Shown one piece after another: positions 1 through 64,000 of a stretch of DNA of 64,000 nucleotides. The stretch lies in NCBI GenBank assembly GCA_017621815.1, contig JAGASK010000028.1:1-64000 (forward strand), in the 5' to 3' direction. The stretch is from Lachnospiraceae bacterium (GTDB lineage Bacteria > Bacillota > Clostridia > Lachnospirales > Lachnospiraceae). A program made the translations under genes and the position numbers. Each line of letters starts with the position of its first letter. Within the stretch, counting starts at the first letter, position 1. The notes below the pieces were generated by a model that worked only from the letters and a program-made list of their open reading frames with translations, was not told the DNA's origin and did no database searches.

Positions 1-184
1 GGCCATGGCAGGGTAGCCAAGTCCGGAAGGGATAAACGCTGAAGGCATCTAAGCGTGAAGCCCCCCTCAAGATGAGATATCCCAGTAAGTAAGACCCCTT
101 GAAGACTACGAGGTAGATAGGCTTAAGGTGTAAGCACAGCAATGTGTTGAGCTGATAAGTACTAATCGGTCGAGGGCTTAACCA
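1..184 (+). rRNA. 23S ribosomal RNA, 3' end (partial)
   Basis: The stretch matches the conserved 3' terminal part of bacterial 23S rRNA, including GGATAAACGCTGAAGGCATC near the start and ACTAATCGGTCGAGGGCTTA near the end. The 5' part lies outside the window. The exact 3' boundary (about 184) is set by analogy with other Firmicutes 23S genes. No 5S gene follows before the terminator at 256-282. Confidence 0.95.
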
Positions 185-255
185 AAAGGCAAAAAGCTTT
201 GTTAAGGGTAATGATGATTTGATATTCGGTTTTGAAGGTATGATGTTATTAAAGC

Positions 256-282
256 AAAAAGCAGTATTGAACTGCTTTTTTT
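256..282 (+). terminator. rRNA operon terminator
   Basis: Inverted repeat AAAAAGCAGT / ACTGCTTTTT with a 5-nt loop, followed by a T run. It lies about 70 nt after the 23S 3' end and so ends the rRNA transcript. Nothing resembling a 5S gene lies between. Confidence 0.85.
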
Positions 283-332
283 GTTATTCCGATTTAAATT
301 CGAATTGATTTATAAGGATTAATCGAAATATG

Positions 333-361
333 TTGTTTGAAAAAAAAATATGTGTTATAAT
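333..361 (+). promoter_or_regulatory. Putative cheV promoter
   Basis: TTGTTT (333-338), a 17-nt spacer and TATAAT (356-361) resemble a housekeeping sigma-A promoter, 45 nt upstream of the cheV start. Assigned by consensus only. Confidence 0.55.
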
Positions 362-405
362 TTGTTACAAGGTTATACATACCCTAAGTAAAAGAGGTGT
401 ACGGA

Positions 406-1299
406 ATGGATACAAAAATTCTACTGGAAAATGGAACTAATGAATTAGAGGTACTGGAATTTGAATTAGATGGCAATGCGTATGGTATTAATGTTGCGAA
501 GATTAAAGAAATTATACCATATCAGACAGTTACTCCCATCCCCAATGCGCATCCCAGTATTGAAGGTATTTTTATGCCCAGGGATACTATGATTACGGCG
601 ATTGATTTGAAAAACTGTCTGCAGAGGGGTGTTTCTTCGGAAGGCGGTTTATTTATCATAACTAATTTCAATAAGCTTGATATTGCGTTTCATGTAGACC
701 AGGTTAGAGGTATTCACAGAGTTTCATGGGAACATATTATTAAGCCTGGTGCTACTGTTTCATCTGCTGAAGAAAGCATATCAACAGGTATTGTCAAACT
801 TGATAATCGTTTGATTATTATTCTGGATTTTGAAAAGATTGTAACGGATATTAATCCGGAAACAGGATTGAAAGTCAGTGAAATCAATGAATTAGGAGCA
901 AGAAGCAGAAGTAACATTCCAATACTGCTTGCTGAAGATTCCATTTTGTTAAACAGACTTATAGTCGATTCCTTAAAGAAAGCAGGCTATGATAATTTAA
1001 TACATACCTGCGATGGACAGGAAGCATGGGATGTTATTTGTGAATGTAAGGAAAAAGGCACCTTAAAAGACCATGTACAGTGTGTTATTACCGATATTGA
1101 AATGCCAATGATGGATGGGCACAGGCTGACTAAACTAATAAAATCAGATGATGCCACGAAGGATATTCCGGTAATCATTTTCTCATCTTTGGTTAATGAT
1201 GAAATGAGAAGAAAAGGCGAGGCATTAGGTGCTGATGCGCAGTTGTCTAAACCTGAAATCGGAAATCTTGTTAAGGTAGTGGATAGTTTAGTTCGCTGA
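406..1299 (+). CDS. cheV: Chemotaxis coupling protein CheV (CheW-REC)
   Basis: A 297-residue cytoplasmic chemotaxis adaptor. Residues about 10-150 form a CheW-like domain that couples receptors to the CheA kinase. Residues about 170-297 form a response-regulator receiver domain with the acidic start ILLAEDS and a phosphoacceptor Asp (D230) in the motif TDIEMPMMDG. The two-domain order and length fit CheV. A GTG at 397 is in frame, but GAGGTG (394-399) is spaced correctly for ATG 406, so I place the start there. It is transcribed alone, between an rRNA terminator and a hairpin at 1327-1352. CheV receivers are thought to help receptor adaptation; the receptor it serves cannot be told from sequence. 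Confidence 0.93.
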   Translation: MDTKILLENGTNELEVLEFELDGNAYGINVAKIKEIIPYQTVTPIPNAHPSIEGIFMPRDTMITAIDLKNCLQRGVSSEGGLFIITNFNKLDIAFHVDQVRGIHRVSWEHIIKPGATVSSAEESISTGIVKLDNRLIIILDFEKIVTDINPETGLKVSEINELGARSRSNIPILLAEDSILLNRLIVDSLKKAGYDNLIHTCDGQEAWDVICECKEKGTLKDHVQCVITDIEMPMMDGHRLTKLIKSDDATKDIPVIIFSSLVNDEMRRKGEALGADAQLSKPEIGNLVKVVDSLVR

Positions 1300-1326
1300 T
1301 TATAAAATGATTAGAATAAGCTTTTG

Positions 1327-1352
1327 AAGAGCCGGAAGAAATTCCGGCTCTT
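1327..1352. terminator. Hairpin after cheV
   Basis: Perfect 11-bp stem AAGAGCCGGAA / TTCCGGCTCTT around a GAAA tetraloop, 28 nt after the cheV stop. The following sequence is only weakly T-rich on the + strand, so termination is probable but not certain. Confidence 0.65.
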
Positions 1353-1380
1353 ATTAAAAATATGAGTAATGGAGAATATG

Positions 1381-2166
1381 ATGATTGAAGAAGTAATGCA
1401 AAAAATTTCTGAGGCTGAAATTATTTTAATTGGAATTGGTGAAGAATTTGAAATAAAAAAAGAAGATATAATTAACAATCAGCGATATTCCGGTGTGATT
1501 GATAAGTGTGAAAATGATAAACAGATAATTCCGTACATAGAGAAGTCCTTTTATGAAAAAAGTAATGAGGAATGTATATTACAACGTAAAAATTGTTATA
1601 TGCAGCTGGAGGAGTTAATACGGGATAAAAATTACTTTATTGTTTCGTTATGCATGGATGGATTAATACATACAGCAGATTTTAATGAAAATAGAATTGT
1701 CGAGCCATGCGGCAGTTTTAAAATGCTGCAGTGCAGTGATAAATGTACTTCTGATTTATACGATATAGATACTGCATTTTCCAAACAAATTGATGAGTTT
1801 ATTGATGGCTCAATTAAAGGGGAAGATTTGATTTGTCCGGTTTGCCCGAAATGTGGAAAGCCATTGGTTTTTAACAATATATTAGCTGAAAATTATGCAG
1901 AAGAAGGTTATCTTGAAAAATGGCAGTTATATACAAAATGGCTCCAGGGTACAGTAAACAGAAATCTCTGTATTCTGGAACTGGGAGTGGGTATGAGATT
2001 TCCTACGGTAATTCGCTGGCCCTTTGAAAAAGTTGCCTATTTTAATCAGAAAGCATCATTTATTCGTGTACATAGCAAATTATACCAGGTGGCTGAGGAA
2101 ATAAAGGATAAGAGTATTAAAATACAAGCTTCTCCGCTTGATTTCTTAAAAGAATTGTCTAATTAG
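1381..2166 (+). CDS. Sirtuin-like (Sir2 family) protein with altered active site
   Basis: A protein of about 261 residues with a Sir2 layout: an N-terminal IGIGEE segment in the position of the nucleotide-binding GAG motif, a DGLIHTA segment resembling the DGLH(x)RAG motif, two zinc-type Cys pairs (CSDKC and CPKC) and a C-terminal nucleotide-binding part. In true sirtuins a catalytic His lies in an E-x-HG context; here the corresponding segment reads EPCGS, so that His appears to be Cys. The protein may therefore lack ordinary NAD-dependent deacetylase activity or do different chemistry. GGAG at 1371-1374 fits ATG 1381 (or 1378) better than the earlier ATG 1369. Family assignment is by motif pattern, and the function is inferred. 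Confidence 0.6.
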   Translation: MIEEVMQKISEAEIILIGIGEEFEIKKEDIINNQRYSGVIDKCENDKQIIPYIEKSFYEKSNEECILQRKNCYMQLEELIRDKNYFIVSLCMDGLIHTADFNENRIVEPCGSFKMLQCSDKCTSDLYDIDTAFSKQIDEFIDGSIKGEDLICPVCPKCGKPLVFNNILAENYAEEGYLEKWQLYTKWLQGTVNRNLCILELGVGMRFPTVIRWPFEKVAYFNQKASFIRVHSKLYQVAEEIKDKSIKIQASPLDFLKELSN

Positions 2167-2216
2167 GTATTGTATGTTAAACTTAAAAACGTAAAATGCG
2201 AAAGTGGGGAAATAGG

Positions 2217-3872
2217 ATGACTACCGATGAAGAATATTTAGATAATTTGTTAAAGTCGATGGAAGAAAATTCGAATATAATTGAATCCGATAAAGTGAAT
2301 CTTGATGATATTCTTTCAGATGAAGAGAATCTGGATTCTGAAATTCACGAAGAAATAAGTCAGCTTATTTCGGATGAAGCTGCAGCCAGTCCGGAAAATG
2401 CTGCAGCTTCTGATACGGAGGTTTATGAAGAAGGAACTGGTGAGGAAGATGACTGGAATGCAAGCCTGGATGAACTTCTTTTGGCTGCAAACGGCACTGA
2501 GCAGGAAAACCTGAATCATGATGATGAAAGCGATAATATTGACGTGACGCAGATTATTGACGGCATGGATAACTTTGACGAGGATTTAGGAGAAATCAGT
2601 GAGCTTTTAAAGAAATCGGACAATAATGAGATGATAGATGATACTGCTGTCATAAAGGAGAATGATGATGATGACATGCAGGCGCTTCTTGACAATATAA
2701 AAGAGCCATTACCGGATGCAAAAGAAAAAAATAAGAAACGGGAAAAAGGTTCTCGTTTTCCGTGGGGACGAAAAAAGAAAGCTCAAACAGATGATGAAAG
2801 TACAGAAGAAATATCTGAAAATTCTGATTTGGACGATTTTGATGAGACCGGCGGAAATTCGGAGTTGTCTGATTTGAATCAAGATGAATGGAATAGTATT
2901 TCGCCTGAGCAAGATGCTGTTAATGAAATGAATCAGGAGACGATACCTGAAAAAGGAAATAAAACGGGATTTTTCAGAAGAATTTTTGATTATTTGTTAA
3001 AGGAGGAAGAAGAACCTGAAAAGGGAAGTTCCGGGGATGAAAACAGTGAAATACTAAAAGAACTGGAAGCAGAGGATAAGGCTGTTTCCAAGAAGAAAAA
3101 GAAGAAAGATAAAAAGAAAAAAGATAAGAAGAGCGGGAAGGACAGTGAGATACCTGCAGGTGATGAGGAGCAGGTAGAAGAAAGTAAGAATAAGAAGGGA
3201 AAAAAGCAGAAAGTTAAAAAGGAAAAGCAGAAAGCTGAAAAGGTTAAAACCGAGAAAGTAAAAAGCGACAGGGTATTGAGTAAAAAAGCATTAACGGTCC
3301 TGATTGCATTTTGTGCAACTATTATTGCGGCAGTTGTTTCACTTAGCAGTTTTTTACCTGATTATGCAGACAAAAAGAATGCAAGAGAAGCTTTTTATAT
3401 AGGAAATTATAAAGAAGTTTATCAGCTTTTATATGATAAGAATCTGAATGAAAGTGATGCAGTGATTTTTAACAGATCAGGTGTGGTATTACAGCTCCAA
3501 AGTAAACTGGATGCTTATAATTTTTATATAAGAACGGGAAATGAGCCCGAAGCCCTGAATGAATTACTGCAAGGGGTCATCAGGTATTGGGAATTGACCG
3601 GCAGTGATACCTATGGTGCATCAGATGAGTTGTACAACATATATCAGTCGATTTTAACTTATTTGAATCAGAATTATGGAATCAGCGAGGAAGATGCATT
3701 TGAGATTAATTCATACGATGATGATACTTACTCAAAAAAGGTTTATTCCGTTGTAAGCGGTACTGAATTTATAAAACCCGGAGATATGCAAGATGAGTCT
3801 AAAGAGCCTCAGGATATTCTGCCTGAGGAAGAAGATATCATTCAAATGGAGACAGTTAGTGAAGGAGCATAA
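2217..3872 (+). CDS. Acidic/lysine-rich single-pass membrane protein, unknown function
   Basis: Not recognised as a named family. From ATG 2217 (GGGGA at 2206-2210) it has about 551 residues. Residues 1 to about 360 are a low-complexity, cytoplasm-like region: first strongly acidic with many D/E, then lysine-rich with KKKKKDKK-type runs. One membrane helix follows (ALTVLIAFCATIIAAVV). The C-terminal part of about 170 residues is predicted outside, has helical TPR-like character around EAFYIGNYKEVYQLLY, and ends in an acidic tail. It is 3 nt upstream of hisH but has no evident link to histidine synthesis. The build (charged inner tail, one helix, outer helical domain) suggests a scaffold or envelope-associated protein; this is inference only. 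Confidence 0.7.
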   Translation: MTTDEEYLDNLLKSMEENSNIIESDKVNLDDILSDEENLDSEIHEEISQLISDEAAASPENAAASDTEVYEEGTGEEDDWNASLDELLLAANGTEQENLNHDDESDNIDVTQIIDGMDNFDEDLGEISELLKKSDNNEMIDDTAVIKENDDDDMQALLDNIKEPLPDAKEKNKKREKGSRFPWGRKKKAQTDDESTEEISENSDLDDFDETGGNSELSDLNQDEWNSISPEQDAVNEMNQETIPEKGNKTGFFRRIFDYLLKEEEEPEKGSSGDENSEILKELEAEDKAVSKKKKKKDKKKKDKKSGKDSEIPAGDEEQVEESKNKKGKKQKVKKEKQKAEKVKTEKVKSDRVLSKKALTVLIAFCATIIAAVVSLSSFLPDYADKKNAREAFYIGNYKEVYQLLYDKNLNESDAVIFNRSGVVLQLQSKLDAYNFYIRTGNEPEALNELLQGVIRYWELTGSDTYGASDELYNIYQSILTYLNQNYGISEEDAFEINSYDDDTYSKKVYSVVSGTEFIKPGDMQDESKEPQDILPEEEDIIQMETVSEGA

Positions 3873-3875
3873 GGC

Positions 3876-4496
3876 ATGACAGCGATTATTGATTATGATG
3901 CGGGTAATATCAGAAGTGTGGAAAAGGCACTGCAGGCTCTTGGAGAAGAGGTTGTAGTTACAAGAGATAAAGATATTATCTTAAAGGCAGACAGAGTAAT
4001 TCTTCCCGGAGTGGGAGCTTTCGGTGATGCAATGGAAAAACTTTACAGGTATGGTCTTGTAGAAGTAATTCATGAGGTAGTAGCAAATAATACTCCCTTT
4101 TTAGGTATTTGTCTGGGGCTGCAGCTGATGTTTGAGCGAAGTGATGAGAGTGAAGGCGTAGAAGGGCTCGGAATATTGAAAGGGGAAATATTGAGAATAC
4201 CCGATAAGCCGGGATTAAAGATTCCTCATATCGGATGGAATTCTGTTTCTTATCCGAATCAGGGACGGCTTTTTAATGGATTACCGGAAAATGCTTATGT
4301 ATATTTTGTCCATTCTTATTATTTAAAGGCGGCAGAAGAAAGTATTGTTACTGCTGTCACAGAATATGGAACAACTATTCATGCTTCAGTAGAAAAAGGC
4401 AATGTCTTTGCGTGCCAGTTTCATCCGGAAAAAAGCTCGGAGGTGGGGCTGACAATTTTAAAAAACTTTATCTCTGTTAATAGGGAGGACCGATAA
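3876..4496 (+). CDS. hisH: Imidazole glycerol phosphate synthase, glutaminase subunit HisH
   Basis: A 206-residue class I glutamine amidotransferase that releases ammonia from glutamine for HisF in histidine and purine-intermediate synthesis. The nucleophile elbow GICLGLQ places the catalytic Cys at residue 79, and the His-Glu part of the triad is in FHPEKS near the C-terminus. The oxyanion-strand segment [10 protein letters not shown] is present. Its stop codon overlaps the hisF start by one base (TAATG), which implies translational coupling of the two subunits. The other his genes are not in this window. Confidence 0.96.
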
Positions 4497-5257
4497 TGCA
4501 TACGAAAAGAATAATTCCCTGTTTGGATGTTAATAACGGAAGAGTGGTAAAGGGAACAAATTTTGTAAATCTGCGTGATGCAGGAGATCCGGTGGAAGTA
4601 GGGAAGCAGTACGATAAGGCCGGAGCGGATGAATTAGTGTTTCTGGATATTACAGCATCTTCCGATGCAAGAAGCATTAAGGCAGAATTGGTGAGAAGGG
4701 TTGCGGAAACAGTTTTTATTCCTTTTACCGTAGGCGGCGGAATCAGGACTGTTGATGATTTCAGGATGATCCTCAGAGAGGGAGCGGATAAAGTGGCAGT
4801 TAATTCCGCTGCTATTATGAATCCTGCTCTAATCAGCGAGGCTGCTGAAAAATTCGGCAGTCAGTGTGTAGTGGTTGCGATTGACGCTAAGAGGAATGCT
4901 GATGGTTCCTGGAATATCTTTAAAAACGGCGGCAGGATTGATATGGGAATTGATGCTGTGGAATGGGCAATGAAAGCTGAGAAGCTCGGTGCAGGGGAAA
5001 TTCTTCTGACCAGTATGGATTGTGACGGTACTAAGGCAGGATATGATATTGAATTGACAAAAACTGTTGCTGAAAATGTATCCATTCCGGTAATTGCTTC
5101 CGGCGGTGCAGGCACGAAAGAACATTTTTATGATGCACTTACGAAAGGAAAAGCAGAGGCAGTGCTTGCTGCATCTTTATTTCATTATAAAGAACTTGAA
5201 ATCAATGATTTAAAAAAATATCTGAGAGACAGAGGCGTTTCTGTAAGAATGCAGTAA
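4496..5257 (+). CDS. hisF: Imidazole glycerol phosphate synthase, cyclase subunit HisF
   Basis: A 253-residue (beta/alpha)8 barrel that uses ammonia from HisH to convert PRFAR to imidazole glycerol phosphate and AICAR. Diagnostic segments are [16 protein letters not shown] at the N-terminus (including the catalytic Asp of strand 1), FTVGGGIR in the middle, [13 protein letters not shown] (second catalytic Asp) and IASGGAGT at the phosphate site. Length matches the family. It directly overlaps hisH. Confidence 0.97.
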
Positions 5258-5281
5258 TAAAGAAAAGAAGGTACAAGTGTT

Positions 5282-5962
5282 ATGGCGATGATTACAAATG
5301 ACTGGCTGGATACTATTAAAGGTGAATTTGCCAAGCCTTATTATAAGGATTTATATCAATTTGTGTTAAAAGAGTATAATACTCACGTGATTTATCCTCC
5401 GGCAGATGATATTTTCAATGCATTTCACTTTACACCGCTCAGTAAGGTGAAGGTGTTGATTTTGGGACAGGATCCGTACCACAATGAGCATCAGGCTCAT
5501 GGGCTTTCTTTTTCCGTATTGCCGGATCAGCCTGATATACCGCCGTCACTCCAGAATATTTATCAGGAATTGCATGAAGATTTGGGGTGTTATATCCCTA
5601 ATAATGGTTATCTGAAAAAATGGGCGGATCAGGGAGTTCTGATGCTGAACACGGTTTTGACAGTACGCGCGCATCAGGCTAATTCTCATCAGGGAAAGGG
5701 CTGGGAGCAATTTACGGATGCTATTATTAATGTAGTTAATGAGCAGGACAGGCCCATTGTTTATCTGCTTTGGGGAAGACCGGCACAGAGTAAGATTCCC
5801 ATGCTCACAAACCCTAAACATTTAATCTTAAAGGCACCGCATCCAAGCCCGCTATCTGCTTACAGGGGATTTTTCGGATGTAAGCATTTCAGTCAAACAA
5901 ATGAGTTCCTGGTAAAGAACGGACTTGAACCGATTGACTGGCAGATTGAGAATATTGATTGA
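5282..5962 (+). CDS. ung: Uracil-DNA glycosylase
   Basis: A 226-residue family 1 uracil-DNA glycosylase that removes uracil from DNA to start base-excision repair. The water-activating motif GQDPYH (Asp64) and the C-terminal HPSPLSA loop that holds the catalytic His are intact. Length is typical. AGAAGG at 5266-5271 precedes ATG 5282; ATG 5288 is an alternative start. It follows hisF by 24 nt and may share its transcript. Confidence 0.97.
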   Translation: MAMITNDWLDTIKGEFAKPYYKDLYQFVLKEYNTHVIYPPADDIFNAFHFTPLSKVKVLILGQDPYHNEHQAHGLSFSVLPDQPDIPPSLQNIYQELHEDLGCYIPNNGYLKKWADQGVLMLNTVLTVRAHQANSHQGKGWEQFTDAIINVVNEQDRPIVYLLWGRPAQSKIPMLTNPKHLILKAPHPSPLSAYRGFFGCKHFSQTNEFLVKNGLEPIDWQIENID

Positions 5963-5994
5963 GAAATTTTATCGTTGGAAACAAGAATATTGTA

Positions 5995-6060
5995 TTGACA
6001 AAATACCAGAACTTTATTATAGTGTTCCTGTAAAGAACTACTAATGAAGTTCTGGCTTTT
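5995..6060 (+). promoter_or_regulatory. Promoter and nested inverted repeats upstream of the trmB-like/lysA operon
   Basis: TTGACA (5995-6000), a 17-nt spacer and TATAGT (6018-6023) form a near-consensus promoter. CCAGAACTT (6006-6014), inside the spacer, is exactly complementary to AAGTTCTGG (6047-6055). A further copy, AGAACT (6034-6039), can pair with AGTTCT (6048-6053) just before a T run. The repeats may be an operator for the adjacent TrmB-type regulator or a leader hairpin. Confidence 0.6.
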
Positions 6061-6099
6061 TTATAAAAGAATTTTTCGGGATGAATAGAGGGGGAATCG

Positions 6100-6828
6100 A
6101 TGGAAGAAAATGCCGTACTGGATAAGCTTGGATTATTTGGATTAACCAGGCAGGAAGCAACAATTTATCTTTGTCTGTATCGTAACGGTGAGCTTACCGG
6201 TTATGAAGTGGCAAAATATACCGGAATATCCAGATCCAATGTTTACAGCGGGCTTTCCGGTCTCGCAGATAAAGGAGCTGCGTATCTGGTGGAAGGAAAT
6301 GCCAGCAAATATGTGGCGGTTCCTATAGAACGATTTTGTGAAAATAAAATCAGAAGTCTGAATGATGAAAAGCAATATCTGATTAAAAATGTACCTGCAA
6401 TGAAAGAAAAAGAAGTGGGTTACATTACCATTACGGGAAGCAGAAATATTCGGGATAAGATGATTGAAATGCTGAATGAAGCAGAAAAAAGAGTTTATTT
6501 TTCAGCATCTTTAGCAATAATAGAAGAGCTTAAGGAAGAATTCCTGAAGGTTCTTAATAAGAAAATCAAGCTGGTATTTATAACGGATGGAAGGCCTGAA
6601 GACGAAGTGATTTACAGGGATGCTGTTTTCTATATAGGAGGAGACAGAGGAAATAATATCAGAATGATTATAGATTCAGAATATGCCCTTACGGGTGAAA
6701 TTACAGGAAAAAGGGATGATACCTGTCTTTATACAGGTCAGGAAAATTTTATCAGGGTATTTAAGGAAGCATTGCGGAATGAAATGAAGCTGATAGAGCT
6801 TACGGAAGGAGAAATAAAAAATGAGTAA
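6100..6828 (+). CDS. TrmB-family transcriptional regulator
   Basis: A 242-residue regulator. Residues about 5-80 form the TrmB winged helix, with the typical GLTRQEATIYLCLYRNGELTG and ISRSNVYSGLSGL segments. Residues about 105-240 form a PLD-like effector-binding domain. The last eight bases overlap lysA, so the two are co-transcribed and probably translationally coupled. This suggests control of lysine or diaminopimelate supply, but the effector is unknown. The promoter upstream contains nested inverted repeats that could be its own operator. Confidence 0.85.
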   Translation: MEENAVLDKLGLFGLTRQEATIYLCLYRNGELTGYEVAKYTGISRSNVYSGLSGLADKGAAYLVEGNASKYVAVPIERFCENKIRSLNDEKQYLIKNVPAMKEKEVGYITITGSRNIRDKMIEMLNEAEKRVYFSASLAIIEELKEEFLKVLNKKIKLVFITDGRPEDEVIYRDAVFYIGGDRGNNIRMIIDSEYALTGEITGKRDDTCLYTGQENFIRVFKEALRNEMKLIELTEGEIKNE

Positions 6829-8092
6829 AGTACCGTTTATAACTAAGGAAAAGGCAGAAGAAATCACAAAAACATATCCAACGCCTTTTCATATCTATGA
6901 CGAAAAGGGAATAAGAGAGAATGCAAAGGCAGTAAAAGAGGCGTTTGCATGGAATCCCGGATTCAAAGAATATTTTGCTGTAAAGGCAACGCCTAATCCC
7001 TGTCTGATACAAATATTGAGAGAATACGGATGCGGATGTGACTGTTCATCCATGACAGAGTTGATGCTCAGTAAAGCCATGGGTGTTTCAGGAGAAGATA
7101 TTATGTTTTCCTCTAACGATACGCCTGCGGAGGAATATGCATATGCTGCTAAAATCGGCGCTATAATTAATTTGGATGATATTACCCATATTGATTTTGT
7201 GGAAGGAATTTTGGGCAGTCTTCCCGAAACTATGAGCTGCAGATTTAATCCCGGCGGTGTATTTAAAATGAGCAACGGCATTATGGATAATCCGGGTGAT
7301 GCCAAATATGGTTTCACTACAGAGCAGATGTTTGAAGGATACAGGATTTTAAAGGAAAAAGGCGTAAAAAATTTCGGAATTCATGCTTTTCTTGCCAGCA
7401 ACACTGTAACAAATGAATATTATCCCATGCTTGCCAGACAGCTTTTTGAACTGGCAGTAAAGCTGGAAAAGGAAACCGGAGCTGATATTAAGTTTATTAA
7501 TCTTTCAGGAGGCGTGGGTATTCCTTATAAGCCGGAGCAGGAAGCCAATGATATCAGGGAAATCGGCGAAGGTGTCCGTAAAGTGTATGAAGAAGTTTTA
7601 GTACCTGCCGGGATGGGAGACGTTGCCATCTATACGGAAATGGGACGCTTTATGATGGGGCCTTATGGACAGCTTGTGACAAAAGCAATTCATGAAAAAC
7701 ATACTCATAAGGAATACATCGGTGTCGATGCCTGTGCGGTGAACCTGATGCGTCCTGCTATGTATGGAGCCTATCATCATATTACAGTTTTGGGTAAGGA
7801 AGACCTGCCCTGCGACCATAAATATGATGTAACCGGTTCTCTGTGCGAAAATAACGATAAATTTGCTGTGGACAGAATGCTGCCTGAAATTGAAAAGGGA
7901 GATTATCTGGTAATTCACGATACAGGAGCTCATGGTTATGCCATGGGATATAATTATAACGGCAAGCTGAAATCTGCAGAATTATTGTTAAAAGAGGACG
8001 GCAGCGTAGAGTTAATCAGAAGGGCTGAAACTCCCAGAGATTATTTTGCTACGCTGGATTGCCTGCCCATATATGATAATTTTGAATTTTAA
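6821..8092 (+). CDS. lysA: Diaminopimelate decarboxylase
   Basis: A 423-residue PLP-dependent fold-III decarboxylase that converts meso-diaminopimelate to L-lysine. The Schiff-base lysine is K55 in YFAVKATPNP. The phosphate-binding glycine loop is in LSGGVGIPY, and the C-terminal catalytic segments are TGSLCENNDKF and HDTGAHGYAMGYNYNG. Length matches LysA. A related diamine decarboxylase cannot be fully excluded. The start overlaps the upstream regulator by 8 nt. No lysine riboswitch is visible upstream. Confidence 0.9.
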   Translation: MSKVPFITKEKAEEITKTYPTPFHIYDEKGIRENAKAVKEAFAWNPGFKEYFAVKATPNPCLIQILREYGCGCDCSSMTELMLSKAMGVSGEDIMFSSNDTPAEEYAYAAKIGAIINLDDITHIDFVEGILGSLPETMSCRFNPGGVFKMSNGIMDNPGDAKYGFTTEQMFEGYRILKEKGVKNFGIHAFLASNTVTNEYYPMLARQLFELAVKLEKETGADIKFINLSGGVGIPYKPEQEANDIREIGEGVRKVYEEVLVPAGMGDVAIYTEMGRFMMGPYGQLVTKAIHEKHTHKEYIGVDACAVNLMRPAMYGAYHHITVLGKEDLPCDHKYDVTGSLCENNDKFAVDRMLPEIEKGDYLVIHDTGAHGYAMGYNYNGKLKSAELLLKEDGSVELIRRAETPRDYFATLDCLPIYDNFEF

Positions 8093-8128
8093 GAAAAACG
8101 TTTGAATAAAAAAACTTGAATAAAAAAC

Positions 8129-8171
8129 TTGTCAATAACAGCCGAATATGCTATTATAATATTCGGCTGTT
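8129..8171 (+). promoter_or_regulatory. tRNA-Leu promoter overlapped by a 13-bp palindrome
   Basis: TTGTCA (8129-8134) followed by TATTAT (8152-8157, 17-nt spacer) or TATAAT (8155-8160) is a plausible promoter for the tRNA genes downstream. AACAGCCGAATAT (8137-8149) and ATATTCGGCTGTT (8159-8171) are perfect inverted repeats flanking the -10 region. They may be the lysA transcript-end hairpin or an operator. Confidence 0.55.
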
Positions 8172-8191
8172 AAAGCAGCTTATAGATATAT

Positions 8192-8265
8192 GCCGGCATG
8201 TCGGAATGGCAGACGAGGCAGACTCAAAATCTGTTGTGGGCAACCACGTGTGGGTTCAAGTCCCA
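8192..8265 (+). tRNA. tRNA-Leu(CAA), 5' part, split by the integrated element
   Basis: Positions 8192-8265 give a tRNA-Leu from the 5' acceptor strand GCCGGCA through the D arm, anticodon arm (loop CTCAAAA, anticodon CAA), long variable arm and T arm. The 3' acceptor strand does not follow: TCCATAA at 8267-8273 pairs with GCCGGCA at only two of seven positions. The matching TGCCGGC plus discriminator A is 5.3 kb away at 13597-13604. This copy therefore cannot make a normal acceptor stem and is probably non-functional while the element is integrated. Confidence 0.9.
8217..8265 (+). repeat. attL core (49-bp direct repeat)
   Basis: Identical to 13547-13595 over 49 bp. The repeat runs from just before the anticodon stem of tRNA-Leu to the end of the T arm and differs immediately outside on both sides. 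It marks the left junction of the integrated element. Confidence 0.93.
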
Positions 8266-8288
8266 TTCCATAACAACAGACCACAAAT

Positions 8289-8371
8289 GCAGGAGTGGCG
8301 GAACGGCAGACGCAGTGGACTCAAAATCCACCGTTGGTGACAACGTGAGGGTTCAAATCCCTTCTCCTGCA
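8289..8371 (+). tRNA. tRNA-Leu(CAA), complete, element-borne
   Basis: An 83-nt tRNA-Leu with acceptor stem GCAGGAG / CTCCTGC, discriminator A, anticodon stem GTGGA / TCCAC around CTCAAAA (anticodon CAA), a long variable arm and an intact T arm. CCA is not encoded. It lies inside the element, between attL and the integrase, and reads the same codon (UUG) as the tRNA gene the element splits. It is probably expressed from the host tRNA promoter upstream. Confidence 0.93.
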
Positions 8372-8374
8372 TCA

Positions 8375-8411
8375 GACCTTATAAATCTCAGGGTTTATAA
8401 GGTCTTTTTTT
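8375..8411 (+). terminator. Terminator after the element-borne tRNA-Leu
   Basis: AGACCTTATAAA / TTTATAAGGTCT forms a 12-bp stem around a short loop and runs straight into a T run. It ends the tRNA transcript before the integrase region. Confidence 0.9.
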
Positions 8412-8443
8412 GTACCTAAATACTCAGATAGTTTTCCCCTCTA

Positions 8444-8488
8444 CACTCGTAAGATTTTTACACACCTTTTCTGGAGGTCTAACGAGTG
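8444..8488 (+). repeat. Possible integrase arm-type sites (left end)
   Basis: CTCGTAAGATTTT at 8446-8458 is repeated exactly at 13373-13385 near the other end of the element. CACTCGT (8444-8450) is also inverted as ACGAGTG at 8482-8488. Short repeats near both ends of an integrase-carrying element are typical of arm-type binding sites; this role is inferred. Confidence 0.45.
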
Positions 8489-8505
8489 GAAAAGGAGAAA
8501 ATACT

Positions 8506-9459
8506 ATGCAGAGATTATCACTTAAAAATACTGATGATTTAACTCTTATGGAGGCATTTAATGATTTCAAGGATAAGTGCCAAATAAAGAATTTGTCAAA
8601 GGAAACTATCAAGCTATACGAAAATCAATTCTTAACATTCTACCGCTTTGTTGATGATACATCACTTCTTATATCAGAGGTCACATCAAAGACCGTTGAT
8701 AATTTTATTCTTGATTTACGTTCAGACAACCATAACTGTAATGAAATAACCGTAAACTCCTATCTTCGGGGTATTCGTGCTTTTCTTTATTACTGTATGG
8801 ATATGAATTATCTTCCTCAGTTCAAAATCCACATTCCCAAAGTTGATAAGAAACTCAAAGAAACTTACACCGATACGGAATTAAAGGTATTACTCAAAAA
8901 GCCAGACCTCAAAACGTGTAGCTTTTCGGAATATAAGATTTGGGTATTCTCCAATTATCTGTTAGCAACTGGAAATCGTATTTCTACTGCTCTTAATGTA
9001 AAGATTGAGGATATAGATTTCACGAATGGACTTATACAACTTAACCACACCAAGAACCGCACTTCCCAGCTTATACCGTTGTCACAAACTTTGGCTACGA
9101 TATTGAAGGAATACTTGAAGTATCGTAAGGGAACACCAAAGGATTATGTTTTCTGCAACACCTATGGAAATAAAGGGGATATACGAACCTATCAAGATAT
9201 GCTGGCTGCCTATAATCGTAGGAAAGGGATAGAAAAGACCTCCGCTCACTTATACCGTCATACCTTTGCTAAAAAGTGGATTTTGAATGGTGGAGATATA
9301 TTCAGACTTCAAAAGATACTAGGGCATTCGGATTTAGCTGTAGTAAAGGAATATGTTCAGATGTTTGGAAGTGACCTAAGTATAGATTTTGACAAGTTCA
9401 ATCCTTTAGACCGTACTATTACCCAGACTGCTAATAAGAAATTGAAAATGGTGTTATAG
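8506..9459 (+). CDS. Tyrosine recombinase / integrase
   Basis: A 317-residue phage-type integrase. The N-terminal SAM-like core-binding domain spans residues about 10-100. The catalytic domain has all key residues: R158 (GNRIS), K183 (HTK), H248-x-x-R251 (HLYRHT), H274 (LGHSD) and the nucleophile Y283 (KEYVQMF). AAGGAG at 8492-8497 fits ATG 8506; the longer open frame from 8410 lacks such a site and runs through terminator DNA. It lies next to attL, as expected for the enzyme that integrated the element. Confidence 0.95.
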   Translation: MQRLSLKNTDDLTLMEAFNDFKDKCQIKNLSKETIKLYENQFLTFYRFVDDTSLLISEVTSKTVDNFILDLRSDNHNCNEITVNSYLRGIRAFLYYCMDMNYLPQFKIHIPKVDKKLKETYTDTELKVLLKKPDLKTCSFSEYKIWVFSNYLLATGNRISTALNVKIEDIDFTNGLIQLNHTKNRTSQLIPLSQTLATILKEYLKYRKGTPKDYVFCNTYGNKGDIRTYQDMLAAYNRRKGIEKTSAHLYRHTFAKKWILNGGDIFRLQKILGHSDLAVVKEYVQMFGSDLSIDFDKFNPLDRTITQTANKKLKMVL

Positions 9460-9469
9460 GGGGAATACT

Positions 9470-9700
9470 GTGGAACGCTACATTACGGACGCTATTTATA
9501 ACAATATTCCGCAAAGGAAATCGGTTGAGATGGAATTAGCTCAAAAGAGGTTATATACTAAGCTATCCTCCGTTATTTCTGGGAACGAATACCTACCGAT
9601 TGAGGAAGAACTTAACCGTATTTACTCCGAGGTAGAAAAGGAATTGTTCTATTGTGGTTTTGTTGAAGGAATACGTTTCCTTATTAGCTGTATGAAATAA
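9470..9700 (+). CDS. Small protein of unknown function next to integrase
   Basis: A 76-residue protein starting at GTG 9470, supported by AGGGGG at 9458-9463 with a 6-nt gap, only 10 nt after the integrase stop. It is charged and helical and ends in a FVEGIRFLISCMK segment. The shape faintly recalls the small DUF6809-type proteins found near integrases in Firmicutes, but I cannot confirm that. The position suggests co-expression with the integrase, so an excision or control role is possible. Confidence 0.65.
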   Translation: MERYITDAIYNNIPQRKSVEMELAQKRLYTKLSSVISGNEYLPIEEELNRIYSEVEKELFYCGFVEGIRFLISCMK

Positions 9701-9788
9701 GGGGATAGAATTTTTTGAAATGCTGGAAATAATAGCCTTCGGAGATACGGTGATAGAAATTCGGAAAAAGAAAAATTTATAAAATACC

Positions 9789-9933
9789 TTTGCTTCGCAA
9801 ACTAAGTCCTTCGGACTTAGTAAGGGAGTATTTAATTTATAAGTGTTGTAAACGATAGGCTTTTATAATCTTATAAATAAAAATACTTTTAATCTCTTGC
9901 GAAGCAAGAGTTAGTAGGGCGAAGCCCTACTAA
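9789..9933. repeat. Cluster of four hairpins with TTC/GAA loops
   Basis: Four hairpins lie between convergent genes: TTTGC-TTC-GCAAA (9789-9801), ACTAAGTCC-TTC-GGACTTAGT (9801-9821), CTCTTGC-GAA-GCAAGAG (9894-9910) and TTAGTAGGGC-GAA-GCCCTACTAA (9911-9933). On either strand an incoming transcript meets two TTC-loop hairpins before two GAA-loop hairpins. A T-rich stretch follows at 9939. The block probably terminates transcription from both sides. Confidence 0.7.
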
Positions 9934-9979
9934 GGAGAATTTTTTATTTTATCGTTTTTTATCTCCGTATCACCGTAGC

Positions 9980-10312
9980 TTAGATTTTGTTATCGGTGTA
10001 TGAGAACATAAGCTTTAATACGTTTATAGCCATTTCCTTTTCGGCAGCAGTCTTACCATTAAAAAGCTGATAAAGGCGGTCTATTGTTATATCATCACTT
10101 GGAGCAATATAATCGGATAATAGGAAATCTACAGTTACACCCAGCCGATTAGAAAGCGGAATCAATTTGTCAAGCGTAACACTCCGTTCTCCACGTTCTA
10201 TTTGTCCGAGATAGGCTGTTGATATATTGATGTCCTCAGCTAACTTTTCTTGTGTCAGATTGAGTCTAAGACGTTCTTCTCGTATTCTCTTACCCAGTAA
10301 TGAATAGTCCAA
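9980..10312 (-). CDS. XRE-family transcriptional repressor
   Basis: A 110-residue Cro/C1-type regulator. The helix-turn-helix fills residues about 7-60 (LGKRIREERLRLNLTQEKLA then ISTAYLGQIERGERS). A C-terminal helical tail probably serves dimerisation. The start is TTG (10310-10312), supported by GGGAGG at 10321-10326. It is transcribed against the integrase and away from the lipoprotein gene, the layout expected of a lysogeny-type repressor. Its operator is probably in 10330-10440. Confidence 0.88.
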   Translation of the reverse strand: MDYSLLGKRIREERLRLNLTQEKLAEDINISTAYLGQIERGERSVTLDKLIPLSNRLGVTVDFLLSDYIAPSDDITIDRLYQLFNGKTAAEKEMAINVLKLMFSYTDNKI

Positions 10313-10412
10313 TTTTTACACCTCCCTAATACAACTCGTAGTATAAGTAAATGATACAAAAGAACTATGATATATTTAATCTGCTAAATGCGTTAAATAG
10401 ATATGCTGGTAG

Positions 10413-10441
10413 TTGTATTTCGAAAGCTAATTTGATATAAT
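10413..10441 (+). promoter_or_regulatory. Putative promoter of the element lipoprotein gene
   Basis: TTGTAT (10413-10418), a 17-nt spacer and TATAAT (10436-10441). It lies in the divergent region between the repressor and lipoprotein genes. Confidence 0.5.
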
Positions 10442-10516
10442 GGAGAAAGTAACTTTTTGATATAGCTTACAAAAGTTTAAGGTCTTTAGATACTGTATTT
10501 GAGAAAGGAATGCGGA

Positions 10517-11410
10517 ATGATGAAAAAGAGATTGTTAAGCGGTCTGCTGATATTCTTTTCAGCCATACTTCTTTCTGCTTGTAGTAATGGCAGAACGGAG
10601 CAAAATGATGATGTAGATAATGCTCCAGAAGATAAAACGGTAATTGAAACGGAAGAACAAAAAACGGATAGTTTTTCTGAGATAATACAAGATACGATTG
10701 AAGTTGATTATAAGTGGTATAAAGGACGTTTTTACAGAAATTCAGAAAATACTAATCTTTGGATAAATCTTTCTGATACAAATGATGGAATATGCGTTAG
10801 AGTGCCAGGTTATTCCTTTAATGTAAATCAGCCCGAAGTAATAGAGGGGAATGAATATGGTACAGTGCTACGTTACACCTATAAAGAAAAGTATGAACGT
10901 TTTGAGTTTCTGATTGATTATATTTCAGAACGTGATGAAATTATTGTGCTTTATATGAATTATACTTATCAGTCAAGTAATGCGGTAGATTTTAGTGGTA
11001 TTTATATGTATGATAAAGATTTGTCCGCTAGTATGGAAAGTGTTATAAACGAAGAAGTCACTACATCAAATTTAGGTTTTACTGACGGACAACGCTTTGA
11101 GTGTTTTGAAACAGTATCAGGAGAAAATGTAATTCTTACAGTTCATTTGTTCTATTCAGATGATAGTAGTGAGCCATCAGCTTACAAGGGAGAATTGAGC
11201 AATGGTATAGAATTTTGGTTTGAGTTCTACGATAGCTATACAGACGAAATGCAATATAAAATTGAATGTATGGACGGTTCTAATGCTTTTCTTACCTACT
11301 TCCCAAGTCGTGGCGAAATAGTATGGACTGCTGAGGAAGGAACGGATTACGGAAATATGTATGCTTATAGTGGCACTTATATATGTTTGCCTGATGAAAT
11401 TGAGGAATAA
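10517..11410 (+). CDS. Element-encoded surface lipoprotein, unknown function
   Basis: About 297 residues. The N-terminus is a lipoprotein signal peptide with a lipobox ending LLSAC (Cys22), so the mature protein should be anchored to the outer membrane face. A polar linker follows. The rest appears to be two similar beta-rich modules: the first ends near FSGIYMYDKD and the second near YSGTYICLPDE. No enzyme motif was found. AAAGGA at 10503-10508 supports ATG 10517 or 10520. Some temperate phages encode lipoproteins in the lysogeny module that block superinfection (for example Ltp of TP-J34). The position next to the repressor fits such a role, but that is inference. Confidence 0.75.
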   Translation: MMKKRLLSGLLIFFSAILLSACSNGRTEQNDDVDNAPEDKTVIETEEQKTDSFSEIIQDTIEVDYKWYKGRFYRNSENTNLWINLSDTNDGICVRVPGYSFNVNQPEVIEGNEYGTVLRYTYKEKYERFEFLIDYISERDEIIVLYMNYTYQSSNAVDFSGIYMYDKDLSASMESVINEEVTTSNLGFTDGQRFECFETVSGENVILTVHLFYSDDSSEPSAYKGELSNGIEFWFEFYDSYTDEMQYKIECMDGSNAFLTYFPSRGEIVWTAEEGTDYGNMYAYSGTYICLPDEIEE

Positions 11411-11422
11411 AAGTATGATGAG

Positions 11423-11460
11423 GAGATACGGAGATAAACTTCTGTATCTCTTTATTTTTA
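11423..11460 (+). terminator. Terminator after the element lipoprotein gene
   Basis: GAGATACGGA / TCTGTATCTC forms a 10-bp stem with one G-T pair, followed by TTTATTTTT. It lies 12 nt after the stop. The rest of 11461-11708 holds an AAAACTCC repeat (11512-11519), an ACCGT/ACGGT inverted repeat near 11580-11605 and a TATAAT at 11656-11661 upstream of the helicase gene. Confidence 0.75.
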
Positions 11461-11708
11461 CACAAATTTAGTGTGATAAGAAAAAAGTTTAATTTCATCA
11501 TTATGCACATAAAACTCCGAAATAATATTGGGTATTTTGTTGGAATAGTACAAAAAAGCACCCGAGAAAACAGAGAATAACCGTCTGTTTTAAGCCGAAA
11601 ACGGTAAAAAATCTTGAGTTTATCTCATAGGCAAAGTGAACATATCCCCTTTGTTTATAATAGCAAGGTCTACAAGGGCTTTGACGAATAATTAAAGGAG
11701 ATACGAAA

Positions 11709-13172
11709 ATGATTGATGAATCACAAGCTATTTATGAATTACTTACAGAAGAATTTCCTATGAAGAACACAGATAACGGAGTATTAGTCACTATTAAAAC
11801 GGCACAAGGAAAGCAAGATGTTTCTGTATCGAGCAATAAATTTTATAGTATTGTTGCAAATAAATACAGAAAAAAGTATGGGCAGATAGTTTCTAGCGGT
11901 AAAATCAAGAATTGTGTACTTAGTTATCAAGGACAAATCATTGAAGAATGTGAATGTGTAAAAAATTCTAATCGTTGTGAACGTGGGGAGAATAACACAA
12001 TCCTAATTGACATAGGTAATAGGGAGGATACCTATTTTGAAATTTCAAGAAATGGAATTGAATGTAAAGAAGATGGAAGTGCTTTTTTCTATAAGCAGAT
12101 AAGAAAATGTGAATTACCAAAGCCCGACTTTGAAAACGCTGATATTGAACGTATTTTTGAGTATTGCAGAATACCAGAGCATATGCGTACTATCTTTATT
12201 GCTTATATTGTTAGCTTGTTTATTGGTGATATAGAACATCCTTGTTTAGTTTTGCATGGTGAACAAGGTGTTGGAAAGTCTACAATAAGCAAGTTTATAA
12301 AGTTATTGGTTGACCCTGTTGGAGATAGTGCCCCTATGGAATTGCCTAGCAAACTTAATGAATTGTCCTTAATTTACCAAGATAATTATTTAATTGCTTT
12401 GGATAATTTACAGAAACTTAACACAAAAACAAGTGATAAATTATGTCGTCACATTACAGGAACGGAAGAATTTGTACGTCAATTATATACGACTAATGAG
12501 TTATTACACTTCAATTTATGTCAGCCTATTATCTTGAACGGGTTGACTGATGTTGTAACAAGGGGAGATTTGGCAAGTCGTTGTATTATTTTGAAAATAG
12601 AAAAACCTATATCAAAAGCACAGAAGGATATTGATAAAAGTAGAAATCTGCCAAACAAGTCAAATGGTAAGGTTAATTTACTTGAACGTTTTATGAATGA
12701 TAGACCTTTGATATTAGGTGGTATATTCAAGCTTTTGGTAGAAACACTAAAAGCGTATCAAACAAAGGATATACCGCAATTTGGAGCCGACCTTAGAATG
12801 ACCGATTTTTATAATTATGGTTATTATATTTGTGAAGCTTGGGAAAAAGGAAAGGGAACCGAGTTTTGTGCTGATTATATTACACTGATTGAGAATCAGT
12901 TGAAAGGATTTGCAAAGAATACTGGTTTGATTGAATTTATAAAAATGTATTTAGAAGATATAGGCGGAGAATGGAATGGTGTTATGAAAGATTTATCTTC
13001 TGCCCTAATTGATTATGAGGAGGGAACACAACTTGACATTGTTCCAGCCAGTCCTAATCGTCTTTCACGAGAATTAAGAAAACTATTATCAGACTTTGAA
13101 GAAGCTGGAGTTTATATAAAGTTTTCTAAGACGAGAAATAATAGTTGCTATATTACGCTATCCCTTGATTAA
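11709..13172 (+). CDS. AAA+/SF3-like replication helicase of the element
   Basis: A 487-residue ATPase resembling the D5/P4-type helicase part of phage and satellite replication proteins. The Walker A motif is GEQGVGKST (184-192), Walker B is LIALDN (Asp232), a sensor Asn lies at about 277 (PIILNG) and a candidate arginine finger at R291 (LASRC). The last 70 or so residues look like a winged-helix DNA-binding domain. The first 140 residues show no recognisable primase active site. AAGGAG at 11695 precedes ATG 11709. With the repeats at 13203-13460 downstream it probably forms the replication module of the element. Confidence 0.8.
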   Translation: MIDESQAIYELLTEEFPMKNTDNGVLVTIKTAQGKQDVSVSSNKFYSIVANKYRKKYGQIVSSGKIKNCVLSYQGQIIEECECVKNSNRCERGENNTILIDIGNREDTYFEISRNGIECKEDGSAFFYKQIRKCELPKPDFENADIERIFEYCRIPEHMRTIFIAYIVSLFIGDIEHPCLVLHGEQGVGKSTISKFIKLLVDPVGDSAPMELPSKLNELSLIYQDNYLIALDNLQKLNTKTSDKLCRHITGTEEFVRQLYTTNELLHFNLCQPIILNGLTDVVTRGDLASRCIILKIEKPISKAQKDIDKSRNLPNKSNGKVNLLERFMNDRPLILGGIFKLLVETLKAYQTKDIPQFGADLRMTDFYNYGYYICEAWEKGKGTEFCADYITLIENQLKGFAKNTGLIEFIKMYLEDIGGEWNGVMKDLSSALIDYEEGTQLDIVPASPNRLSRELRKLLSDFEEAGVYIKFSKTRNNSCYITLSLD

Positions 13173-13202
13173 CAATAAAACCGAAAAAACACACCAGCAT
13201 TT

Positions 13203-13433
13203 TGGAGTTTAAAATAAACAACTGCTGCCTTGAGGAATGATTACTGAGGGTATGGAGTTTAAAAATAATTTTATTTTTGGGGATTTGTTTTATAAAACTC
13301 CGACTTGCTTACTGATGATGATAGAAATATGATTTAAAACTCCGAGAAAATTTAAAATAACGCTTTACTTTTCTCGTAAGATTTTCGATAATAGACTTGT
13401 AAAGAAAAATGTTATTTGAACTCGTAAAACTCC
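13203..13433. repeat. Iteron-like TWAAACTCC repeats (candidate origin)
   Basis: GGAGTTTA occurs at 13204-13211 and 13254-13261. The complementary form TAAAACTCC or TTAAAACTCC occurs at 13293-13301, 13334-13342 and 13425-13433, with a further copy near the helicase gene at 11510-11518. Flanks are extremely A/T rich. No ORF of note lies between 13173 and 13546. The pattern suits a replication origin or repressor-binding array. Confidence 0.5.
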
Positions 13434-13460
13434 CAGAGAAGAATTGAGAGTTTTACGAGT
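13373..13460. repeat. Right-end repeats: arm-type site and 13-bp inverted repeat
   Basis: CTCGTAAGATTTT (13373-13385) copies the left-end site 8446-8458. ACTCGTAAAACTC (13420-13432) and GAGTTTTACGAGT (13448-13460) are perfect inverted repeats with a 15-nt loop. They lie about 90-170 bp inside attR and are candidates for integrase or excisionase binding. Confidence 0.45.
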
Positions 13461-13546
13461 GTAAAAGGGTTAAAATCTATCGTGTATTCGATAATATCGT
13501 GATTTATGTAAGGTTTGCGGTGGTGGCGAGTTGGCTTTATATGCAC

Positions 13547-13595
13547 GGCAGACTCAAAATCTGTTGTGGGCAACCACGTGTGGGTTCAAGTCCCA
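13547..13595 (+). repeat. attR core (49-bp direct repeat)
   Basis: Identical to 8217-8265. It is followed directly by CTGCCGGCA, the missing 3' acceptor strand of the split tRNA-Leu. Confidence 0.93.
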
Positions 13596-13604
13596 CTGCC
13601 GGCA
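13547..13604 (+). pseudogene. tRNA-Leu(CAA), displaced 3' part
   Basis: Holds the anticodon arm, variable arm, T arm and the true 3' acceptor strand TGCCGGC plus A. The 5' acceptor strand and D arm are missing, because element DNA lies upstream. Joining 8192-8265 to 13596-13604 restores an 83-nt tRNA-Leu with a perfect acceptor stem. Confidence 0.9.
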
Positions 13605-13606
13605 CT

Positions 13607-13642
13607 TAAAAGCATTATGCATTGTTGCATAGTGCTTTTTTT
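13607..13642 (+). terminator. Original terminator of the split tRNA-Leu
   Basis: AAAAGCATTATGC and GCATAGTGCTTTTTTTT pair to form a stem with one mismatch, followed by a T run. It is the host tRNA transcript terminator, now stranded beyond the element. Confidence 0.8.
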
Positions 13643-13740
13643 TGAACCATTATTTGAAATATTATAAGGTTATATAGTTATTTGTGTAAAATTATGGTAA
13701 GATATTACCGACAGATAAAAAATCGGGAAGGGGTATGGCA

Positions 13741-15453
13741 ATGAAAAGTTTGAAATCAAAGGTTATCATTCCACTGATGCTTTTTGCGTTAATAGGCATT
13801 GCATCATCATTTATCGGGCTGGTTTCGCTGAAGCAGCTTGGAGCGGCAGGCAATGAAATTGCAGCGGAACATGTGCCGGTTATTATTATATTGGATGCAA
13901 TTTCTTCCAATGTAGAGCAAATGCAGGAATTGCTTTTAACGCACAGCGTCATGGATACTAAGGAGGATAAGGAAGCTGTGGAACAGGAAATTGCGGTATC
14001 AGCTGCAACCTTAAAAGCATATCTTGAGAAGTACAACGAAATTACCGCAGATGAAGCAACTTATCAGGAATTGATTGGCATTTATAATAAGTACATGGAG
14101 GATTACAGTGCCACATTAAGTCTGAGTGCCATGAATAACACACGGGAAGTAACGGCTCAGGTAAACGGCGTACTGTCTGATATATTTGCGCAGTTAAATG
14201 AAAAAGTTCAGGCAATGATTAATCAGGAGCAGATTGATGTAGGGCTGGCAAAAGGGAAGCAGGATAATATTTATGATAATGCAGTAATCATTGCATATGG
14301 TATGTTGATTATCATGATTATTATTTTCGCCGCCAGCGTTGTTGTTACCGTAAAAACTATTATTGCGCCAACTGTTGCATATGAGAAGAAGCTGCGGGAG
14401 ATTACGAAGAAAATAGATGAAAAAAATGGCGATTTAACACAGCGGATTCCGGTACAGACCGGCGATGAAGTGGGGAAACTGGTTCAGGGTGTGAATCTTT
14501 TCATCCTTACTCTTCAGAAAATAATGAGTGAAATTGTGTTATCATCGGTTGATTTGGACAGGACGTTCATAAATGTGAACGGAAGTATTACAGAAGCAAA
14601 TGATAATTCAAGAGATATTTCGGCCGCTATGGAAGAAGTTGCCGCAACGATGGATGCCGTATCTTCTACAATCAGTGAAATTAATGAAAATACGGCTTCT
14701 GTCGGTGCCGATGTAGATAATGTGACGAATGTAACCCGCAATATTCATGAATATACTTTGGAAATGAGACAGCGTGCAGAGGAATTGGAGCAAACAGCAG
14801 TTACCAATAAAAATGGGACCAATGAAATGATGGAAACGATTTTGACACGGTTGAATCAGGCAATTGAAAACAGCGGGAGCGTGGCAAGGGTAAATGAATT
14901 GACAAATGAAATTTTAAGTATTTCAGGGCAGACGAATCTGCTGGCACTGAATGCATCTATTGAGGCAGCACGTGCAGGCGAAGTCGGAAAAGGCTTTGCT
15001 GTTGTGGCAGATGAAATCAGACAGCTTGCTGACAGCAGCCGGGAAACGGCAAATAAGATTCAGAATATAAATGGAATTGTAGTCAGTGCTGTAAATGAGT
15101 TGAGTCAAAGCGCAAATGAGATTATGAAATATATTTCCTCGACAATATTGCCGGATTATGACAATTATGCGATATCAGGGAAACAGTATCGGGAGGATGC
15201 AGAGGAAGTCAGCAGCGCAATGGATAAGTGTCTTAAGAGAATGGACAATCTGACAGCACATATTTCTGCGTTGGTGGAACAAATGGCAGGGATTGCAAAA
15301 TCCGTGGAGGAATGCAGCCAGGGTATTTCAGCATCGGCAGAAAGCACTTCGAAGCTGGTGGAAGAGATTAATCATGTGCATGAAAATGTAGAATCCAGTG
15401 TACAGGTAGTACAGAACCTGAAACAGCATTCGGATGCTTTTACGAATTTATAG
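13741..15453 (+). CDS. Methyl-accepting chemotaxis protein
   Basis: A 570-residue chemoreceptor. An N-terminal helix ([18 protein letters not shown]) and a second helix near residue 190 ([19 protein letters not shown]) flank an outer domain of about 150 residues that looks like a four-helix-bundle sensor. A HAMP linker follows. The signalling domain carries the conserved hairpin tip with [19 protein letters not shown] and [18 protein letters not shown]. It lacks a C-terminal tethering pentapeptide. AAGGGG at 13728-13733 fits ATG 13741; ATG 13735 is too close. Ligand unknown. It is 20 nt upstream of a secreted protein gene that may be its partner. Confidence 0.93.
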
Positions 15454-15473
15454 GCAGGAGAAGGAGGAAAGCG

Positions 15474-16520
15474 ATGAGGAAAAAAATATTAACGGTGATT
15501 CTTGTCGGAGTACTTGCGGCGATGAACGTAGTTCCTGTTTGGGCATCCGAAGTTTCTTCGACGGAAGCTGATGAAGAAGCAGAGAATACGGATGGCGTTG
15601 AAACTGATGGGGAAGAAGAGAACGGTGAACAGGCAGAGACAGAAATTCAAATTGATGAGAGTAAGCTTGTAGATGTGGATGTTATCGACCTTTCACTTCA
15701 TTCAGAAACCAGTGGGGAATTTACAGCAGTATATACATATAAAAATCCGTTTCAGGGCAGGGATACCTCAAAGGGCGTAATTTTAGAATTTTATGCAGAT
15801 CCTACATGGGAGGTTCACGAACTGGGTGCTATTTTTGCATTTAACGGAAGCGGCGAATATGATGGAAAACTTTATTTTTCACCAGGTTCTTATCTGGGAT
15901 TCAATAGTCAGGCATTCGGAGGTTATTTTGATGCAAATCTGTTTAATTATACAATAGTTACAGATTATATTAAGGACGGTGCCAAAATCCGTATTGAACT
16001 TTTACCTGACGGATTTGCGGTATATGCGAATGATGTACTTTGTTATGACCAGACGATTCTCGATGACCCGAATGCCGGAAGCGGAGATTTTACATCAGAT
16101 TCTGATTTTAGCGGTGTGCTGACATGGCTTGCAGGAGCAGATGTCCTTTATTTTGGATATGGTTCCTGGTGGAATTCTGCGGGAACCAATGAGGCCAATA
16201 TTGATTTGTCTGAAGTGAATTTCCGGCTGCAGGATGGTACAATCGTAATGGACCAGCTGAAGGCAGACAAGGAGCTTGTAGAGTCTTTGGGAGGAAGTGT
16301 TGTTTTAAGCGGCGGAGAAGAAAATGAAAGTGCCGGAACAACAGTGGAAAATGTGGAAATTGCAGAGGCGGATGTGGAAATATTCGATATTAATTCAGTT
16401 GAATATGAAGGAACTTCCGTATTGCCGATTATGATTGCTGCAATAGTGATAGTTGCAGTGGGTGCAATTGTGTTATTAATTGTGGTTACAAAAAAACGTA
16501 CTTATAATGATATTCCGTAG
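15474..16520 (+). CDS. Secreted, membrane-anchored lectin-like protein
   Basis: A 348-residue protein with a signal peptide (VILVGVLAAMNVVPVWASE), an acidic linker rich in E, T and G to about residue 60, and a beta-rich domain of about 200 residues with many aromatics (for example YGSWWNSAG). A membrane helix near the C-terminus (VLPIMIAAIVIVAVGAIVLL) ends in a short basic tail. The central domain recalls concanavalin A/LamG-type carbohydrate-binding folds, but I cannot assign a family. It is co-oriented with and 20 nt behind a chemoreceptor, with a terminator after it. A role in presenting a ligand to that receptor is possible but unproven. Confidence 0.7.
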   Translation: MRKKILTVILVGVLAAMNVVPVWASEVSSTEADEEAENTDGVETDGEEENGEQAETEIQIDESKLVDVDVIDLSLHSETSGEFTAVYTYKNPFQGRDTSKGVILEFYADPTWEVHELGAIFAFNGSGEYDGKLYFSPGSYLGFNSQAFGGYFDANLFNYTIVTDYIKDGAKIRIELLPDGFAVYANDVLCYDQTILDDPNAGSGDFTSDSDFSGVLTWLAGADVLYFGYGSWWNSAGTNEANIDLSEVNFRLQDGTIVMDQLKADKELVESLGGSVVLSGGEENESAGTTVENVEIAEADVEIFDINSVEYEGTSVLPIMIAAIVIVAVGAIVLLIVVTKKRTYNDIP

Positions 16521-16533
16521 GATGATGATAGTC

Positions 16534-16583
16534 AGAGGATGTTCATAACATGAAGCTTTAAAGCCTTGTTATGGACATCCTCT
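16534..16583 (+). terminator. Hairpin ending the chemoreceptor operon
   Basis: AGAGGATGTTCATAACA (16534-16550) pairs with TGTTATGGACATCCTCT (16567-16583), a 17-bp stem with one G-T pair. No strong T run follows. Confidence 0.6.
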
Positions 16584-16593
16584 ATTATTCATG

Positions 16594-16690
16594 ACAATAG
16601 AAAGTTCGCAAAGCGTGCTTTCTATTGTTTATGACAATAGAAAGTTCGCGAAGTGTGCTTTCTATTGTTTATGATAATAGAAAGTACGGA
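16594..16690. repeat. Tandem palindromic repeat, two and a half copies, 40-bp period
   Basis: Copies at 16594-16628 and 16634-16668 each have arms ACAATAGAAAG / CTTTCTATTGT around a 13-nt centre; a degenerate half copy starts at 16674. Related single copies lie at 49513-49547 and 52162-52196, and weaker ones near 20006, 45103 and 61531. This is a dispersed family in the genome. The region to 16809 holds nothing else recognisable. Confidence 0.85.
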
Positions 16691-16809
16691 AACTACATAT
16701 TTATCAGAAAACAAAGTGGAGAACGATTTGAAAATATATAAAATGCACAAAAATATCATAATATTTATGAGCAAAACGGATAAAATGTCCATATAAAACG
16801 ATTGATATA

Positions 16810-16838
16810 TTGACAAAATGTGTGCATATTGCTATACT
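16810..16838 (+). promoter_or_regulatory. Promoter of the GlcNAc phosphotransferase operon
   Basis: TTGACA (16810-16815), a 17-nt spacer and TATACT (16833-16838), a near-perfect sigma-A promoter. The antiterminator target begins about 30 nt after the expected start point. Confidence 0.8.
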
Positions 16839-16873
16839 GAGTTCAGCAAACAAAATAAAGAAAACATTTAACA

Positions 16874-16980
16874 GGATTGTTACTGTGACGGAGCAGGCAA
16901 AACCGGGTTTTATAAATTAATCAGGCAAGGGGAATAATTTGTATAGGTTGATTTATAAAACGTGGTTTTTTTATTTTATT
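16874..16980 (+). promoter_or_regulatory. RAT antiterminator target overlapping a leader terminator
   Basis: GGATTGTTACTG...GCAGGCAAAACC (16874-16904) matches the ribonucleic antiterminator (RAT) bound by BglG/LicT proteins. Its 3' end overlaps the 5' arm of a terminator (16902-16917), which pairs with ATTTATAAAACGTGGT (16951-16966) and runs into a T-rich tract. Binding of the antiterminator should prevent the terminator from forming. The protein encoded directly downstream belongs to that family, so the system is self-contained. Confidence 0.88.
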
Positions 16981-17021
16981 GATGTTTGCAAAAAAGATTC
17001 TTGCTGATAGGAGAATATAAG

Positions 17022-17861
17022 TTGCTTATTGAGAAAATAATAAATAACAATATCATTTCGGCAAGAGATGAAAAAGGGATTGAACTGGTTGCCATGGGAA
17101 AAGGCATCGGGTTTGGTCAAAAAGCCGGGAATGAAATTGCAGACGATAAGATTGAAAAAATATTTAAGCTGGAAAACATGGATGATTCGGAGAAATTTAA
17201 AAAGTTATTGGCTTTGCTGCCAATCGAATATATTCGTCTTTCCAATCAAATTATTACTTATGCTAAGGAAACACTTGGAATAAAGCTGAATCAGAATGTA
17301 TATCTGGCATTGACCGATCACATAAGTTTTGCAATTGAAAGGCAAAAAGAAGGAATGATTTTCAGCAATGCCCTGTATGAGGAAATAAAGCTTTTTTATC
17401 CAAATGAATATATGGTCGGAAATCATGCATTATATTTAATTGAAGACCAGACAGGCTGCCGTTTGGCAGAGGATGAGGCAGCATCAATAGCACTCCACAT
17501 TGTCAATGCAGAACTGAATTCGGAAATCAGTACTACCTTTTTAATAACAAAAATGATGCGTGAAATGATGGAAATTATCGAGGATAAAATGAAAGTGCCT
17601 TTAATGTCGGCATATCCCAGGGACAGGCTGATTACCAACTTAAAGCATCTTGCAAAAAGACTGATATCCGAAGAACCGTTAAACGGAAGAGACGATTTAC
17701 ACTTATATCAATTTGTGAAAGAAAATTATCCCAAAGAATATGTCTTAATAGATAAGGTGAACCGATATATTGAAAATTCGTATCACTGTTCAATGACAGA
17801 AGAAGAAAAAATTTATCTTGCATTGAATGTAAAGAGAATGAATGACCTATATGGATTATAA
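17022..17861 (+). CDS. BglG/LicT-family transcriptional antiterminator
   Basis: About 279 residues: an RNA-binding CAT domain (residues 1-55, IEKIINNNIISARDEKG) and two PTS regulation domains (about 65-170 and 170-279). Conserved phosphorylatable His residues are visible in LTDHISFAIER and IALHIVNAEL (PRD1) and NLKHLAKRL (PRD2). The second PRD2 His, usually in a YLxxHIxR context, is Asn here (YLALNVKRM). The start is TTG 17022, with AGGAG at 17009-17013; this gives the family's usual N-terminus, whereas the longer frame from 16986 runs back towards the terminator T tract. It should bind the RAT just upstream and permit read-through into the PTS and nag genes. Confidence 0.92.
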   Translation: MLIEKIINNNIISARDEKGIELVAMGKGIGFGQKAGNEIADDKIEKIFKLENMDDSEKFKKLLALLPIEYIRLSNQIITYAKETLGIKLNQNVYLALTDHISFAIERQKEGMIFSNALYEEIKLFYPNEYMVGNHALYLIEDQTGCRLAEDEAASIALHIVNAELNSEISTTFLITKMMREMMEIIEDKMKVPLMSAYPRDRLITNLKHLAKRLISEEPLNGRDDLHLYQFVKENYPKEYVLIDKVNRYIENSYHCSMTEEEKIYLALNVKRMNDLYGL

Positions 17862-17884
17862 AATATTAGAAAGGGGGAAACGAT

Positions 17885-18373
17885 ATGAAATTGTTTCAAA
17901 GTTTATTCGGAAAAAATGACGGAATTCAATTAGTGGCGCCTGTTAAGGGAAAGCTTGTCAGCATTAAAGAGGTAAGTGACCCTACTTTTGGCGAGGAAAT
18001 TCTGGGAAAAGGAATTGCAATTGTTCCGGCAGATAATAAATTCTGTGCTCCGGCAGACGGAACGGTAACCACCATTTTCCCTACAGGTCATGCGGCAGCG
18101 ATAACAACAGAAGACGGCGCTGAAATCCTGATTCATATAGGACTTGATACAGTCAAACTGGACGGAAAATATTTTACGATTTTGGCCAGTGAAGGACAAA
18201 AGGTCAAAGCAGGAGATGTACTGATTGAAGCTGATTTGGAAAAAATAAAAGCAGAAGGCTATGATGTTATTACTCCTGTTGTTATATGCAATTCGGATGA
18301 GTTTTCGGAAATTGTTCCAAAGGCTCCTGCAGATGTTTCCGGGGAAGACACTGTTTTAACATTGAAGAAATAG
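17885..18373 (+). CDS. PTS EIIA component, glucose type
   Basis: A 162-residue free-standing EIIA of the glucose/Crr type. The phosphoacceptor is H84 in EILIHIGLDTVKLDG; the supporting His is in PTGHAAAI. It accepts phosphate from HPr and passes it to the EIIB domain of the transporter encoded three genes downstream. It is 23 nt after the antiterminator gene and in the same operon. Confidence 0.93.
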   Translation: MKLFQSLFGKNDGIQLVAPVKGKLVSIKEVSDPTFGEEILGKGIAIVPADNKFCAPADGTVTTIFPTGHAAAITTEDGAEILIHIGLDTVKLDGKYFTILASEGQKVKAGDVLIEADLEKIKAEGYDVITPVVICNSDEFSEIVPKAPADVSGEDTVLTLKK

Positions 18374-18391
18374 ATAAAGGAGGTAATTCCT

Positions 18392-20005
18392 TTGAAGAAA
18401 TATAACGGAAAAAGTGTACTGAAGGGAATTGCAGTCGGAAGAATTTATTGGTACAGAAAGCAAAACTATGAAGTTGTAAAAACCCAAATTTCAGACTGTG
18501 AAGATGAAAAGAAACGATTTGAAGGGGCTGTGGAAACGGCAAAGGTACAGCTTTCGGAATTATATGAAGATGCATTGAAAAATGTAGGCGAAGACCATGC
18601 CATGATTTTTGATGTTCACAAAATGATGCTTGAGGATGACGATTATCTTGATGCGGTTAAGTCTGTTATAAATGAAGGCTGTAATGCAGAATATGCCGTC
18701 AGTGTGGCAATGGAGCAGTTTGCCGGGATGTTTGCGGCCATGGACGATGAATATATGAAAGCCAGGGCAGCTGACATCAGGGATATTTCCCAGAGAGTAA
18801 TCAATATTTTAGCTGATATCAGTGAAGACGGCATTCAGACTAAATGGCCTGTGATTGTTGTGGCAGAGGATTTAACTCCCAGTGAAACCGTTAAAATGGA
18901 TAAGAATAAAATACTGGCTTTTGTTACGGTAAAGGGGTCTTCCAACTCCCATACAGCCATACTTGCAAGAAGTATGAATCTGCCGTCCCTGGTTAATACA
19001 CAAATTGAATTAAGCGAAGAAATGAACGGTAAAATTGCTGTAGTGGATGGTTTTAACGGACAGTTTATTATTGAACCGGATGAAGATGTGCTGGATGATA
19101 TGATAGCCCGTAAGAATCAATGGGTTGCGGATTTGGAAGCGCTGGCACAGCTTAAAGGCAAGGAGAATATTACCAGTGACGGAAGAAAAATTAATGTTTA
19201 TGCCAATATAGGAAAAGTCAGTGATGTTGAAGCTGTAATTGAGGAAGATGCCGGAGGAATCGGGTTATTCCGCAGCGAATTTCTGTATTTGGGAAGAAAT
19301 GATTTTCCTTCGGAAGAGGAGCAGTTTAAGAGTTATAAGTCCGTTCTGGAAAAAATGGAAGGTAAAAAAGTCATTATCAGAACGCTTGACATTGGCGCTG
19401 ATAAAAAGGTGGATTATTTTAATCTGGAACCGGAAGAAAATCCAGCCATGGGGTACAGGGCTATCAGAATTTGTCTTGACCGCCCGGAAATATTCATTAC
19501 ACAGCTTCGTGCCATATATCGGGCTTCTGCCTATGGAACAGCAGCGATTATGTTTCCGATGATTGTATCAGTAGATGAAATCAGAAGGATTAAAGAGATA
19601 GTCAGTCAGGTAAAAAAAGATTTGGAACTGGAAGGTTATTCCATGGGAGAAGTGGAATTGGGAATAATGGTAGAAACCCCGGCTGCGGCAGTTATTTCAG
19701 ATGAACTGGCAAAAGAAGTGGATTTTTTCAGCATAGGAACCAATGATCTGACGCAGTATACGCTGGCAGTTGACAGACAGAATCAAAAATTGGAGAGCAC
19801 CTGTGATACCCATCATCCTGCCATTTTAAGATTGATAGAAATGACGGTAAAAAATGCTCATAAAGAAGGCATTTGGGCAGGAATTTGCGGAGAACTGGCA
19901 GCCGATACCGATTTAACCCGTACATTTCTTGATATGGGTGTAGATGAACTCAGTGTATCTGCATCCAATATATTAAAGGTACGTAAAGCAGTACGTGATA
20001 TATAA
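18392..20005 (+). CDS. ptsI: PTS Enzyme I (phosphoenolpyruvate-protein phosphotransferase)
   Basis: A 537-residue Enzyme I. It phosphorylates itself from phosphoenolpyruvate at H187 (GSSNSHTAILARS) and passes phosphate to HPr. The PEP-binding barrel has GGIGLFRSEFLY, PAMGYRAIR and the C-terminal GICGELA loop with its catalytic Cys. It starts at TTG 18392 with AAGGAGGT at 18377-18384. Having ptsI inside a sugar-specific operon, with its own HPr, suggests a dedicated phosphoryl relay; the cell may also have a general one elsewhere. Confidence 0.95.
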   Translation: MKKYNGKSVLKGIAVGRIYWYRKQNYEVVKTQISDCEDEKKRFEGAVETAKVQLSELYEDALKNVGEDHAMIFDVHKMMLEDDDYLDAVKSVINEGCNAEYAVSVAMEQFAGMFAAMDDEYMKARAADIRDISQRVINILADISEDGIQTKWPVIVVAEDLTPSETVKMDKNKILAFVTVKGSSNSHTAILARSMNLPSLVNTQIELSEEMNGKIAVVDGFNGQFIIEPDEDVLDDMIARKNQWVADLEALAQLKGKENITSDGRKINVYANIGKVSDVEAVIEEDAGGIGLFRSEFLYLGRNDFPSEEEQFKSYKSVLEKMEGKKVIIRTLDIGADKKVDYFNLEPEENPAMGYRAIRICLDRPEIFITQLRAIYRASAYGTAAIMFPMIVSVDEIRRIKEIVSQVKKDLELEGYSMGEVELGIMVETPAAAVISDELAKEVDFFSIGTNDLTQYTLAVDRQNQKLESTCDTHHPAILRLIEMTVKNAHKEGIWAGICGELAADTDLTRTFLDMGVDELSVSASNILKVRKAVRDI

Positions 20006-20052
20006 CAACAGAAAGCATGCTTTGTTGATTTTTTTGTTGTCATGAATAAAAT
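20006..20052 (+). repeat. Palindromic repeat family member upstream of the HPr gene
   Basis: CAACAGAAAGCATGCTTTGTTG near 20006-20027 (19 or more bases near-palindromic), then a T run and TGTTGTCATGAAT (20037-20047). The tail matches the tails of the other family members. The T run may also end or attenuate transcription after ptsI. Confidence 0.6.
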
Positions 20053-20084
20053 AATGCGCAGGATGCGCAGAAATGAGGTGCGAT

Positions 20085-20342
20085 ATGAAGGAGTTCAAAC
20101 AGGTAATTAAAGACCCGGTTGGGCTGCATGCAAGACCGGCAGGACTATTGGTTAAGCAGGCGGCGGCATTTAAAAGCAAGATTACGGTAAGCTGTAACGG
20201 CAAAAGCGCAGATGGTAAGAAGCTGATAATGCTTATGGGACTCGGAGTTAAGCAGGGTATGGAAGTAACCTGCCGGATAGAGGGTGAAGATGAAGATGCA
20301 GCTTTAGAAACCCTGCAGAAGTTTTTTGAAGAAAATTTATAA
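20085..20342 (+). CDS. HPr-family phosphocarrier lacking the Ser46 site
   Basis: An 85-residue HPr. The catalytic His15 is in VGLHARPAG. Aligned with Bacillus HPr, the segment NGKxxNxKSIMG reads NGKSADGKKLIM, so the regulatory Ser46 is Lys46. This protein should carry phosphate from Enzyme I to EIIA but should not be a substrate for HPr kinase nor act as a CcpA co-repressor. The start is ATG 20085 (GAGGTG at 20075-20080); ATG 20073 has no good ribosome site. It lies between ptsI and the transporter gene. Confidence 0.9.
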   Translation: MKEFKQVIKDPVGLHARPAGLLVKQAAAFKSKITVSCNGKSADGKKLIMLMGLGVKQGMEVTCRIEGEDEDAALETLQKFFEENL

Positions 20343-20389
20343 AATGATGTTCAATGGGGAAACCCATAGAATATAAAAGAAAATGTTTT

Positions 20390-20412
20390 AGTTCCGTGGC
20401 TAGGGCGGAACT
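20390..20412 (+). other. Hairpin in the leader of the PTS transporter gene
   Basis: AGTTCCG / CGGAACT, 7-bp stem with a 9-nt loop, 30 nt upstream of the transporter start. It has no T tract, so a role in mRNA processing or stability is more likely than termination. Confidence 0.45.
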
Positions 20413-20441
20413 GGCAAATAACCAATAGGGGGTAAAAAATT

Positions 20442-21899
20442 ATGATGAAATATTTACAGAAACTAGGAAAGTCTTTGATGCTTCCTGTAGCATGTCTCCC
20501 TGTATGCGGTATTTTAATGGGGATTGGTTACATTTTGGCACCGGCTGCAATGGCTGGTGAAGTTGCCGGATTTACAGCAGGCGGCGTGGCGTATACCATT
20601 GGTTTATTCCTGATTAAAGCCGGTGGTGCGTTAATTGATAATATGGCATGGCTGTTCGCAATCGGTGTTGCCGTTGGTATGTCAGATGATAATGACGGTA
20701 CAGCAGGTCTTGCAGGTTTAGTATCATTTTTGATGATTACAACTCTGCTTAGCAGCGGCACTGTTGCAGGTCTGACAGGAAAAGAAGCAAATGCAGCTTT
20801 CGGAAAGATTAATAACCAGTTTATTGGTATTCTTGCCGGATTAATCGGTTCTGCGTGCTACAATAAATTTAAGGGTACAAAGCTGCCGGATGCGTTGGCT
20901 TTCTTCAGCGGTAAGCGTGCTGTAGCCATTGTAACAGCAATGGTTTCCATTATTGCATCTGCAATTTTGTTTGTAGTATGGCCTTTGCTGTACGGTGCAT
21001 TAGTAGCAATCGGCGAAACCTTCTTGGGTTGGGGACCTGTCGGCGCCGGCGTTTATGCATTCTTTAACCGTTTATTGATTCCCTTTGGTCTGCATCATGC
21101 ACTTAACTCAGTATTCTGGTTTGATGTTGCAGGTATCAATGACCTTGCAAACTTCTGGGGAAATACAGGTGTATACGGAGAAACAGGTATTTACATGACA
21201 GGATTCTTCCCGTTCATGATGTTTGGTTTACCTGCAGCCTGCCTTGCTATGTATCATACTGCTAAAAAAGAAAATAAGAAGGCTGTTTACGGTCTGCTTG
21301 CATCCGCAGCATTCTGTTCCTTCTTTACAGGTGTTACAGAGCCTATTGAATTTTCATTTATGTTCCTGGCTCCCGGCTTATATCTTGTTCATGCATTATT
21401 AGCAGGTATTACAGCAGGTATCACAGTTGCACTTCCCATCAGGGCAGGTTTTTCCTTCTCAGGCGGTGCAGTTGACATGGTGCTCAGTTCCTTCACACCT
21501 TTAGCAGAAAATCCCTGGCTTCTGATTCCTGTGGGCGTTGTAGTTGGCGTAATTTACTATGTAGTATTCCGCTTTGTTATTACAAAATTTAATTTAAAGA
21601 CACCGGGCAGGGAAGAAGATACAACGGAAGCTGAGAAGAAGGTAGTTCTTTCAAATGATAACTTTACAGAAGTGGCCCAGATAATTCTGGAAGGCCTTGG
21701 CGGAAAAGGAAATGTTACATCACTTGATAACTGTGTAACAAGACTTCGTCTGGAAATTAAGGATTACACAAAGGTTGATGAAAAGAAGATTAAATCAGCA
21801 GGAATTGCGGGAGTTATGAGACCCAGCAAGACATCTGTACAGGTAATTGTCGGAACGAAGGTACAGTTTGTCGCTGATGAGATGAAGAAGATGTTATAA
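20442..21899 (+). CDS. nagE: PTS EIICB component, N-acetylglucosamine type
   Basis: A 485-residue sugar transporter. Residues 1 to about 380 form the membrane EIIC domain with about ten helices and the substrate-site segment TGVTEPIEFSFMF. After a short linker, residues about 405-485 form an EIIB domain with the phosphocysteine C431 (LDNCVTRLRLE). EIIA is a separate gene in the operon. N-acetylglucosamine is inferred as substrate from nagB and nagA directly downstream. AGGGGGT precedes the start; ATG 20445 is equally possible. Confidence 0.92.
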   Translation: MMKYLQKLGKSLMLPVACLPVCGILMGIGYILAPAAMAGEVAGFTAGGVAYTIGLFLIKAGGALIDNMAWLFAIGVAVGMSDDNDGTAGLAGLVSFLMITTLLSSGTVAGLTGKEANAAFGKINNQFIGILAGLIGSACYNKFKGTKLPDALAFFSGKRAVAIVTAMVSIIASAILFVVWPLLYGALVAIGETFLGWGPVGAGVYAFFNRLLIPFGLHHALNSVFWFDVAGINDLANFWGNTGVYGETGIYMTGFFPFMMFGLPAACLAMYHTAKKENKKAVYGLLASAAFCSFFTGVTEPIEFSFMFLAPGLYLVHALLAGITAGITVALPIRAGFSFSGGAVDMVLSSFTPLAENPWLLIPVGVVVGVIYYVVFRFVITKFNLKTPGREEDTTEAEKKVVLSNDNFTEVAQIILEGLGGKGNVTSLDNCVTRLRLEIKDYTKVDEKKIKSAGIAGVMRPSKTSVQVIVGTKVQFVADEMKKML

Positions 21900-21919
21900 G
21901 GTATTATAAGAGAGTGATA

Positions 21920-21970
21920 ATACCGAAACCCCTAGCATGTCGGAGGTCCTTCGGGGCCTCCGGTATTTTT
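21920..21970 (+). terminator. Intra-operon terminator between nagE and nagB
   Basis: GGAGGTCC / GGGGCCTCC around a TTC loop, followed by GGTATTTTTT. An outer ATACCG (21920-21925) can pair with CGGTAT (21961-21966). With nagB only 34 nt further on, it probably reduces rather than blocks read-through. Confidence 0.75.
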
Positions 21971-22003
21971 TCCCAAATATAAAAGAGAAGGAGTGGTATC
22001 ATT

Positions 22004-22729
22004 ATGAAAATAATCAGGGCAAAAGATTATAACGACATGAGCAGGAAAGCTGCCAATATTATTTCTGCGCAGGTTATTATGAAGCCAAGCTGTGTGTTGG
22101 GACTTGCTACAGGTTCTACACCCATAGGAACTTATGCGCAGCTTGTGGAATGGTATAAAAAGGGTGATCTTGATTTTTCAGAGGTAACTACGGTGAATCT
22201 GGATGAATACAAGGGGCTGACAAAAGATAATGAACAGAGTTATTATTATTTTATGAACGATAACCTTTTCAGTAAGGTTAACATTAATCTGGAGCGAACT
22301 TTCCTGCCTGACGGAATGGAGCCTGACAGTGACAAAGCATGTGCTGATTATAATAGAATAATTGCGAGTGTGGGCGGTGTTGATTTACAGCTGCTTGGAT
22401 TAGGACATAACGGACATATCGGTTTTAATGAGCCTGGTATGGCATTTGAAGCAGAAACTCACTGTGTTGATTTGACAGAATCCACTATGAAAGCAAACCA
22501 GAGATTTTTTGCATCCATGGATGAAGTGCCGAAGCAGGCATATACAATGGGAATTAAAACCATTATGCAGGCGAAAAAGATTTTGGTGGTAATCAGCGGT
22601 GAAGATAAGGCAGCTATTGTAAAGGAAGCTTTCTTCGGACCGATTACGCCTAAAGTTCAGGCTTCTGTTTTGCAGCTTCACAATGATGTTACAATAGTGG
22701 CTGATGAAGCAGCGTTATCTCTTGTGTAG
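22004..22729 (+). CDS. nagB: Glucosamine-6-phosphate deaminase
   Basis: A 241-residue enzyme that converts glucosamine-6-phosphate to fructose-6-phosphate and ammonia. Conserved segments are GLATGSTPIGTY (phosphate loop), NLDEYKGL (catalytic Asp) and GLGHNGHIGFNEPG (catalytic His region). GAAGGAGTGG precedes ATG 22004. It completes the pathway begun by the transporter and NagA. Confidence 0.97.
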   Translation: MKIIRAKDYNDMSRKAANIISAQVIMKPSCVLGLATGSTPIGTYAQLVEWYKKGDLDFSEVTTVNLDEYKGLTKDNEQSYYYFMNDNLFSKVNINLERTFLPDGMEPDSDKACADYNRIIASVGGVDLQLLGLGHNGHIGFNEPGMAFEAETHCVDLTESTMKANQRFFASMDEVPKQAYTMGIKTIMQAKKILVVISGEDKAAIVKEAFFGPITPKVQASVLQLHNDVTIVADEAALSLV

Positions 22730-22770
22730 AGGAACTATTATTATTCTGACCTGGAAGGGAGAAGGGGTTT

Positions 22771-23907
22771 ATGATTATAACAAATGCCAGCGTGTATACA
22801 GAAGACGGAAGATTCTTAAACAGGGATATTTATATTGAAAAAGACTGTTTTACGGACTGCCCGGAAAAGGTAAGTGATAAAACGGCAGTGGACGGGACAG
22901 GCTGCTATGCGATACCCGGACTTACAGATATTCATTTTCACGGCTGCGTGGGATATGATTTCTGTGATGGGACAAAAGAGGCAATTGATGCTATGGCTGC
23001 TTATGAGGCTTCTGTGGGTGTGACCAATATAGTACCTGCAACCATGACACTGGGTGAAGAAACTTTGCTGAATATATGCAAAACGGCGAAAAACTACAGG
23101 GAAGAAGGAATACACGAAAAAAGAGCAAGACTTTGCGGAATCAATATGGAAGGACCTTTTGTGGCTGCAAGTAAAAAGGGTGCACAAAACGGTGAATATA
23201 TCAGAAAACCTGATATGGCCATGTTTGATAAATTAAACGAAGCTTCAGGCAATATGGTGAAATTAATTGCCATTGCACCGGAAGTGGAAGGCGCAATGGA
23301 ATTTATTGAAAAGAAACATGACAAGGTGGTTATTTCCCTGGCTCACACTGCTGCGGATTATGATACTGCTGTCCGTGCATTCGAAAAGGGGGCTAGCCAT
23401 GTCACTCATTTATACAATGCCATGAATCCCTATACACACAGGGCGCCGGGAGTAGTTGGAGCAGCTGCTGATACCCGGAAAGCTGAAGTGGAGCTTATTT
23501 GTGACGGCGTGCATATTCATCCTGCGGCAGTCAGAACTACCTTTAAAATATTTGGTGATGACCGTATTATATTGATCAGCGACAGTATGATGGCAACGGG
23601 GCTTGAGGACGGAGATTACAGTCTGGGAGGTCAGGCTGTAAAGGTGGTCGGAAATCTGGCAACTTTAAAAGACGGCACCATAGCGGGTTCAGCCACAAAT
23701 TTGATGGATTGTCTCCGGACGGCTGTGCTTCAAATGGGGATTCCCATGGAATCGGCAGTAAAGTGCGCGGCGGTAAATCCGGCAAAAAGTGTTGGAATTT
23801 ATGACAGATACGGAAGCATTACTCCGGGAAAAAAAGCTAATGTTGTGCTTTTGAGGAAAGAAAATCTTGCCTTAAAGCAGGTGGTATTGGAAGGACTTTT
23901 ACTATAG
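22771..23907 (+). CDS. nagA: N-acetylglucosamine-6-phosphate deacetylase
   Basis: A 378-residue amidohydrolase that removes acetate from GlcNAc-6-phosphate. Metal and catalytic segments are TDIHFHG, NMEGPFV, SLAHTAADY, HLYNAMNP and the catalytic Asp in LISDSMMATG. It is the last gene of the operon and is followed by a long hairpin. Confidence 0.97.
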   Translation: MIITNASVYTEDGRFLNRDIYIEKDCFTDCPEKVSDKTAVDGTGCYAIPGLTDIHFHGCVGYDFCDGTKEAIDAMAAYEASVGVTNIVPATMTLGEETLLNICKTAKNYREEGIHEKRARLCGINMEGPFVAASKKGAQNGEYIRKPDMAMFDKLNEASGNMVKLIAIAPEVEGAMEFIEKKHDKVVISLAHTAADYDTAVRAFEKGASHVTHLYNAMNPYTHRAPGVVGAAADTRKAEVELICDGVHIHPAAVRTTFKIFGDDRIILISDSMMATGLEDGDYSLGGQAVKVVGNLATLKDGTIAGSATNLMDCLRTAVLQMGIPMESAVKCAAVNPAKSVGIYDRYGSITPGKKANVVLLRKENLALKQVVLEGLLL

Positions 23908-23937
23908 ATATTATTCTTATGTACACATGAGCATTTC

Positions 23938-23979
23938 GGGCAGGAGGAATATGGCTGAGCAGCCATATTCCTCTTGCCC
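23938..23979 (+). terminator. 20-bp hairpin after nagA
   Basis: Positions 23938-23957 and 23960-23979 are complementary over 20 bp with one G-T pair and almost no loop. There is no T run afterwards, so it may protect the mRNA 3' end or terminate by another route. The remaining DNA up to 24088 has no other clear feature. Confidence 0.65.
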
Positions 23980-24088
23980 ATTTGCAGAGAAACAAAAGAG
24001 GCTGATGTCTTTAATGATTTACTTTACAGCAATTTTAGTGTATATTTATTAAAGTGAGCAGTAAAAGGCATAATAGAGAGGAACTCTC

Positions 24089-24415
24089 ATGACATGTAAA
24101 GATGTTGAGAAAATGATTCCGTTATTTCTCAGGGATGAGCTGGATACAGAGGATTTACGGGAATTTATGGAACACATGGATAAATGTGAAGAATGTAAAG
24201 AAGAGCTTTCTATTCAGTTTTTAGTTCTGGAGGGTCTGGCAAGACTGGAATCGGGTAGTGTTTTTGACCTTCAGAATGAATTGAAGTACAGAATGGAGGA
24301 AGCGGAACATACATTGAAAATGCGTGAAAGCATGCAGAATATTTTGTATGCAATGGAAGGGCTTGTAGTTGTTGCTGCCATTACGCTGATAGCGCTGCTT
24401 TTTGTCCTTTTTTAG
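24089..24415 (+). CDS. Zinc-finger (zf-HC2) membrane protein, anti-sigma-factor-like
   Basis: A 108-residue protein. Residues 1-45 carry a zf-HC2-type motif (Cys3, then H-x3-C-x2-C in EHMDKCEECKEEL), as in anti-sigma factors of the ZAS class. A helical linker and one C-terminal membrane helix (GLVVVAAITLIALLFVLF) follow, with no outer domain. No sigma factor gene is adjacent; polA begins 16 nt later. Its partner is unknown. Confidence 0.8.
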   Translation: MTCKDVEKMIPLFLRDELDTEDLREFMEHMDKCEECKEELSIQFLVLEGLARLESGSVFDLQNELKYRMEEAEHTLKMRESMQNILYAMEGLVVVAAITLIALLFVLF

Positions 24416-24431
24416 GGAAACAGGAGGTAAT

Positions 24432-27071
24432 ATGGGAAAACTTGTTTTGATAGACGGCCATAGCATATTGAACAGGGCATTTTACGGAGTGCCTGATCTT
24501 ACTAACAGTGCAGGGCTTCATACGAATGCGGTATATGGTTTCCTGAATATTTTGTTTAAGATTCTTGAAGAAGAAAAGCCGGATTATCTTACGGTTGCTT
24601 TTGATGTGCATGCGCCTACTTTCCGGCATGAAATTTATAAGGAATATAAAGGAACAAGAAAGCCCATGCCGGATGAACTGCGGGAACAGGTGCCTGTTAT
24701 GAAGGAAGTGCTGAACGCCATGGGAATTAAAATCATGGAGCAGGCAGGTCTTGAAGCGGATGATATTCTGGGAACTCTTGCAAAGCGTGCCGAGGCACAG
24801 GGACTTTCAGTTTCTCTTGTATCAGGTGACAGGGATTTGCTGCAGATTGCCACTGAGAAAATAAAAATCAGAATTCCCAAAACCAAAGGCGGCAAAACCG
24901 AAATTGAGGATTATTACGCGAAAGATGTGGAAGAAAAATATCAGGTAAATCCCATTCAGTTCATTGATTTAAAGGCTCTCATGGGTGATACTGCTGATAA
25001 CATACCCGGGGTGCCCAAAATCGGCGAAAAAACTGCCACACAGCTGATGGTGGAATATGGTTCTCTTGAAAATATTTATGTCCATGTAGAAGAAATCAGT
25101 AAAAAATCAATCAGGGAATCGCTGATTGAAAATAAAGAACTGGCGGATTTAAGCAAGGTGCTTGCGACCATCAATGTGGACAGCCCTATAGCTTTTGATT
25201 ATAAAGAAGCTGAAATGCATGATTTTTATACAGAAGATGCCTATAAGCTTTTTAAGAAACTGGAATTTAAGAATCTGCTTTCCAAATTTGAAAAGGGCGT
25301 TTCCAATGATGATATTACCAGAAACTTTTGCGTGATTACAGACCTGGCAGAAACTGAAAATTTATTTGGGAAGGCATTGTCGGAAAAAGAAGAAATCGGA
25401 TTTGAACTGATTGCAGATGATACGGGAGAAGGTCTGCTGGCTGTTTCTCTGGCATTTGCAGACAGATGCTGCTATTTTATAAAAAGTGAAGGACTTGTTA
25501 CGGCGGGATATCTTGCTGATAAGATGAAGCAGCTTGGACAGAAAGCAAGGCTTGTATGCGGTGATGTGAAACGTACTTACAGTTTTTTACAGTGCGACCG
25601 GACCGAACGTTTTTTTGATGTGATTTTGGGAGCTTATTTGCTGAATCCATTAAAAAATGATTATACCCTGGAGGATGTGGCAAATGAACATTTAGGGTTA
25701 ATGATACCTGAAAAGAAACAGCTTTTGGGGAAGGCATCATTTGAAAAGGCATTGGAAGAAAAGCCGAAAGAAATTGCGGAATATGCCTGCTTTCTTGCTT
25801 ATACGGCTTTAAATGCTGCCCCGGTAATCAGAAAGAAACTGGAAGAAGCAGGAATGCTTTCTTTGATGGATGATATAGAGATGCCTCTTACCTATGTTCT
25901 TTATGACATGGAAAAAGAAGGTGTCATGGTAAGACCCGAAGAGCTTAAGAAGTATGGAGATACTCTGTCAGGAAGAATTGAAGAGCTGGAACAGGAGATT
26001 TATCGGAAAGCCGGAACGGAGTTTAACATTAATTCTCCAAAGCAGCTTGGAGAAGTACTTTTTGAGAATCTGAAAATTCCCGGCGGTAAGAAAACAAAGA
26101 CGGGATATTCAACAGCGGCAGATGTTCTTGAAAAATTGTCGGCTGAATATCCGATAGTAGCGGATATCCTGGAATACAGGGGGCTTGCAAAATTGAAGTC
26201 CACATATGCGGACGGGCTGGCAGCTTATATTGATGAAGGAAACAGAATTCATTCAAATTTTAACCAGACCATTACGGCTACAGGAAGAATCAGCTCTACG
26301 GAGCCGAATTTACAGAATATTCCTATGCGTATGGAGCTGGGACGCCAAATCAGAAAGGTATTCGTGCCTAAAGAGGGATATCTTTTTACGGATGCGGATT
26401 ATTCGCAGATAGAGCTGCGTGTGCTTGCCCATATGTCAGGGGACAGGCAGCTGATTGAAGCTTATCAGATGGATGCGGATATTCACAGAATTACAGCTTC
26501 CAAGGTGTTTCATACGCCTTTTGAGGAAGTGACGGATTTACAGAGAAGAAATGCAAAGGCGGTTAATTTCGGAATTGTATATGGAATCAGTTCCTTTGGA
26601 CTCAGTCAGGATTTGAGCATTACCAAAAAGGAAGCGGCAGCTTATATTGACCAGTACTTTGAAACATATCCTGATGTTAAAAAGTTTCTTGACAGCATGG
26701 TAGCGGATGCAAAGACAAAGGGTTATGCCGTTACTATGTTCGGAAGGAGAAGGCCTGTTCCGGAATTATCGTCCAGCAATTTTATGCAGCGTTCTTTTGG
26801 TGAAAGGGTGGCCATGAACTCGCCTATCCAGGGAACGGCAGCGGATATTATTAAAATTGCCATGATTCGCGTGTGGAAGAGAATGAAGGAAGAAAATCTG
26901 TCCTCTAAATTAATTTTGCAGGTGCATGATGAACTGCTGATTGAAACAAAGGCAGAAGAGAAAGAACAGGTAAGGGCTATTTTGGAGGAAGAGATGAGGG
27001 GTGCTGCCAATCTGGCAGTAAGCCTTGAAATCGACCTTCATACAGGTGAAAACTGGTACGAGGCTAAGTAG
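24432..27071 (+). CDS. polA: DNA polymerase I
   Basis: An 879-residue family A polymerase for gap filling and Okazaki fragment processing. Residues 1 to about 290 form the 5'-nuclease domain (LVLIDGHSILNRAF, SGDRDLLQIA, GDTADNIPGV). The middle region keeps the 3'-5' exonuclease fold, but the DxE metal motif is not seen (FELIADDTG instead), so proofreading is probably absent, as in many Firmicutes. The polymerase domain has motif A (DADYSQIELRVLAH), motif B around RRNAKAVNFGIVYG and motif C (QVHDELL). GGAGG fits ATG 24432, so the longer frame from 24402 is not used. Confidence 0.97.
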   Translation: MGKLVLIDGHSILNRAFYGVPDLTNSAGLHTNAVYGFLNILFKILEEEKPDYLTVAFDVHAPTFRHEIYKEYKGTRKPMPDELREQVPVMKEVLNAMGIKIMEQAGLEADDILGTLAKRAEAQGLSVSLVSGDRDLLQIATEKIKIRIPKTKGGKTEIEDYYAKDVEEKYQVNPIQFIDLKALMGDTADNIPGVPKIGEKTATQLMVEYGSLENIYVHVEEISKKSIRESLIENKELADLSKVLATINVDSPIAFDYKEAEMHDFYTEDAYKLFKKLEFKNLLSKFEKGVSNDDITRNFCVITDLAETENLFGKALSEKEEIGFELIADDTGEGLLAVSLAFADRCCYFIKSEGLVTAGYLADKMKQLGQKARLVCGDVKRTYSFLQCDRTERFFDVILGAYLLNPLKNDYTLEDVANEHLGLMIPEKKQLLGKASFEKALEEKPKEIAEYACFLAYTALNAAPVIRKKLEEAGMLSLMDDIEMPLTYVLYDMEKEGVMVRPEELKKYGDTLSGRIEELEQEIYRKAGTEFNINSPKQLGEVLFENLKIPGGKKTKTGYSTAADVLEKLSAEYPIVADILEYRGLAKLKSTYADGLAAYIDEGNRIHSNFNQTITATGRISSTEPNLQNIPMRMELGRQIRKVFVPKEGYLFTDADYSQIELRVLAHMSGDRQLIEAYQMDADIHRITASKVFHTPFEEVTDLQRRNAKAVNFGIVYGISSFGLSQDLSITKKEAAAYIDQYFETYPDVKKFLDSMVADAKTKGYAVTMFGRRRPVPELSSSNFMQRSFGERVAMNSPIQGTAADIIKIAMIRVWKRMKEENLSSKLILQVHDELLIETKAEEKEQVRAILEEEMRGAANLAVSLEIDLHTGENWYEAK

Positions 27072-27105
27072 AGAAGCCGGCATACAATATGGTTAGGTGT
27101 GAGTG

Positions 27106-27711
27106 ATGAAAGTAATTGGAATTACCGGCGGAATCGGCGCCGGAAAAACGGCGGTGCTGTCTTATATATCGCAAAAGTATAACTGCCGGATTGTTCTGGC
27201 GGATGAGGCAGCCCATATGGTTAAGGAGCCGGGGCAGAACTGTTATAACAGTCTTGTTAAGCTCCTTGGGAAAGATGTTTTGAAGGAAGACCAAACCATT
27301 GATAAGCAAAAAATGGCTGAAAAAATTTTTACATCTCCTTTCCTTCTTGAACAGGTAAACAATATTATTCATCCGGCTGTAAAAAAGCTGATTTTAAATA
27401 TCATTGAAGAAGAGAGAATAAGTCAGGTTCATGATTTCCTTTTTATAGAAGCGGCTCTTTTAATTGAAGGCGGATATTTGGAAATCGTGGATGAATTGTG
27501 GTATATTTATGCCAAAGAAGAAGTCCGCAGAAGAAGGCTTAAGGAGATAAGAGGCTATTCGGATGAAAAAATAGATTCCATTATGGAAAAGCAGCTGAAA
27601 GAGGACGAATTCAGAAGATATTGCAGGGTAGTAATAGATAATAGCGGTGTATTATCGGATGCTTATTGTCAAATTGATGAAAAGTTGGGGGAATATCTGT
27701 GGCAGAGTTAA
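27106..27711 (+). CDS. coaE: Dephospho-CoA kinase
   Basis: About 201 residues. Performs the last step of coenzyme A synthesis. The P-loop is GGIGAGKT near the N-terminus; the substrate segment LADEAAHMV and the later LFIEAALLIEGG and RRRRLKEIRG segments fit the family. AGGTG at 27094-27098 favours ATG 27106 over GTG 27103. The 3' end overlaps the next gene by 13 nt. Confidence 0.94.
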   Translation: MKVIGITGGIGAGKTAVLSYISQKYNCRIVLADEAAHMVKEPGQNCYNSLVKLLGKDVLKEDQTIDKQKMAEKIFTSPFLLEQVNNIIHPAVKKLILNIIEEERISQVHDFLFIEAALLIEGGYLEIVDELWYIYAKEEVRRRRLKEIRGYSDEKIDSIMEKQLKEDEFRRYCRVVIDNSGVLSDAYCQIDEKLGEYLWQS

Positions 27712-29756
27712 GTAAGTATACAGGACAACTGGTATTTGGACTGGACATTGGAACCAGAAGTATTGTGGGCACAGTGGGCTACAAGGAAGGAAACCGTTTT
27801 GTGGTAGCAGCACAGAGAGTGAAGGAACACGAAACCCGCGCCATGCTGGACGGACAAATTCATGACATTCAGAAGGTAGGGGAAACCATTCAGGATGTAA
27901 AACAGCAGCTGGAGGAAGCTTTGGGAAGAAAGCTGACAGAGGTTTGTATTGCAGCGGCAGGGCGTGTGCTTAAAACGGTAACTACCCATGTGGAATATCC
28001 TTATGGTGCCGACAGGGAAATCGGACAGGAGGATGTTTATGCCCTTGTATCCGCCGGAGTGGAAAAGGCTTATGAAGAATTTCTTGAAAACCAGCAGGAT
28101 GAGGATATGAAATTCTACTGCGTGGGACATTCCGTGGTAAGATATTATTTAAACGGTTATCCTATGGGAAATCTGGAAGGGCATAAAGCACGAACAATCG
28201 GTGTGGATTTGATTGCAACTTTTCTTCCCGAAGATGTGGTGGACGGATTATACAAAGCTGTGGAGATAGCAGGACTCAGTGTTGCCAATATGACGCTGGA
28301 GCCCATAGCTGCCATTCAGGTAGCCATTCCTGAGCGTTTCCGTATGCTGAATATTGCACTAATTGATGTGGGAGCGGGAACAAGCGATATTTCCATTACA
28401 AATGACGGATGTATTATTGCCTATGGCATGATTCCCATAGCAGGTGATGCTTTGACAGAGGCAATCGCAAGGCACTGTCTGGTAGACTTTGCAATGGCGG
28501 AAAAAATCAAGCGCGATGCGGGGGAAATGGAGACAGTTACATATGAAGACATTATGTTTTTGCCACAGACCATTGCAAGCAGTGAAGTATTGGCGGTGAC
28601 AGAGCCTATTGTATCGGATATGGCAAAGCAGGTTTCCGATAAAATTAAAGAGTTAAACGGCGGAAAGTCAGTCAGCGCTGTGTTTGTGGTAGGGGGCGGA
28701 GGCAAAATTCCGGGATATACCGAAGCAATTTCAAGAGAGCTGGGCATTGTAAAAGAGCGTGTGGCGCTGCGGGGCGAAGAAGTGATGCAGCAGATTGTCT
28801 TTGAGGAGGATATTAAGAAGGACAGCCTGCTGGTAACGCCTGTAGGCATTTGCCTGAATTTTTATGAACAAAGCAATAACTTTATTTTTGTTAATTTCAA
28901 TGAACGGAAAGTTAAAATATATGACAATAACAGGCTGACAGTAGCGGATGCTGCCATGCAGGCGGGATTCCCCAATGACGGACTGTTTCCGAAGAGAGGA
29001 AAGGCATTGAATTTTACGGTTAACGGAAAGAGCCGTATGGTCAGGGGAGAAACGGGAGAAGCTGCAGTCATTACCGTTAATGGAAAGCCTGCTGATATTA
29101 ATATGCCGATTCACGCTAATGATATTATCAGGGTTGCGCATTCCACGGCAGGGAAGGAAGCGTCCCTTACGATAGGAGAACTTCCGGAGTCTAAGGACAG
29201 CATATTGGTTATTGTAAATGATAAGAAGGTGGAAATGCCTAAATTCGCAAGTGTAAACGGAACCCTTCAGTCAGGCTACTATGAAATCAGGGAAAATGAT
29301 GCCGTAGAAATGCTGAATTATTATACGGTAAAGCAGCTTACGGAGTTTATGGATGTAATTTTGGATCCCCATATGAATATTTATGTTAATAATAAGCTGG
29401 CAGATATGGATACTCCTGTTTATGAGAATTTTTCTGTTATCTGGACCCTGGGGCAAACAGATTTTGAATCAGAAAAAAATCAGTCTCCGGAGGATGCGGC
29501 TGATGAAGCATCTGCTGAAAATATGGCAGAGCCTGTAAGTAATTCAGGAGAAATAGCAGTTCTTGTGAACAAAGTTCCGGTGAAGCTTCAGGGGAAAAAG
29601 GAATATATTTTTGTTGATGTTTTTGATGAGATAGATTTTGATTTATCAAGGCCCAGGGGCAAAGGAATTGTTACCAGTTTAAACGGCCGTCCGGCACAGT
29701 ATATGGAACCCATTCATAACGGAGATGTGATTGAAATATACTGGCAGGAGCAATAA
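27699..29756 (+). CDS. FtsA-like ATPase with C-terminal beta-grasp-like repeats
   Basis: A 685-residue protein. Residues about 10-390 form an actin-like FtsA/PilM ATPase core: FGLDIGTRSIVG (phosphate 1), ALIDVGAGTSDISI (phosphate 2) and FVVGGGGKIPG (adenosine loop). The remaining 290 or so residues are unlike FtsA and hold repeated modules of the type VNGKPADINMPIHANDIIRV and LNGRPAQYMEPIHNGDVIEI, which resemble beta-grasp (ThiS/SLBB-like) units. The start is GTG 27699 with GGGGGA at 27687-27692. It is probably a cell-division or envelope-linked paralogue of FtsA. The role is unproven. Confidence 0.8.
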   Translation: MAELSKYTGQLVFGLDIGTRSIVGTVGYKEGNRFVVAAQRVKEHETRAMLDGQIHDIQKVGETIQDVKQQLEEALGRKLTEVCIAAAGRVLKTVTTHVEYPYGADREIGQEDVYALVSAGVEKAYEEFLENQQDEDMKFYCVGHSVVRYYLNGYPMGNLEGHKARTIGVDLIATFLPEDVVDGLYKAVEIAGLSVANMTLEPIAAIQVAIPERFRMLNIALIDVGAGTSDISITNDGCIIAYGMIPIAGDALTEAIARHCLVDFAMAEKIKRDAGEMETVTYEDIMFLPQTIASSEVLAVTEPIVSDMAKQVSDKIKELNGGKSVSAVFVVGGGGKIPGYTEAISRELGIVKERVALRGEEVMQQIVFEEDIKKDSLLVTPVGICLNFYEQSNNFIFVNFNERKVKIYDNNRLTVADAAMQAGFPNDGLFPKRGKALNFTVNGKSRMVRGETGEAAVITVNGKPADINMPIHANDIIRVAHSTAGKEASLTIGELPESKDSILVIVNDKKVEMPKFASVNGTLQSGYYEIRENDAVEMLNYYTVKQLTEFMDVILDPHMNIYVNNKLADMDTPVYENFSVIWTLGQTDFESEKNQSPEDAADEASAENMAEPVSNSGEIAVLVNKVPVKLQGKKEYIFVDVFDEIDFDLSRPRGKGIVTSLNGRPAQYMEPIHNGDVIEIYWQEQ

Positions 29757-29772
29757 TACAGCGAGGTGTACC

Positions 29773-30573
29773 ATGAGATTATGCAGCATTGCCAGCGGAA
29801 GCAGCGGCAATTGTATTTATGCAGGTTCGGATTCCACTCATATTCTTGTGGATGTTGGAATCAGCGGAAAAAGAACGGAAGAGGGTTTAAATGCCCTGGA
29901 TTTATCCATGAGAGATATAGACGGTATTTTTATAACTCATGAGCATACAGACCATATTGCAGGCCTTGGGGTGCTTGCAAGAAAATATGAAACGCCTGTA
30001 TATGCCACAAAGGGAACCATAGAGGCTATTCGGAATACTTCTTCAGTGGGGATGATACCGGAGGAATTGTTTCACCCGATACAGGCAGATGAAAAAATAA
30101 TTATTAAGGACCTTATCTGTAATCCCATGCGTATTTCCCATGATGCGGCGGAACCGGTGGCTTACCGTATTACTCATGGAAGAAAAAGAATCGGCATTGT
30201 AACGGATCTCGGCAATTATAATGATTATACAGTAGAATCTCTGAGAGGGATGGATGCATTGCTGCTGGAAGCAAATCATGATGTGAATATGCTGCAGGTA
30301 GGGCCTTATCCGTACTATTTGAAACAGAGAATACTTGGGGATAAAGGACATTTATCCAATGAAAGAGCAGGACAGCTTTTATGCCGTCTTCTTCATGACA
30401 ACCTGCAGGCTGTAGTGCTGGGACACCTGAGTAAAGAAAATAATCTGCCTGAGCTTGCTTATGAAGCGGTGAGGGTGGAGGTTACCATGGCGGATACGGA
30501 ATATAAAATAAGTGATTTTCCCATGCAGGTAGCAAAAAGAAGTGAAATATCTCCTGTGATACATATTGCATAG
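29773..30573 (+). CDS. MBL-fold metallohydrolase, WalJ/YycJ-like
   Basis: About 266 residues. A metallo-beta-lactamase-fold hydrolase with the metal motif THEHTDHIAG and downstream ligands in the SHDAAEP and LEANHD segments. The N-terminus CSIASGSSGNCIYAG is typical of the WalJ/YycJ group, thought to act on nucleic acids. GAGGTG at 29763-29768 sets ATG 29773; the longer frame from 29731 overlaps the previous gene. No walRK genes are nearby. Confidence 0.88.
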   Translation: MRLCSIASGSSGNCIYAGSDSTHILVDVGISGKRTEEGLNALDLSMRDIDGIFITHEHTDHIAGLGVLARKYETPVYATKGTIEAIRNTSSVGMIPEELFHPIQADEKIIIKDLICNPMRISHDAAEPVAYRITHGRKRIGIVTDLGNYNDYTVESLRGMDALLLEANHDVNMLQVGPYPYYLKQRILGDKGHLSNERAGQLLCRLLHDNLQAVVLGHLSKENNLPELAYEAVRVEVTMADTEYKISDFPMQVAKRSEISPVIHIA

Positions 30574-30640
30574 AAGTTATGATTTGGTTATACTAAGCGG
30601 GAGATTTGGTTCATTTATTATAAAAGGAGGAAGGCTGAGG

Positions 30641-30673
30641 GTGAAAGACCTGATGCGGAAAGAAAATGAATAA
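30641..30673 (+). CDS. Ten-codon leader ORF coupled to the ACT-domain gene
   Basis: GTG 30641 to TAA 30673 encodes ten residues and sits behind a strong AGGAGG (30625-30630). The stop overlaps the next start (ATG 30666). That downstream start has no ribosome site of its own, so translation may be coupled through this mini-ORF. Seen in sequence; function inferred. Confidence 0.4.
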   Translation: MKDLMRKENE

Positions 30674-30938
30674 GACGATTATTACAGTAGTAGGAAAAGA
30701 CACGGTTGGCATTATTGCAAGGGTATGTACCTATCTTGCAGAGAATCAAATTAATATTGAAGATATTTCCCAGACTATCGTACAGGGGTATTTTAATATG
30801 ATGATGGTTGTGGATACGAATAAAGCTGTTAAGCATTTTGGAGAAATAGCAGATGAGCTTCAGGCGCTTGGGGAAGAAATCGGTGTTGTCATTAAGTGCC
30901 AGAAGGAAGAAATTTTTGATAAAATGCACAGAATTTAA
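30666..30938 (+). CDS. ACT domain-containing protein (UPF0237-like)
   Basis: A 90-residue single ACT domain with the typical start [28 protein letters not shown]. These small proteins are usually encoded with the DUF711/PFL-family gene, as here (11 nt gap). A ligand-sensing or regulatory role is likely but not known for this pair. Confidence 0.9.
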
Positions 30939-30949
30939 GGAGTAGGGGC

Positions 30950-32314
30950 ATGATAAACTTATTTGAGGTAGTTGAAACCAATGAGATGATTACCAAAGAG
31001 AATCTGGATGTGAGAACGATTACATTAGGAATCAGTCTTCTTGACTGCATCGATTCCGATTTGGACAGGCTCAATGAAAAGATATATCATAAAATTTATG
31101 AAGCGGCAAAGAATCTTGTGAGTACCGGTGAAGAGATTTCAAGAGAGTTCGGTATTCCCATTGTAAATAAAAGAATTTCGGTAACTCCCATTGCACTGGT
31201 GGGCGGAGCTGCCTGTAAAACAGTTGAGGATTTTGCATCCATTGCAAAAACACTTGATAAGGTTGCACATGAGGTGGGCGTTAATTTTATCGGAGGATAT
31301 TCAGCCTTAGTAAGCAAGGGCATGACTCCGGCAGATGAGCTGTTAATCAGATCCATTCCGCTGGCGCTTTCTGTTACAGAAAGGGTATGCAGTTCCGTTA
31401 ATCTGGGTTCTACAAAAACAGGAATCAATATGGATGCAGTAAAGCTCATGGGTGAAATGATTAAGCAGACTGCAGAATACACAAAGGAACAGGATTCACT
31501 TGGCTGTGCCAAGCTGGTAGTATTCTGCAATGCACCGGATGATAATCCGTTTATGGCAGGTGCTTTTCACGGCGTTACGGAAGCGGATAAGATTATCAAT
31601 GTGGGGGTCAGCGGCCCCGGCGTTGTAAAAACAGCTTTAAGTAAAGTAAGAGGCGAAAACTTTGAGGTTCTTTGTGAGACTATTAAAAAGACAGCCTTTA
31701 AAGTAACACGTGTAGGCCAGCTTGTGGCACAGGAGGCATCGGAACGTCTTGGTGTTCCCTTCGGCATAGTGGATTTGTCCCTTGCTCCTACACCGGCTAT
31801 CGGTGACAGTGTTGCCGACATTCTCTGCGAAATCGGACTGGAGTATGCAGGTGCACCGGGAACCACGGCAGCTCTTGCCCTTTTAAATGACCAGGTGAAA
31901 AAGGGCGGTGTTATGGCTTCTTCTTATGTAGGCGGCCTAAGCGGCGCATTTATACCTGTCAGTGAGGACCAGGGCATGATTAATGCAGTGGAAGCAGGTG
32001 CGCTTACCCTTGAAAAACTGGAAGCAATGACGTGCGTATGTTCTGTGGGACTTGATATGATTGCGGTTCCGGGAGATACGAAAGCTTCTACCCTGTCAGG
32101 AATTATTGCGGATGAAATGGCAATAGGCATGGTGAATCAGAAGACAACTGCAGTCCGCATTATTCCCGTTATCGGAAAAGGCGTGGGGGAAACAGTGGAA
32201 TTCGGCGGTCTTTTGGGATATGCACCTATTATGCCGGTGAATCAGTTCTCCTGTGATAACTTTGTAAACAGGGGAGGCAGAATTCCGGCACCCATACACA
32301 GTTTTAAGAACTAA
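30950..32314 (+). CDS. PFL-family (DUF711/UPF0210) protein
   Basis: A 454-residue protein of the DUF711 family, which shares a fold with pyruvate formate-lyase-type proteins but has no established reaction. Recognised from the glycine-rich, conserved segments [22 protein letters not shown] and [14 protein letters not shown]. Length is typical. AAGGAG precedes ATG 30950. Confidence 0.9.
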
Positions 32315-32336
32315 GAAAAAATTAAGACAATTTGCG

Positions 32337-32365
32337 TTGTTTTGCCTCATGTACTGTGCTATAGT
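32337..32365 (+). promoter_or_regulatory. Promoter of the dual-SBP transport operon
   Basis: TTGTTT (32337-32342), 17-nt spacer, TATAGT (32360-32365), about 45 nt upstream of the first solute-binding protein gene. Confidence 0.6.
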
Positions 32366-32409
32366 TTGTAGGTAATAATAAACTGGGCACAATATATGAG
32401 GTGTTTTAA

Positions 32410-34839
32410 ATGAAAAGATATAGAAAAAGAATTTTAGCAGTATTACTTATAGGTACTATGGTTCTGTCTCTTGCAGGCTGTAACAGAAGCAGTTCTGACG
32501 CTGGAAATCAGGTTAAAAAGGATTTTTATTATGTACCGGAGTACCATGATTTGGAATTGGCTTCTGATTATATCGGAGAAACTGCTGTAGTAGGAAATAC
32601 TTTATATTTATATGGCTCATCCTGGAATGAGGAAACAGGAGAGAGTATAAACAGTATGTATCAGTATGATTTCCTTTCAGGTCAGAGCAGTGAATTGCCT
32701 GTGGATTTTGACGGGAATGATTCCGTGCAGCAGATGTGCGAAGATTCAGAAGGAAATATTGTGATGATAATGTCACGGTATGCTCCGTCGGTTCTGGAAG
32801 ATGCAGCAGGTACGGAAGATGCAGACCAGCAGGATGATGACAGTACTGGTGCGGAAGACAATGATGAAGCTGACGAAACTTCCGGAGAAAGCGTTGCACT
32901 TTCCAAAAAAACGGTTGCAGGGTCGGTAATATCCGAGGAGGATGCCGCAGATGAGGGAACCTATGAAGCGGTGGAGTATACAAGTTATATTGAATTGTGG
33001 AAAATAAATTCAGAAGACGGAAGCACGATTGTTAAAACAGATATTAAGCCTGTCTTTGAAGATGCTGACAACGCATATGTACAATATATGACAATAGATA
33101 ATGAAGATAATGTCTATTTATCCGATGGAAACAGTAATATTTATGTGCTGGATAAAGACGGAAACAAAATCTGCACAATTTCCGTTGAAAACTGGGTGGA
33201 AAATCTTTTTGCAACCAAAGAAGGAAAGGTTTTTATGAGAACCTGGGGAAATAACGGCATGGCGGTAAAACCGGTAGATATCCAGAAGAAGAGTCTCGGA
33301 GAGGATGTTACCAGCGAAAATCTGAATGGAAACGGCAATTCATATAATCAGAATTATTATAAGGGCCTGGAAAAAGGAATTTTGGGCAGTGACAACAACG
33401 GTGTATTCATTTATGATTTTGAAACGGATGTAAGAGAAGATTTATTTTCATGGCTGGATGCAGATATTAACAGTGATGAGGTCAGTGAAATCGGACAGCT
33501 GTCTGACGGAAGAATCTGGGCAATTCTAAGGGATTATTCAGAGGAAAAAACAAAATATTCGCTGGTATATCTGACGAAGACGCCGGCATCTGAGGTGCCG
33601 CAGAAAGAAGAGCTTCTCTTTGGAACAATGTGGCTGAATCAGAATGTACGTAAGAGCATCATTGATTTTAATAAATCCAATGCAAAATATCATATTTCAG
33701 TAAAAGAATATTCTACGGATGATTATATGACAGGACTGACACAGTTCAATAATGATATTACGAGCGGCAACGGTCCTGACATTATTGATATATCCGATAT
33801 TGATTATAAGCAGTATGTCAGCAAAGGCGTATTGGAAAATCTTTATCCGTATATGGAAAAAGACGGCATTAACAAAGAAGATTATCTTATGAATGTATTA
33901 AAGGCTTATGAAGTGGATGGTAAGCTTTACGGAATTGTTCCTCAGTTTTACATTACCACAACAATTGCCAAGGCTTCCAAAGTAGGAGATACTCCCGGCT
34001 GGACTTTAAACGAAATGCTTGATTTTGTTGAACACAGTGAAGCAGAAAATATTTTCCAGTACGGAAGCAGAGAGAGTATTTTCTATTATTGTATTTATAA
34101 TAATATTGATGAATTTATTGACTGGGAAACGGGCGAATGCAGATTTAACGGCGATGATTTCATCAGAGTGCTGGAATTTGCGAATAAGTTTCCTGAAGAG
34201 ATTGATTATAACTCTGATGAAGGCATTTCTTCTAAGCTTCGTTCAGATAAGGTACTGCTTATGCAGACCAGCATAAGCTCCGTACAGGAATATCAGATGA
34301 TGAATGGACTGTTTGGTGAAAAGACAACGTATATCGGATATCCTAACAGTGAGCGGAAGGGAAATCTGATTCAGCCTACCAACGGCAGCGTAGCATTGAA
34401 TGCCAAGTCTAAAAATAAGGATGGCGCATGGGAGTTTATTAAAATTCTGCTTTCAGATGATTATCAGAACAGCCTTGTCAGCGAGTGGGGGTCATCCTGG
34501 GGATTTCCTTTGAAAAAATCAGCTCTTGACAAGCAGTTTGAAAAAGATATGACTCCGGAGTATTATGAAGATGAAAACGGCAATCAGGTAGAGCAGATGA
34601 AAACCAGTTGGGGTTATGATGATTTTAATATGGATATTTATGCTGCCACTCAGGAAGAGATTGATGCTGTAAAGGAAATTATAACTTCTGCAGAAAAAAC
34701 TTCTGGTTCTGTAAATGAAGAACTGACAAATATTATTACGGAAGAAACAGGAGCGTTTTTTAAAGGACAGAAGTCAGCAAAGGATACGGCGGATATTATT
34801 CAAAACAGAATTCAGATTTATGTAAAGGAAAATTCATAA
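32410..34839 (+). CDS. Large solute-binding lipoprotein (propeller-like N-domain plus SBP_bac_1)
   Basis: An 809-residue lipoprotein with a signal peptide and lipobox (SLAGC, Cys24). Residues about 35-395 are beta-rich, with repeats like NVYLSDGNSNIYVLDKDGN that suggest a propeller sensor-like domain, interrupted by an acidic insertion (residues about 130-170). Residues about 400-800 form an extracellular solute-binding domain of the sugar-binding family 1 type (GPDIIDISDID, VDGKLYGIVPQ, GAWEFIKILLSDDYQ). At twice the normal SBP length it is unusual. A paralogue ends the same operon at 39930. Confidence 0.85.
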   Translation: MKRYRKRILAVLLIGTMVLSLAGCNRSSSDAGNQVKKDFYYVPEYHDLELASDYIGETAVVGNTLYLYGSSWNEETGESINSMYQYDFLSGQSSELPVDFDGNDSVQQMCEDSEGNIVMIMSRYAPSVLEDAAGTEDADQQDDDSTGAEDNDEADETSGESVALSKKTVAGSVISEEDAADEGTYEAVEYTSYIELWKINSEDGSTIVKTDIKPVFEDADNAYVQYMTIDNEDNVYLSDGNSNIYVLDKDGNKICTISVENWVENLFATKEGKVFMRTWGNNGMAVKPVDIQKKSLGEDVTSENLNGNGNSYNQNYYKGLEKGILGSDNNGVFIYDFETDVREDLFSWLDADINSDEVSEIGQLSDGRIWAILRDYSEEKTKYSLVYLTKTPASEVPQKEELLFGTMWLNQNVRKSIIDFNKSNAKYHISVKEYSTDDYMTGLTQFNNDITSGNGPDIIDISDIDYKQYVSKGVLENLYPYMEKDGINKEDYLMNVLKAYEVDGKLYGIVPQFYITTTIAKASKVGDTPGWTLNEMLDFVEHSEAENIFQYGSRESIFYYCIYNNIDEFIDWETGECRFNGDDFIRVLEFANKFPEEIDYNSDEGISSKLRSDKVLLMQTSISSVQEYQMMNGLFGEKTTYIGYPNSERKGNLIQPTNGSVALNAKSKNKDGAWEFIKILLSDDYQNSLVSEWGSSWGFPLKKSALDKQFEKDMTPEYYEDENGNQVEQMKTSWGYDDFNMDIYAATQEEIDAVKEIITSAEKTSGSVNEELTNIITEETGAFFKGQKSAKDTADIIQNRIQIYVKENS

Positions 34840-34866
34840 GACAGTTTGGAATATGAAACGAGATAA

Positions 34867-35805
34867 ATGAAAGTGAAGAAACGTAAAAATCCAAAAACTG
34901 AAGGCTTAAAAGTAGATAGGGGCAGTGCCGGAAAGAAGAACAAACGGGCATTTAAGGGGAAACTGATATCATGGGGATATTTGTTTCCCAGTCTTGCCGG
35001 TGTGCTGTTATTTTTTGTGCTGCCGTTTTTTGTGGTTATTTATTATTCCATGGTAGATAATCCCATTAACAATCAGTTTGTCTTTTTAGATAATTTCGTA
35101 AAGGTGGCAACTAATAAGGCTTTTCAGCAGGCTGCGTATAATACAATGAAATTTTCGGCTGTGGCAGTACCGCTGGCAGTGATTTTGTCCCTGCTGCTTG
35201 CGATGATGCTGGAATGCAAAATTCCATTCAGAAGCCAGTTCAGAACCTTTTTCTTAAGTCCCATGATGGTACCGGTTGCATCGGTTATTTTAATCTGGCA
35301 GGTGCTGTTTCATTATAACGGTATTGTGAATGATTTTACAGGTTTGTTCGGAGCAGATAAAGTGGACTGGTTAAAATCTTCCCATGCCCAGGTGGTAATC
35401 GTTATTTTATTTTTATGGAAGAATCTGGGATACAATATGATACTGTTTATGGCGGCGTTAAGCAGTATTCCCAAGGATATTCTGGAGGTTGCAGTACTGG
35501 AAAGCGCTACGCCTCTGCAGATTTTCTGGCATATTAAAATAAGATATTTATCTTCAACTATCCTTTTTGTGACAATTATGTCCCTGATAAATTCTTTTAA
35601 GGTTTTCAGGGAAATCTATTTATTGACAGGAAATTATCCGTATGATTCAATTTATATGATGCAGCATTTCATGAATAATGCTTTTGGACAGTTGGATTAT
35701 CAGAAATTATCGGCAGCGGCCATTATGATGTCAATGGTAATGGTTATATTAATAGGAATCCTGTTCCTGACCGAGAATTATTTCGGAAAGGATGTGGAAG
35801 GATGA
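34867..35805 (+). CDS. ABC sugar-type transporter permease 1
   Basis: A 312-residue membrane protein of the MalF/UgpA type with six predicted helices after a basic N-terminal tail. The EAA motif region (IPKDILEVAVLESATPLQIFWHI) that contacts the ATPase is present. It overlaps the next permease by 4 nt (ATGA). Confidence 0.9.
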   Translation: MKVKKRKNPKTEGLKVDRGSAGKKNKRAFKGKLISWGYLFPSLAGVLLFFVLPFFVVIYYSMVDNPINNQFVFLDNFVKVATNKAFQQAAYNTMKFSAVAVPLAVILSLLLAMMLECKIPFRSQFRTFFLSPMMVPVASVILIWQVLFHYNGIVNDFTGLFGADKVDWLKSSHAQVVIVILFLWKNLGYNMILFMAALSSIPKDILEVAVLESATPLQIFWHIKIRYLSSTILFVTIMSLINSFKVFREIYLLTGNYPYDSIYMMQHFMNNAFGQLDYQKLSAAAIMMSMVMVILIGILFLTENYFGKDVEG

Positions 35806-36761
35806 AAAAACGCATGGATATTCCTGAGAGAATAAAAAGAGAAGATAAGTCAAAGGTAAAAAAAAGAAAGAAATTCAGGCAGAGAAGACTGTTTGTAAAG
35901 ACAGCAATCATCACCATGATAGCGGCATGCTTTGCGGTATTGTTTTTAATGCCCATTGTACTGACTGTTACAAATTCTTTTATGTCCGCATCAGAAATTT
36001 CATCTAATTACGGGCAGGTTTTTGCCACAACCGATACAGGTGGAAAGACATATATTTCGGAAAAAGTAAATCTGAAATTTATACCGGATATGGTATCATT
36101 CAGTCAGTATATTACTGTTTTGTTTAAAAGCCCCGAATATTTATTTAAATTTTGGAATTCCGTTATTTTGGTTGTGCCTATAGTGGTTTTTCAGCTTCTG
36201 GTTGCTGCTCTGGCAGCATACGGCTTTACCAGATACAGAGGCAGGATAAAGGAAATTATATTTTTTGTATATATAATTTTGATGCTTATGCCGTATCAGG
36301 TTACACTGGTTCCGAATTATCTGGTATCTGACTGGCTTAATATTCTTGATACAAGGTGGGCAATCTGGCTTCCGGGTATTTTTTCGCCCTTTGCAGTATT
36401 TTTATTTACCAAATATATGAGGAGAATTCCCATATCCGTAATGGAAGCCGCTCAGATTGACGGTGCAGGAGAATGGCAGATTTTCAGGCGTATTTGCATG
36501 CCTTTATGCAAAGGCGCTATGTGTTCCGTTGCCATACTTATTTTTATAGATTACTGGAATATGGTTGAACAGCCGCTTATTCTTTTATCGGATTCGGAAC
36601 AGCATCCTCTTTCCGTATTTCTTTCAAAGATAAATGAAGGTGAAGTAGGGCTTGCATTTGCGGTTGCAACGATTTATATGGTACCGCCGATTCTTGTATT
36701 TTTATATGGTGAAGATTATCTTGTAGAAGGTATTACTTATCAGGGCGGTATTAAGGGCTAG
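35802..36761 (+). CDS. ABC sugar-type transporter permease 2
   Basis: A 319-residue MalG/UgpE-type permease with six helices and the EAA loop (VMEAAQIDGAGEWQIFRRI). It pairs with the upstream permease. No ATPase gene is in the operon, so a shared MsmX-like ATPase is probably used. Confidence 0.9.
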   Translation: MKKRMDIPERIKREDKSKVKKRKKFRQRRLFVKTAIITMIAACFAVLFLMPIVLTVTNSFMSASEISSNYGQVFATTDTGGKTYISEKVNLKFIPDMVSFSQYITVLFKSPEYLFKFWNSVILVVPIVVFQLLVAALAAYGFTRYRGRIKEIIFFVYIILMLMPYQVTLVPNYLVSDWLNILDTRWAIWLPGIFSPFAVFLFTKYMRRIPISVMEAAQIDGAGEWQIFRRICMPLCKGAMCSVAILIFIDYWNMVEQPLILLSDSEQHPLSVFLSKINEGEVGLAFAVATIYMVPPILVFLYGEDYLVEGITYQGGIKG

Positions 36762-36783
36762 GAGATTTATGGAGGATTAAATC

Positions 36784-36843
36784 ATGAATGAAAACACATC
36801 AGGAAAATGAAGAGATTGGGTAAAAAATGCTGCCATCATTTTT
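36784..36843 (+). other. Apparent true 5' end of the adaptor gene, broken by in-frame TGA
   Basis: ATG 36784 has GGAGG (36771-36775) at ideal spacing and is in frame with the adaptor ORF downstream, but codon 9 is TGA (36808-36810). The codons after it (RDWVKNAAIIF) supply the first half of the membrane helix. One base change or sequencing error would explain this. Alternatively it is an eight-codon leader ORF. Confidence 0.7.
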
Positions 36844-38787
36844 TTGACGATAATGCTGGTGCTTACATTTTTTTCAAATACTATTATGAATTATTCTCTG
36901 CCGGAGGTTGCAACACAGTATGTGCAGAGGGGAAGCATTACTGCAAAGGTTAGGGGAACCGGTAACGTGGAAGCTACGGATCCTTATAATGTAGTTGTAA
37001 AAGAATCCCGTGTTATTTCCAGTGTGGCTGTAAAACAAGGGGATGTGGTGGAAAAGGATCAGGTGCTTTATTATCTTGAGGATTCGGAAAGTGAAGAATT
37101 AAAACAGGCTGAAGAAGAACTGGAGAATCTTGAACTCACTTATATGAAAGGCTTATTCGGAAGCACGGTATCGCCGGAAGTTATCAGCAAGGTAGCAAGC
37201 GGAAAAACGGATTCCTTCAGCACTTATCAGGCAATGGTAACAGATATGCAGAATCGTTTGCAGGCTGCTGAAGACAGAGTGAACGAGTGTCAGAAGATAG
37301 TAGAAGATTTAACACTGCAGGGTACGAAAAATACAAATAATGCCAGCATAAGCACATTAAATGATGAAGTGGAAAAAGCCAATGCAACAACAGACCTTGA
37401 GAAAGCAACAGCAGCCTTTAATAATGAAAAAGCGGAAAGGATTGCAGACCTGAATAGTGAAATTTCGGAAGTGCAGAGCAGAATATCAGATTTGGAAACC
37501 TTAGTTGCAAATGCAGATGCGATTGCGGGAAGCGTATCAGGCAGTAGTGAAGCTGCATCAGGAGGAATTGACAATTACATTAATCAGAAAGATGCAGCGG
37601 CAGTAATCGTGCAAAGCAAGCTGGATGAAATTTATAATGCTGCTGTAGGGGATCCGGGAAATCCTTATGGCGGTGGAAAAAATATAGATCAGCTGAAGGC
37701 ATGGATTGACCAGAATGATAAATTTGCTGATTATCAGGTGATGCTTTCTGAATATGATGCTGCAGTATCACAGTATAATATTCTTGTTGAGAATTTTAAT
37801 GTTGCTTCTGATAAACTGAGCGGTTATGATAATAATAAAGAAAAACTGGAAAAAGCAAAAAGCCAGCTGGAAAGCTTACAAAGAAACCTTGCGGAAGTAC
37901 AGGCTATTTCTGTAGAATCCAGCGGAAGTGTGCAGGATGCCAGAAACAGGCTTCATACGGCAGAACAGAATATTACTGCAATTACCAATGCAAATAAGCA
38001 GTCTGATGTGGCTTATCAAAACAGGCTTGCGGATGCCCAGTCAGCTCTTAAAAATGCCCAGACAGTGTATGAACTTCTGAAAACAGAGCAGAGTGAGCTT
38101 GCAGCTGATATCAATGCTGAGCTGGATTTATCGAAAGCAAGCAGGGATATTGCGGCAAAGAAAGAAGAAATTGCAAAGCTGAAGGAAAAATCTATAGGAG
38201 CCACAATTACGGCGCCTGTAGCGGGAACCGTTACTTCACTGGCTTATGTTGCAGGAGAAACTACGAAACCGGAAGCCGCTGCTGCGGTAATTCAGGTGGA
38301 AGGCAAGGGCTTTACGGTGAGCTTCGCAGTAACAAATGAGCAGGCGAAAAAAGTTCAGGTAGGTGATGTGGCTGAACTTCAGAATGCGTGGTATTATGAT
38401 GATGCCCAGGCTGTTCTTTCAGCTATTAAACCGGACCCTGACAGTGCCGGACAGAAAAAACTTCTTGTTTTTGATGTAACGGGAAGCAGCATACAGGCGG
38501 GACAGGCTCTTAATTTGTCAGTAGGACAGCGCAGTGCGGAATATGAACTGGTAGTGCCGAACAGTGCTATCAGAGAGGACAGTAATGGTAAATTTATCCT
38601 GATTGTGGAATCCAAGAGCGGTCCGATTAGCAACAGATATATTGCTACCAGGGTTGACGTGGAGGTGCTGGCTTCCGATGATAATAATTCGGCTATATCA
38701 GCAGGCCTCTATGGCTATGAATATGTTATTACAACTTCTACGAAGCCGGTAGAAGCCGGTAAGCAGGTAAGGCTTAATGAATCATAA
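36844..38787 (+). CDS. MacA/HlyD-like membrane-fusion adaptor (5' end interrupted)
   Basis: A 647-residue open frame from TTG 36844; ATG 36853 is another possible restart. Domains: N-terminal membrane helix, a lipoyl-like half (VVKESRVISSVAVKQGDVV), a very long alpha-helical coiled-coil hairpin (residues about 75-450), the second lipoyl half (ATITAPVAGTVTSLAYVAGE) and beta-barrel and membrane-proximal domains. It matches periplasmic adaptors of MacAB-type systems as found in Gram-positives. Neither start in this frame has a good ribosome site, and the helix would be truncated. See the TGA codon at 36808. Expression is therefore uncertain. Confidence 0.8.
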   Translation: MTIMLVLTFFSNTIMNYSLPEVATQYVQRGSITAKVRGTGNVEATDPYNVVVKESRVISSVAVKQGDVVEKDQVLYYLEDSESEELKQAEEELENLELTYMKGLFGSTVSPEVISKVASGKTDSFSTYQAMVTDMQNRLQAAEDRVNECQKIVEDLTLQGTKNTNNASISTLNDEVEKANATTDLEKATAAFNNEKAERIADLNSEISEVQSRISDLETLVANADAIAGSVSGSSEAASGGIDNYINQKDAAAVIVQSKLDEIYNAAVGDPGNPYGGGKNIDQLKAWIDQNDKFADYQVMLSEYDAAVSQYNILVENFNVASDKLSGYDNNKEKLEKAKSQLESLQRNLAEVQAISVESSGSVQDARNRLHTAEQNITAITNANKQSDVAYQNRLADAQSALKNAQTVYELLKTEQSELAADINAELDLSKASRDIAAKKEEIAKLKEKSIGATITAPVAGTVTSLAYVAGETTKPEAAAAVIQVEGKGFTVSFAVTNEQAKKVQVGDVAELQNAWYYDDAQAVLSAIKPDPDSAGQKKLLVFDVTGSSIQAGQALNLSVGQRSAEYELVVPNSAIREDSNGKFILIVESKSGPISNRYIATRVDVEVLASDDNNSAISAGLYGYEYVITTSTKPVEAGKQVRLNES

Positions 38788-38807
38788 GAGAAGGAAGGAA
38801 AGTCAGG

Positions 38808-39896
38808 GTGGCTAAGATAAAAGAATTAATGCAGAATTTATCACGATTACAGATAGTGCTTTCCCTGATTGTTGTGTTTTCACTTGTTCTGTTTTCCGGG
38901 ATAACGGTATGGTGCAATAATAAAATAAGGAACCTGGAAGACCAGCAGGCTGCTGTAAGATGGGATGACGAGGGCGGTTGTGCCCAGGTAAGCTGTTTCT
39001 TTACAAGAGGCATGGAAGTGAATAACTTTCAGATTATGAGTTTTGAAAAGGAATTGGAAAGTGCATTGACGGAAGCGGCAGTTACAGTGGAAAACGAAAA
39101 TGCCAGGCTTTATGTAGATGCTTACAGCGCCCAGGGAAAGATAACTGTTGTAAGCAGTCAGTCGACATTGGAAGCTCAGGCAATTGGAATTGGCGGTGAT
39201 TTCTTCTTTTTTCATCCGCTGCAGCTTGTGAGCGGAGGATATTTTTCGGGAAATGACTTAATGAAGGATTCCGTTATTTTGGATGAAGAGGCAGCCTGGC
39301 AGCTTTTCGGCTCCAGTGATATTGAGGGAATGAGCGTTACCATAGGAGGAGTACCCCACTATATATCCGGCGTAATAAAGAGAGAAGAAGGCAGATTTGC
39401 CGAAAATGCCGGATTAAACAATACGTTAATATATGTTTCTGAAGAAACCCTTTCCGAATACGGAACAAGTGAAGGCATCAGCTGTTATGAAGTGGCGGCG
39501 CCCAATCCTGTCAAAGGTTTTGTGTATAATACGGCGAAAGAGAAGTTCGGTCTGAAAGAAGATGAAATGCTTGTTGTGGAGAATTCCAGCAGATATTCTC
39601 TTGAGGCAATGATACCGGTTGTGCTTGATTTCGGATTACGTTCCATGCAGAATTCGGCAGTACATTTTCCTTATTGGGAAAATATTGCAAAAGGTTACGA
39701 AGACATAAGGGCGGTTGTTCTGATAATTCAGTTTATTCTGCTGTTGATTCCTGCGGTGATTATTCTTATTACACTTATCATAAAGTGGAAGAACAGGAAA
39801 TATACTATGAAAGATATATGGCTGTATCTTATGGATAAAAAGGACAGGGCTATGGAAAAGGCCAGGGCAGAAAAGAATAAATGGGAGCATTTTTAA
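38808..39896 (+). CDS. MacB-core-like membrane protein
   Basis: A 362-residue protein with one N-terminal helix (IVLSLIVVFSLVLFSGITVW), an outer domain of about 260 residues resembling the MacB periplasmic core (IGIGGDFFFFHPLQLVSGGYF, SVILDEEAAWQLFG), one C-terminal helix and a basic tail. MacB-type permeases normally have four helices, so this is a reduced form. The start is GTG 38808, following the adaptor by 20 nt. It probably works with that adaptor. The substrate is unknown. Confidence 0.75.
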   Translation: MAKIKELMQNLSRLQIVLSLIVVFSLVLFSGITVWCNNKIRNLEDQQAAVRWDDEGGCAQVSCFFTRGMEVNNFQIMSFEKELESALTEAAVTVENENARLYVDAYSAQGKITVVSSQSTLEAQAIGIGGDFFFFHPLQLVSGGYFSGNDLMKDSVILDEEAAWQLFGSSDIEGMSVTIGGVPHYISGVIKREEGRFAENAGLNNTLIYVSEETLSEYGTSEGISCYEVAAPNPVKGFVYNTAKEKFGLKEDEMLVVENSSRYSLEAMIPVVLDFGLRSMQNSAVHFPYWENIAKGYEDIRAVVLIIQFILLLIPAVIILITLIIKWKNRKYTMKDIWLYLMDKKDRAMEKARAEKNKWEHF

Positions 39897-39929
39897 AAGT
39901 TCCTCACACTTTAAGTTATTGGAGGGTTT

Positions 39930-42209
39930 ATGAAAAGGAAAATTTGTATATTCGGATTGATAATTATGCTTCTTGCAGCAATGACCGGGTGTGGAAAGGA
40001 GAAGAATGCCGGAAATACCGAGCAGACTGTATCCGGTAAAAACTATGTATATAAAGTGAACGCTTTGGAATTTTCCGGACAGGACACCAATAAGTACAGC
40101 AGTCTGATTAAAAACGGAGATGTTATATATGCTTACGGGTATGATTATGGCAGTGCTGAGGACTCATCAATAAGTGTAAAATTTGTCAGCTTAAATGCAG
40201 ACGGAAGCATAAAGGAAGAAGGAAAGATAGTTACAGATTCCAATAGCAGCATAAACAGCCTAAGATGTGATGAACTGGGAAACATTTATGCGATTAAAAA
40301 TGTTTATACACCTGAACCGGAGGAGGAAGGCTCTTATCAGGATGCATATTATTTGGTGAAGTATAATGATAAAGGAGAGGAAATGTTCAGCGTATTGCTG
40401 AATGATTTACCTCAGATTAAAGAGCTCACGTCAGATAACTGGTTTTATGCCGGAGATATAGTTCTGATTAAAGACGGTGTTTATGTCAGCGGAATGGGGA
40501 ATTATTTTCAGTTTGACAGGGACGGCAATTTTGTAAAGATTTTAACTGCTGCTGATGGGAATTCTTATGAAAGCACTACGTTATATCCTCTGGAAAACGG
40601 CAAAGTGGCATGTCTTGCCTATGAAGAAGATGGTTGTTATGCCTGCTATGTTGACTTGGATACCGGTGTTTTTTCGGAAAAAACAAAGCTGCCCGGTTCT
40701 TCATGGGAATATTCGGTTTACCCCGGTATCGGATATGATCTCTATCTGGTAAACAGCTATGGTGTATTTGGATATAATGTAGGAGACGAAGAGCGGACAC
40801 AGTTGATGGATTATGTGGATTCCGATTTGGGGATATACAGTGTATACAATTTGCTGCCGATAAATGAAAAAGAATTTTGGGGCACCTATGACGATATGGA
40901 AACTTATGTTACACAGATCGGCCGGTTTACTAAAGTGGAGCCTAAGGATGTAAAGGATAAGAAGACCATTGTTCTGGCATGTACAGGACTTGATTGGAAT
41001 ATGAGAACCAATGTGGTGAAGTTTAATAAAAGCAATGAGGAATACCGGATCACCATACAGGATTATTCTTCCCTTTATGGTTCCGATTCGGATTATATGG
41101 CTGGTATCAACCGCCTGAATGCAGACATTGTATCCGGCAAAGTACCGGATATCCTTGTAATCAGTTCGGATATGCCTATAGACAGTTATATTGCAAAAGG
41201 CCTTTTCGAGGATTTAAAACCTTATATCAGTAATGACGAAGAATTGGATATCAATAATTTCATGCCTAATATTATTGATGCTTATTCTGTAGAGGGTAAG
41301 ATGTATCGTCTGGTACCGTCTTATTTAATCAGCACGATTCTCGCCAAAACCTCTGATGTGGGCGAGGAAAGAGGCTGGACAGTGCAGGAAGTAAATGAAC
41401 TGATGGCTTCAAAGCCGGAAGGAACCCAGTTATTAAATTATGTTGACAGAAATACTATGCTGATAAATTGTATGAATCTGGCCGGCAACCAGTTTATAGA
41501 CTGGGAAACAGGAAAATGTAATTTTGATTCAGAGGGTTTTATAGAAATGCTGGAGTTTTTAAAGCAGTTTCCTGAAGAGGTGGACAGCGCTGTTTATACG
41601 GATGATTATTGGGAGCATTATGACAGCTTATGGCGGGAAGGAAAAGTGGTTGCCCAGCTGTATACAGTAAGTGGTTTCAGGGATTTTAACTATGCTTCGA
41701 AAGGAAGTTTTGGAGAACCTGTTACAATGATAGGTTTTCCTTCCAGCAATGAAGACGGTTCTGCTATTATTGCAACTATGCAGCTTGCCATGTCCTCAAA
41801 AAGCTCAAATAAAGAAGGCGCATGGGAATTCTTAAGATATTTTCTGACGGATGAATACCAGGATGAAATAAATTACGGATTTCCATTAAGCATAAAACGT
41901 CTGGATGCCCTGGCACAGGAAGCTACGAAAAAGTCCACTTATACAGATGAGAACGGAAACGAAGTGGAAGCAGATGATTATTATTATATAGATGGCGTTG
42001 AATTGATTATTGAGCCCATGACTGAGGAGGAAACTGAGAAATTTAAAGAAAATTTGTATAGCTTTACCCAGATTTATAATTATGATGAAAATCTTATTCA
42101 GATTATTCAGGAAGAAACAGCAGCCTTTTTCAATGGTCAGAAAAATGTCGGTGATGTTGCCGGAATTATTCAAAGCCGGGCACAAATATACGTGAATGAG
42201 AACAGATAA
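39930..42209 (+). CDS. Second large solute-binding lipoprotein, paralogue of 32410
   Basis: A 759-residue lipoprotein (lipobox MTGC, Cys21). It has the same two-part plan as the product at 32410: a beta-rich N-terminal half to about residue 345 and a sugar-type solute-binding half. Shared landmarks are FIDWETGKCNF (FIDWETGECRF in the other), the PDILVISSD region and the C-terminal FFNGQKNVGDVAGIIQSRAQIY segment. It is the last gene of the operon. Two such proteins may bind different ligands or form a composite receptor. Confidence 0.85.
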   Translation: MKRKICIFGLIIMLLAAMTGCGKEKNAGNTEQTVSGKNYVYKVNALEFSGQDTNKYSSLIKNGDVIYAYGYDYGSAEDSSISVKFVSLNADGSIKEEGKIVTDSNSSINSLRCDELGNIYAIKNVYTPEPEEEGSYQDAYYLVKYNDKGEEMFSVLLNDLPQIKELTSDNWFYAGDIVLIKDGVYVSGMGNYFQFDRDGNFVKILTAADGNSYESTTLYPLENGKVACLAYEEDGCYACYVDLDTGVFSEKTKLPGSSWEYSVYPGIGYDLYLVNSYGVFGYNVGDEERTQLMDYVDSDLGIYSVYNLLPINEKEFWGTYDDMETYVTQIGRFTKVEPKDVKDKKTIVLACTGLDWNMRTNVVKFNKSNEEYRITIQDYSSLYGSDSDYMAGINRLNADIVSGKVPDILVISSDMPIDSYIAKGLFEDLKPYISNDEELDINNFMPNIIDAYSVEGKMYRLVPSYLISTILAKTSDVGEERGWTVQEVNELMASKPEGTQLLNYVDRNTMLINCMNLAGNQFIDWETGKCNFDSEGFIEMLEFLKQFPEEVDSAVYTDDYWEHYDSLWREGKVVAQLYTVSGFRDFNYASKGSFGEPVTMIGFPSSNEDGSAIIATMQLAMSSKSSNKEGAWEFLRYFLTDEYQDEINYGFPLSIKRLDALAQEATKKSTYTDENGNEVEADDYYYIDGVELIIEPMTEEETEKFKENLYSFTQIYNYDENLIQIIQEETAAFFNGQKNVGDVAGIIQSRAQIYVNENR

Positions 42210-42263
42210 AGCATAATCAGGCATGAACTGAACAATAAAATGTTTTTAAATTGATATTTTCTA

Positions 42264-42312
42264 TGTTATAATAAAGTTTACCGGAGGGATAATGTCCGGT
42301 AAACTTTTTTTA
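42264..42312 (+). promoter_or_regulatory. Extended -10 promoter followed at once by a terminator hairpin
   Basis: TGTTATAAT (42264-42272) is an extended -10 element. It runs directly into AAAGTTTACCGGA / TCCGGTAAACTTT (13-bp stem) and a T run that abuts the ribosome site of the diguanylate cyclase gene. The hairpin may end the upstream operon, attenuate the cyclase gene, or both. Confidence 0.65.
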
Positions 42313-42323
42313 TGGAGTGCAAA

Positions 42324-43610
42324 ATGAAAAATATTAAGACAAAGAATAGTCTTTTTGGAAAAATGCTGCAGATTACCCTGATTCCTATATTCCTTCTGGC
42401 ACTGGTGATTATTTCGTTCAGCGCACACAGTTTTGCAAATGCTTTAAACAACGAAGTAAAAAGGGGATTGATGGATTTAAGTTCAACTATTTTAACACTT
42501 TACGACCAGTTGTATCCGGGTGATTATCAGAGTTTTATACAGGATGATGCTCTTTATATGCTGAAAGGAGAGCATCAGATTAACGGTGATTTTTCTATTA
42601 TCGATACAATTAAGGAAAATACAGGAGTTGATATAACCTTTTTTTATCATGATACCAGAGTAATTACAACACTTTATGATAAGAACGGGGAACGGATTAT
42701 AGGAACTAAAGTAAATGCAGTGGTAACAAAAGATGTGCTCGAGAATCAAAAGGCAGCATTTTATCCGGAGGTTTCCATTGATGGACAGGACTACTATGCT
42801 TACTATGCGCCGCTGGTAAATCAGGACGGAAACTGTGTAGGCATGCTTTTTGTGGCAAAGCCTACCAAGTCAGTATATTTGAGCATGTGGAAATCCATTC
42901 TGCCTATTATTTTTCTCGGAATCGCAGCCATGATTATTGCCGGAGCATTTACTGTACGGTTTTCCCACAATCTGATGCAGGCAATTACCAAAATAGGGGA
43001 ATTTTTAGGGAAGGTTGCCAAAGGTGATTTGAGTGAAAGCCTGGACTATAATGTTTCCAAACGGGAAGATGAGCTGGGAGCACTGGGGCGGCATGCGGTA
43101 TATATGCAGAAATCACTCAGTGAATTAGTAGAAAAAGACGGACTTACAGGGCTTTTCAACCGGCGCAGCGGTGAAAAGAAGTTAAAACAGGTGCACAGGG
43201 ATAAGCAAGATGGAAACAGTGAATTCTGTATTGCCCTGGGAGATATCGATTTCTTTAAGAAAATTAATGATACATATGGGCATGAATGCGGCGACGTTGT
43301 GCTTGTACGTCTGGCTCATATTATGCGAAAGCATATGATAGGAAAAGGATTTGTTTCCAGATGGGGAGGAGAAGAGTTTTTACTGATTTTTACAGAATGC
43401 CTTTTAGAGGATGCGAAAATGATTCTGGAAGAAATTATGCAGGAAATCAGGGAGTCGGATATTGTTTATGAGGAAAATACTAAAGTCCGTGTTACCATGA
43501 CATTTGGGATTTGTCAGGGCAGCACGGACAGTGTGGATGCCATTCTGCGTGAAGCGGACAGCAAGCTGTATATAGGAAAAAACAGCGGCAGAAATCAGAT
43601 TGTGCAGTAA
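42324..43610 (+). CDS. Membrane diguanylate cyclase (GGDEF)
   Basis: About 428 residues. Two membrane helices (near residues 17-40 and 190-215) flank an outer sensor of the single-Cache type with ITFFYHDTRVITTL. A HAMP domain follows, then a GGDEF domain with active-site GGEEF at 348-352, so synthesis of cyclic di-GMP is expected. The signal sensed is unknown. GGAG at 42314-42317 sets ATG 42324. Its last 16 bp overlap the convergent serine hydrolase gene. Confidence 0.92.
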   Translation: MKNIKTKNSLFGKMLQITLIPIFLLALVIISFSAHSFANALNNEVKRGLMDLSSTILTLYDQLYPGDYQSFIQDDALYMLKGEHQINGDFSIIDTIKENTGVDITFFYHDTRVITTLYDKNGERIIGTKVNAVVTKDVLENQKAAFYPEVSIDGQDYYAYYAPLVNQDGNCVGMLFVAKPTKSVYLSMWKSILPIIFLGIAAMIIAGAFTVRFSHNLMQAITKIGEFLGKVAKGDLSESLDYNVSKREDELGALGRHAVYMQKSLSELVEKDGLTGLFNRRSGEKKLKQVHRDKQDGNSEFCIALGDIDFFKKINDTYGHECGDVVLVRLAHIMRKHMIGKGFVSRWGGEEFLLIFTECLLEDAKMILEEIMQEIRESDIVYEENTKVRVTMTFGICQGSTDSVDAILREADSKLYIGKNSGRNQIVQ

Positions 43611-45085
43611 AGATGCCCGTCGAATTCATGAAAAAGGCTTTCCTCCTGCTTTTTCATAAATATGACAGCATCATTTTCACCAAAAGAGATTTCAAATTTG
43701 ATGGAACCCACATAAGAATCAATGATATGAATCTTGATGTAGAGCGTGACATCATCAAGCCAGACGGCGCTTGCCGCATAATTTAAATGATAGACAGGAA
43801 AGTTGCCTGTCAGAAGCTTACCGAAACCAAATCGGAAGGAATGATTTTCGTTATTTAAAGTAAAGTGTAATATTCCGGCAGCATAAGTGTTGTCGGAATT
43901 TTTTTTGCTAAGATTTTCTGATGAGAGGGCAGACACTTGCTTTTCGGGGATAAATTCAAGGGATACATCAGAAAATCCCATTGGATTTGCCTGTACATGG
44001 TAGTTTATATTATTAACTTTTTTCAGCATGGGGGAATTCATATTCCCTTTTAATGGTTCCATCTGCAGGTTCGCAAGGAAGCCGGCGTAATAATTACATG
44101 CATCCGGGTCTACAGGAAGAGGTCCGTCGCTTATAAAAGGAAGGATTTCTTCGTAAAGGGCATCATAAATAAGCTGGTTTCCGCCGCCGATTCCCTGGGT
44201 ATCGGCAGTAGTAACACAAATCATATCTTGCTTTGGAAGAAAAATAATGAGCTGGCCGCCCATACCGTAGCAGACGAATCCACCTTTCTGATTTCTCCAG
44301 AATTGATATCCGTAGCCGCAGGCTTCACTTAAAACAGGAGCCGTAGCAACGGTATCCGTCAGATGTGAGGTAGCAGTTTCAATGTATTCGGAGGAAACAA
44401 GCTGTATTCCGTCTATATGTCCTTTATGATGAATCAGATAGCCGAATTTCATAAGGTCCATGGAAGTTGCCACAAGACCGCTGCCTCCAAGCGAAGTGCC
44501 GAATGGGTCGGTAATCATATAGGATTCTTCTGATAATCCGAGTACTGACAGTTTTTCCTTCAGATAGACAAGCATGGGCCTGCCGGTCAGGCGTTCTACC
44601 AGAGCACAGAGAGTATGTGCAGAGGAGGTATCATAATGAAAAATTCTTCCTGCAGGGTGGGTTGGCGGAACTGTAAAGAAACTTTCCACCCAGTCTTTTT
44701 TCAAATCCAGCTTATAAGTGGTAGAGGCATGGCAGGTGCGCATCATGAGCATATCTCGGATTGTCATATTGGCAATCCAGGGATGTACATCGACAGGAAC
44801 CTTGTCCGGAAAATACTTTATAATTACATCATCAAGGGAAATTTTTCCTTCGTCTGCAAGGAGTGCGACGGCTATGGATGTAAAGCTTTTACTGATGGAA
44901 AACATTCGGTGAAGGGTATCTGCATTGCAGGGAGAATAATAGCATTCAGCAATAAGTTTGTTGCGGTGCAATAATAGAAAGCTGTGCATAGGTACTTCGT
45001 GAGCCTTCAGCCTGTTTATGAAATCAATGATACAGCCGGATGGGATTCCTGTTTCCTCAGGGAGAGCCTTTTCAAATGTAAGCAT
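43595..45085 (-). CDS. Serine hydrolase, class C beta-lactamase fold
   Basis: A 496-residue protein. The N-terminal 330 or so residues form a beta-lactamase/DD-peptidase-like domain with the SxxK motif S63-I-S-K66 and a Tyr motif near residue 150 (FHYDTSS). A C-terminal beta-rich domain of about 150 residues follows. There is no signal peptide, so it acts in the cytoplasm, perhaps as an esterase or peptidase. GGAGG (45093-45097) precedes ATG 45085. A half copy of the palindromic repeat lies just upstream (about 45103-45127). Confidence 0.87.
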   Translation of the reverse strand: MLTFEKALPEETGIPSGCIIDFINRLKAHEVPMHSFLLLHRNKLIAECYYSPCNADTLHRMFSISKSFTSIAVALLADEGKISLDDVIIKYFPDKVPVDVHPWIANMTIRDMLMMRTCHASTTYKLDLKKDWVESFFTVPPTHPAGRIFHYDTSSAHTLCALVERLTGRPMLVYLKEKLSVLGLSEESYMITDPFGTSLGGSGLVATSMDLMKFGYLIHHKGHIDGIQLVSSEYIETATSHLTDTVATAPVLSEACGYGYQFWRNQKGGFVCYGMGGQLIIFLPKQDMICVTTADTQGIGGGNQLIYDALYEEILPFISDGPLPVDPDACNYYAGFLANLQMEPLKGNMNSPMLKKVNNINYHVQANPMGFSDVSLEFIPEKQVSALSSENLSKKNSDNTYAAGILHFTLNNENHSFRFGFGKLLTGNFPVYHLNYAASAVWLDDVTLYIKIHIIDSYVGSIKFEISFGENDAVIFMKKQEESLFHEFDGHLYCTI

Positions 45086-45102
45086 TTTATAACCTCCGAA
45101 TT

Positions 45103-45127
45103 AATTCATGATAATAGAAAATAGATT
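45103..45127 (-). repeat. Half copy of the palindromic repeat upstream of the serine hydrolase gene
   Basis: Read on the minus strand, TTTTCTATTATCATGAAT precedes the GGAGG of the gene. This matches the right half and tail of the repeat family. The left arm is missing. Confidence 0.5.
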
Positions 45128-45299
45128 TGTAAATAATTTCGGCTTCATAATAGCATAGATGCATGAAAATAACAAGCAACGTTCCTGTATTGCCGGAAAT
45201 TATAAAGTTTTAGGCATTTTTAATAATTATGTTTTAAAAATTTTATTTTTATTGTATAATATATCTATGCTAAAAAATTGAAGTCATCAGGAGGAGGAA

Positions 45300-47474
45300 A
45301 TGTTTAAATCAAAAGAAGATATAAATAAAAAGGAAAAAAAGAAAACAGCTAAGACCGAAATGAAAAAAACGGTTAAAACAGAAAAAAGGAAAACGGAAGA
45401 AGCTGAAAAGAAGAAAAAAGATAAGAAATCTGGCATTATGCTTTTCAGTATACAGAATAAAATTGTTATATGCTTTTTGATTCCGATTCTGTTTATGATA
45501 ATCATAGGAATATCTTCCTATCAGAAATCAGCTGAAGGTTTAAGCGAAAAGTTTCAGGAATCTACGATTCAGACGATTAACATGGCAAAGGAATACATTG
45601 ATATGAGCTTTACCTTTATTGAATCGGAAGGACTGAAATATGCTTTTGACTCGGATGTAAATCAGTATGTACAGGGAACGCTGGAAGAACAGCCGCTGGA
45701 GAAGAAAAAAGTAATGGATAATATTAAGTCTGATATGTTATCCTCACAGACTTCCAATCCTTTTATCAGCAATATACATATTGTTACCGCTGAAAATATC
45801 AACATGCTGACAACCGGTTCATCTCATAGTGCAAGCGGCGTTTTTAAGGAATATAAGGAGTCGGTTGCAGCATCCACGCGTGGAATTATAAACTGGGTTG
45901 ATAATCATTCAATTTTGGATACTCCTCTGAAACTGAAAGATTATGATTACATAATGGCTTATCAGATTCTGACAAAATCAAATAATGGATGTGTTGTTAT
46001 TGATATTAAGGAATCAACTATTGAAGAATTTATCAGCGGGCTTGATTTGGGTGACGGCAGTATTGTAGGCTTTGTAACGGAAGGCGGCAGGGAGATTGTT
46101 GTCGAGCAGCTTGAAGAAGGACAGGAAAGTGTTCTTAATGAAGATGAAAGTGTATTCTTCGGTCAGGAGTTCTTTTCACAGATAGATGCAGAACATATGC
46201 AGGGTTCCATGGAGGTTTCTTTTATGGAGCAGGAGTGTCTGTTTATTTACAGCAGAAGCGAAGATACCAATATTACTATTTGCGCGTTGGTGCCCATGAG
46301 TGTTGTTACAAGTCAGGCACAGGAAATTAAGAGCCTGACCGTGTTTCTGATTGTATTGTCCTGCATAATTGCCCTGATAATAGGTGTTTTCGTTGTAGTG
46401 GGAATTCAGGCGAACATGAAGCGCATTTCCAGAAAATTTGAAGAAGTTGCCAAGGGGGATTTAACTGTAACAGTTAAAGCAAAAAGCAGAGATGAATTTC
46501 AGGGGCTTGCCGGTTCTGCCACACACATGATTACCAATACCAAGAAGCTGGTTAATAAAGTCAGCAACGCAACAGAGCAGCTGGATGATTCCGCAAAAGG
46601 CGTTGAGAAGGTTTCAGGCATTATTAATGAATACTCCCATGAAATCACCCAGGCTATCGATGAGATCAATGAAGGCATAGGAAGGCAGTCGGATCATGCC
46701 CAGGAGTGCGTAACAAGAACGGATGTGCTGTCCAATGAAATACAGGAAGTCGGACAGGTAGTAGAAAAAGTAGAAGTGCTTGTAAATGAGAATGAGGACA
46801 TGATCAGCCAGGGGATGGAGATCGTTCAGCTTTTGGGTGAACGTGCCCGGGAAACCACGGAGATTACTTCCAAAGTGGGAGAAAGTATTGAATCGCTTAA
46901 GAAGGAATCAGAAATCATTAATACTTTTATAGAAACGATTACTTCCATTTCAAACCAAACCAATCTTCTCTCATTGAATGCGTCAATTGAGGCAGCAAGG
47001 GCAGGAGAAGCGGGAAGGGGATTTGCCGTTGTAGCGGAAGAAATACGAAAGCTCGCTGATGATTCGGCGAAAGCGGCCGGAGAAATCCGGAACAATGTAT
47101 CTCATATTATGCTTCAGACTGAAAACAGCGTAAAGAGTGCAGGTCAGGCGCAGGAGATGGTTGCGCTGCAGGCAGAGTCAGTGGAGCAGGTAATCAGAGT
47201 GTTTGGAGATATGCGCAGGCAGATGAATTATCTTGTTAAAGGCCTGAATGAGATTGTTGTGAGCATGGAGAGGGCAGACGGCGAACGTAATGATACTGTC
47301 CAGGCTGTTCAGAATATTTCCAATATAATAGAAGAAACAGCTGACAGGGCGCAGAAAGTTAAGGATATTGCAGGAAAGCTTCTTGCCAATGTTGAAAATC
47401 TGAATACAACCGCAGATGTGCTTGGAGAAAATATGGAAGGTTTAAAATCTGAAATATCCGTATTTAAAATTTAA
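45300..47474 (+). CDS. Methyl-accepting chemotaxis protein with basic N-terminal tail
   Basis: A 724-residue chemoreceptor. The first 45 residues are strongly lysine-rich and cytoplasmic, which is unusual. Then come a helix ([18 protein letters not shown]), a double-Cache-like outer domain of about 270 residues, a second helix ([22 protein letters not shown]), HAMP and a signalling domain with [19 protein letters not shown] and [26 protein letters not shown] lies directly upstream of ATG 45300. The ligand is unknown. A terminator follows at 47543. Confidence 0.93.
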
Positions 47475-47542
47475 AATGTATCTCATTTTGAACATTAGCA
47501 GTTTTGTATGCATTATTAATTGACAATTTTATAATTAATTTA

Positions 47543-47582
47543 AAAAAGCAGCAATTCACCTAAATGATTTGCTGCTTTTTTG
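47543..47582 (+). terminator. Terminator after the chemoreceptor gene
   Basis: AAAAAGCAGCAA / TTTGCTGCTTTTTT stem around a loop of about 14 nt, followed by T residues. Confidence 0.88.
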
Positions 47583-47599
47583 TATAAATTGGTGTGATT

Positions 47600-47613
47600 T
47601 GTAAACGCTTACA
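47600..47613. promoter_or_regulatory. Catabolite-responsive element (cre)
   Basis: TGTAAACGCTTACA fits the CcpA cre consensus TGWAARCGYTWNCW at every position. It lies about 100 nt upstream of the importer promoter, so catabolite control of the pectin locus is likely. Confidence 0.7.
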
Positions 47614-47710
47614 ATCTTGAAATAAAATTTGTGTTTAGTTAAAAAGGAAAAAGCAAAGATATATTTATGCGTTTTTTACAAAAAAAATCCGGGTTTGTAA
47701 AAGATTTTGC

Positions 47711-47766
47711 TTTACAAGATATATGCTGATGTGATATGATTTATTCATGATGTGAAAGCACTTACA
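47711..47766 (+). promoter_or_regulatory. Importer promoter with LacI-type operator
   Basis: TTTACA (47711-47716), 18-nt spacer, TATGAT (47735-47740). TGAAAGCACTTACA (47753-47766) just after the start point resembles the sites at 59808 and 59979, so the LacI regulator at 58770-59777 probably represses here. Confidence 0.65.
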
Positions 47767-47802
47767 TCAAAAGAAAATTAGCAAAAACATAAGGAGGTCT
47801 TT

Positions 47803-49422
47803 ATGAAAAAGAAACTAGTTTCCTTACTTTTGACAGCTGCTATGGTAGCTTCATTAGTAGGTTGCGGTGGAAGCTCTGATTCAGGTTCTTCCGCAGACAC
47901 AACAGAAACAGAAACAACAACAGAAACTGCTGATACCACAGAAGCTGCTGACACCACAGAAGCCGCTGATACAGCTGAGACAGCAGAAGCTGAGGTTGAA
48001 AAACCTGAAGAAATTACCATTATGGTTGATGGTACTGTCTTCACAAAGGAAAATGCACAGGATGAATTTATCGCTAAGTTAGAAGAATTACTTGGAATGA
48101 AGATCAATGTAATTCAGCCTGACCATGATGCTTACTATGATGTAGTTGGACAGACAATTGCAAGCGGTGACTGGCCGGATGTTATGATTCTTGCAAGTAC
48201 ATATTATGCAGGATATGCATCAGAAGGTGTTCTGTGGGATATGACAGATGTTTATGAAAGCTCAGAATTAAAGCAGAGACAGGATGCTTTCGGAAGCACA
48301 GGTGTTATTGATGGTGTCAGAATTGACGGACGTTTATATGGTATGCCTGCTACACGTGGTAACGGATGTGTTACTTATGTAAAACAGAGATGGTTAGATA
48401 ACTGCGGATTAACTGCTCCTACTAACTATGAAGAATACCTTGCAATGCTTGATGCATTCTCCAAGGGCGATCCTGACGGTGACGGCGTTGACGGAAATAC
48501 TTATGGTGTATCCGCAGCAGGTTTCATCGGAAGTGAAGCTCCTTATATTAACTACCTGCCTGAATTTTATCAGGATGCAACCTCAGGTTTTGTTAAAACT
48601 GATGACGGTTCATGGATTGACGGATTTACACAGGATTCTATGAAGGCTGCTCTTCAGAGACTGGCTGATGCTTATGCAGCAGGCTATATTGATCCCACAA
48701 CTCTTACAAACGGTACAAAAGACTGCCGTGATAAGTTCTACAGTGATGAGTTTGGTGTATTCACATACTGGGCTGGTACATGGGCAACCAACTTAAAGAC
48801 AAACCTGGAAGCAAATGGTCTTGACGGAGAATTAGTAGCACTTCCTCCTCTTGCAGAAGTTGGTGCATATCTTGACCGTGTTCCTCCTGTATGGGCTATT
48901 ACATCTACCTGCGAAAATCCTGAAGGCGTATTCAAATACTTTATCGAAGCTATGCAGGATGGCGGAGAAGTACAGTTCTTATGGACTTATGGTGTAGAAG
49001 GCATCCACTGGTCAACAGCTGCTGAAACATTATTTGAAGGAACTGACAAAGAAAAAGTATATGCTGAAGGCGAATTCCACGGATGTGAAAACCTTGAAAC
49101 TGAAGGTACACAGTATACAAAGGCTCATATCGATCCGGCTCTTGCACTTGTAGACCTTGCAGATGACCCTGCAAAGACAAGCAGAGCAGATGAAAATAAA
49201 GCTTCAGCTGAACTCTTTAATGCAAATTCTGTAACAGCAGATTTAGCTCCTTCAACAGATGAAATGACTCAGTACAATGGTGATTTAACAACATTAAAGA
49301 ACCAGTTGATCGCAAACGTTGTTATGGGTGAAATGACAGTTGATGATGCATATGCTAAATTTGAAGCAGATGGTGGTGCAGACTGGTCACAGAAGATTGT
49401 TGATTCTTTGAATGCTCAGTAA
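47803..49422 (+). CDS. Solute-binding lipoprotein of an aldouronate/oligouronide-type ABC importer
   Basis: A 539-residue lipoprotein (lipobox SLVGC, Cys21) with a Thr/Glu/Ala-rich linker (residues about 30-65), which probably spans the cell wall, and a large solute-binding domain of the LipO type (MLASTYYAGYASEGVLW-like and PPVWAITSTCENPEG segments). It is the first gene of the importer and enzyme operon. The neighbours point to pectin-derived oligosaccharides as ligand. Start set by AAGGAGG. Confidence 0.9.
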   Translation: MKKKLVSLLLTAAMVASLVGCGGSSDSGSSADTTETETTTETADTTEAADTTEAADTAETAEAEVEKPEEITIMVDGTVFTKENAQDEFIAKLEELLGMKINVIQPDHDAYYDVVGQTIASGDWPDVMILASTYYAGYASEGVLWDMTDVYESSELKQRQDAFGSTGVIDGVRIDGRLYGMPATRGNGCVTYVKQRWLDNCGLTAPTNYEEYLAMLDAFSKGDPDGDGVDGNTYGVSAAGFIGSEAPYINYLPEFYQDATSGFVKTDDGSWIDGFTQDSMKAALQRLADAYAAGYIDPTTLTNGTKDCRDKFYSDEFGVFTYWAGTWATNLKTNLEANGLDGELVALPPLAEVGAYLDRVPPVWAITSTCENPEGVFKYFIEAMQDGGEVQFLWTYGVEGIHWSTAAETLFEGTDKEKVYAEGEFHGCENLETEGTQYTKAHIDPALALVDLADDPAKTSRADENKASAELFNANSVTADLAPSTDEMTQYNGDLTTLKNQLIANVVMGEMTVDDAYAKFEADGGADWSQKIVDSLNAQ

Positions 49423-49462
49423 AGTAAATATATTTTCCTGATATTAAAAGGAATAATAATTG

Positions 49463-49496
49463 TGTGGAGCTATGGTAGTATTTCCATAGCTTCACA
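49463..49496 (+). other. Hairpin between binding-protein and permease genes
   Basis: TGTGGAGCTATGG (49463-49475) pairs with CCATAGCTTCACA (49484-49496), with one G-T pair. There is no T run. Such hairpins after binding-protein genes commonly stabilise the upstream mRNA. Confidence 0.6.
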
Positions 49497-49512
49497 TAAT
49501 TCATAATTTGTA

Positions 49513-49547
49513 ACAATAGAAAGCCCGCAAAGAGTATTTTCTGTTGT
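49513..49547. repeat. Palindromic repeat family copy upstream of lplB-like gene
   Basis: ACAATAGAAAG (49513-49523) and TTTTCTGTTGT (about 49537-49547) form the arms. It lies about 30 nt before the permease start, inside the operon. Confidence 0.75.
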
Positions 49548-49578
49548 TTATGACAATTTAGTTTATTGAAGAGGAAGA

Positions 49579-50553
49579 ATGGGTATGAAAAAAAATAATA
49601 ACCAATCAGTTACACCTGCCGCAAGCGGTAACAAGAGGTCATTGGGGGCTCGAATTTATAGGTACAGAGGGTTCTATTTGATGTTCCTTCCTGTATTTGT
49701 TTTTGCGATTATATTCTTTTATATGCCGATGCTTGGTGTAAGGTATGCTTTTACAAATTATAACGGAATTAAAGATCCGACATTTGTCGGGTTGGAAAAT
49801 TTCCAAAAAATGTTTTCTATGCCGGGGTTTTGGTCCGCTTTTAAAAATACCCTGCAGATTAGTGTTACCGGTTTGATTACGAAAACGGGGTTTGCAGTTA
49901 TTGTTTCTATTTTCTTAAACGAAATTGTAAATATTCATTTTAAAAAGGCTGTACAGACAATTATTTATCTGCCGCACTTTTTATCATGGGTAGTTACAGC
50001 CTCTCTGTTTTCATTGCTTTTAGCTCCTACAGGACAGGGGCTTGTTAACTCTTTCCTGGTTAATTTGGGAATTGTGGATTCTGGCAGCATGATATATTTC
50101 CTTGGAAGTTCCAAGTGGTGGAGAGGTACATACTATATTATTAATCTTTGGAAAGAAACCGGTTGGCAGACAGTTATTTTTATGGCTACGCTGGCCGGAA
50201 TGAATACAGAGCTTTATGAAGCAGCATCCATTGACGGTGCAGGACGCTGGGGCAAGATGCGTTATATAACATTCCCGGCACTTGCAAATACAATTCTGAC
50301 AGTATTTATTCTGAACCTTGCAAAAGTTATGAATCTCTTTGAATCAGCTTTTGTATTGCAGAACGATGCTGTACTTGATGTTGCAAACGTTCTTGAAACT
50401 TATATCTACTATCAAACCTTTAACAGCGGAGCAATTCCGAACTATGGATATACGACCGCCGTTGGTTTATTTAAGTCTTTAGTAGGCTGTGTACTTGTAC
50501 TTACATGTAACCAGTGGAGTAAGAAAGTACGTGAAGGCCGAGGAATTGTTTAG
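49579..50553 (+). CDS. ABC permease, LplB type
   Basis: A 324-residue permease with six predicted helices. The segment YRYRGFYLMFLPVFVFAIIF followed by GVRYAFTNYNGI is typical of LplB-type permeases of aldouronate/oligosaccharide importers. The EAA loop (LYEAASIDGAGRWGKMRYI) is intact. ATG 49585 is an alternative start. It pairs with the next gene. Confidence 0.92.
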   Translation: MGMKKNNNQSVTPAASGNKRSLGARIYRYRGFYLMFLPVFVFAIIFFYMPMLGVRYAFTNYNGIKDPTFVGLENFQKMFSMPGFWSAFKNTLQISVTGLITKTGFAVIVSIFLNEIVNIHFKKAVQTIIYLPHFLSWVVTASLFSLLLAPTGQGLVNSFLVNLGIVDSGSMIYFLGSSKWWRGTYYIINLWKETGWQTVIFMATLAGMNTELYEAASIDGAGRWGKMRYITFPALANTILTVFILNLAKVMNLFESAFVLQNDAVLDVANVLETYIYYQTFNSGAIPNYGYTTAVGLFKSLVGCVLVLTCNQWSKKVREGRGIV

Positions 50554-50568
50554 GAGGGAGTAGCGGAT

Positions 50569-51414
50569 ATGAGAAGAAGAAAAAAGAAAATATCGGTCTT
50601 TTCAGTAGTGAACGGTATTATATTTATTGCTTTATGTCTGATTATTATCATTCCTATGTGGAAGGTATTGGTTGACTCATTTGATTTAAAAACGGCATAT
50701 GGTATGAAATTATGGCCGGAGCAGTTCGGTCTTGCGGGTTACAAACTTGTATTCAGTAACCCTACATTGTACCGTCCTTTGCTGATCTCTGTTATTACAA
50801 CAGTTTCAGGTACTCTGATTGCGTTAACATTATCAACGCTTGGTGCTTATGTACTTATTCAATGGGATATGCCCGGACGTACATTTTTTGCAAATATGCT
50901 GTTGTTTACCATGATTTTCAGCGGTGGTATGATTCCTACATATTTGGTTTTAAAGTCACTGCATTTGACGAATACATTATGGGTTGTAATTTTATTCCCT
51001 GCACTTAATGTATATAATCTGGTGCTTATGAGAAACTTCTTTGAAGGAATACCTGCCAGTTTGTTTGAATCGGCAACATTGGATGGATGTTCACCCATGC
51101 AGACATTTTTAAGAATTGTGCTTCCTATGTCAAAAGCTGCATTGGCATCTATCGGACTTATGTTTGCGGTTACTTATTGGAATGATTATACCCATTATAA
51201 GTTGTATATTACAAACTCTGATTTATATAACTTCCAGATGAAACTGAGAGGTATGATACAGGGTAGTGATCTTCCTACAATGAGCGGTGGTATTACAGAA
51301 AATACAATTAAGAATGCAGCTATTATTGTAGTTATTGTTCCCTTTATGATTTTGTATCCCTTCTTACAGAAGTACTTTGTAAAGGGTGTTAATATCGGTG
51401 CTGTAAAGGAATAA
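50569..51414 (+). CDS. ABC permease, LplC/YtcP type
   Basis: A 281-residue permease with six helices and the EAA loop (LFESATLDGCSPMQTFLRI). With the LplB-type permease and the binding protein it completes the membrane part of the importer. No ATPase gene is nearby; a shared MsmX-type ATPase is expected. AGGAGGGAG precedes the start. Confidence 0.92.
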   Translation: MRRRKKKISVFSVVNGIIFIALCLIIIIPMWKVLVDSFDLKTAYGMKLWPEQFGLAGYKLVFSNPTLYRPLLISVITTVSGTLIALTLSTLGAYVLIQWDMPGRTFFANMLLFTMIFSGGMIPTYLVLKSLHLTNTLWVVILFPALNVYNLVLMRNFFEGIPASLFESATLDGCSPMQTFLRIVLPMSKAALASIGLMFAVTYWNDYTHYKLYITNSDLYNFQMKLRGMIQGSDLPTMSGGITENTIKNAAIIVVIVPFMILYPFLQKYFVKGVNIGAVKE

Positions 51415-51433
51415 TGTATTTTGGAGGTACTCT

Positions 51434-52120
51434 ATGGCAACAATTTATTGGGCCGGTGATTCCACTGTTCAGTATAATGATATTATCACATATCCCCAGA
51501 CCGGAATCGGGCAGGTATTTCATCTGTTTGTTAAGCCGGATGTAAAGATTGAAAATCATGCTAAAAATGGCAGAAGCACAAAAAGTTTTATAGATGAATC
51601 CAGAGTTCCTGCAATATATGACAAAATAACGAAAGGAGATTTTCTTTTCATTCAATTTGGTCATAATGATGAGAAAATACAGGATCCTGAGAGGTATACA
51701 GAGCCTTATTCGGATTTTATGGTTAATCTTGAAAAGTTTGTAAATGTTGCCAGAAATAAAAAAGCATTCCCGGTACTTATTACACCCCTTGAAAGAAGAT
51801 GTTTTAAAGAGGATGGGCATTTGGGAACGGGCGAGCATTCTGATTATGTGAAAGCCATGAAGCAGACAGCAGGTAATTTAAATGTGCCGCTTGTTGACTT
51901 ATATAGTATGAGCCGTGAAAAGCTTGAAGAAGCCGGAGCGGAAAAAACAAAGGATTGGTATATGCATTTGCCTGCAAAGAAGTATGCTTCGCATCCTGAA
52001 GGGCTTACCGATAATACGCATTTGAAGTATGAAGGTGCTGTTGTTTATGCGGAATGTATTGCAAAAGGGCTTAAGGAATTAGGCGGTATCTACAGTGAGT
52101 TATTGGTAGAAGGATTTTAA
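51434..52120 (+). CDS. SGNH esterase, rhamnogalacturonan acetylesterase type (CE12-like)
   Basis: A 228-residue cytoplasmic SGNH hydrolase. Catalytic blocks: GDST (Ser), NGRSTKSF (Gly/Asn block), FGHNDEK (Asn) and DNTHLKYEG (Asp-x-x-His). This set is typical of rhamnogalacturonan acetylesterases, which remove acetyl groups from pectin fragments. It has no signal peptide, so it acts on imported oligosaccharides. GGAGG precedes the start. Confidence 0.9.
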   Translation: MATIYWAGDSTVQYNDIITYPQTGIGQVFHLFVKPDVKIENHAKNGRSTKSFIDESRVPAIYDKITKGDFLFIQFGHNDEKIQDPERYTEPYSDFMVNLEKFVNVARNKKAFPVLITPLERRCFKEDGHLGTGEHSDYVKAMKQTAGNLNVPLVDLYSMSREKLEEAGAEKTKDWYMHLPAKKYASHPEGLTDNTHLKYEGAVVYAECIAKGLKELGGIYSELLVEGF

Positions 52121-52124
52121 ATAG

Positions 52125-52152
52125 AATGGCTTAGGAAATTTCCTAAGCCATT
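52125..52152. other. 28-bp perfect palindrome after the esterase gene
   Basis: AATGGCTTAGGAAA (52125-52138) and its exact complement TTTCCTAAGCCATT (52139-52152) are directly abutted. Only one T triplet follows. It may form a cruciform or an mRNA-protecting stem, or terminate partially. Confidence 0.65.
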
Positions 52153-52161
52153 TGTTATAAA

Positions 52162-52196
52162 ACAATAGAAAGTTCGCAAGGCGCGCTTTCTATTGT
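52162..52196. repeat. Palindromic repeat family copy upstream of GH43 gene
   Basis: ACAATAGAAAG (52162-52172) / CTTTCTATTGT (52186-52196) with centre TTCGCAAGGCGCG, followed by CATGAAT. It ends about 15 nt before the ribosome site of the GH43 gene. Confidence 0.85.
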
Positions 52197-52224
52197 CATG
52201 AATTGAAAAAGGAGAGCTGAAAAA

Positions 52225-53790
52225 GTGGAACATTTGTGGAAGGCTGATTTAGAAGACGGAACTTTTAAAAATCCGATTTTGTTTGCGGATTATTCTGACC
52301 CTGATGTTATTCGGGTTGATGATACTTATTATATGACAGCATCCAGTTTTAACTATACTCCCGGACTTCCGATTTTGGTATCGAAGGATCTTGTAAACTG
52401 GAAGCTTGTAAATTATGCGCTTGCTAAGATTGATTATGAAAAGTACAAAATTCCTCAGCATTCTAAGGGGGTGTGGGCTCCCGCCATTCGTTATCATGAG
52501 GGCAGATTTTATATTTATTATGGAATGCCTGATGAAGGATTTTTTATGGTGAGTACAGAAGATCCTCTTGGAAAGTGGGACGAGCCGGTTCTGGTTCTGG
52601 AAGGAAAGGGACTTATTGATTCCTGTCCTTTTTGGGATGATGACGGCAGGGCATATGTAATACACGGATATGCTAAAAGCCGTATCGGATTTAAGAGCTA
52701 CCTGGGGATTTTTGAAATGTCTCCGGATGGTAAAAAGGCAATTACAGAAGATCACCTTTTATATAATGGAGTGGAAACACAGCCCACTATTGAGGGACCC
52801 AAAGTGTATAAAAGAAACGGCTATTATTATATATTTGCTCCGGCAGGCGGTGTTAAGACCGGCTGGCAGACTGTTTTACGTTCTTCAAATATTTACGGGC
52901 CTTATGAAGAAAAAATTGTTATGAAGCAGGGAAACAGCATTACTAACGGACCTCATCAGGGAGGCCTGGTAGATACAGTTAACGGTGATGAATGGTTTAT
53001 CCATTTTCAGGATAAAGGTTTATATGGCCGCATCACCCATCTGCAGCCTGTTGTTTGGGAGAATGACTGGCCGGTTATCGGTATTAATGCAGTTGATGGC
53101 TGCGGAGAGCCCTGCATTGTTCACAAAAAGCCGAATACGGGAATTACAGAAGCACCCGCATCGCTGGAAGCATCGGATGATTTTAAAGAGAGCAAATTAA
53201 ATCTTCTCTGGCAGTGGCTTGGAAACGGAAGTGACAGGTTTTATTCTCTTACAGCCCATGAAGGATTTTTGCGTCTCTATGCTTTAAACCCGGCAGAAAA
53301 AGAAGACGCAATTTTATGGGAAGAAGCCAATGTGCTTACACAAAAGCTGGTTTGCCCTTATTTCAGGGCAGTTTCCTGCATGCATTTTACAGGTCTGTCA
53401 GAAGGCAGTCAGGCCGGTATGGTAATGATGGGCGGCCATTATGCTTATATTGCGGTGAAAGTTGTTAATGGCAGTAAGATGCTTGTTTTTGGCAGGGCAT
53501 ATGATGATGAAAAGGGTATGATGAAGGAGGAAATCCGTGAACTCGGAAAGCTTTCGGATGATTTGGAAAAAATATTTATTTCCTTTACCATGACGGAAGG
53601 AATCGATGGACCTGAATTCAGGATGTTCTATTCTTGTGACGGTGAGGATGAAACACCTGTGGATACGGATTTTATGCCCTCAGACCATACATGGGTAGGC
53701 TCTAAGATAGGATTATTTGCCAATGTTTCAGGTATTGAAAAAGAAGGCGGATATGCAGACTTTGAATATATTCATGTGAAGGCAGTATAG
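52225..53790 (+). CDS. Glycoside hydrolase family 43 enzyme
   Basis: A 521-residue intracellular enzyme. The five-bladed propeller domain (residues about 10-310) has the catalytic-base Asp in SDPDVIRVDDTYY, the modulating Asp in DSCPFWDDDGRAY and the acid Glu in IEGPKVYKRNGYYY. A C-terminal beta-sandwich of about 190 residues is typical of beta-xylosidase/arabinofuranosidase members. The start is GTG 52225, with GGAGAG at 52211-52216. Exact specificity (arabinose, xylose or galactose) is not decidable here. Confidence 0.93.
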   Translation: MEHLWKADLEDGTFKNPILFADYSDPDVIRVDDTYYMTASSFNYTPGLPILVSKDLVNWKLVNYALAKIDYEKYKIPQHSKGVWAPAIRYHEGRFYIYYGMPDEGFFMVSTEDPLGKWDEPVLVLEGKGLIDSCPFWDDDGRAYVIHGYAKSRIGFKSYLGIFEMSPDGKKAITEDHLLYNGVETQPTIEGPKVYKRNGYYYIFAPAGGVKTGWQTVLRSSNIYGPYEEKIVMKQGNSITNGPHQGGLVDTVNGDEWFIHFQDKGLYGRITHLQPVVWENDWPVIGINAVDGCGEPCIVHKKPNTGITEAPASLEASDDFKESKLNLLWQWLGNGSDRFYSLTAHEGFLRLYALNPAEKEDAILWEEANVLTQKLVCPYFRAVSCMHFTGLSEGSQAGMVMMGGHYAYIAVKVVNGSKMLVFGRAYDDEKGMMKEEIRELGKLSDDLEKIFISFTMTEGIDGPEFRMFYSCDGEDETPVDTDFMPSDHTWVGSKIGLFANVSGIEKEGGYADFEYIHVKAV

Positions 53791-53827
53791 AAGCTGAAAT
53801 AAATCTTTGAACCGAAAGGGCGAAATT

Positions 53828-55759
53828 ATGGATTTACAAAAAGCGATTGAAACAGAAAATCTGAATGAAGTAATACGGATTCTGGTTGAGAATCCGCCCT
53901 GTATTGATGATAAAAATGAAGATGGAGTTCCTTTAAGCTTATATGCGGCAAAATTTGGGAACTTTCCCATTGTTAAATATATAGTGGAATATTCCAGGGC
54001 AAGTATGAATACTGTGGATGGGGAAAACAGAACGATTCTTCATTATGCAGCCATGTCGGGGAATGTGGAACTGAACCGATATCTGGTGGAAAAGGTAGGA
54101 ATGAGCATAACTGCAGGTGATAAAAATCTGATTACACCTTATCAAATTGCTTTTGAAAAAGGATATCAGGAACTTTTAACTTATTTTGAAGAGCGTGTCG
54201 GAGCCGCTTATGAAGAAATGTATCATAATCCAATTCGTACAGGGATGTTTCCTGACCCCAGTATTGTCAGGGTAGGAGAAGATTATTACATGGTAAATTC
54301 TTCCTTTATTTTTTTCCCCTGTATTCCTGTGTCTCATTCACGGGATTTGATTCATTGGGAGATTATCGGTCATGCAATTACGAATCCCGAGTGGGCGCAC
54401 CTTGATGAACTGGAAGGTGGCAGAGGATATTGGGCGCCTGATATTTCTTATGATAATGGGACTTTTTATATTACGGCAACCTATCGTTTAAATGATACAG
54501 GTACGGTTTACAGAAGACAGATTGTGGTTTCTTCCGATAAACCGGAGGGGCCTTACAGTGAACCTGCTTATATTGAAGAGGATGGCATTGATCCTTCTAT
54601 TTTCCATGAAGACGGGCGGCATTATATGCTGCTTAACAGGGGAGCCAGAATCTTTGAACTTTCATCCGACTGTAAGAAGCAGATTTCAGAGGCAGGTCTT
54701 TTATTTTACGGAGACCAGAAGCGGGCGCCGGAGGGCCCTCATCTTTTGAAAAAGGATGGTTATTATTATCTGTTCCTTGCAGAAGGAGGAACGGGACCCG
54801 GACATCGGATTACGGTTGCAAGAAGCCGTGAACTGATGGGAAATTATGAGCCCTGTCCGTATAATCCGATTATGCGTCAGACAGATGAAAAAGCCGGAAT
54901 TCAGCGATGCGGTCATGGTAAACCGGTATGCACCCAGAATGGTGAATGGTATATGGTTTATCTCTGCGGCAGGATGATAGGTGAGGGATACAGTATTCTG
55001 GGAAGGGAGACCGCTTTGGATCCTGTTACCTGGACAGCGGACGGCTGGCCTGTTGTAAATAATTTGAAAGGCCCGAGTGTGCTCCAGAAAAAACCAGATC
55101 TTCCGGCAGAGGAAGAAAGTACAGGCAAACAAAGCCGGATTTTAAAAGGAAGCTTTGAAAGCGGAATTCCCAGGGATTTTGTGACACCCAGACAGCCGGA
55201 AGAGGATGGGGTAAGATGTCTGGGAGGACATCTGATTTTGAAAGGAAGTAAAGCGCCTCTTGCCAGTGTGGATGCCAGAAATATTCTTGTAAGAAGGCAG
55301 ACAGCGTTTTGTTTTACGGCGGAAGCTTCTTTGATTGTTCCTGAATTGGCGGAAGGGCAGGAAGCGGGAATTACCTGTTATTATGATGAAAATACATGGG
55401 TATGTTTCTATATTTCTTATTCAGAAGGCACATACTTTTTACAGGTGAAAGAGCATATCGGAACAGAAGATATTTGTCACGTAAAAAAAGAAATTTCTTA
55501 TCCTGTAGGGAAAAAGTATCTGCTTGGGGTTCAGACAGAATATTTAAGCAGGCGGTTTTATTATAAGGTACCGGATGAGAATGTATCTGCAGTATCAGGT
55601 GAAGAGACCGTGACATCTCTTTCAAATGTATATTATCTTTGTGATGAAGGAATCCGCATGGGAAAGCGTTTTACCGGAGCAATGGCAGGAATGTACGGTT
55701 ATGCGGGAGAAGCACCGCTTTTTATTGAATTTTATGACTTTGAGTTTAAGGAACAGTAG
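53828..55759 (+). CDS. Ankyrin-repeat / GH43 fusion glycosidase
   Basis: About 643 residues. Residues 1 to about 125 consist of three to four ankyrin-type repeats (SLYAAKFGNFPIVKYIVE, TILHYAAMSGNVELNRYLVE, TPYQIAFEKGYQELLTYF). Residues about 135-420 form a GH43 propeller with base Asp in FPDPSIVRVGEDYY, the modulating Asp in GIDPSIFHEDG and acid Glu in PEGPHLLKKDGYYY. The C-terminal 200 or so residues form a beta-sandwich. No signal peptide, so cytoplasmic. An ankyrin domain on a GH43 enzyme is unusual and may serve protein assembly. The ATG at 53828 is preferred over the TTG at 53807. Confidence 0.88.
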   Translation: MDLQKAIETENLNEVIRILVENPPCIDDKNEDGVPLSLYAAKFGNFPIVKYIVEYSRASMNTVDGENRTILHYAAMSGNVELNRYLVEKVGMSITAGDKNLITPYQIAFEKGYQELLTYFEERVGAAYEEMYHNPIRTGMFPDPSIVRVGEDYYMVNSSFIFFPCIPVSHSRDLIHWEIIGHAITNPEWAHLDELEGGRGYWAPDISYDNGTFYITATYRLNDTGTVYRRQIVVSSDKPEGPYSEPAYIEEDGIDPSIFHEDGRHYMLLNRGARIFELSSDCKKQISEAGLLFYGDQKRAPEGPHLLKKDGYYYLFLAEGGTGPGHRITVARSRELMGNYEPCPYNPIMRQTDEKAGIQRCGHGKPVCTQNGEWYMVYLCGRMIGEGYSILGRETALDPVTWTADGWPVVNNLKGPSVLQKKPDLPAEEESTGKQSRILKGSFESGIPRDFVTPRQPEEDGVRCLGGHLILKGSKAPLASVDARNILVRRQTAFCFTAEASLIVPELAEGQEAGITCYYDENTWVCFYISYSEGTYFLQVKEHIGTEDICHVKKEISYPVGKKYLLGVQTEYLSRRFYYKVPDENVSAVSGEETVTSLSNVYYLCDEGIRMGKRFTGAMAGMYGYAGEAPLFIEFYDFEFKEQ

Positions 55760-55793
55760 TTAAAAACAGAGTAAAAGGACAGCAGAGGCAGAC

Positions 55794-57146
55794 ATGGCAA
55801 AGAAAGCAAACAGGGATTTATTATTAAACGGGAATATGGTGAGGGCAATTTTGTCCCTTGCCATTCCTGTTGTAATTAACAGTTTTTTGCAGACAATGTA
55901 TAATCTCACCGATACTTACTGGTTAGGAAGATTGGGAACAGAAGAGTTGGCGGCGATTAATCTTGTTACACCTGTGCAGAATATTGTAATCAATTTCGGT
56001 TCCGGCATTACAGTGGCGGGTTCTGTTTTAATTGCGCAATATCTGGGCGCTAAGAAAGATGAGGAAGCGAGAAGTATGGCAAATCAGATTTTCGCCTGTG
56101 CCATGATTTTTTCGGTCGTTTGCGCTGCTTTGGTGGCAGTTTCCACACCGTCTATTGTAACCTGGCTTGGAGCAGAAGGAGCTGTCTGGCAGCATAGCAG
56201 GACCTATCTGCAGCTGGTAATTCTTGATATGCCCTTTCTTTATATTGTAAATATGTATGCAGCCATTAATCAGGCGCAGGGAGATACAGTGCGTCCGATG
56301 TTTCTCAATTTGTTCGGCATTATTTTGAATATGTTTTTAGACCCGGTGTTGATGGTGGTGTTTCATTTCGGCGCAGCGGGAGCGGCGCTTGCGACGGTCA
56401 GCGCAAAGGCTGTGCCTGCAGTAGCAGCATTCTTTTTACTCCATAATACAAGTAAGGATGTATATTTAAATTTAAAAAAGCTGAAATTTGAAAAGGAAAA
56501 ACTGAAAAGCATTCTGGTGGTAGGACTTCCTACGGCGATTGGGGGAAGTACCATGCAGTTTGGCTTTTTGTTAATGAGCCGGAATGTGTTTAAGTATGGA
56601 ACGCAGGCAATGGCAGCTTATGGAATCGGAAATAAGGTAAACGGCTTAATTACATTGCCTTCTAACGGTATCGGTTCTGCGGTAGCAACTATAGTAGGAC
56701 AGAATGTCGGAGCCAGGCAGTATGAAAGAGCTGAGCAGGGATATAAATTATCTGCAAAAATAAGTGTTGTTTTCCTTTTCATAGGAGGAATTATCCTGTC
56801 ACGGGGGCCGGTTTCTACGGCAATTGTCAGTATTTTTTCCGATGACACTGATGTAATAAGGATGGCTGCAGATTTTCTCAGCATTATGGCTTTATGGTGT
56901 TTTACAAACGGTGTTTATAATTCCAGCATGGGATTATTCCAGGGAAGCGGTCATACGGAAGTTACTATGATAATTGATGCTTCAAGACTGTGGGTATTCC
57001 GGTTTGCTACGTTATTTGTCTGTGAAGCATGGCTGCACATGGGAGTCAGAAGTGTATGGTATTCGGTGGTAGTCAGCAATGCAATTTCAGCAGTGCTTTT
57101 GTGGATCGTATATAAGACAGGGTATTGGAAGAGGAAGAGAGGGTAA
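55794..57146 (+). CDS. MATE-family efflux transporter
   Basis: A 450-residue membrane protein with about twelve helices and the MATE pattern (AIPVVINSFLQTMYNLTDTYW in helix 1 and a repeat of it in the second half, GLPTAIGGSTMQFG). It should export small cations or drugs using an ion gradient. Its place at the end of a sugar operon is odd; it may simply be co-transcribed. A two-way terminator follows. Confidence 0.93.
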   Translation: MAKKANRDLLLNGNMVRAILSLAIPVVINSFLQTMYNLTDTYWLGRLGTEELAAINLVTPVQNIVINFGSGITVAGSVLIAQYLGAKKDEEARSMANQIFACAMIFSVVCAALVAVSTPSIVTWLGAEGAVWQHSRTYLQLVILDMPFLYIVNMYAAINQAQGDTVRPMFLNLFGIILNMFLDPVLMVVFHFGAAGAALATVSAKAVPAVAAFFLLHNTSKDVYLNLKKLKFEKEKLKSILVVGLPTAIGGSTMQFGFLLMSRNVFKYGTQAMAAYGIGNKVNGLITLPSNGIGSAVATIVGQNVGARQYERAEQGYKLSAKISVVFLFIGGIILSRGPVSTAIVSIFSDDTDVIRMAADFLSIMALWCFTNGVYNSSMGLFQGSGHTEVTMIIDASRLWVFRFATLFVCEAWLHMGVRSVWYSVVVSNAISAVLLWIVYKTGYWKRKRG

Positions 57147-57189
57147 AATCTGTTGTTAAGTTCTTAAAAGAGATGATGGATGTAATAGA

Positions 57190-57230
57190 AAGGGTTGGCG
57201 CAATCATTAAAATTGAATGTGCCAACCCTT
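57190..57230. terminator. Bidirectional terminator between MATE and uxaC genes
   Basis: AAGGGTTGGC (57190-57199) and GCCAACCCTT (57221-57230) form a perfect 10-bp stem between convergent genes. Confidence 0.8.
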
Positions 57231-57267
57231 AAATATATTCAGAATATGAATCTGATGAAATATTCTA

Positions 57268-58683
57268 TTACGCTTCCTTTAAATCAAATCCAAAATATCT
57301 TACTGCATTATTATAGGAAATATCAGTAACGATTTCGGATAAGGTATCCATATCGGCAGGGAACTCGCCGTTTTCAACCAGGTCACCGATTAAGTCGCAC
57401 ATAATACGGCGGAAATATTCGTGTCTTGTGTAAGACAGGAAGCTTCTTGAGTCTGTCAGCATTCCTACGAAACCGGAAAGATTGCCCAGGTTTGCCAGGG
57501 AAAGCATCTGGTCTCTCATACCAATCTTATGGTCATTGAACCACCATGCGCTGCCTTGCTGAATCTTGGCAACAGCAGTGGAATCCTGGAAGCATCCGAG
57601 GATTGTACCGATGGCCTGATTATCGTTGGGATTCAGACTGTAAATGATAGTTTTAGGAAGTTCATTTGTCTGAATCAGCGCATTTAAGAAGTCAGCCATC
57701 TGGGCAGAAGGAGCATAATTGTTAATGCAGTCATAACCGGTATCAGGACCGAGCTTTTCATACATCAGGCGGTTGTTGTCTCTCTTACAGCCATAGTGAA
57801 GCTGCATTACCCAGTTGCGCTTGCTGTATTCTTTTCCTACAAAAATCATGAATGCTGTCTTAAAGGTAAGTTCTTCTTCTCTTGTTACAGAAGCTCCGGA
57901 AAGACGTTTTGCAAAGATAGCTTCCAGTTCTTCATCAGAAGAAGGATAGTACATTACATATTCAAGAGCATGGTCAGATACACTGCAGCCCATGGAAGCA
58001 AAGAAATCCATACGATTCTTAAGTGCTTCTTTTAAGGAAGCAAAGGAATTAATTTCGATACCGCTTGCCTTGGAAAGAGCAGCAATATAATCAGTGTATT
58101 CAGGTTTTTCGATGTTCATTGCTTTATCGGGACGCCATGCAGGCAGCACCTGCACATCAAAGGTGTCATCGGCAGCAATTTTTGCATGCCATTCAAGAGA
58201 ATCCACCGGGTCATCTGTAGTGCAGATTAATGTTACGTTGGACTGTTTAATCAAATTGCGGACACTCATGGAAGGCTGAGCCAGTTTTTCGTTGCATAAA
58301 TTCCAAACTTCCTCTGCGGTATTTTTGTTTAAAGTTCCTGTATAACCGAAATATCTCTGTAATTCAAGATGGCTCCAGTGATAGAGGGGATTGCCGATGG
58401 CCTTACCGAGAACCTCTGCCCATTTGAAGAATTTTTCTTTGTCAGAAGCATCTCCCGTAATAAAGTGCTCGTCCACACCGCAGGAACGCATAAAACGCCA
58501 TTTATAATGGTCGCCGCCAAGCCAAACCTGAGTAATATTGTCAAACTTGCGGTCTTCGGCAATTTCCCTGGGATTGATGTGGCAGTGATAATCTAAAACA
58601 GGTGTTTTTTCCGCATACTCATGAAAGAGAGTCTGCGCAGTGGGAGTGGATAATAAGAAATCCTTATCCATAAATGGTTTCAT
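57268..58683 (-). CDS. uxaC: Glucuronate/galacturonate isomerase
   Basis: A 471-residue uronate isomerase that converts D-galacturonate to tagaturonate and D-glucuronate to fructuronate. The N-terminal metal motif is LDYHCHINPREIAED; further conserved segments are LLSTPTAQTLFHEYAE and YSLNPNDNQAIG. Length is typical. GGAGG precedes ATG 58683. It provides the substrate for UxaB. Confidence 0.96.
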   Translation of the reverse strand: MKPFMDKDFLLSTPTAQTLFHEYAEKTPVLDYHCHINPREIAEDRKFDNITQVWLGGDHYKWRFMRSCGVDEHFITGDASDKEKFFKWAEVLGKAIGNPLYHWSHLELQRYFGYTGTLNKNTAEEVWNLCNEKLAQPSMSVRNLIKQSNVTLICTTDDPVDSLEWHAKIAADDTFDVQVLPAWRPDKAMNIEKPEYTDYIAALSKASGIEINSFASLKEALKNRMDFFASMGCSVSDHALEYVMYYPSSDEELEAIFAKRLSGASVTREEELTFKTAFMIFVGKEYSKRNWVMQLHYGCKRDNNRLMYEKLGPDTGYDCINNYAPSAQMADFLNALIQTNELPKTIIYSLNPNDNQAIGTILGCFQDSTAVAKIQQGSAWWFNDHKIGMRDQMLSLANLGNLSGFVGMLTDSRSFLSYTRHEYFRRIMCDLIGDLVENGEFPADMDTLSEIVTDISYNNAVRYFGFDLKEA

Positions 58684-58769
58684 AAAAAAATCCTCCTTTG
58701 ATTTAATAATAAAAATAATTTATTTGAAATTTTTATAAAAATCTAAAACCGCAATTATTTGATAAAAAA

Positions 58770-59777
58770 TTATTTGGTGCTGAAGCGTTTAACCAGTTCT
58801 CCGGAAAAAATGGTTTTCTGAGGCATCTCCTCATTGCTTAAGGTGCCGATGCAGGTTTTAACAAGCTGACTGCAAAGGGTCTCCAGATGATTATCTACAG
58901 AGGAAAGTTCGGGTTCGCAGCAGGTGCAGAGCAGAGAATTGTTGTAACCTATAACTGATAAATCATCAGGAACAGAAAGATTATTCATTCTTGCGTATTT
59001 GATGGCACCGGCTGCCAGCATATCTTCGGAAGCCAGAACTGCATGGAATTCAAGCCCTTTTCTGCGCAGTTCGTTTAAAAAATGACAAACCCCGTCGATA
59101 TCCTCGTGTGTACCGGCAAAAAATTGCTGATACTGCTTGTTCAGCGGTATGTTATTCATGGTATAAGCGGATTGATATCCCAGAAGTTTTTTCTTGCCGC
59201 TGAAAGAGGTGGAATTATATAAATAAAGGATATCTGTAATTTCCTGGTTAATTAAGGAAACAGCAGCATCGTGCATGGATTTGAAATCGTCACACATGGT
59301 GCAGTATACATTGGAGCAGTCAAGGTCGGCATTGAGCAGCATAATGGGAACCTGCTCAGCGGCATCGCGGATATATTGATTGTCGCCGGATTCATCTTCA
59401 ATAAAATTGGAGCCGACCATAATAACACTGTCTACCCTCTGGTTGAGCAGAAGCGACAGGGAAGCTTTTTTACTTTCCAAATCATAACCGGTGCAGCAAA
59501 GTACCGCATGATAACCTCCTGCGCGAAGATTTTTTTCGATGTAATAAACAGCCTTGGCTAAATAAAGGTCGGAAGAATCAGCACAGAGTATGCCTACTGT
59601 GTTCATGGAATTTAAGCCCAATCCCCTTGCAAAGGCATTGGGAGTGTAGCCACATTGCTCAATTACTTCCAAAACTTTCTTTTTTGTTTTCGGTTTTACG
59701 TTTGCACTGCCATTGAGTACACGGGAAACGGTGGCAATGGAAACGCCAGCCTGTTTTGAAATGTCATAAATAGTCAA
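58770..59777 (-). CDS. LacI-family transcriptional regulator
   Basis: A 335-residue repressor: N-terminal HTH (YDISKQAGVSIATVSRVLNG), hinge helix and a periplasmic-binding-protein-like effector domain. The start is TTG (59775-59777) with GGAGAC at 59785-59790. It is located between uxaC and the divergent uxaB-uxaA genes. A candidate operator in its own leader (59808-59821) resembles those before uxaB and the importer gene. The effector is probably a uronate or pathway intermediate; this is inferred from context. Confidence 0.93.
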   Translation of the reverse strand: MTIYDISKQAGVSIATVSRVLNGSANVKPKTKKKVLEVIEQCGYTPNAFARGLGLNSMNTVGILCADSSDLYLAKAVYYIEKNLRAGGYHAVLCCTGYDLESKKASLSLLLNQRVDSVIMVGSNFIEDESGDNQYIRDAAEQVPIMLLNADLDCSNVYCTMCDDFKSMHDAAVSLINQEITDILYLYNSTSFSGKKKLLGYQSAYTMNNIPLNKQYQQFFAGTHEDIDGVCHFLNELRRKGLEFHAVLASEDMLAAGAIKYARMNNLSVPDDLSVIGYNNSLLCTCCEPELSSVDNHLETLCSQLVKTCIGTLSNEEMPQKTIFSGELVKRFSTK

Positions 59778-59807
59778 GTATAAAGTCTCCTTTTTTGTAA
59801 AAACTTA

Positions 59808-59821
59808 TGAAAACATTTACA
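59808..59821. promoter_or_regulatory. LacI-type operator upstream of the regulator gene
   Basis: TGAAAACATTTACA, matching TGAAAGCACTTACA (47753) with two symmetric changes. Probably autoregulatory. Confidence 0.5.
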
Positions 59822-59943
59822 TAAAAAACTATTTTAATTATACAATACGTCTTTTGAAAATACAAGGAGAGAAGTAAAAAGAAGTGAAAAAAATATTATG
59901 TAAATTTATGCGGAAATGTTGAAAAAATAAAGAAAAAACTATA

Positions 59944-59993
59944 TTGACTTATATCCGAAAGGGTTGTAAAATTAATGATGTAAGCACTTACAT
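59944..59993 (+). promoter_or_regulatory. uxaB-uxaA promoter and LacI-type operator
   Basis: TTGACT (59944-59949), 17-nt spacer, TAAAAT (59967-59972). ATGTAAG-CA-CTTACAT (59978-59993), with perfect 7-bp arms, covers the expected start point. Binding there would block initiation. Confidence 0.72.
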
Positions 59994-60054
59994 AAATTTG
60001 CTTGCAAAAAAGGACTTTTTTGAAAAAATAAGAACATATGCAAGGAGAAGAAAA

Positions 60055-61518
60055 ATGGAATTATTATCAAAGAGCAAAACAGGCAAAAAAGAGAGACCCG
60101 TAAAAGTTTTACAGTTTGGAGAAGGCAATTTCTTAAGAGGATTTGTTGATTACATGATTGATATTGCCAACGAAAAGGGAGAATTTGACGGTGATATCGT
60201 TTTGGTGAAACCTATCGAATTCGGCACACTTGACCGTTTTCATGCGCAGGAATCCCAGTATACAGTATCTCTTCGCGGTATTGTGGACGGAGAAGCCACT
60301 GTTCAGAACAGAATCGTTACCAGCGTAACAGATGTGGTTGCCGCCCATGAAGAATATTAAAAATACAGTGCTTTTGCAAAACTTGACTCTTTAAGATATA
60401 TTGTTTCCAATACCACAGAAGCCGGTATTGTATATGATGAAAATGATAAACTGGAAATGTGCCCTCCTGTAAGTTTCCCCGGAAAACTTGCTAAGTTCTT
60501 ATATGAAAGATATAAACATTTTAACGGCGCTATGGATAAAGGTCTTGTCATGCTGCCGGTTGAGCTGATCGATGATAACGGCATTCATTTAAAGGAATGC
60601 GTTTTAAAACAGGCTGACAACTGGAATCTGGAAGAAGAGTTCAAAACATGGTTAAACGAAGCATGTATTTTCTGCTCCACTCTGGTTGACAGAATTATTA
60701 CCGGATATCCCAGAGGTGAGGATGAAAAGCTTTGGGAAGAATGGGGCTACAGGGATGAGCTGATTGTAACAGGTGAACCTTTTGCCCTCTGGGTTATTGA
60801 ATGCCCTAAGGATATCAGCGGTGAGTTCCCTCTTGATAAGGCAGGACTTCCCGTTATTTATACAGATAATCAGAAGCCTTACAAGCAGAGAAAGGTTCGT
60901 ATTTTAAACGGCGCTCATACTTCATTCGTACTTGCTTCTTATCTGGCAGGAAATGATATTGTGCTGGAGTCCATGAAGGATGAAGTTGTTTTCAATTTTA
61001 TGTATAAGACAATTTTTGATGAAGTGATTCCCACATTGACTCTTCCGAAGAAAGACCTTGTGGATTTTGCGGAAGCTGTTATTACAAGATTTAACAATCC
61101 TTATGTAAAGCATGCTCTGTTATCTATTTCCTTAAATTCCGTTTCCAAGTGGAGAGCAAGATGTATGCCCAGTTTCCTGGGATATATTGAACTGAACAAA
61201 GAACTGCCTAAGCATCTTACATTCTCCCTTGCTGCATTAATGGCATTTTATAAGGGAACGGAAATCAGGGATAAGGCGCTTATCGGACATCGTGACGGAC
61301 AGGAATACAATATTATGGATGATATGGCTGTGCTTGAATTCTTTGCGGCAAACAGCGAAAAGCCTTCTAAGGAATTTGCTCAGAATTTCCTCAGCAATGT
61401 TGAATTCTTCGGTCAGGATTTAACTGAAATTGAAGGTCTTACAGATACTGTTGCGGGATATCTTGATGAAATCGCTGCAAAGGGCATGAGAAAGACTTTG
61501 GAAGACAATTTCCAGTAA
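60055..61518 (+). pseudogene. uxaB: Tagaturonate reductase with an in-frame stop (uxaB)
   Basis: The reading frame from ATG 60055 (AAGGAG at 60042-60047) to 61518 encodes a 487-residue tagaturonate reductase of the mannitol dehydrogenase type. It starts with a Rossmann segment (VLQFGEGNFLRGFVDYMID) and continues through IVSNTTEAGIVYDEN and GAHTSFVLASYLAG. Codon 102 is TAA (60358-60360), and the same frame continues without shift. A single substitution of a sense codon explains this. The second part could only be made by read-through or restart; ATG 60457 lacks a good ribosome site. If real, the strain cannot reduce tagaturonate with this gene. Confidence 0.9.
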
Positions 61519-61530
61519 ATTGCATACAAA

Positions 61531-61572
61531 ACAGAAGGTACGCTCTGCGTACTTTCTGTTATCATGAATGAA
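61531..61572 (+). repeat. Palindromic repeat-like hairpin upstream of uxaA
   Basis: ACAGAAGGTACGC (61531-61543) and GCGTACTTTCTGT (61547-61559) form a 13-bp stem with one G-T pair. TATCATGAAT follows. The core differs from the main family, but the tail and location before the ribosome site agree. Confidence 0.6.
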
Positions 61573-61590
61573 TCGGATAGGGGTATTATA

Positions 61591-63069
61591 ATGCAGATTT
61601 TTAAAATCCATGAAAATGATAATGTGGCAGTAGCCATTGAAACAATTCCTGCGGGTACATCCGTAGAGGCAGGCGGAGAAAATGTAATTTCCAATATGGA
61701 AATCCCTGCAGGCCATAAAATGGCGCTGCGTGATATTAAAGCCGGTGAACAGGTCATTAAATATGGCTGTCCTATCGGAAACGCCAAAGAAGATATTCAA
61801 AAAGGCGACTGGATACATGTCCATAATGTAAAGACAGGGCTGGGTGATTTACTTACTTATACTTATGAGCCCGCCGGAGCAAAACAGCCGGAAGGTAATG
61901 AAGTGTTTTTTGAAGGCTTTGAAAGAAAAGACGGCAAAGTGGGAGTCAGAAATGAAATCTGGGTAATCCCTACCGTGGGCTGTGTCAATAATGTAGCAGC
62001 TGCTATTGCAAAAAGGGCAAATGCCTTTGTGAAAGGCAGTGTAGAAGAAGTAATAGCGTTTCCTCATCCTTACGGATGTTCACAGATGGGGGATGACCAG
62101 GAACATACAAGAACAATTCTTGCTGATTTGATTAACCATCCTAATGCGGGCGGCGTGCTGGTTCTGGGACTTGGCTGTGAAAACAGCAATATTGATGTAT
62201 TGAAGCCTTATATCGGTGAATATGACGAAAACAGAGTAAAATTCCTTGTTTCCCAAGAATCTGACAATGAAATTGAAGACGGCGTGGAACTGATTAAGGA
62301 ATTAATTGATTATGCAGCGCCCATGAAAAGGGTTCCTATCAGCGCTTCCAGACTGATTGTGGGTCTTAAATGCGGCGGCAGCGACGGATTCTCAGGTATT
62401 ACGGCAAATCCTCTTGTGGGTAAGTTCTCAGATCTGCTGATCGGGGCAGGAGGAACTACAATTCTGACAGAAGTACCCGAGATGTTCGGAGCGGAAACAC
62501 TGCTTATGAACCGCTGCGAGAACGAAGAACTTTTTGATAAGACAGTTACGCTGATCAATGACTTTAAGAATTACTTTAAGAGTCATAACCAGACGATTTA
62601 TGAAAATCCTTCGCCCGGAAATAAAAAGGGCGGTATTTCCACTCTGGAGGATAAATCTCTCGGATGTACCCAGAAATCCGGAAGCGCACCTGTAAAAGGA
62701 GTTCTTCATTATGGGGAGACAGTAAAAACTCCCGGACTTAATCTCCTGAGTGCGCCCGGAAACGATTTGGTTGCGGCAACTGCGTTGGCAGCCAGCGGCG
62801 CTCATATCGTTCTGTTTACAACGGGACGGGGAACTCCCTTTGCATCACCTGTTCCGACTATGAAGATTTCCAGCAATTCCAGACTGGCGGGAAAGAAATC
62901 CAACTGGATTGATTTTAATGCAGGTGTGCTTGTGGAAGGCGAGGCAATGGAAGAAACAGCTAAAAAACTGTTTGATCTTGTAATAGAAACTGCTTCAGGG
63001 AAAAAAGTATGCAGTGAAGAAGCGGGATTCCATGATATGGCAATCTTTAAACAGGGTGTTACGCTTTAG
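61591..63069 (+). CDS. uxaA: Altronate dehydratase
   Basis: About 492 residues. Converts altronate to 2-keto-3-deoxygluconate. Residues 1 to about 90 form the small SAF-type domain; the large domain follows (GVRNEIWVIPTVGCVNN, FPHPYGCSQMGDD, GLGCENSNID, GLKCGGSDGFSG) with the conserved Cys residues of the metal site. AGGGG at 61579-61583 supports ATG 61591. It is downstream of uxaB in the same direction. Confidence 0.95.
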   Translation: MQIFKIHENDNVAVAIETIPAGTSVEAGGENVISNMEIPAGHKMALRDIKAGEQVIKYGCPIGNAKEDIQKGDWIHVHNVKTGLGDLLTYTYEPAGAKQPEGNEVFFEGFERKDGKVGVRNEIWVIPTVGCVNNVAAAIAKRANAFVKGSVEEVIAFPHPYGCSQMGDDQEHTRTILADLINHPNAGGVLVLGLGCENSNIDVLKPYIGEYDENRVKFLVSQESDNEIEDGVELIKELIDYAAPMKRVPISASRLIVGLKCGGSDGFSGITANPLVGKFSDLLIGAGGTTILTEVPEMFGAETLLMNRCENEELFDKTVTLINDFKNYFKSHNQTIYENPSPGNKKGGISTLEDKSLGCTQKSGSAPVKGVLHYGETVKTPGLNLLSAPGNDLVAATALAASGAHIVLFTTGRGTPFASPVPTMKISSNSRLAGKKSNWIDFNAGVLVEGEAMEETAKKLFDLVIETASGKKVCSEEAGFHDMAIFKQGVTL

Positions 63070-63077
63070 GGGGAGAT

Positions 63078-64000
63078 ATGAATATAGAGAAATATATTGA
63101 TGAATACCTGAAAGGGTACCGGAATTATAAAAACTACTGGAATTATGAAGATGGTACTGTATTGCTCGGGGCGAAGCAGTTGTATGAAGCAACAGGCGAT
63201 GGTAAGTATTTTGCTTTTATTGAAGAATATTTAAAACATTTCATAACGGAAGACGGCACCATTGAACATTATGAAATGGATAAATATAATATTGACAGCA
63301 TTAACTGCGGTAAAATTCTTTTCTTTATGTTTGATAAGACAGGGGAAGAAAAATACCGAAAGGCCATTGAAATGTTGATGAATCAGCTTCGCAGCCAGCC
63401 CAGATGTGTATGCGGCAGTTTCTTTCATAAAGGAATTTATCCGAATCAGATTTGGCTTGACGGCCTTTATATGGCACTTCCTTTTTATATGGAATATGAA
63501 ACCAAATATGAGAAGAAGGAAAAATATAACGATATCATCAATCAATTTTCCAATGCGCAGAAGCTTTTGTATAATAAAGAAAGAGGACTTTATTATCATG
63601 CTTATGATGAAGCAAAGGAACAGTTCTGGGCAGATAAGAAAACAGGATGTTCTCCCAACTTCTGGCTGCGCAGCATGGGCTGGTATCTGATGGCTCTTGT
63701 GGATACGATGGACAATATGAGCATTGAAATTTTCGAGCAATATAAGAAATTGGAGGGAATTTTTAAGCAGGCACTCTCAGGAATTCTGCAGTATCAGGAT
63801 GAAGAAAGTAAATTGTTTTATCAGATAGTGGACAGAGGTGACACTGTAGGAAATTATCTGGAGACATCGGGAAGCGCTATGATTGCTTATTCCATTATGA
63901 AAGCCTGCAGAATGGGAATTCTTTTAAGAGAAAAATATGCCTGTAAGGGTATGGAAATTCTGGAAAGCCTGCTTGATAATAAGCTGACGGAAAGCGATGG
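63078..64000 (+). CDS. GH105/GH88-type unsaturated rhamnogalacturonyl hydrolase (partial, runs off window)
   Basis: Starts at ATG 63078 with GGGGGAG upstream, 8 nt after uxaA, and stays open to the window end (at least 307 residues). The (alpha/alpha)6-barrel segments NQIWLDGLYMALPFY, SPNFWLRSMGWYLMALVD and YLETSGSAMIAY are typical of GH105 (YteR/YesR-like) enzymes. They cleave unsaturated galacturonyl residues from rhamnogalacturonan disaccharides. This supports pectin as the substrate of the locus. The C-terminus lies outside the window. Confidence 0.9.
   Translation, partial: MNIEKYIDEYLKGYRNYKNYWNYEDGTVLLGAKQLYEATGDGKYFAFIEEYLKHFITEDGTIEHYEMDKYNIDSINCGKILFFMFDKTGEEKYRKAIEMLMNQLRSQPRCVCGSFFHKGIYPNQIWLDGLYMALPFYMEYETKYEKKEKYNDIINQFSNAQKLLYNKERGLYYHAYDEAKEQFWADKKTGCSPNFWLRSMGWYLMALVDTMDNMSIEIFEQYKKLEGIFKQALSGILQYQDEESKLFYQIVDRGDTVGNYLETSGSAMIAYSIMKACRMGILLREKYACKGMEILESLLDNKLTESD

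Follow-up and report, generated by a model that had tools for sequence, protein, structure and literature searches.

A 5.3-kb integrative element in a Lachnospiraceae genome (assembly GCA_017621815.1, contig JAGASK010000028.1; the window is the 64,000-nucleotide stretch of this contig that was analysed) interrupts the host tRNA-Leu(CAA) gene and carries a complete tRNA-Leu(CAA) of its own at the left junction. With a probability of roughly 0.7, we interpret it as a small element that splits its target tRNA and replaces it with its own copy. We refer to the split host gene as tRNA1 and to the complete gene inside the element as tRNA2.

Neither junction appears to rebuild the host tRNA

The features at the two junctions are as follows.

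8129..8157, + strand: promoter-like site TTGTCA-17-TATTAT in host DNA upstream of tRNA1 (motif scan)
8192..8265, + strand: broken tRNA1, 5' part as far as the T-arm (same sequence as intact genes in four congeneric species)
8217..8265, + strand: attL copy of the 49-bp core (repeat comparison)
8266..8288, + strand: 23-nt spacer replacing the acceptor strand, then start of the trailer (shares CAGACC with the tRNA2 trailer)
8289..8371, + strand: intact tRNA2, tRNA-Leu(CAA), candidate replacement (8288-8373 in ARAGORN; also fold and Rfam, 56.5 bits, acceptor 7/7)
8374..8405, + strand: predicted terminator between tRNA2 and the integrase gene (fold and motif scan; conserved in the related element L026)
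13517..13546, + strand: element sequence left of the attR core, perhaps a decayed tRNA-Leu 5' half (four probes)
13547..13595, + strand: attR copy of the 49-bp core (repeat comparison)
13596..13604, + strand: stretch after the attR core (sequence reading; intact genes of relatives)

The sequence-only reading had described an element, bracketed by 49-bp repeats, that splits the tRNA rather than rebuilding it; the repeats, which are exact, and the displaced acceptor strand were both confirmed. Read from the sequence, GCCGGCA (8192-8198) faces TCCATAA (8267-8273) at the left junction, with 2/7 pairs, and the matching strand TGCCGGC sits at 13597-13603, right of the element. Folded alone, the left junction is no better than shuffled sequence (z -0.14; 84/200 shuffles equally good), and the Rfam tRNA model matches it only over model positions 7-64 of 71 at 30.1 bits, just above the cut-off of 29 bits; the usual rebuilding at attL was rejected on these grounds. 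ARAGORN calls the right-junction chimera a tRNA-Leu, with three of seven Watson-Crick acceptor pairs and one G-T, while its predicted fold is not a cloverleaf and it is absent from the Rfam tRNA matches. Neither junction is thus predicted to rebuild a functional tRNA, a defining trait of tRNA-dependent lysogeny.

Two stretches of element DNA beside the cores were compared with tRNA sequences. The spacer and the tRNA2 trailer reach a local score of 17, equalled in 12/2000 shuffles, and the resemblance of the spacer to the trailer of the related element L039 is at chance level (299/2000). For 13517-13546, 10 and 29 of 2000 shuffles scored as high with two tRNA-Leu probes, and 732 and 1693 of 2000 with the other two. 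A scan of both strands found two promoter-like sites against 1.1 expected by shuffling, and the sequence around the one at 8129-8157 is alignable in relatives of the genus.

The empty site is present in relatives

Loci of up to about 3.2 kb were retrieved from relatives, 29 in all, and ARAGORN called an intact tRNA-Leu(CAA) in 26 of them; the remaining three are cut off by a contig end within or at the tRNA. When the two halves in the window are joined, the sequence matches the intact gene from four further species of this genus at 82/82 nt, a comparison that covers all but the last base of tRNA1, so the acceptor mismatch is not ancestral and the host part has not decayed. The empty site that the sequence-only reading had proposed to look for therefore exists, and an ancestral mismatch, which it had named as the case against a split, is ruled out by the intact genes of relatives. 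Since the host-derived half is unchanged over 74 nt and the 23 element-derived nucleotides behind it hold no acceptor strand, the loss of rebuilding is probably older than this integration. The exact element was found in one genome only, among 37 of the genus. In another genome (G309) the tRNA-Leu(CAA) gene lies at two contig ends, which may reflect an insertion or an assembly break.

An intact tRNA-Leu(CAA) inside the element

The sequence-only reading overlooked tRNA2 at 8288-8373. It had implied that tRNA-Leu(CAA) was lost, which does not hold, as an intact tRNA of the same anticodon adjoins the left junction. tRNA2 starts 23 nt past the attL core, inside the element, and is 89-91% identical to the tRNA-Leu(CAA) of three genomes (G395, G429 and G443), the nearest hits among 392 sampled genomes, all from other families of the order; its identity to tRNA1 is 75%. 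It ends 133 nt before the integrase gene, and where relatives have a tRNA in this place the distance is mostly 100-215 nt. The intervening sequence is alignable with that of L026, an element of the usual type, and a 34-nt pattern from tRNA2 had no match in viral_contigs. The element encodes a tRNA of the isotype that it disrupts.

Typing all 40 tRNA matches of the assembly (91.55% complete, 52 contigs) identified tRNA2 as the only intact tRNA-Leu(CAA), in agreement with a CAA-Leu pattern search; the sole other CAA match is the broken half of tRNA1, and the remaining Leu tRNAs carry TAA, TAG, AAG and CAG. Given this completeness, and because whole isotypes (for example Ala, Ile, Asp and Phe) are absent among the 40 matches, a further CAA copy could be among the missing tRNA genes. 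The host tRNA-Leu(TAA) might also read UUG, in which case tRNA2 may not be essential.

Gene content of the element

The remainder of the element holds five protein genes and two groups of short motifs.

8446..8486: inverted CTCGTWARA pair (8446-8454 on +, 8478-8486 on -), candidate arm-type integrase sites (motif search; similar in L026)
8506..9459, + strand: tyrosine integrase of 317 aa counted from this ATG, within an ORF that opens at 8410 (family matches, alignment)
9470..9700, + strand: 76-aa ORF with no assigned function (homologue in the same position in L026, 55% identical)
9980..10312, - strand: HTH repressor-like protein (family matches; 80% identical homologue in L026)
10499..11410, + strand: lipoprotein-like protein, probably starting at 10517 or 10520 (lipobox recognised by eye)
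11709..13172, + strand: helicase-like replication protein (match to a VapE-like domain, weak and below the Pfam cut-off)
13373..13459: right-end group of three CTCGTWARA motifs (+ strand at 13373 and 13421, - strand at 13451), putative arm-type sites (motif search)

The 49-bp core lies 97 bp farther from the left CTCGTWARA motifs than the tRNA2 loop does, which makes the core no more than a putative site of the integrase. R158, H248, R251, H274 and Y283 of the integrase, which we take to be its catalytic residues, are invariant among four aligned sequences.

The integrase, repressor, lipoprotein and helicase genes noted in the sequence-only reading are present as described, with a weak match for the helicase (best E 0.096 against solved structures) and a lipobox identified by eye; the lipoprotein-like protein had no match above the curated cut-off. 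Homologues of the helicase-like protein occur in the related elements L029, L030 and L046 at 27-29% identity and in 6/392 genomes of the order including its own (the others at 27-30%), and in none of six genomes with integrase relatives, L026 included. Searches of viral_contigs with the single sequence and with an alignment recovered no relative, and among phages only two records of one Microbacterium phage matched, at 22%.

The integrase and repressor match phage families, and none of the five proteins matches a structural phage family. Phage satellites (PICIs) are marked by packaging or capsid-interference genes, and tycheposons are tyrosine recombinase elements bearing a complete terminal tRNA. 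The five proteins include no match to a packaging or capsid-interference gene, as a PICI would have, nor to a relaxase or transfer gene, as expected of integrative mobilizable or conjugative elements. Of the two labels proposed earlier for this very small element, plasmid-like fits the gene content, while satellite is left without a recognised packaging gene. The combination of a tyrosine-family integrase with an attB within a host tRNA gene is that of tRNA-dependent lysogeny.

Rebuilding and replacing elements share an integrase family

We surveyed 94 loci of the integrase family, comprising the best 80 of 136 relatives in genome_contigs, 13 loci of viral_contigs that carry integrase relatives, and the window; 14 with less than 300 nt upstream were dropped. 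A tRNA lies within 350 nt before the integrase in 60 of the remaining 80 loci and is lacking in 20. tRNA-like sequence upstream was flagged in 13/60, nine of them beside complete neighbouring tRNAs; the other four are L029, a usual-type element in which the flag reflects a 22-nt repeat, and three split cases, namely the window, L035 and L046. In L046, the halves of a host tRNA-Leu(CAG) lie at 8520-8559 and about 16773-16829, with the element's own intact tRNA-Leu(CAG) at 8749-8835, and 110 bp from the right end of the element also occur at its left end. L035, of which only the left end is seen, has the same arrangement of a split and an intact tRNA-Leu(CAG).

Five relatives with both ends seen (L027, L029, L034, L037 and L039) have a rebuilt target tRNA before the integrase. 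These usual elements, together with L026 as judged by its left end, likewise combine this integrase family with tRNA-Leu targets, and in them, L037 excepted, about 130-155 nt separate the tRNA end from the integrase. L029 shares HTH, lipoprotein-like and helicase genes with the element in the window. What distinguishes the usual elements is an intact tRNA at the left end without a broken target half before it (L037 was left unscored), L029 being exceptional in its 22-nt copies of the tRNA 5' end upstream.

In a class-level sample, 12/391 genomes had the integrase at E <= 1e-90; of 12 loci other than the window, one of which is L026 again by coordinates, seven carry a tRNA ahead of the integrase, with no split flagged. 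The integrase sequence alone found no relative in viral_contigs, and at least 5000 plasmid records matched, those counted all below 60% identity.

Proposed origin of the arrangement and alternative explanations

The element side of the core offers no usable acceptor strand, which leaves the host tRNA as two apparently dead pieces. After integration tRNA2 would fall under the host tRNA's own promoter (8129-8157), with transcription ending at the terminator before the integrase gene, and would presumably be processed and charged; the element may still be mobile. Its ancestor likely rebuilt the target tRNA, as the usual elements do. If a recombination core then came to be placed ahead of the rebuilt gene, the entire tRNA would travel with the element and the core would be freed from rebuilding anything. 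Loss of the element other than by exact excision would then cost the cell its tRNA-Leu(CAA).

A two-step history, in which tRNA1 was rebuilt by a first element, a second element that brought tRNA2 integrated in tandem, and a deletion removed the first body and the tRNA1 acceptor, would make the split secondary damage tolerated thanks to tRNA2. The segment behind the left core does resemble the start of an element left end (the CAGACC trailer), tandem elements that each follow a full tRNA occur in the family (L031), and the duplicated 110-bp stretch of L046 is unexplained by a single insertion. However, this history calls for a deletion on top of two insertions, the same split is found in L046 with its two ends in place, and the unchanged 74-nt host half followed by 23 nt without an acceptor strand suggests that the loss predates residence here; we consider it unlikely, and it could still fit an event in an earlier host. 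That tRNA2 is instead a host gene, from a tandem pair of tRNA-Leu(CAA) genes, is highly improbable: a normal tRNA that follows the core by 23 nt does recall tRNA arrays, but two genes occur in 0/29 relative loci, tRNA2 with its terminator and inverted motifs matches the left end of L026, and its likeness to tRNA1 is low. We rejected this origin on the relative loci and the L026 match. Slightly less improbable, though still very unlikely, is a dead remnant or assembly artefact, an immobile layout without function. The element does come from one genome in many contigs and was found nowhere else among those searched, but the integrase frame is open over all 317 aa with its five conserved residues kept, both repeats are perfect, and a second genome (L046) has a like layout.

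Splitting with replacement thus remains our preferred reading. In the integrase family, rebuilding and replacing stand side by side, and the tree requires two changes between them; with tRNA2 in the place of the rebuilt tRNA, this makes the route testable. We would give even odds to the broader proposal that small Clostridia elements without phage particle genes repeatedly switch from rebuilding to replacing, through whole-capture of the attL tRNA by an upstream core, making the cell dependent on the element's tRNA. If such switching is true, it would show concretely in which direction and by which route tRNA-dependent integration arose. Dependence of this kind may reach small elements missed by phage-centred searches, and islands reported as tRNA-breaking merit a search for a spare tRNA copy.

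Comparison with known systems

The principle is already published for actinobacteriophages; judged from sequence, what is new here is its occurrence in small Clostridia elements, with a long core and a spare tRNA at the junction. tRNA-dependent lysogeny was described in Fionnbharth, LeBron, Gaia and others (Guerrero-Bustamante and Hatfull 2024, PMC10865867), and the replacement logic was shown by experiment in phages. Gaia likewise targets tRNA-Leu-CAA, and related integrases rebuild the tRNA; that paper calls the origin of tRNA-dependent integration unclear and leaves its relation to rebuilding open. The systems differ in several respects. The non-rebuilding cases in Table 2 of that paper have cores of 8-17 bp (a short core of about 10 bp being typical there), whereas the core here is 49 bp, and they are temperate phages, whereas this element spans 5.3 kb with no recognised structural or packaging gene. 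Compared with the cases described there, the host belongs to the Clostridia, the candidate replacement tRNA lies at the left junction behind a putative host promoter, and the split gene is still recognisable up to the T-arm. Two further cases are similar by description: Lactobacillus johnsonii prophage Lj965, which, as cited in the discussion of PMC10865867, does not rebuild the tRNA and encodes the cognate one, and which is a prophage, unlike the element here; and phage-related sequences in Sinorhizobium, a different host, in which the foreign tRNA gene of the insert is described as substituting for the host tRNA gene (PMC11476347).

An intact tRNA within an element that splits its target

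The proposal of the sequence-only reading that a 5.3-kb element, flanked by two exact 49-bp repeats (8217-8265 and 13547-13595), splits tRNA-Leu(CAA) held up: tRNA sequence is lost past 8265 at the left junction, where the acceptor pairs at only 2 of 7 positions, and the matching strand lies at 13597-13603. The split is real and is more than that reading described, as a complete tRNA-Leu(CAA), which it did not mention, lies within the element.

Split host gene (tRNA1) and element-borne gene (tRNA2)
8192-8265: 5' part of tRNA1, intact as far as the T-arm, its end formed by the left 49-bp copy
8289-8371: tRNA2, complete tRNA-Leu(CAA); Rfam 56.5 bits, acceptor 7/7
13597-13603: displaced acceptor strand of tRNA1; 3' end of the gene at 13604

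The sequence-only reading suggested a tRNA scan of both junctions. The broken left tRNA matched Rfam at model positions 7-64 only (30.1 bits, cut-off 29; fold z -0.14), and the right junction was called tRNA-Leu by ARAGORN, with a predicted fold lacking a cloverleaf and no place among the Rfam tRNA matches. tRNA2 folds stably (z -2.74), and a terminator that scores strongly (z -7.11) lies behind it. It is foreign-looking: its identity to tRNA1 is 75%, its best matches among 392 sampled genomes (89-91% over 74-80 nt) are tRNA-Leu(CAA) genes of G395, G429 and G443, from other families of the same order, and the closest own-family match (G198) reaches 85%.

A CAA-anticodon Leu tRNA pattern run over the window's assembly hit four places, namely the left half, tRNA2, the right half and one without a tRNA. 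All 40 Rfam tRNA matches in the assembly were typed; the Leu tRNAs comprise TAA, TAG, AAG, CAG and CAA, and the element's is the only intact CAA gene in an assembly that is 91.55% complete and whose matches miss whole isotypes (e.g. Ala, Ile, Asp, Phe). The host TAA tRNA-Leu may read UUG also.

The empty site in relatives

Joined flanks of the element were searched in 60 genomes including its own, and 52 matched. ARAGORN called an intact tRNA-Leu(CAA) in 26 of 29 fetched loci; in the remaining three (G309, G321 and G313) the contig breaks off within the tRNA or right at it. The upstream neighbour gene is kept in 28 of the 29 loci and the downstream one was found in none of them, so synteny on the right stops at the tRNA's own terminator; the best alignment there reaches 47 nt beyond the junction (G320). 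In four species (G320, G327, G301 and G309, the last with the tRNA at two contig ends) the gene is identical to the window's joined halves over 82 of 82 nt, and therefore the split is derived and the host half undecayed. The empty site that the sequence-only reading expected in related genomes is thus present. The alternative that the acceptor mismatch is ancestral is ruled out, since the gene is intact in relatives and, in those four species, identical to the joined halves.

The three truncated loci (L145, L148 and L125, in G321, G313 and G309) end as insertion repeats would cause contigs to end, and the site may be an insertion hot spot in the genus. At the same locus in G303, of the same genus (L186:10524-10606, contig C55), lies a tRNA-Leu(CAA) with the same acceptor as tRNA2 (GCAGGAG; most relatives seen have a GCCGG type) and 85.5% identity, perhaps an earlier tRNA replacement.

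The carried tRNA occupies the place of a rebuilt one

Relatives of the window integrase were taken as the best 80 of 136 from one scan of genome_contigs and 13 from one scan of viral_contigs. Counting the window, 80 loci had sufficient sequence upstream, and in 60 of these a tRNA ends no more than 350 nt ahead of the integrase. This distance is 133 nt from tRNA2 in the window and 130 nt from the single intact tRNA of L026, whose integrase is 85-86% identical, and from the tRNA end onwards the two align through the terminator and inverted motifs to the integrase gene start, so that the carried tRNA occupies the place of the rebuilt tRNA in usual-type relatives. Of 34 loci, six showed repeats at their two ends next to a tRNA: L046 and five whose left end holds an intact tRNA (L027, L029, L034, L037 and L039). 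L039 (identical in place to L011 and L019; genome G096), from another genus, has tRNA-Leu(CAA) as target and a 72-bp repeat, and rebuilds the tRNA.

Aligned with three others, the window integrase has all the residues that are invariant across the four rows. The motif CTCGTWARA, a pattern picked after inspection, has five matches in the 64-kb window (1.47 expected; five reached by 1 of 100 shuffles), all at the element's two ends (left, 8446-8454 + and 8478-8486 -; right, 13373, 13421 and 13451), and these are candidate arm-type integrase sites.

Other loci of the family vary in layout. L027:8788-11433, with the second closest integrase (76%), is a 2.57-kb unit bounded by 76-bp repeats of tRNA-Leu(AAG). 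L031:6768-8846, with two integrase starts 1995 bp apart, each after a complete tRNA-Leu(CAA), is a pair of tandem elements, the first of ~2.0 kb. In Roseburia porci (L044:7827-8900) a duplicated tRNA array, Pro-Gly-Arg-His-Lys then Pro-Gly-Arg-His-Gln-Lys, directly precedes the integrase and was possibly captured whole by an element.

A second case and the integrase tree

L046, a locus in a Clostridia MAG from goat colon, has the order integrase, small ORF, HTH (-), a gene that looks by eye like a lipoprotein gene, and two helicase genes, with one extra gene between.

Features of L046
8520-8559: 5' half of host tRNA-Leu(CAG)
8749-8835: complete tRNA-Leu(CAG), before the integrase; acceptor differs from the split gene's
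~16773-16829: 3' half of host tRNA-Leu(CAG)

The acceptor strands of the halves match each other, and ARAGORN calls a tRNA at the right junction here also. At both ends there is a copy of 110 bp from the right end of the element, for which a single insertion is insufficient; tandem insertion followed by collapse would account for it. Across this 1.7-Mb MAG, which may be incomplete, the CAG-Leu pattern hit the element's tRNA, the displaced 3' half and one further displaced half, and nothing else. That further 3' half (L222:1501-1570, G674:C23) is perhaps the scar of another insertion. L035 has a left end like that of L046 and a right end beyond its contig, and the single CAG-Leu match in its 1.0-Mb genome is the element's own tRNA; the two integrases are nearly identical, so we count one case.

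L029 and L030, which fall in the same clade, carry their intact tRNA where usual-type loci have it. In L029:8440-8760 and L035:8330-8525 (approximate), the 22 nt that begin a tRNA-Leu gene are repeated, and behind this copy the two share a similar unit of ~150-200 bp (ATGGCG.AGCGGTC.AAATTTTT.GGCGC.CCAAGCCGA; two copies in L029), as if a tiny repeat had inserted in the D-loop; in Rfam it matched nothing besides tRNA.

A tree was built from 36 of the 94 integrases. On it, split/replacing versus rebuilding needs two changes, well-supported branches force two, and the replacing loci came together as a single clade in none (0%) of 200 bootstrap trees. Two gains of the replacing type are the simplest reading of a tree that does not distinguish gain from loss.

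Mechanism and known systems

We propose a model in which the integrase would recombine inside the 49-bp core, a promoter-like host site (8129-8157) would drive tRNA2, RNase P would release tRNA2 from the transcript, and exact excision would restore tRNA1. Because the 23 nt between core and tRNA2 are similar to a tRNA end and trailer that have worn away, the core looks like a former tRNA end that no longer has to rebuild anything. Compared with relatives, the left motifs and the core are 97 bp further apart, which casts real doubt on the integrase acting there.

tRNA-dependent lysogeny was shown experimentally in actinobacteriophages in 2024 (PMC10865867); the portion of that paper available to us gives non-rebuilding cores of 8-17 bp, mentions Lj965 outside the actinobacteriophage group and calls the link to rebuilding systems unclear. 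Among the open-licence titles and abstract openings listed, none described tRNA replacement outside phages, which leaves its absence unproven; in the available part of a Sinorhizobium study, a tRNA is substituted by phage-related sequences (PMC11476347). A short core and a phage nature, both defining in the portion of PMC10865867 available, were looked for in our element and neither was found, so we do not class it as a member of tRNA-dependent lysogeny. Its working principle is alike, as far as that portion describes it, and this principle is already known.
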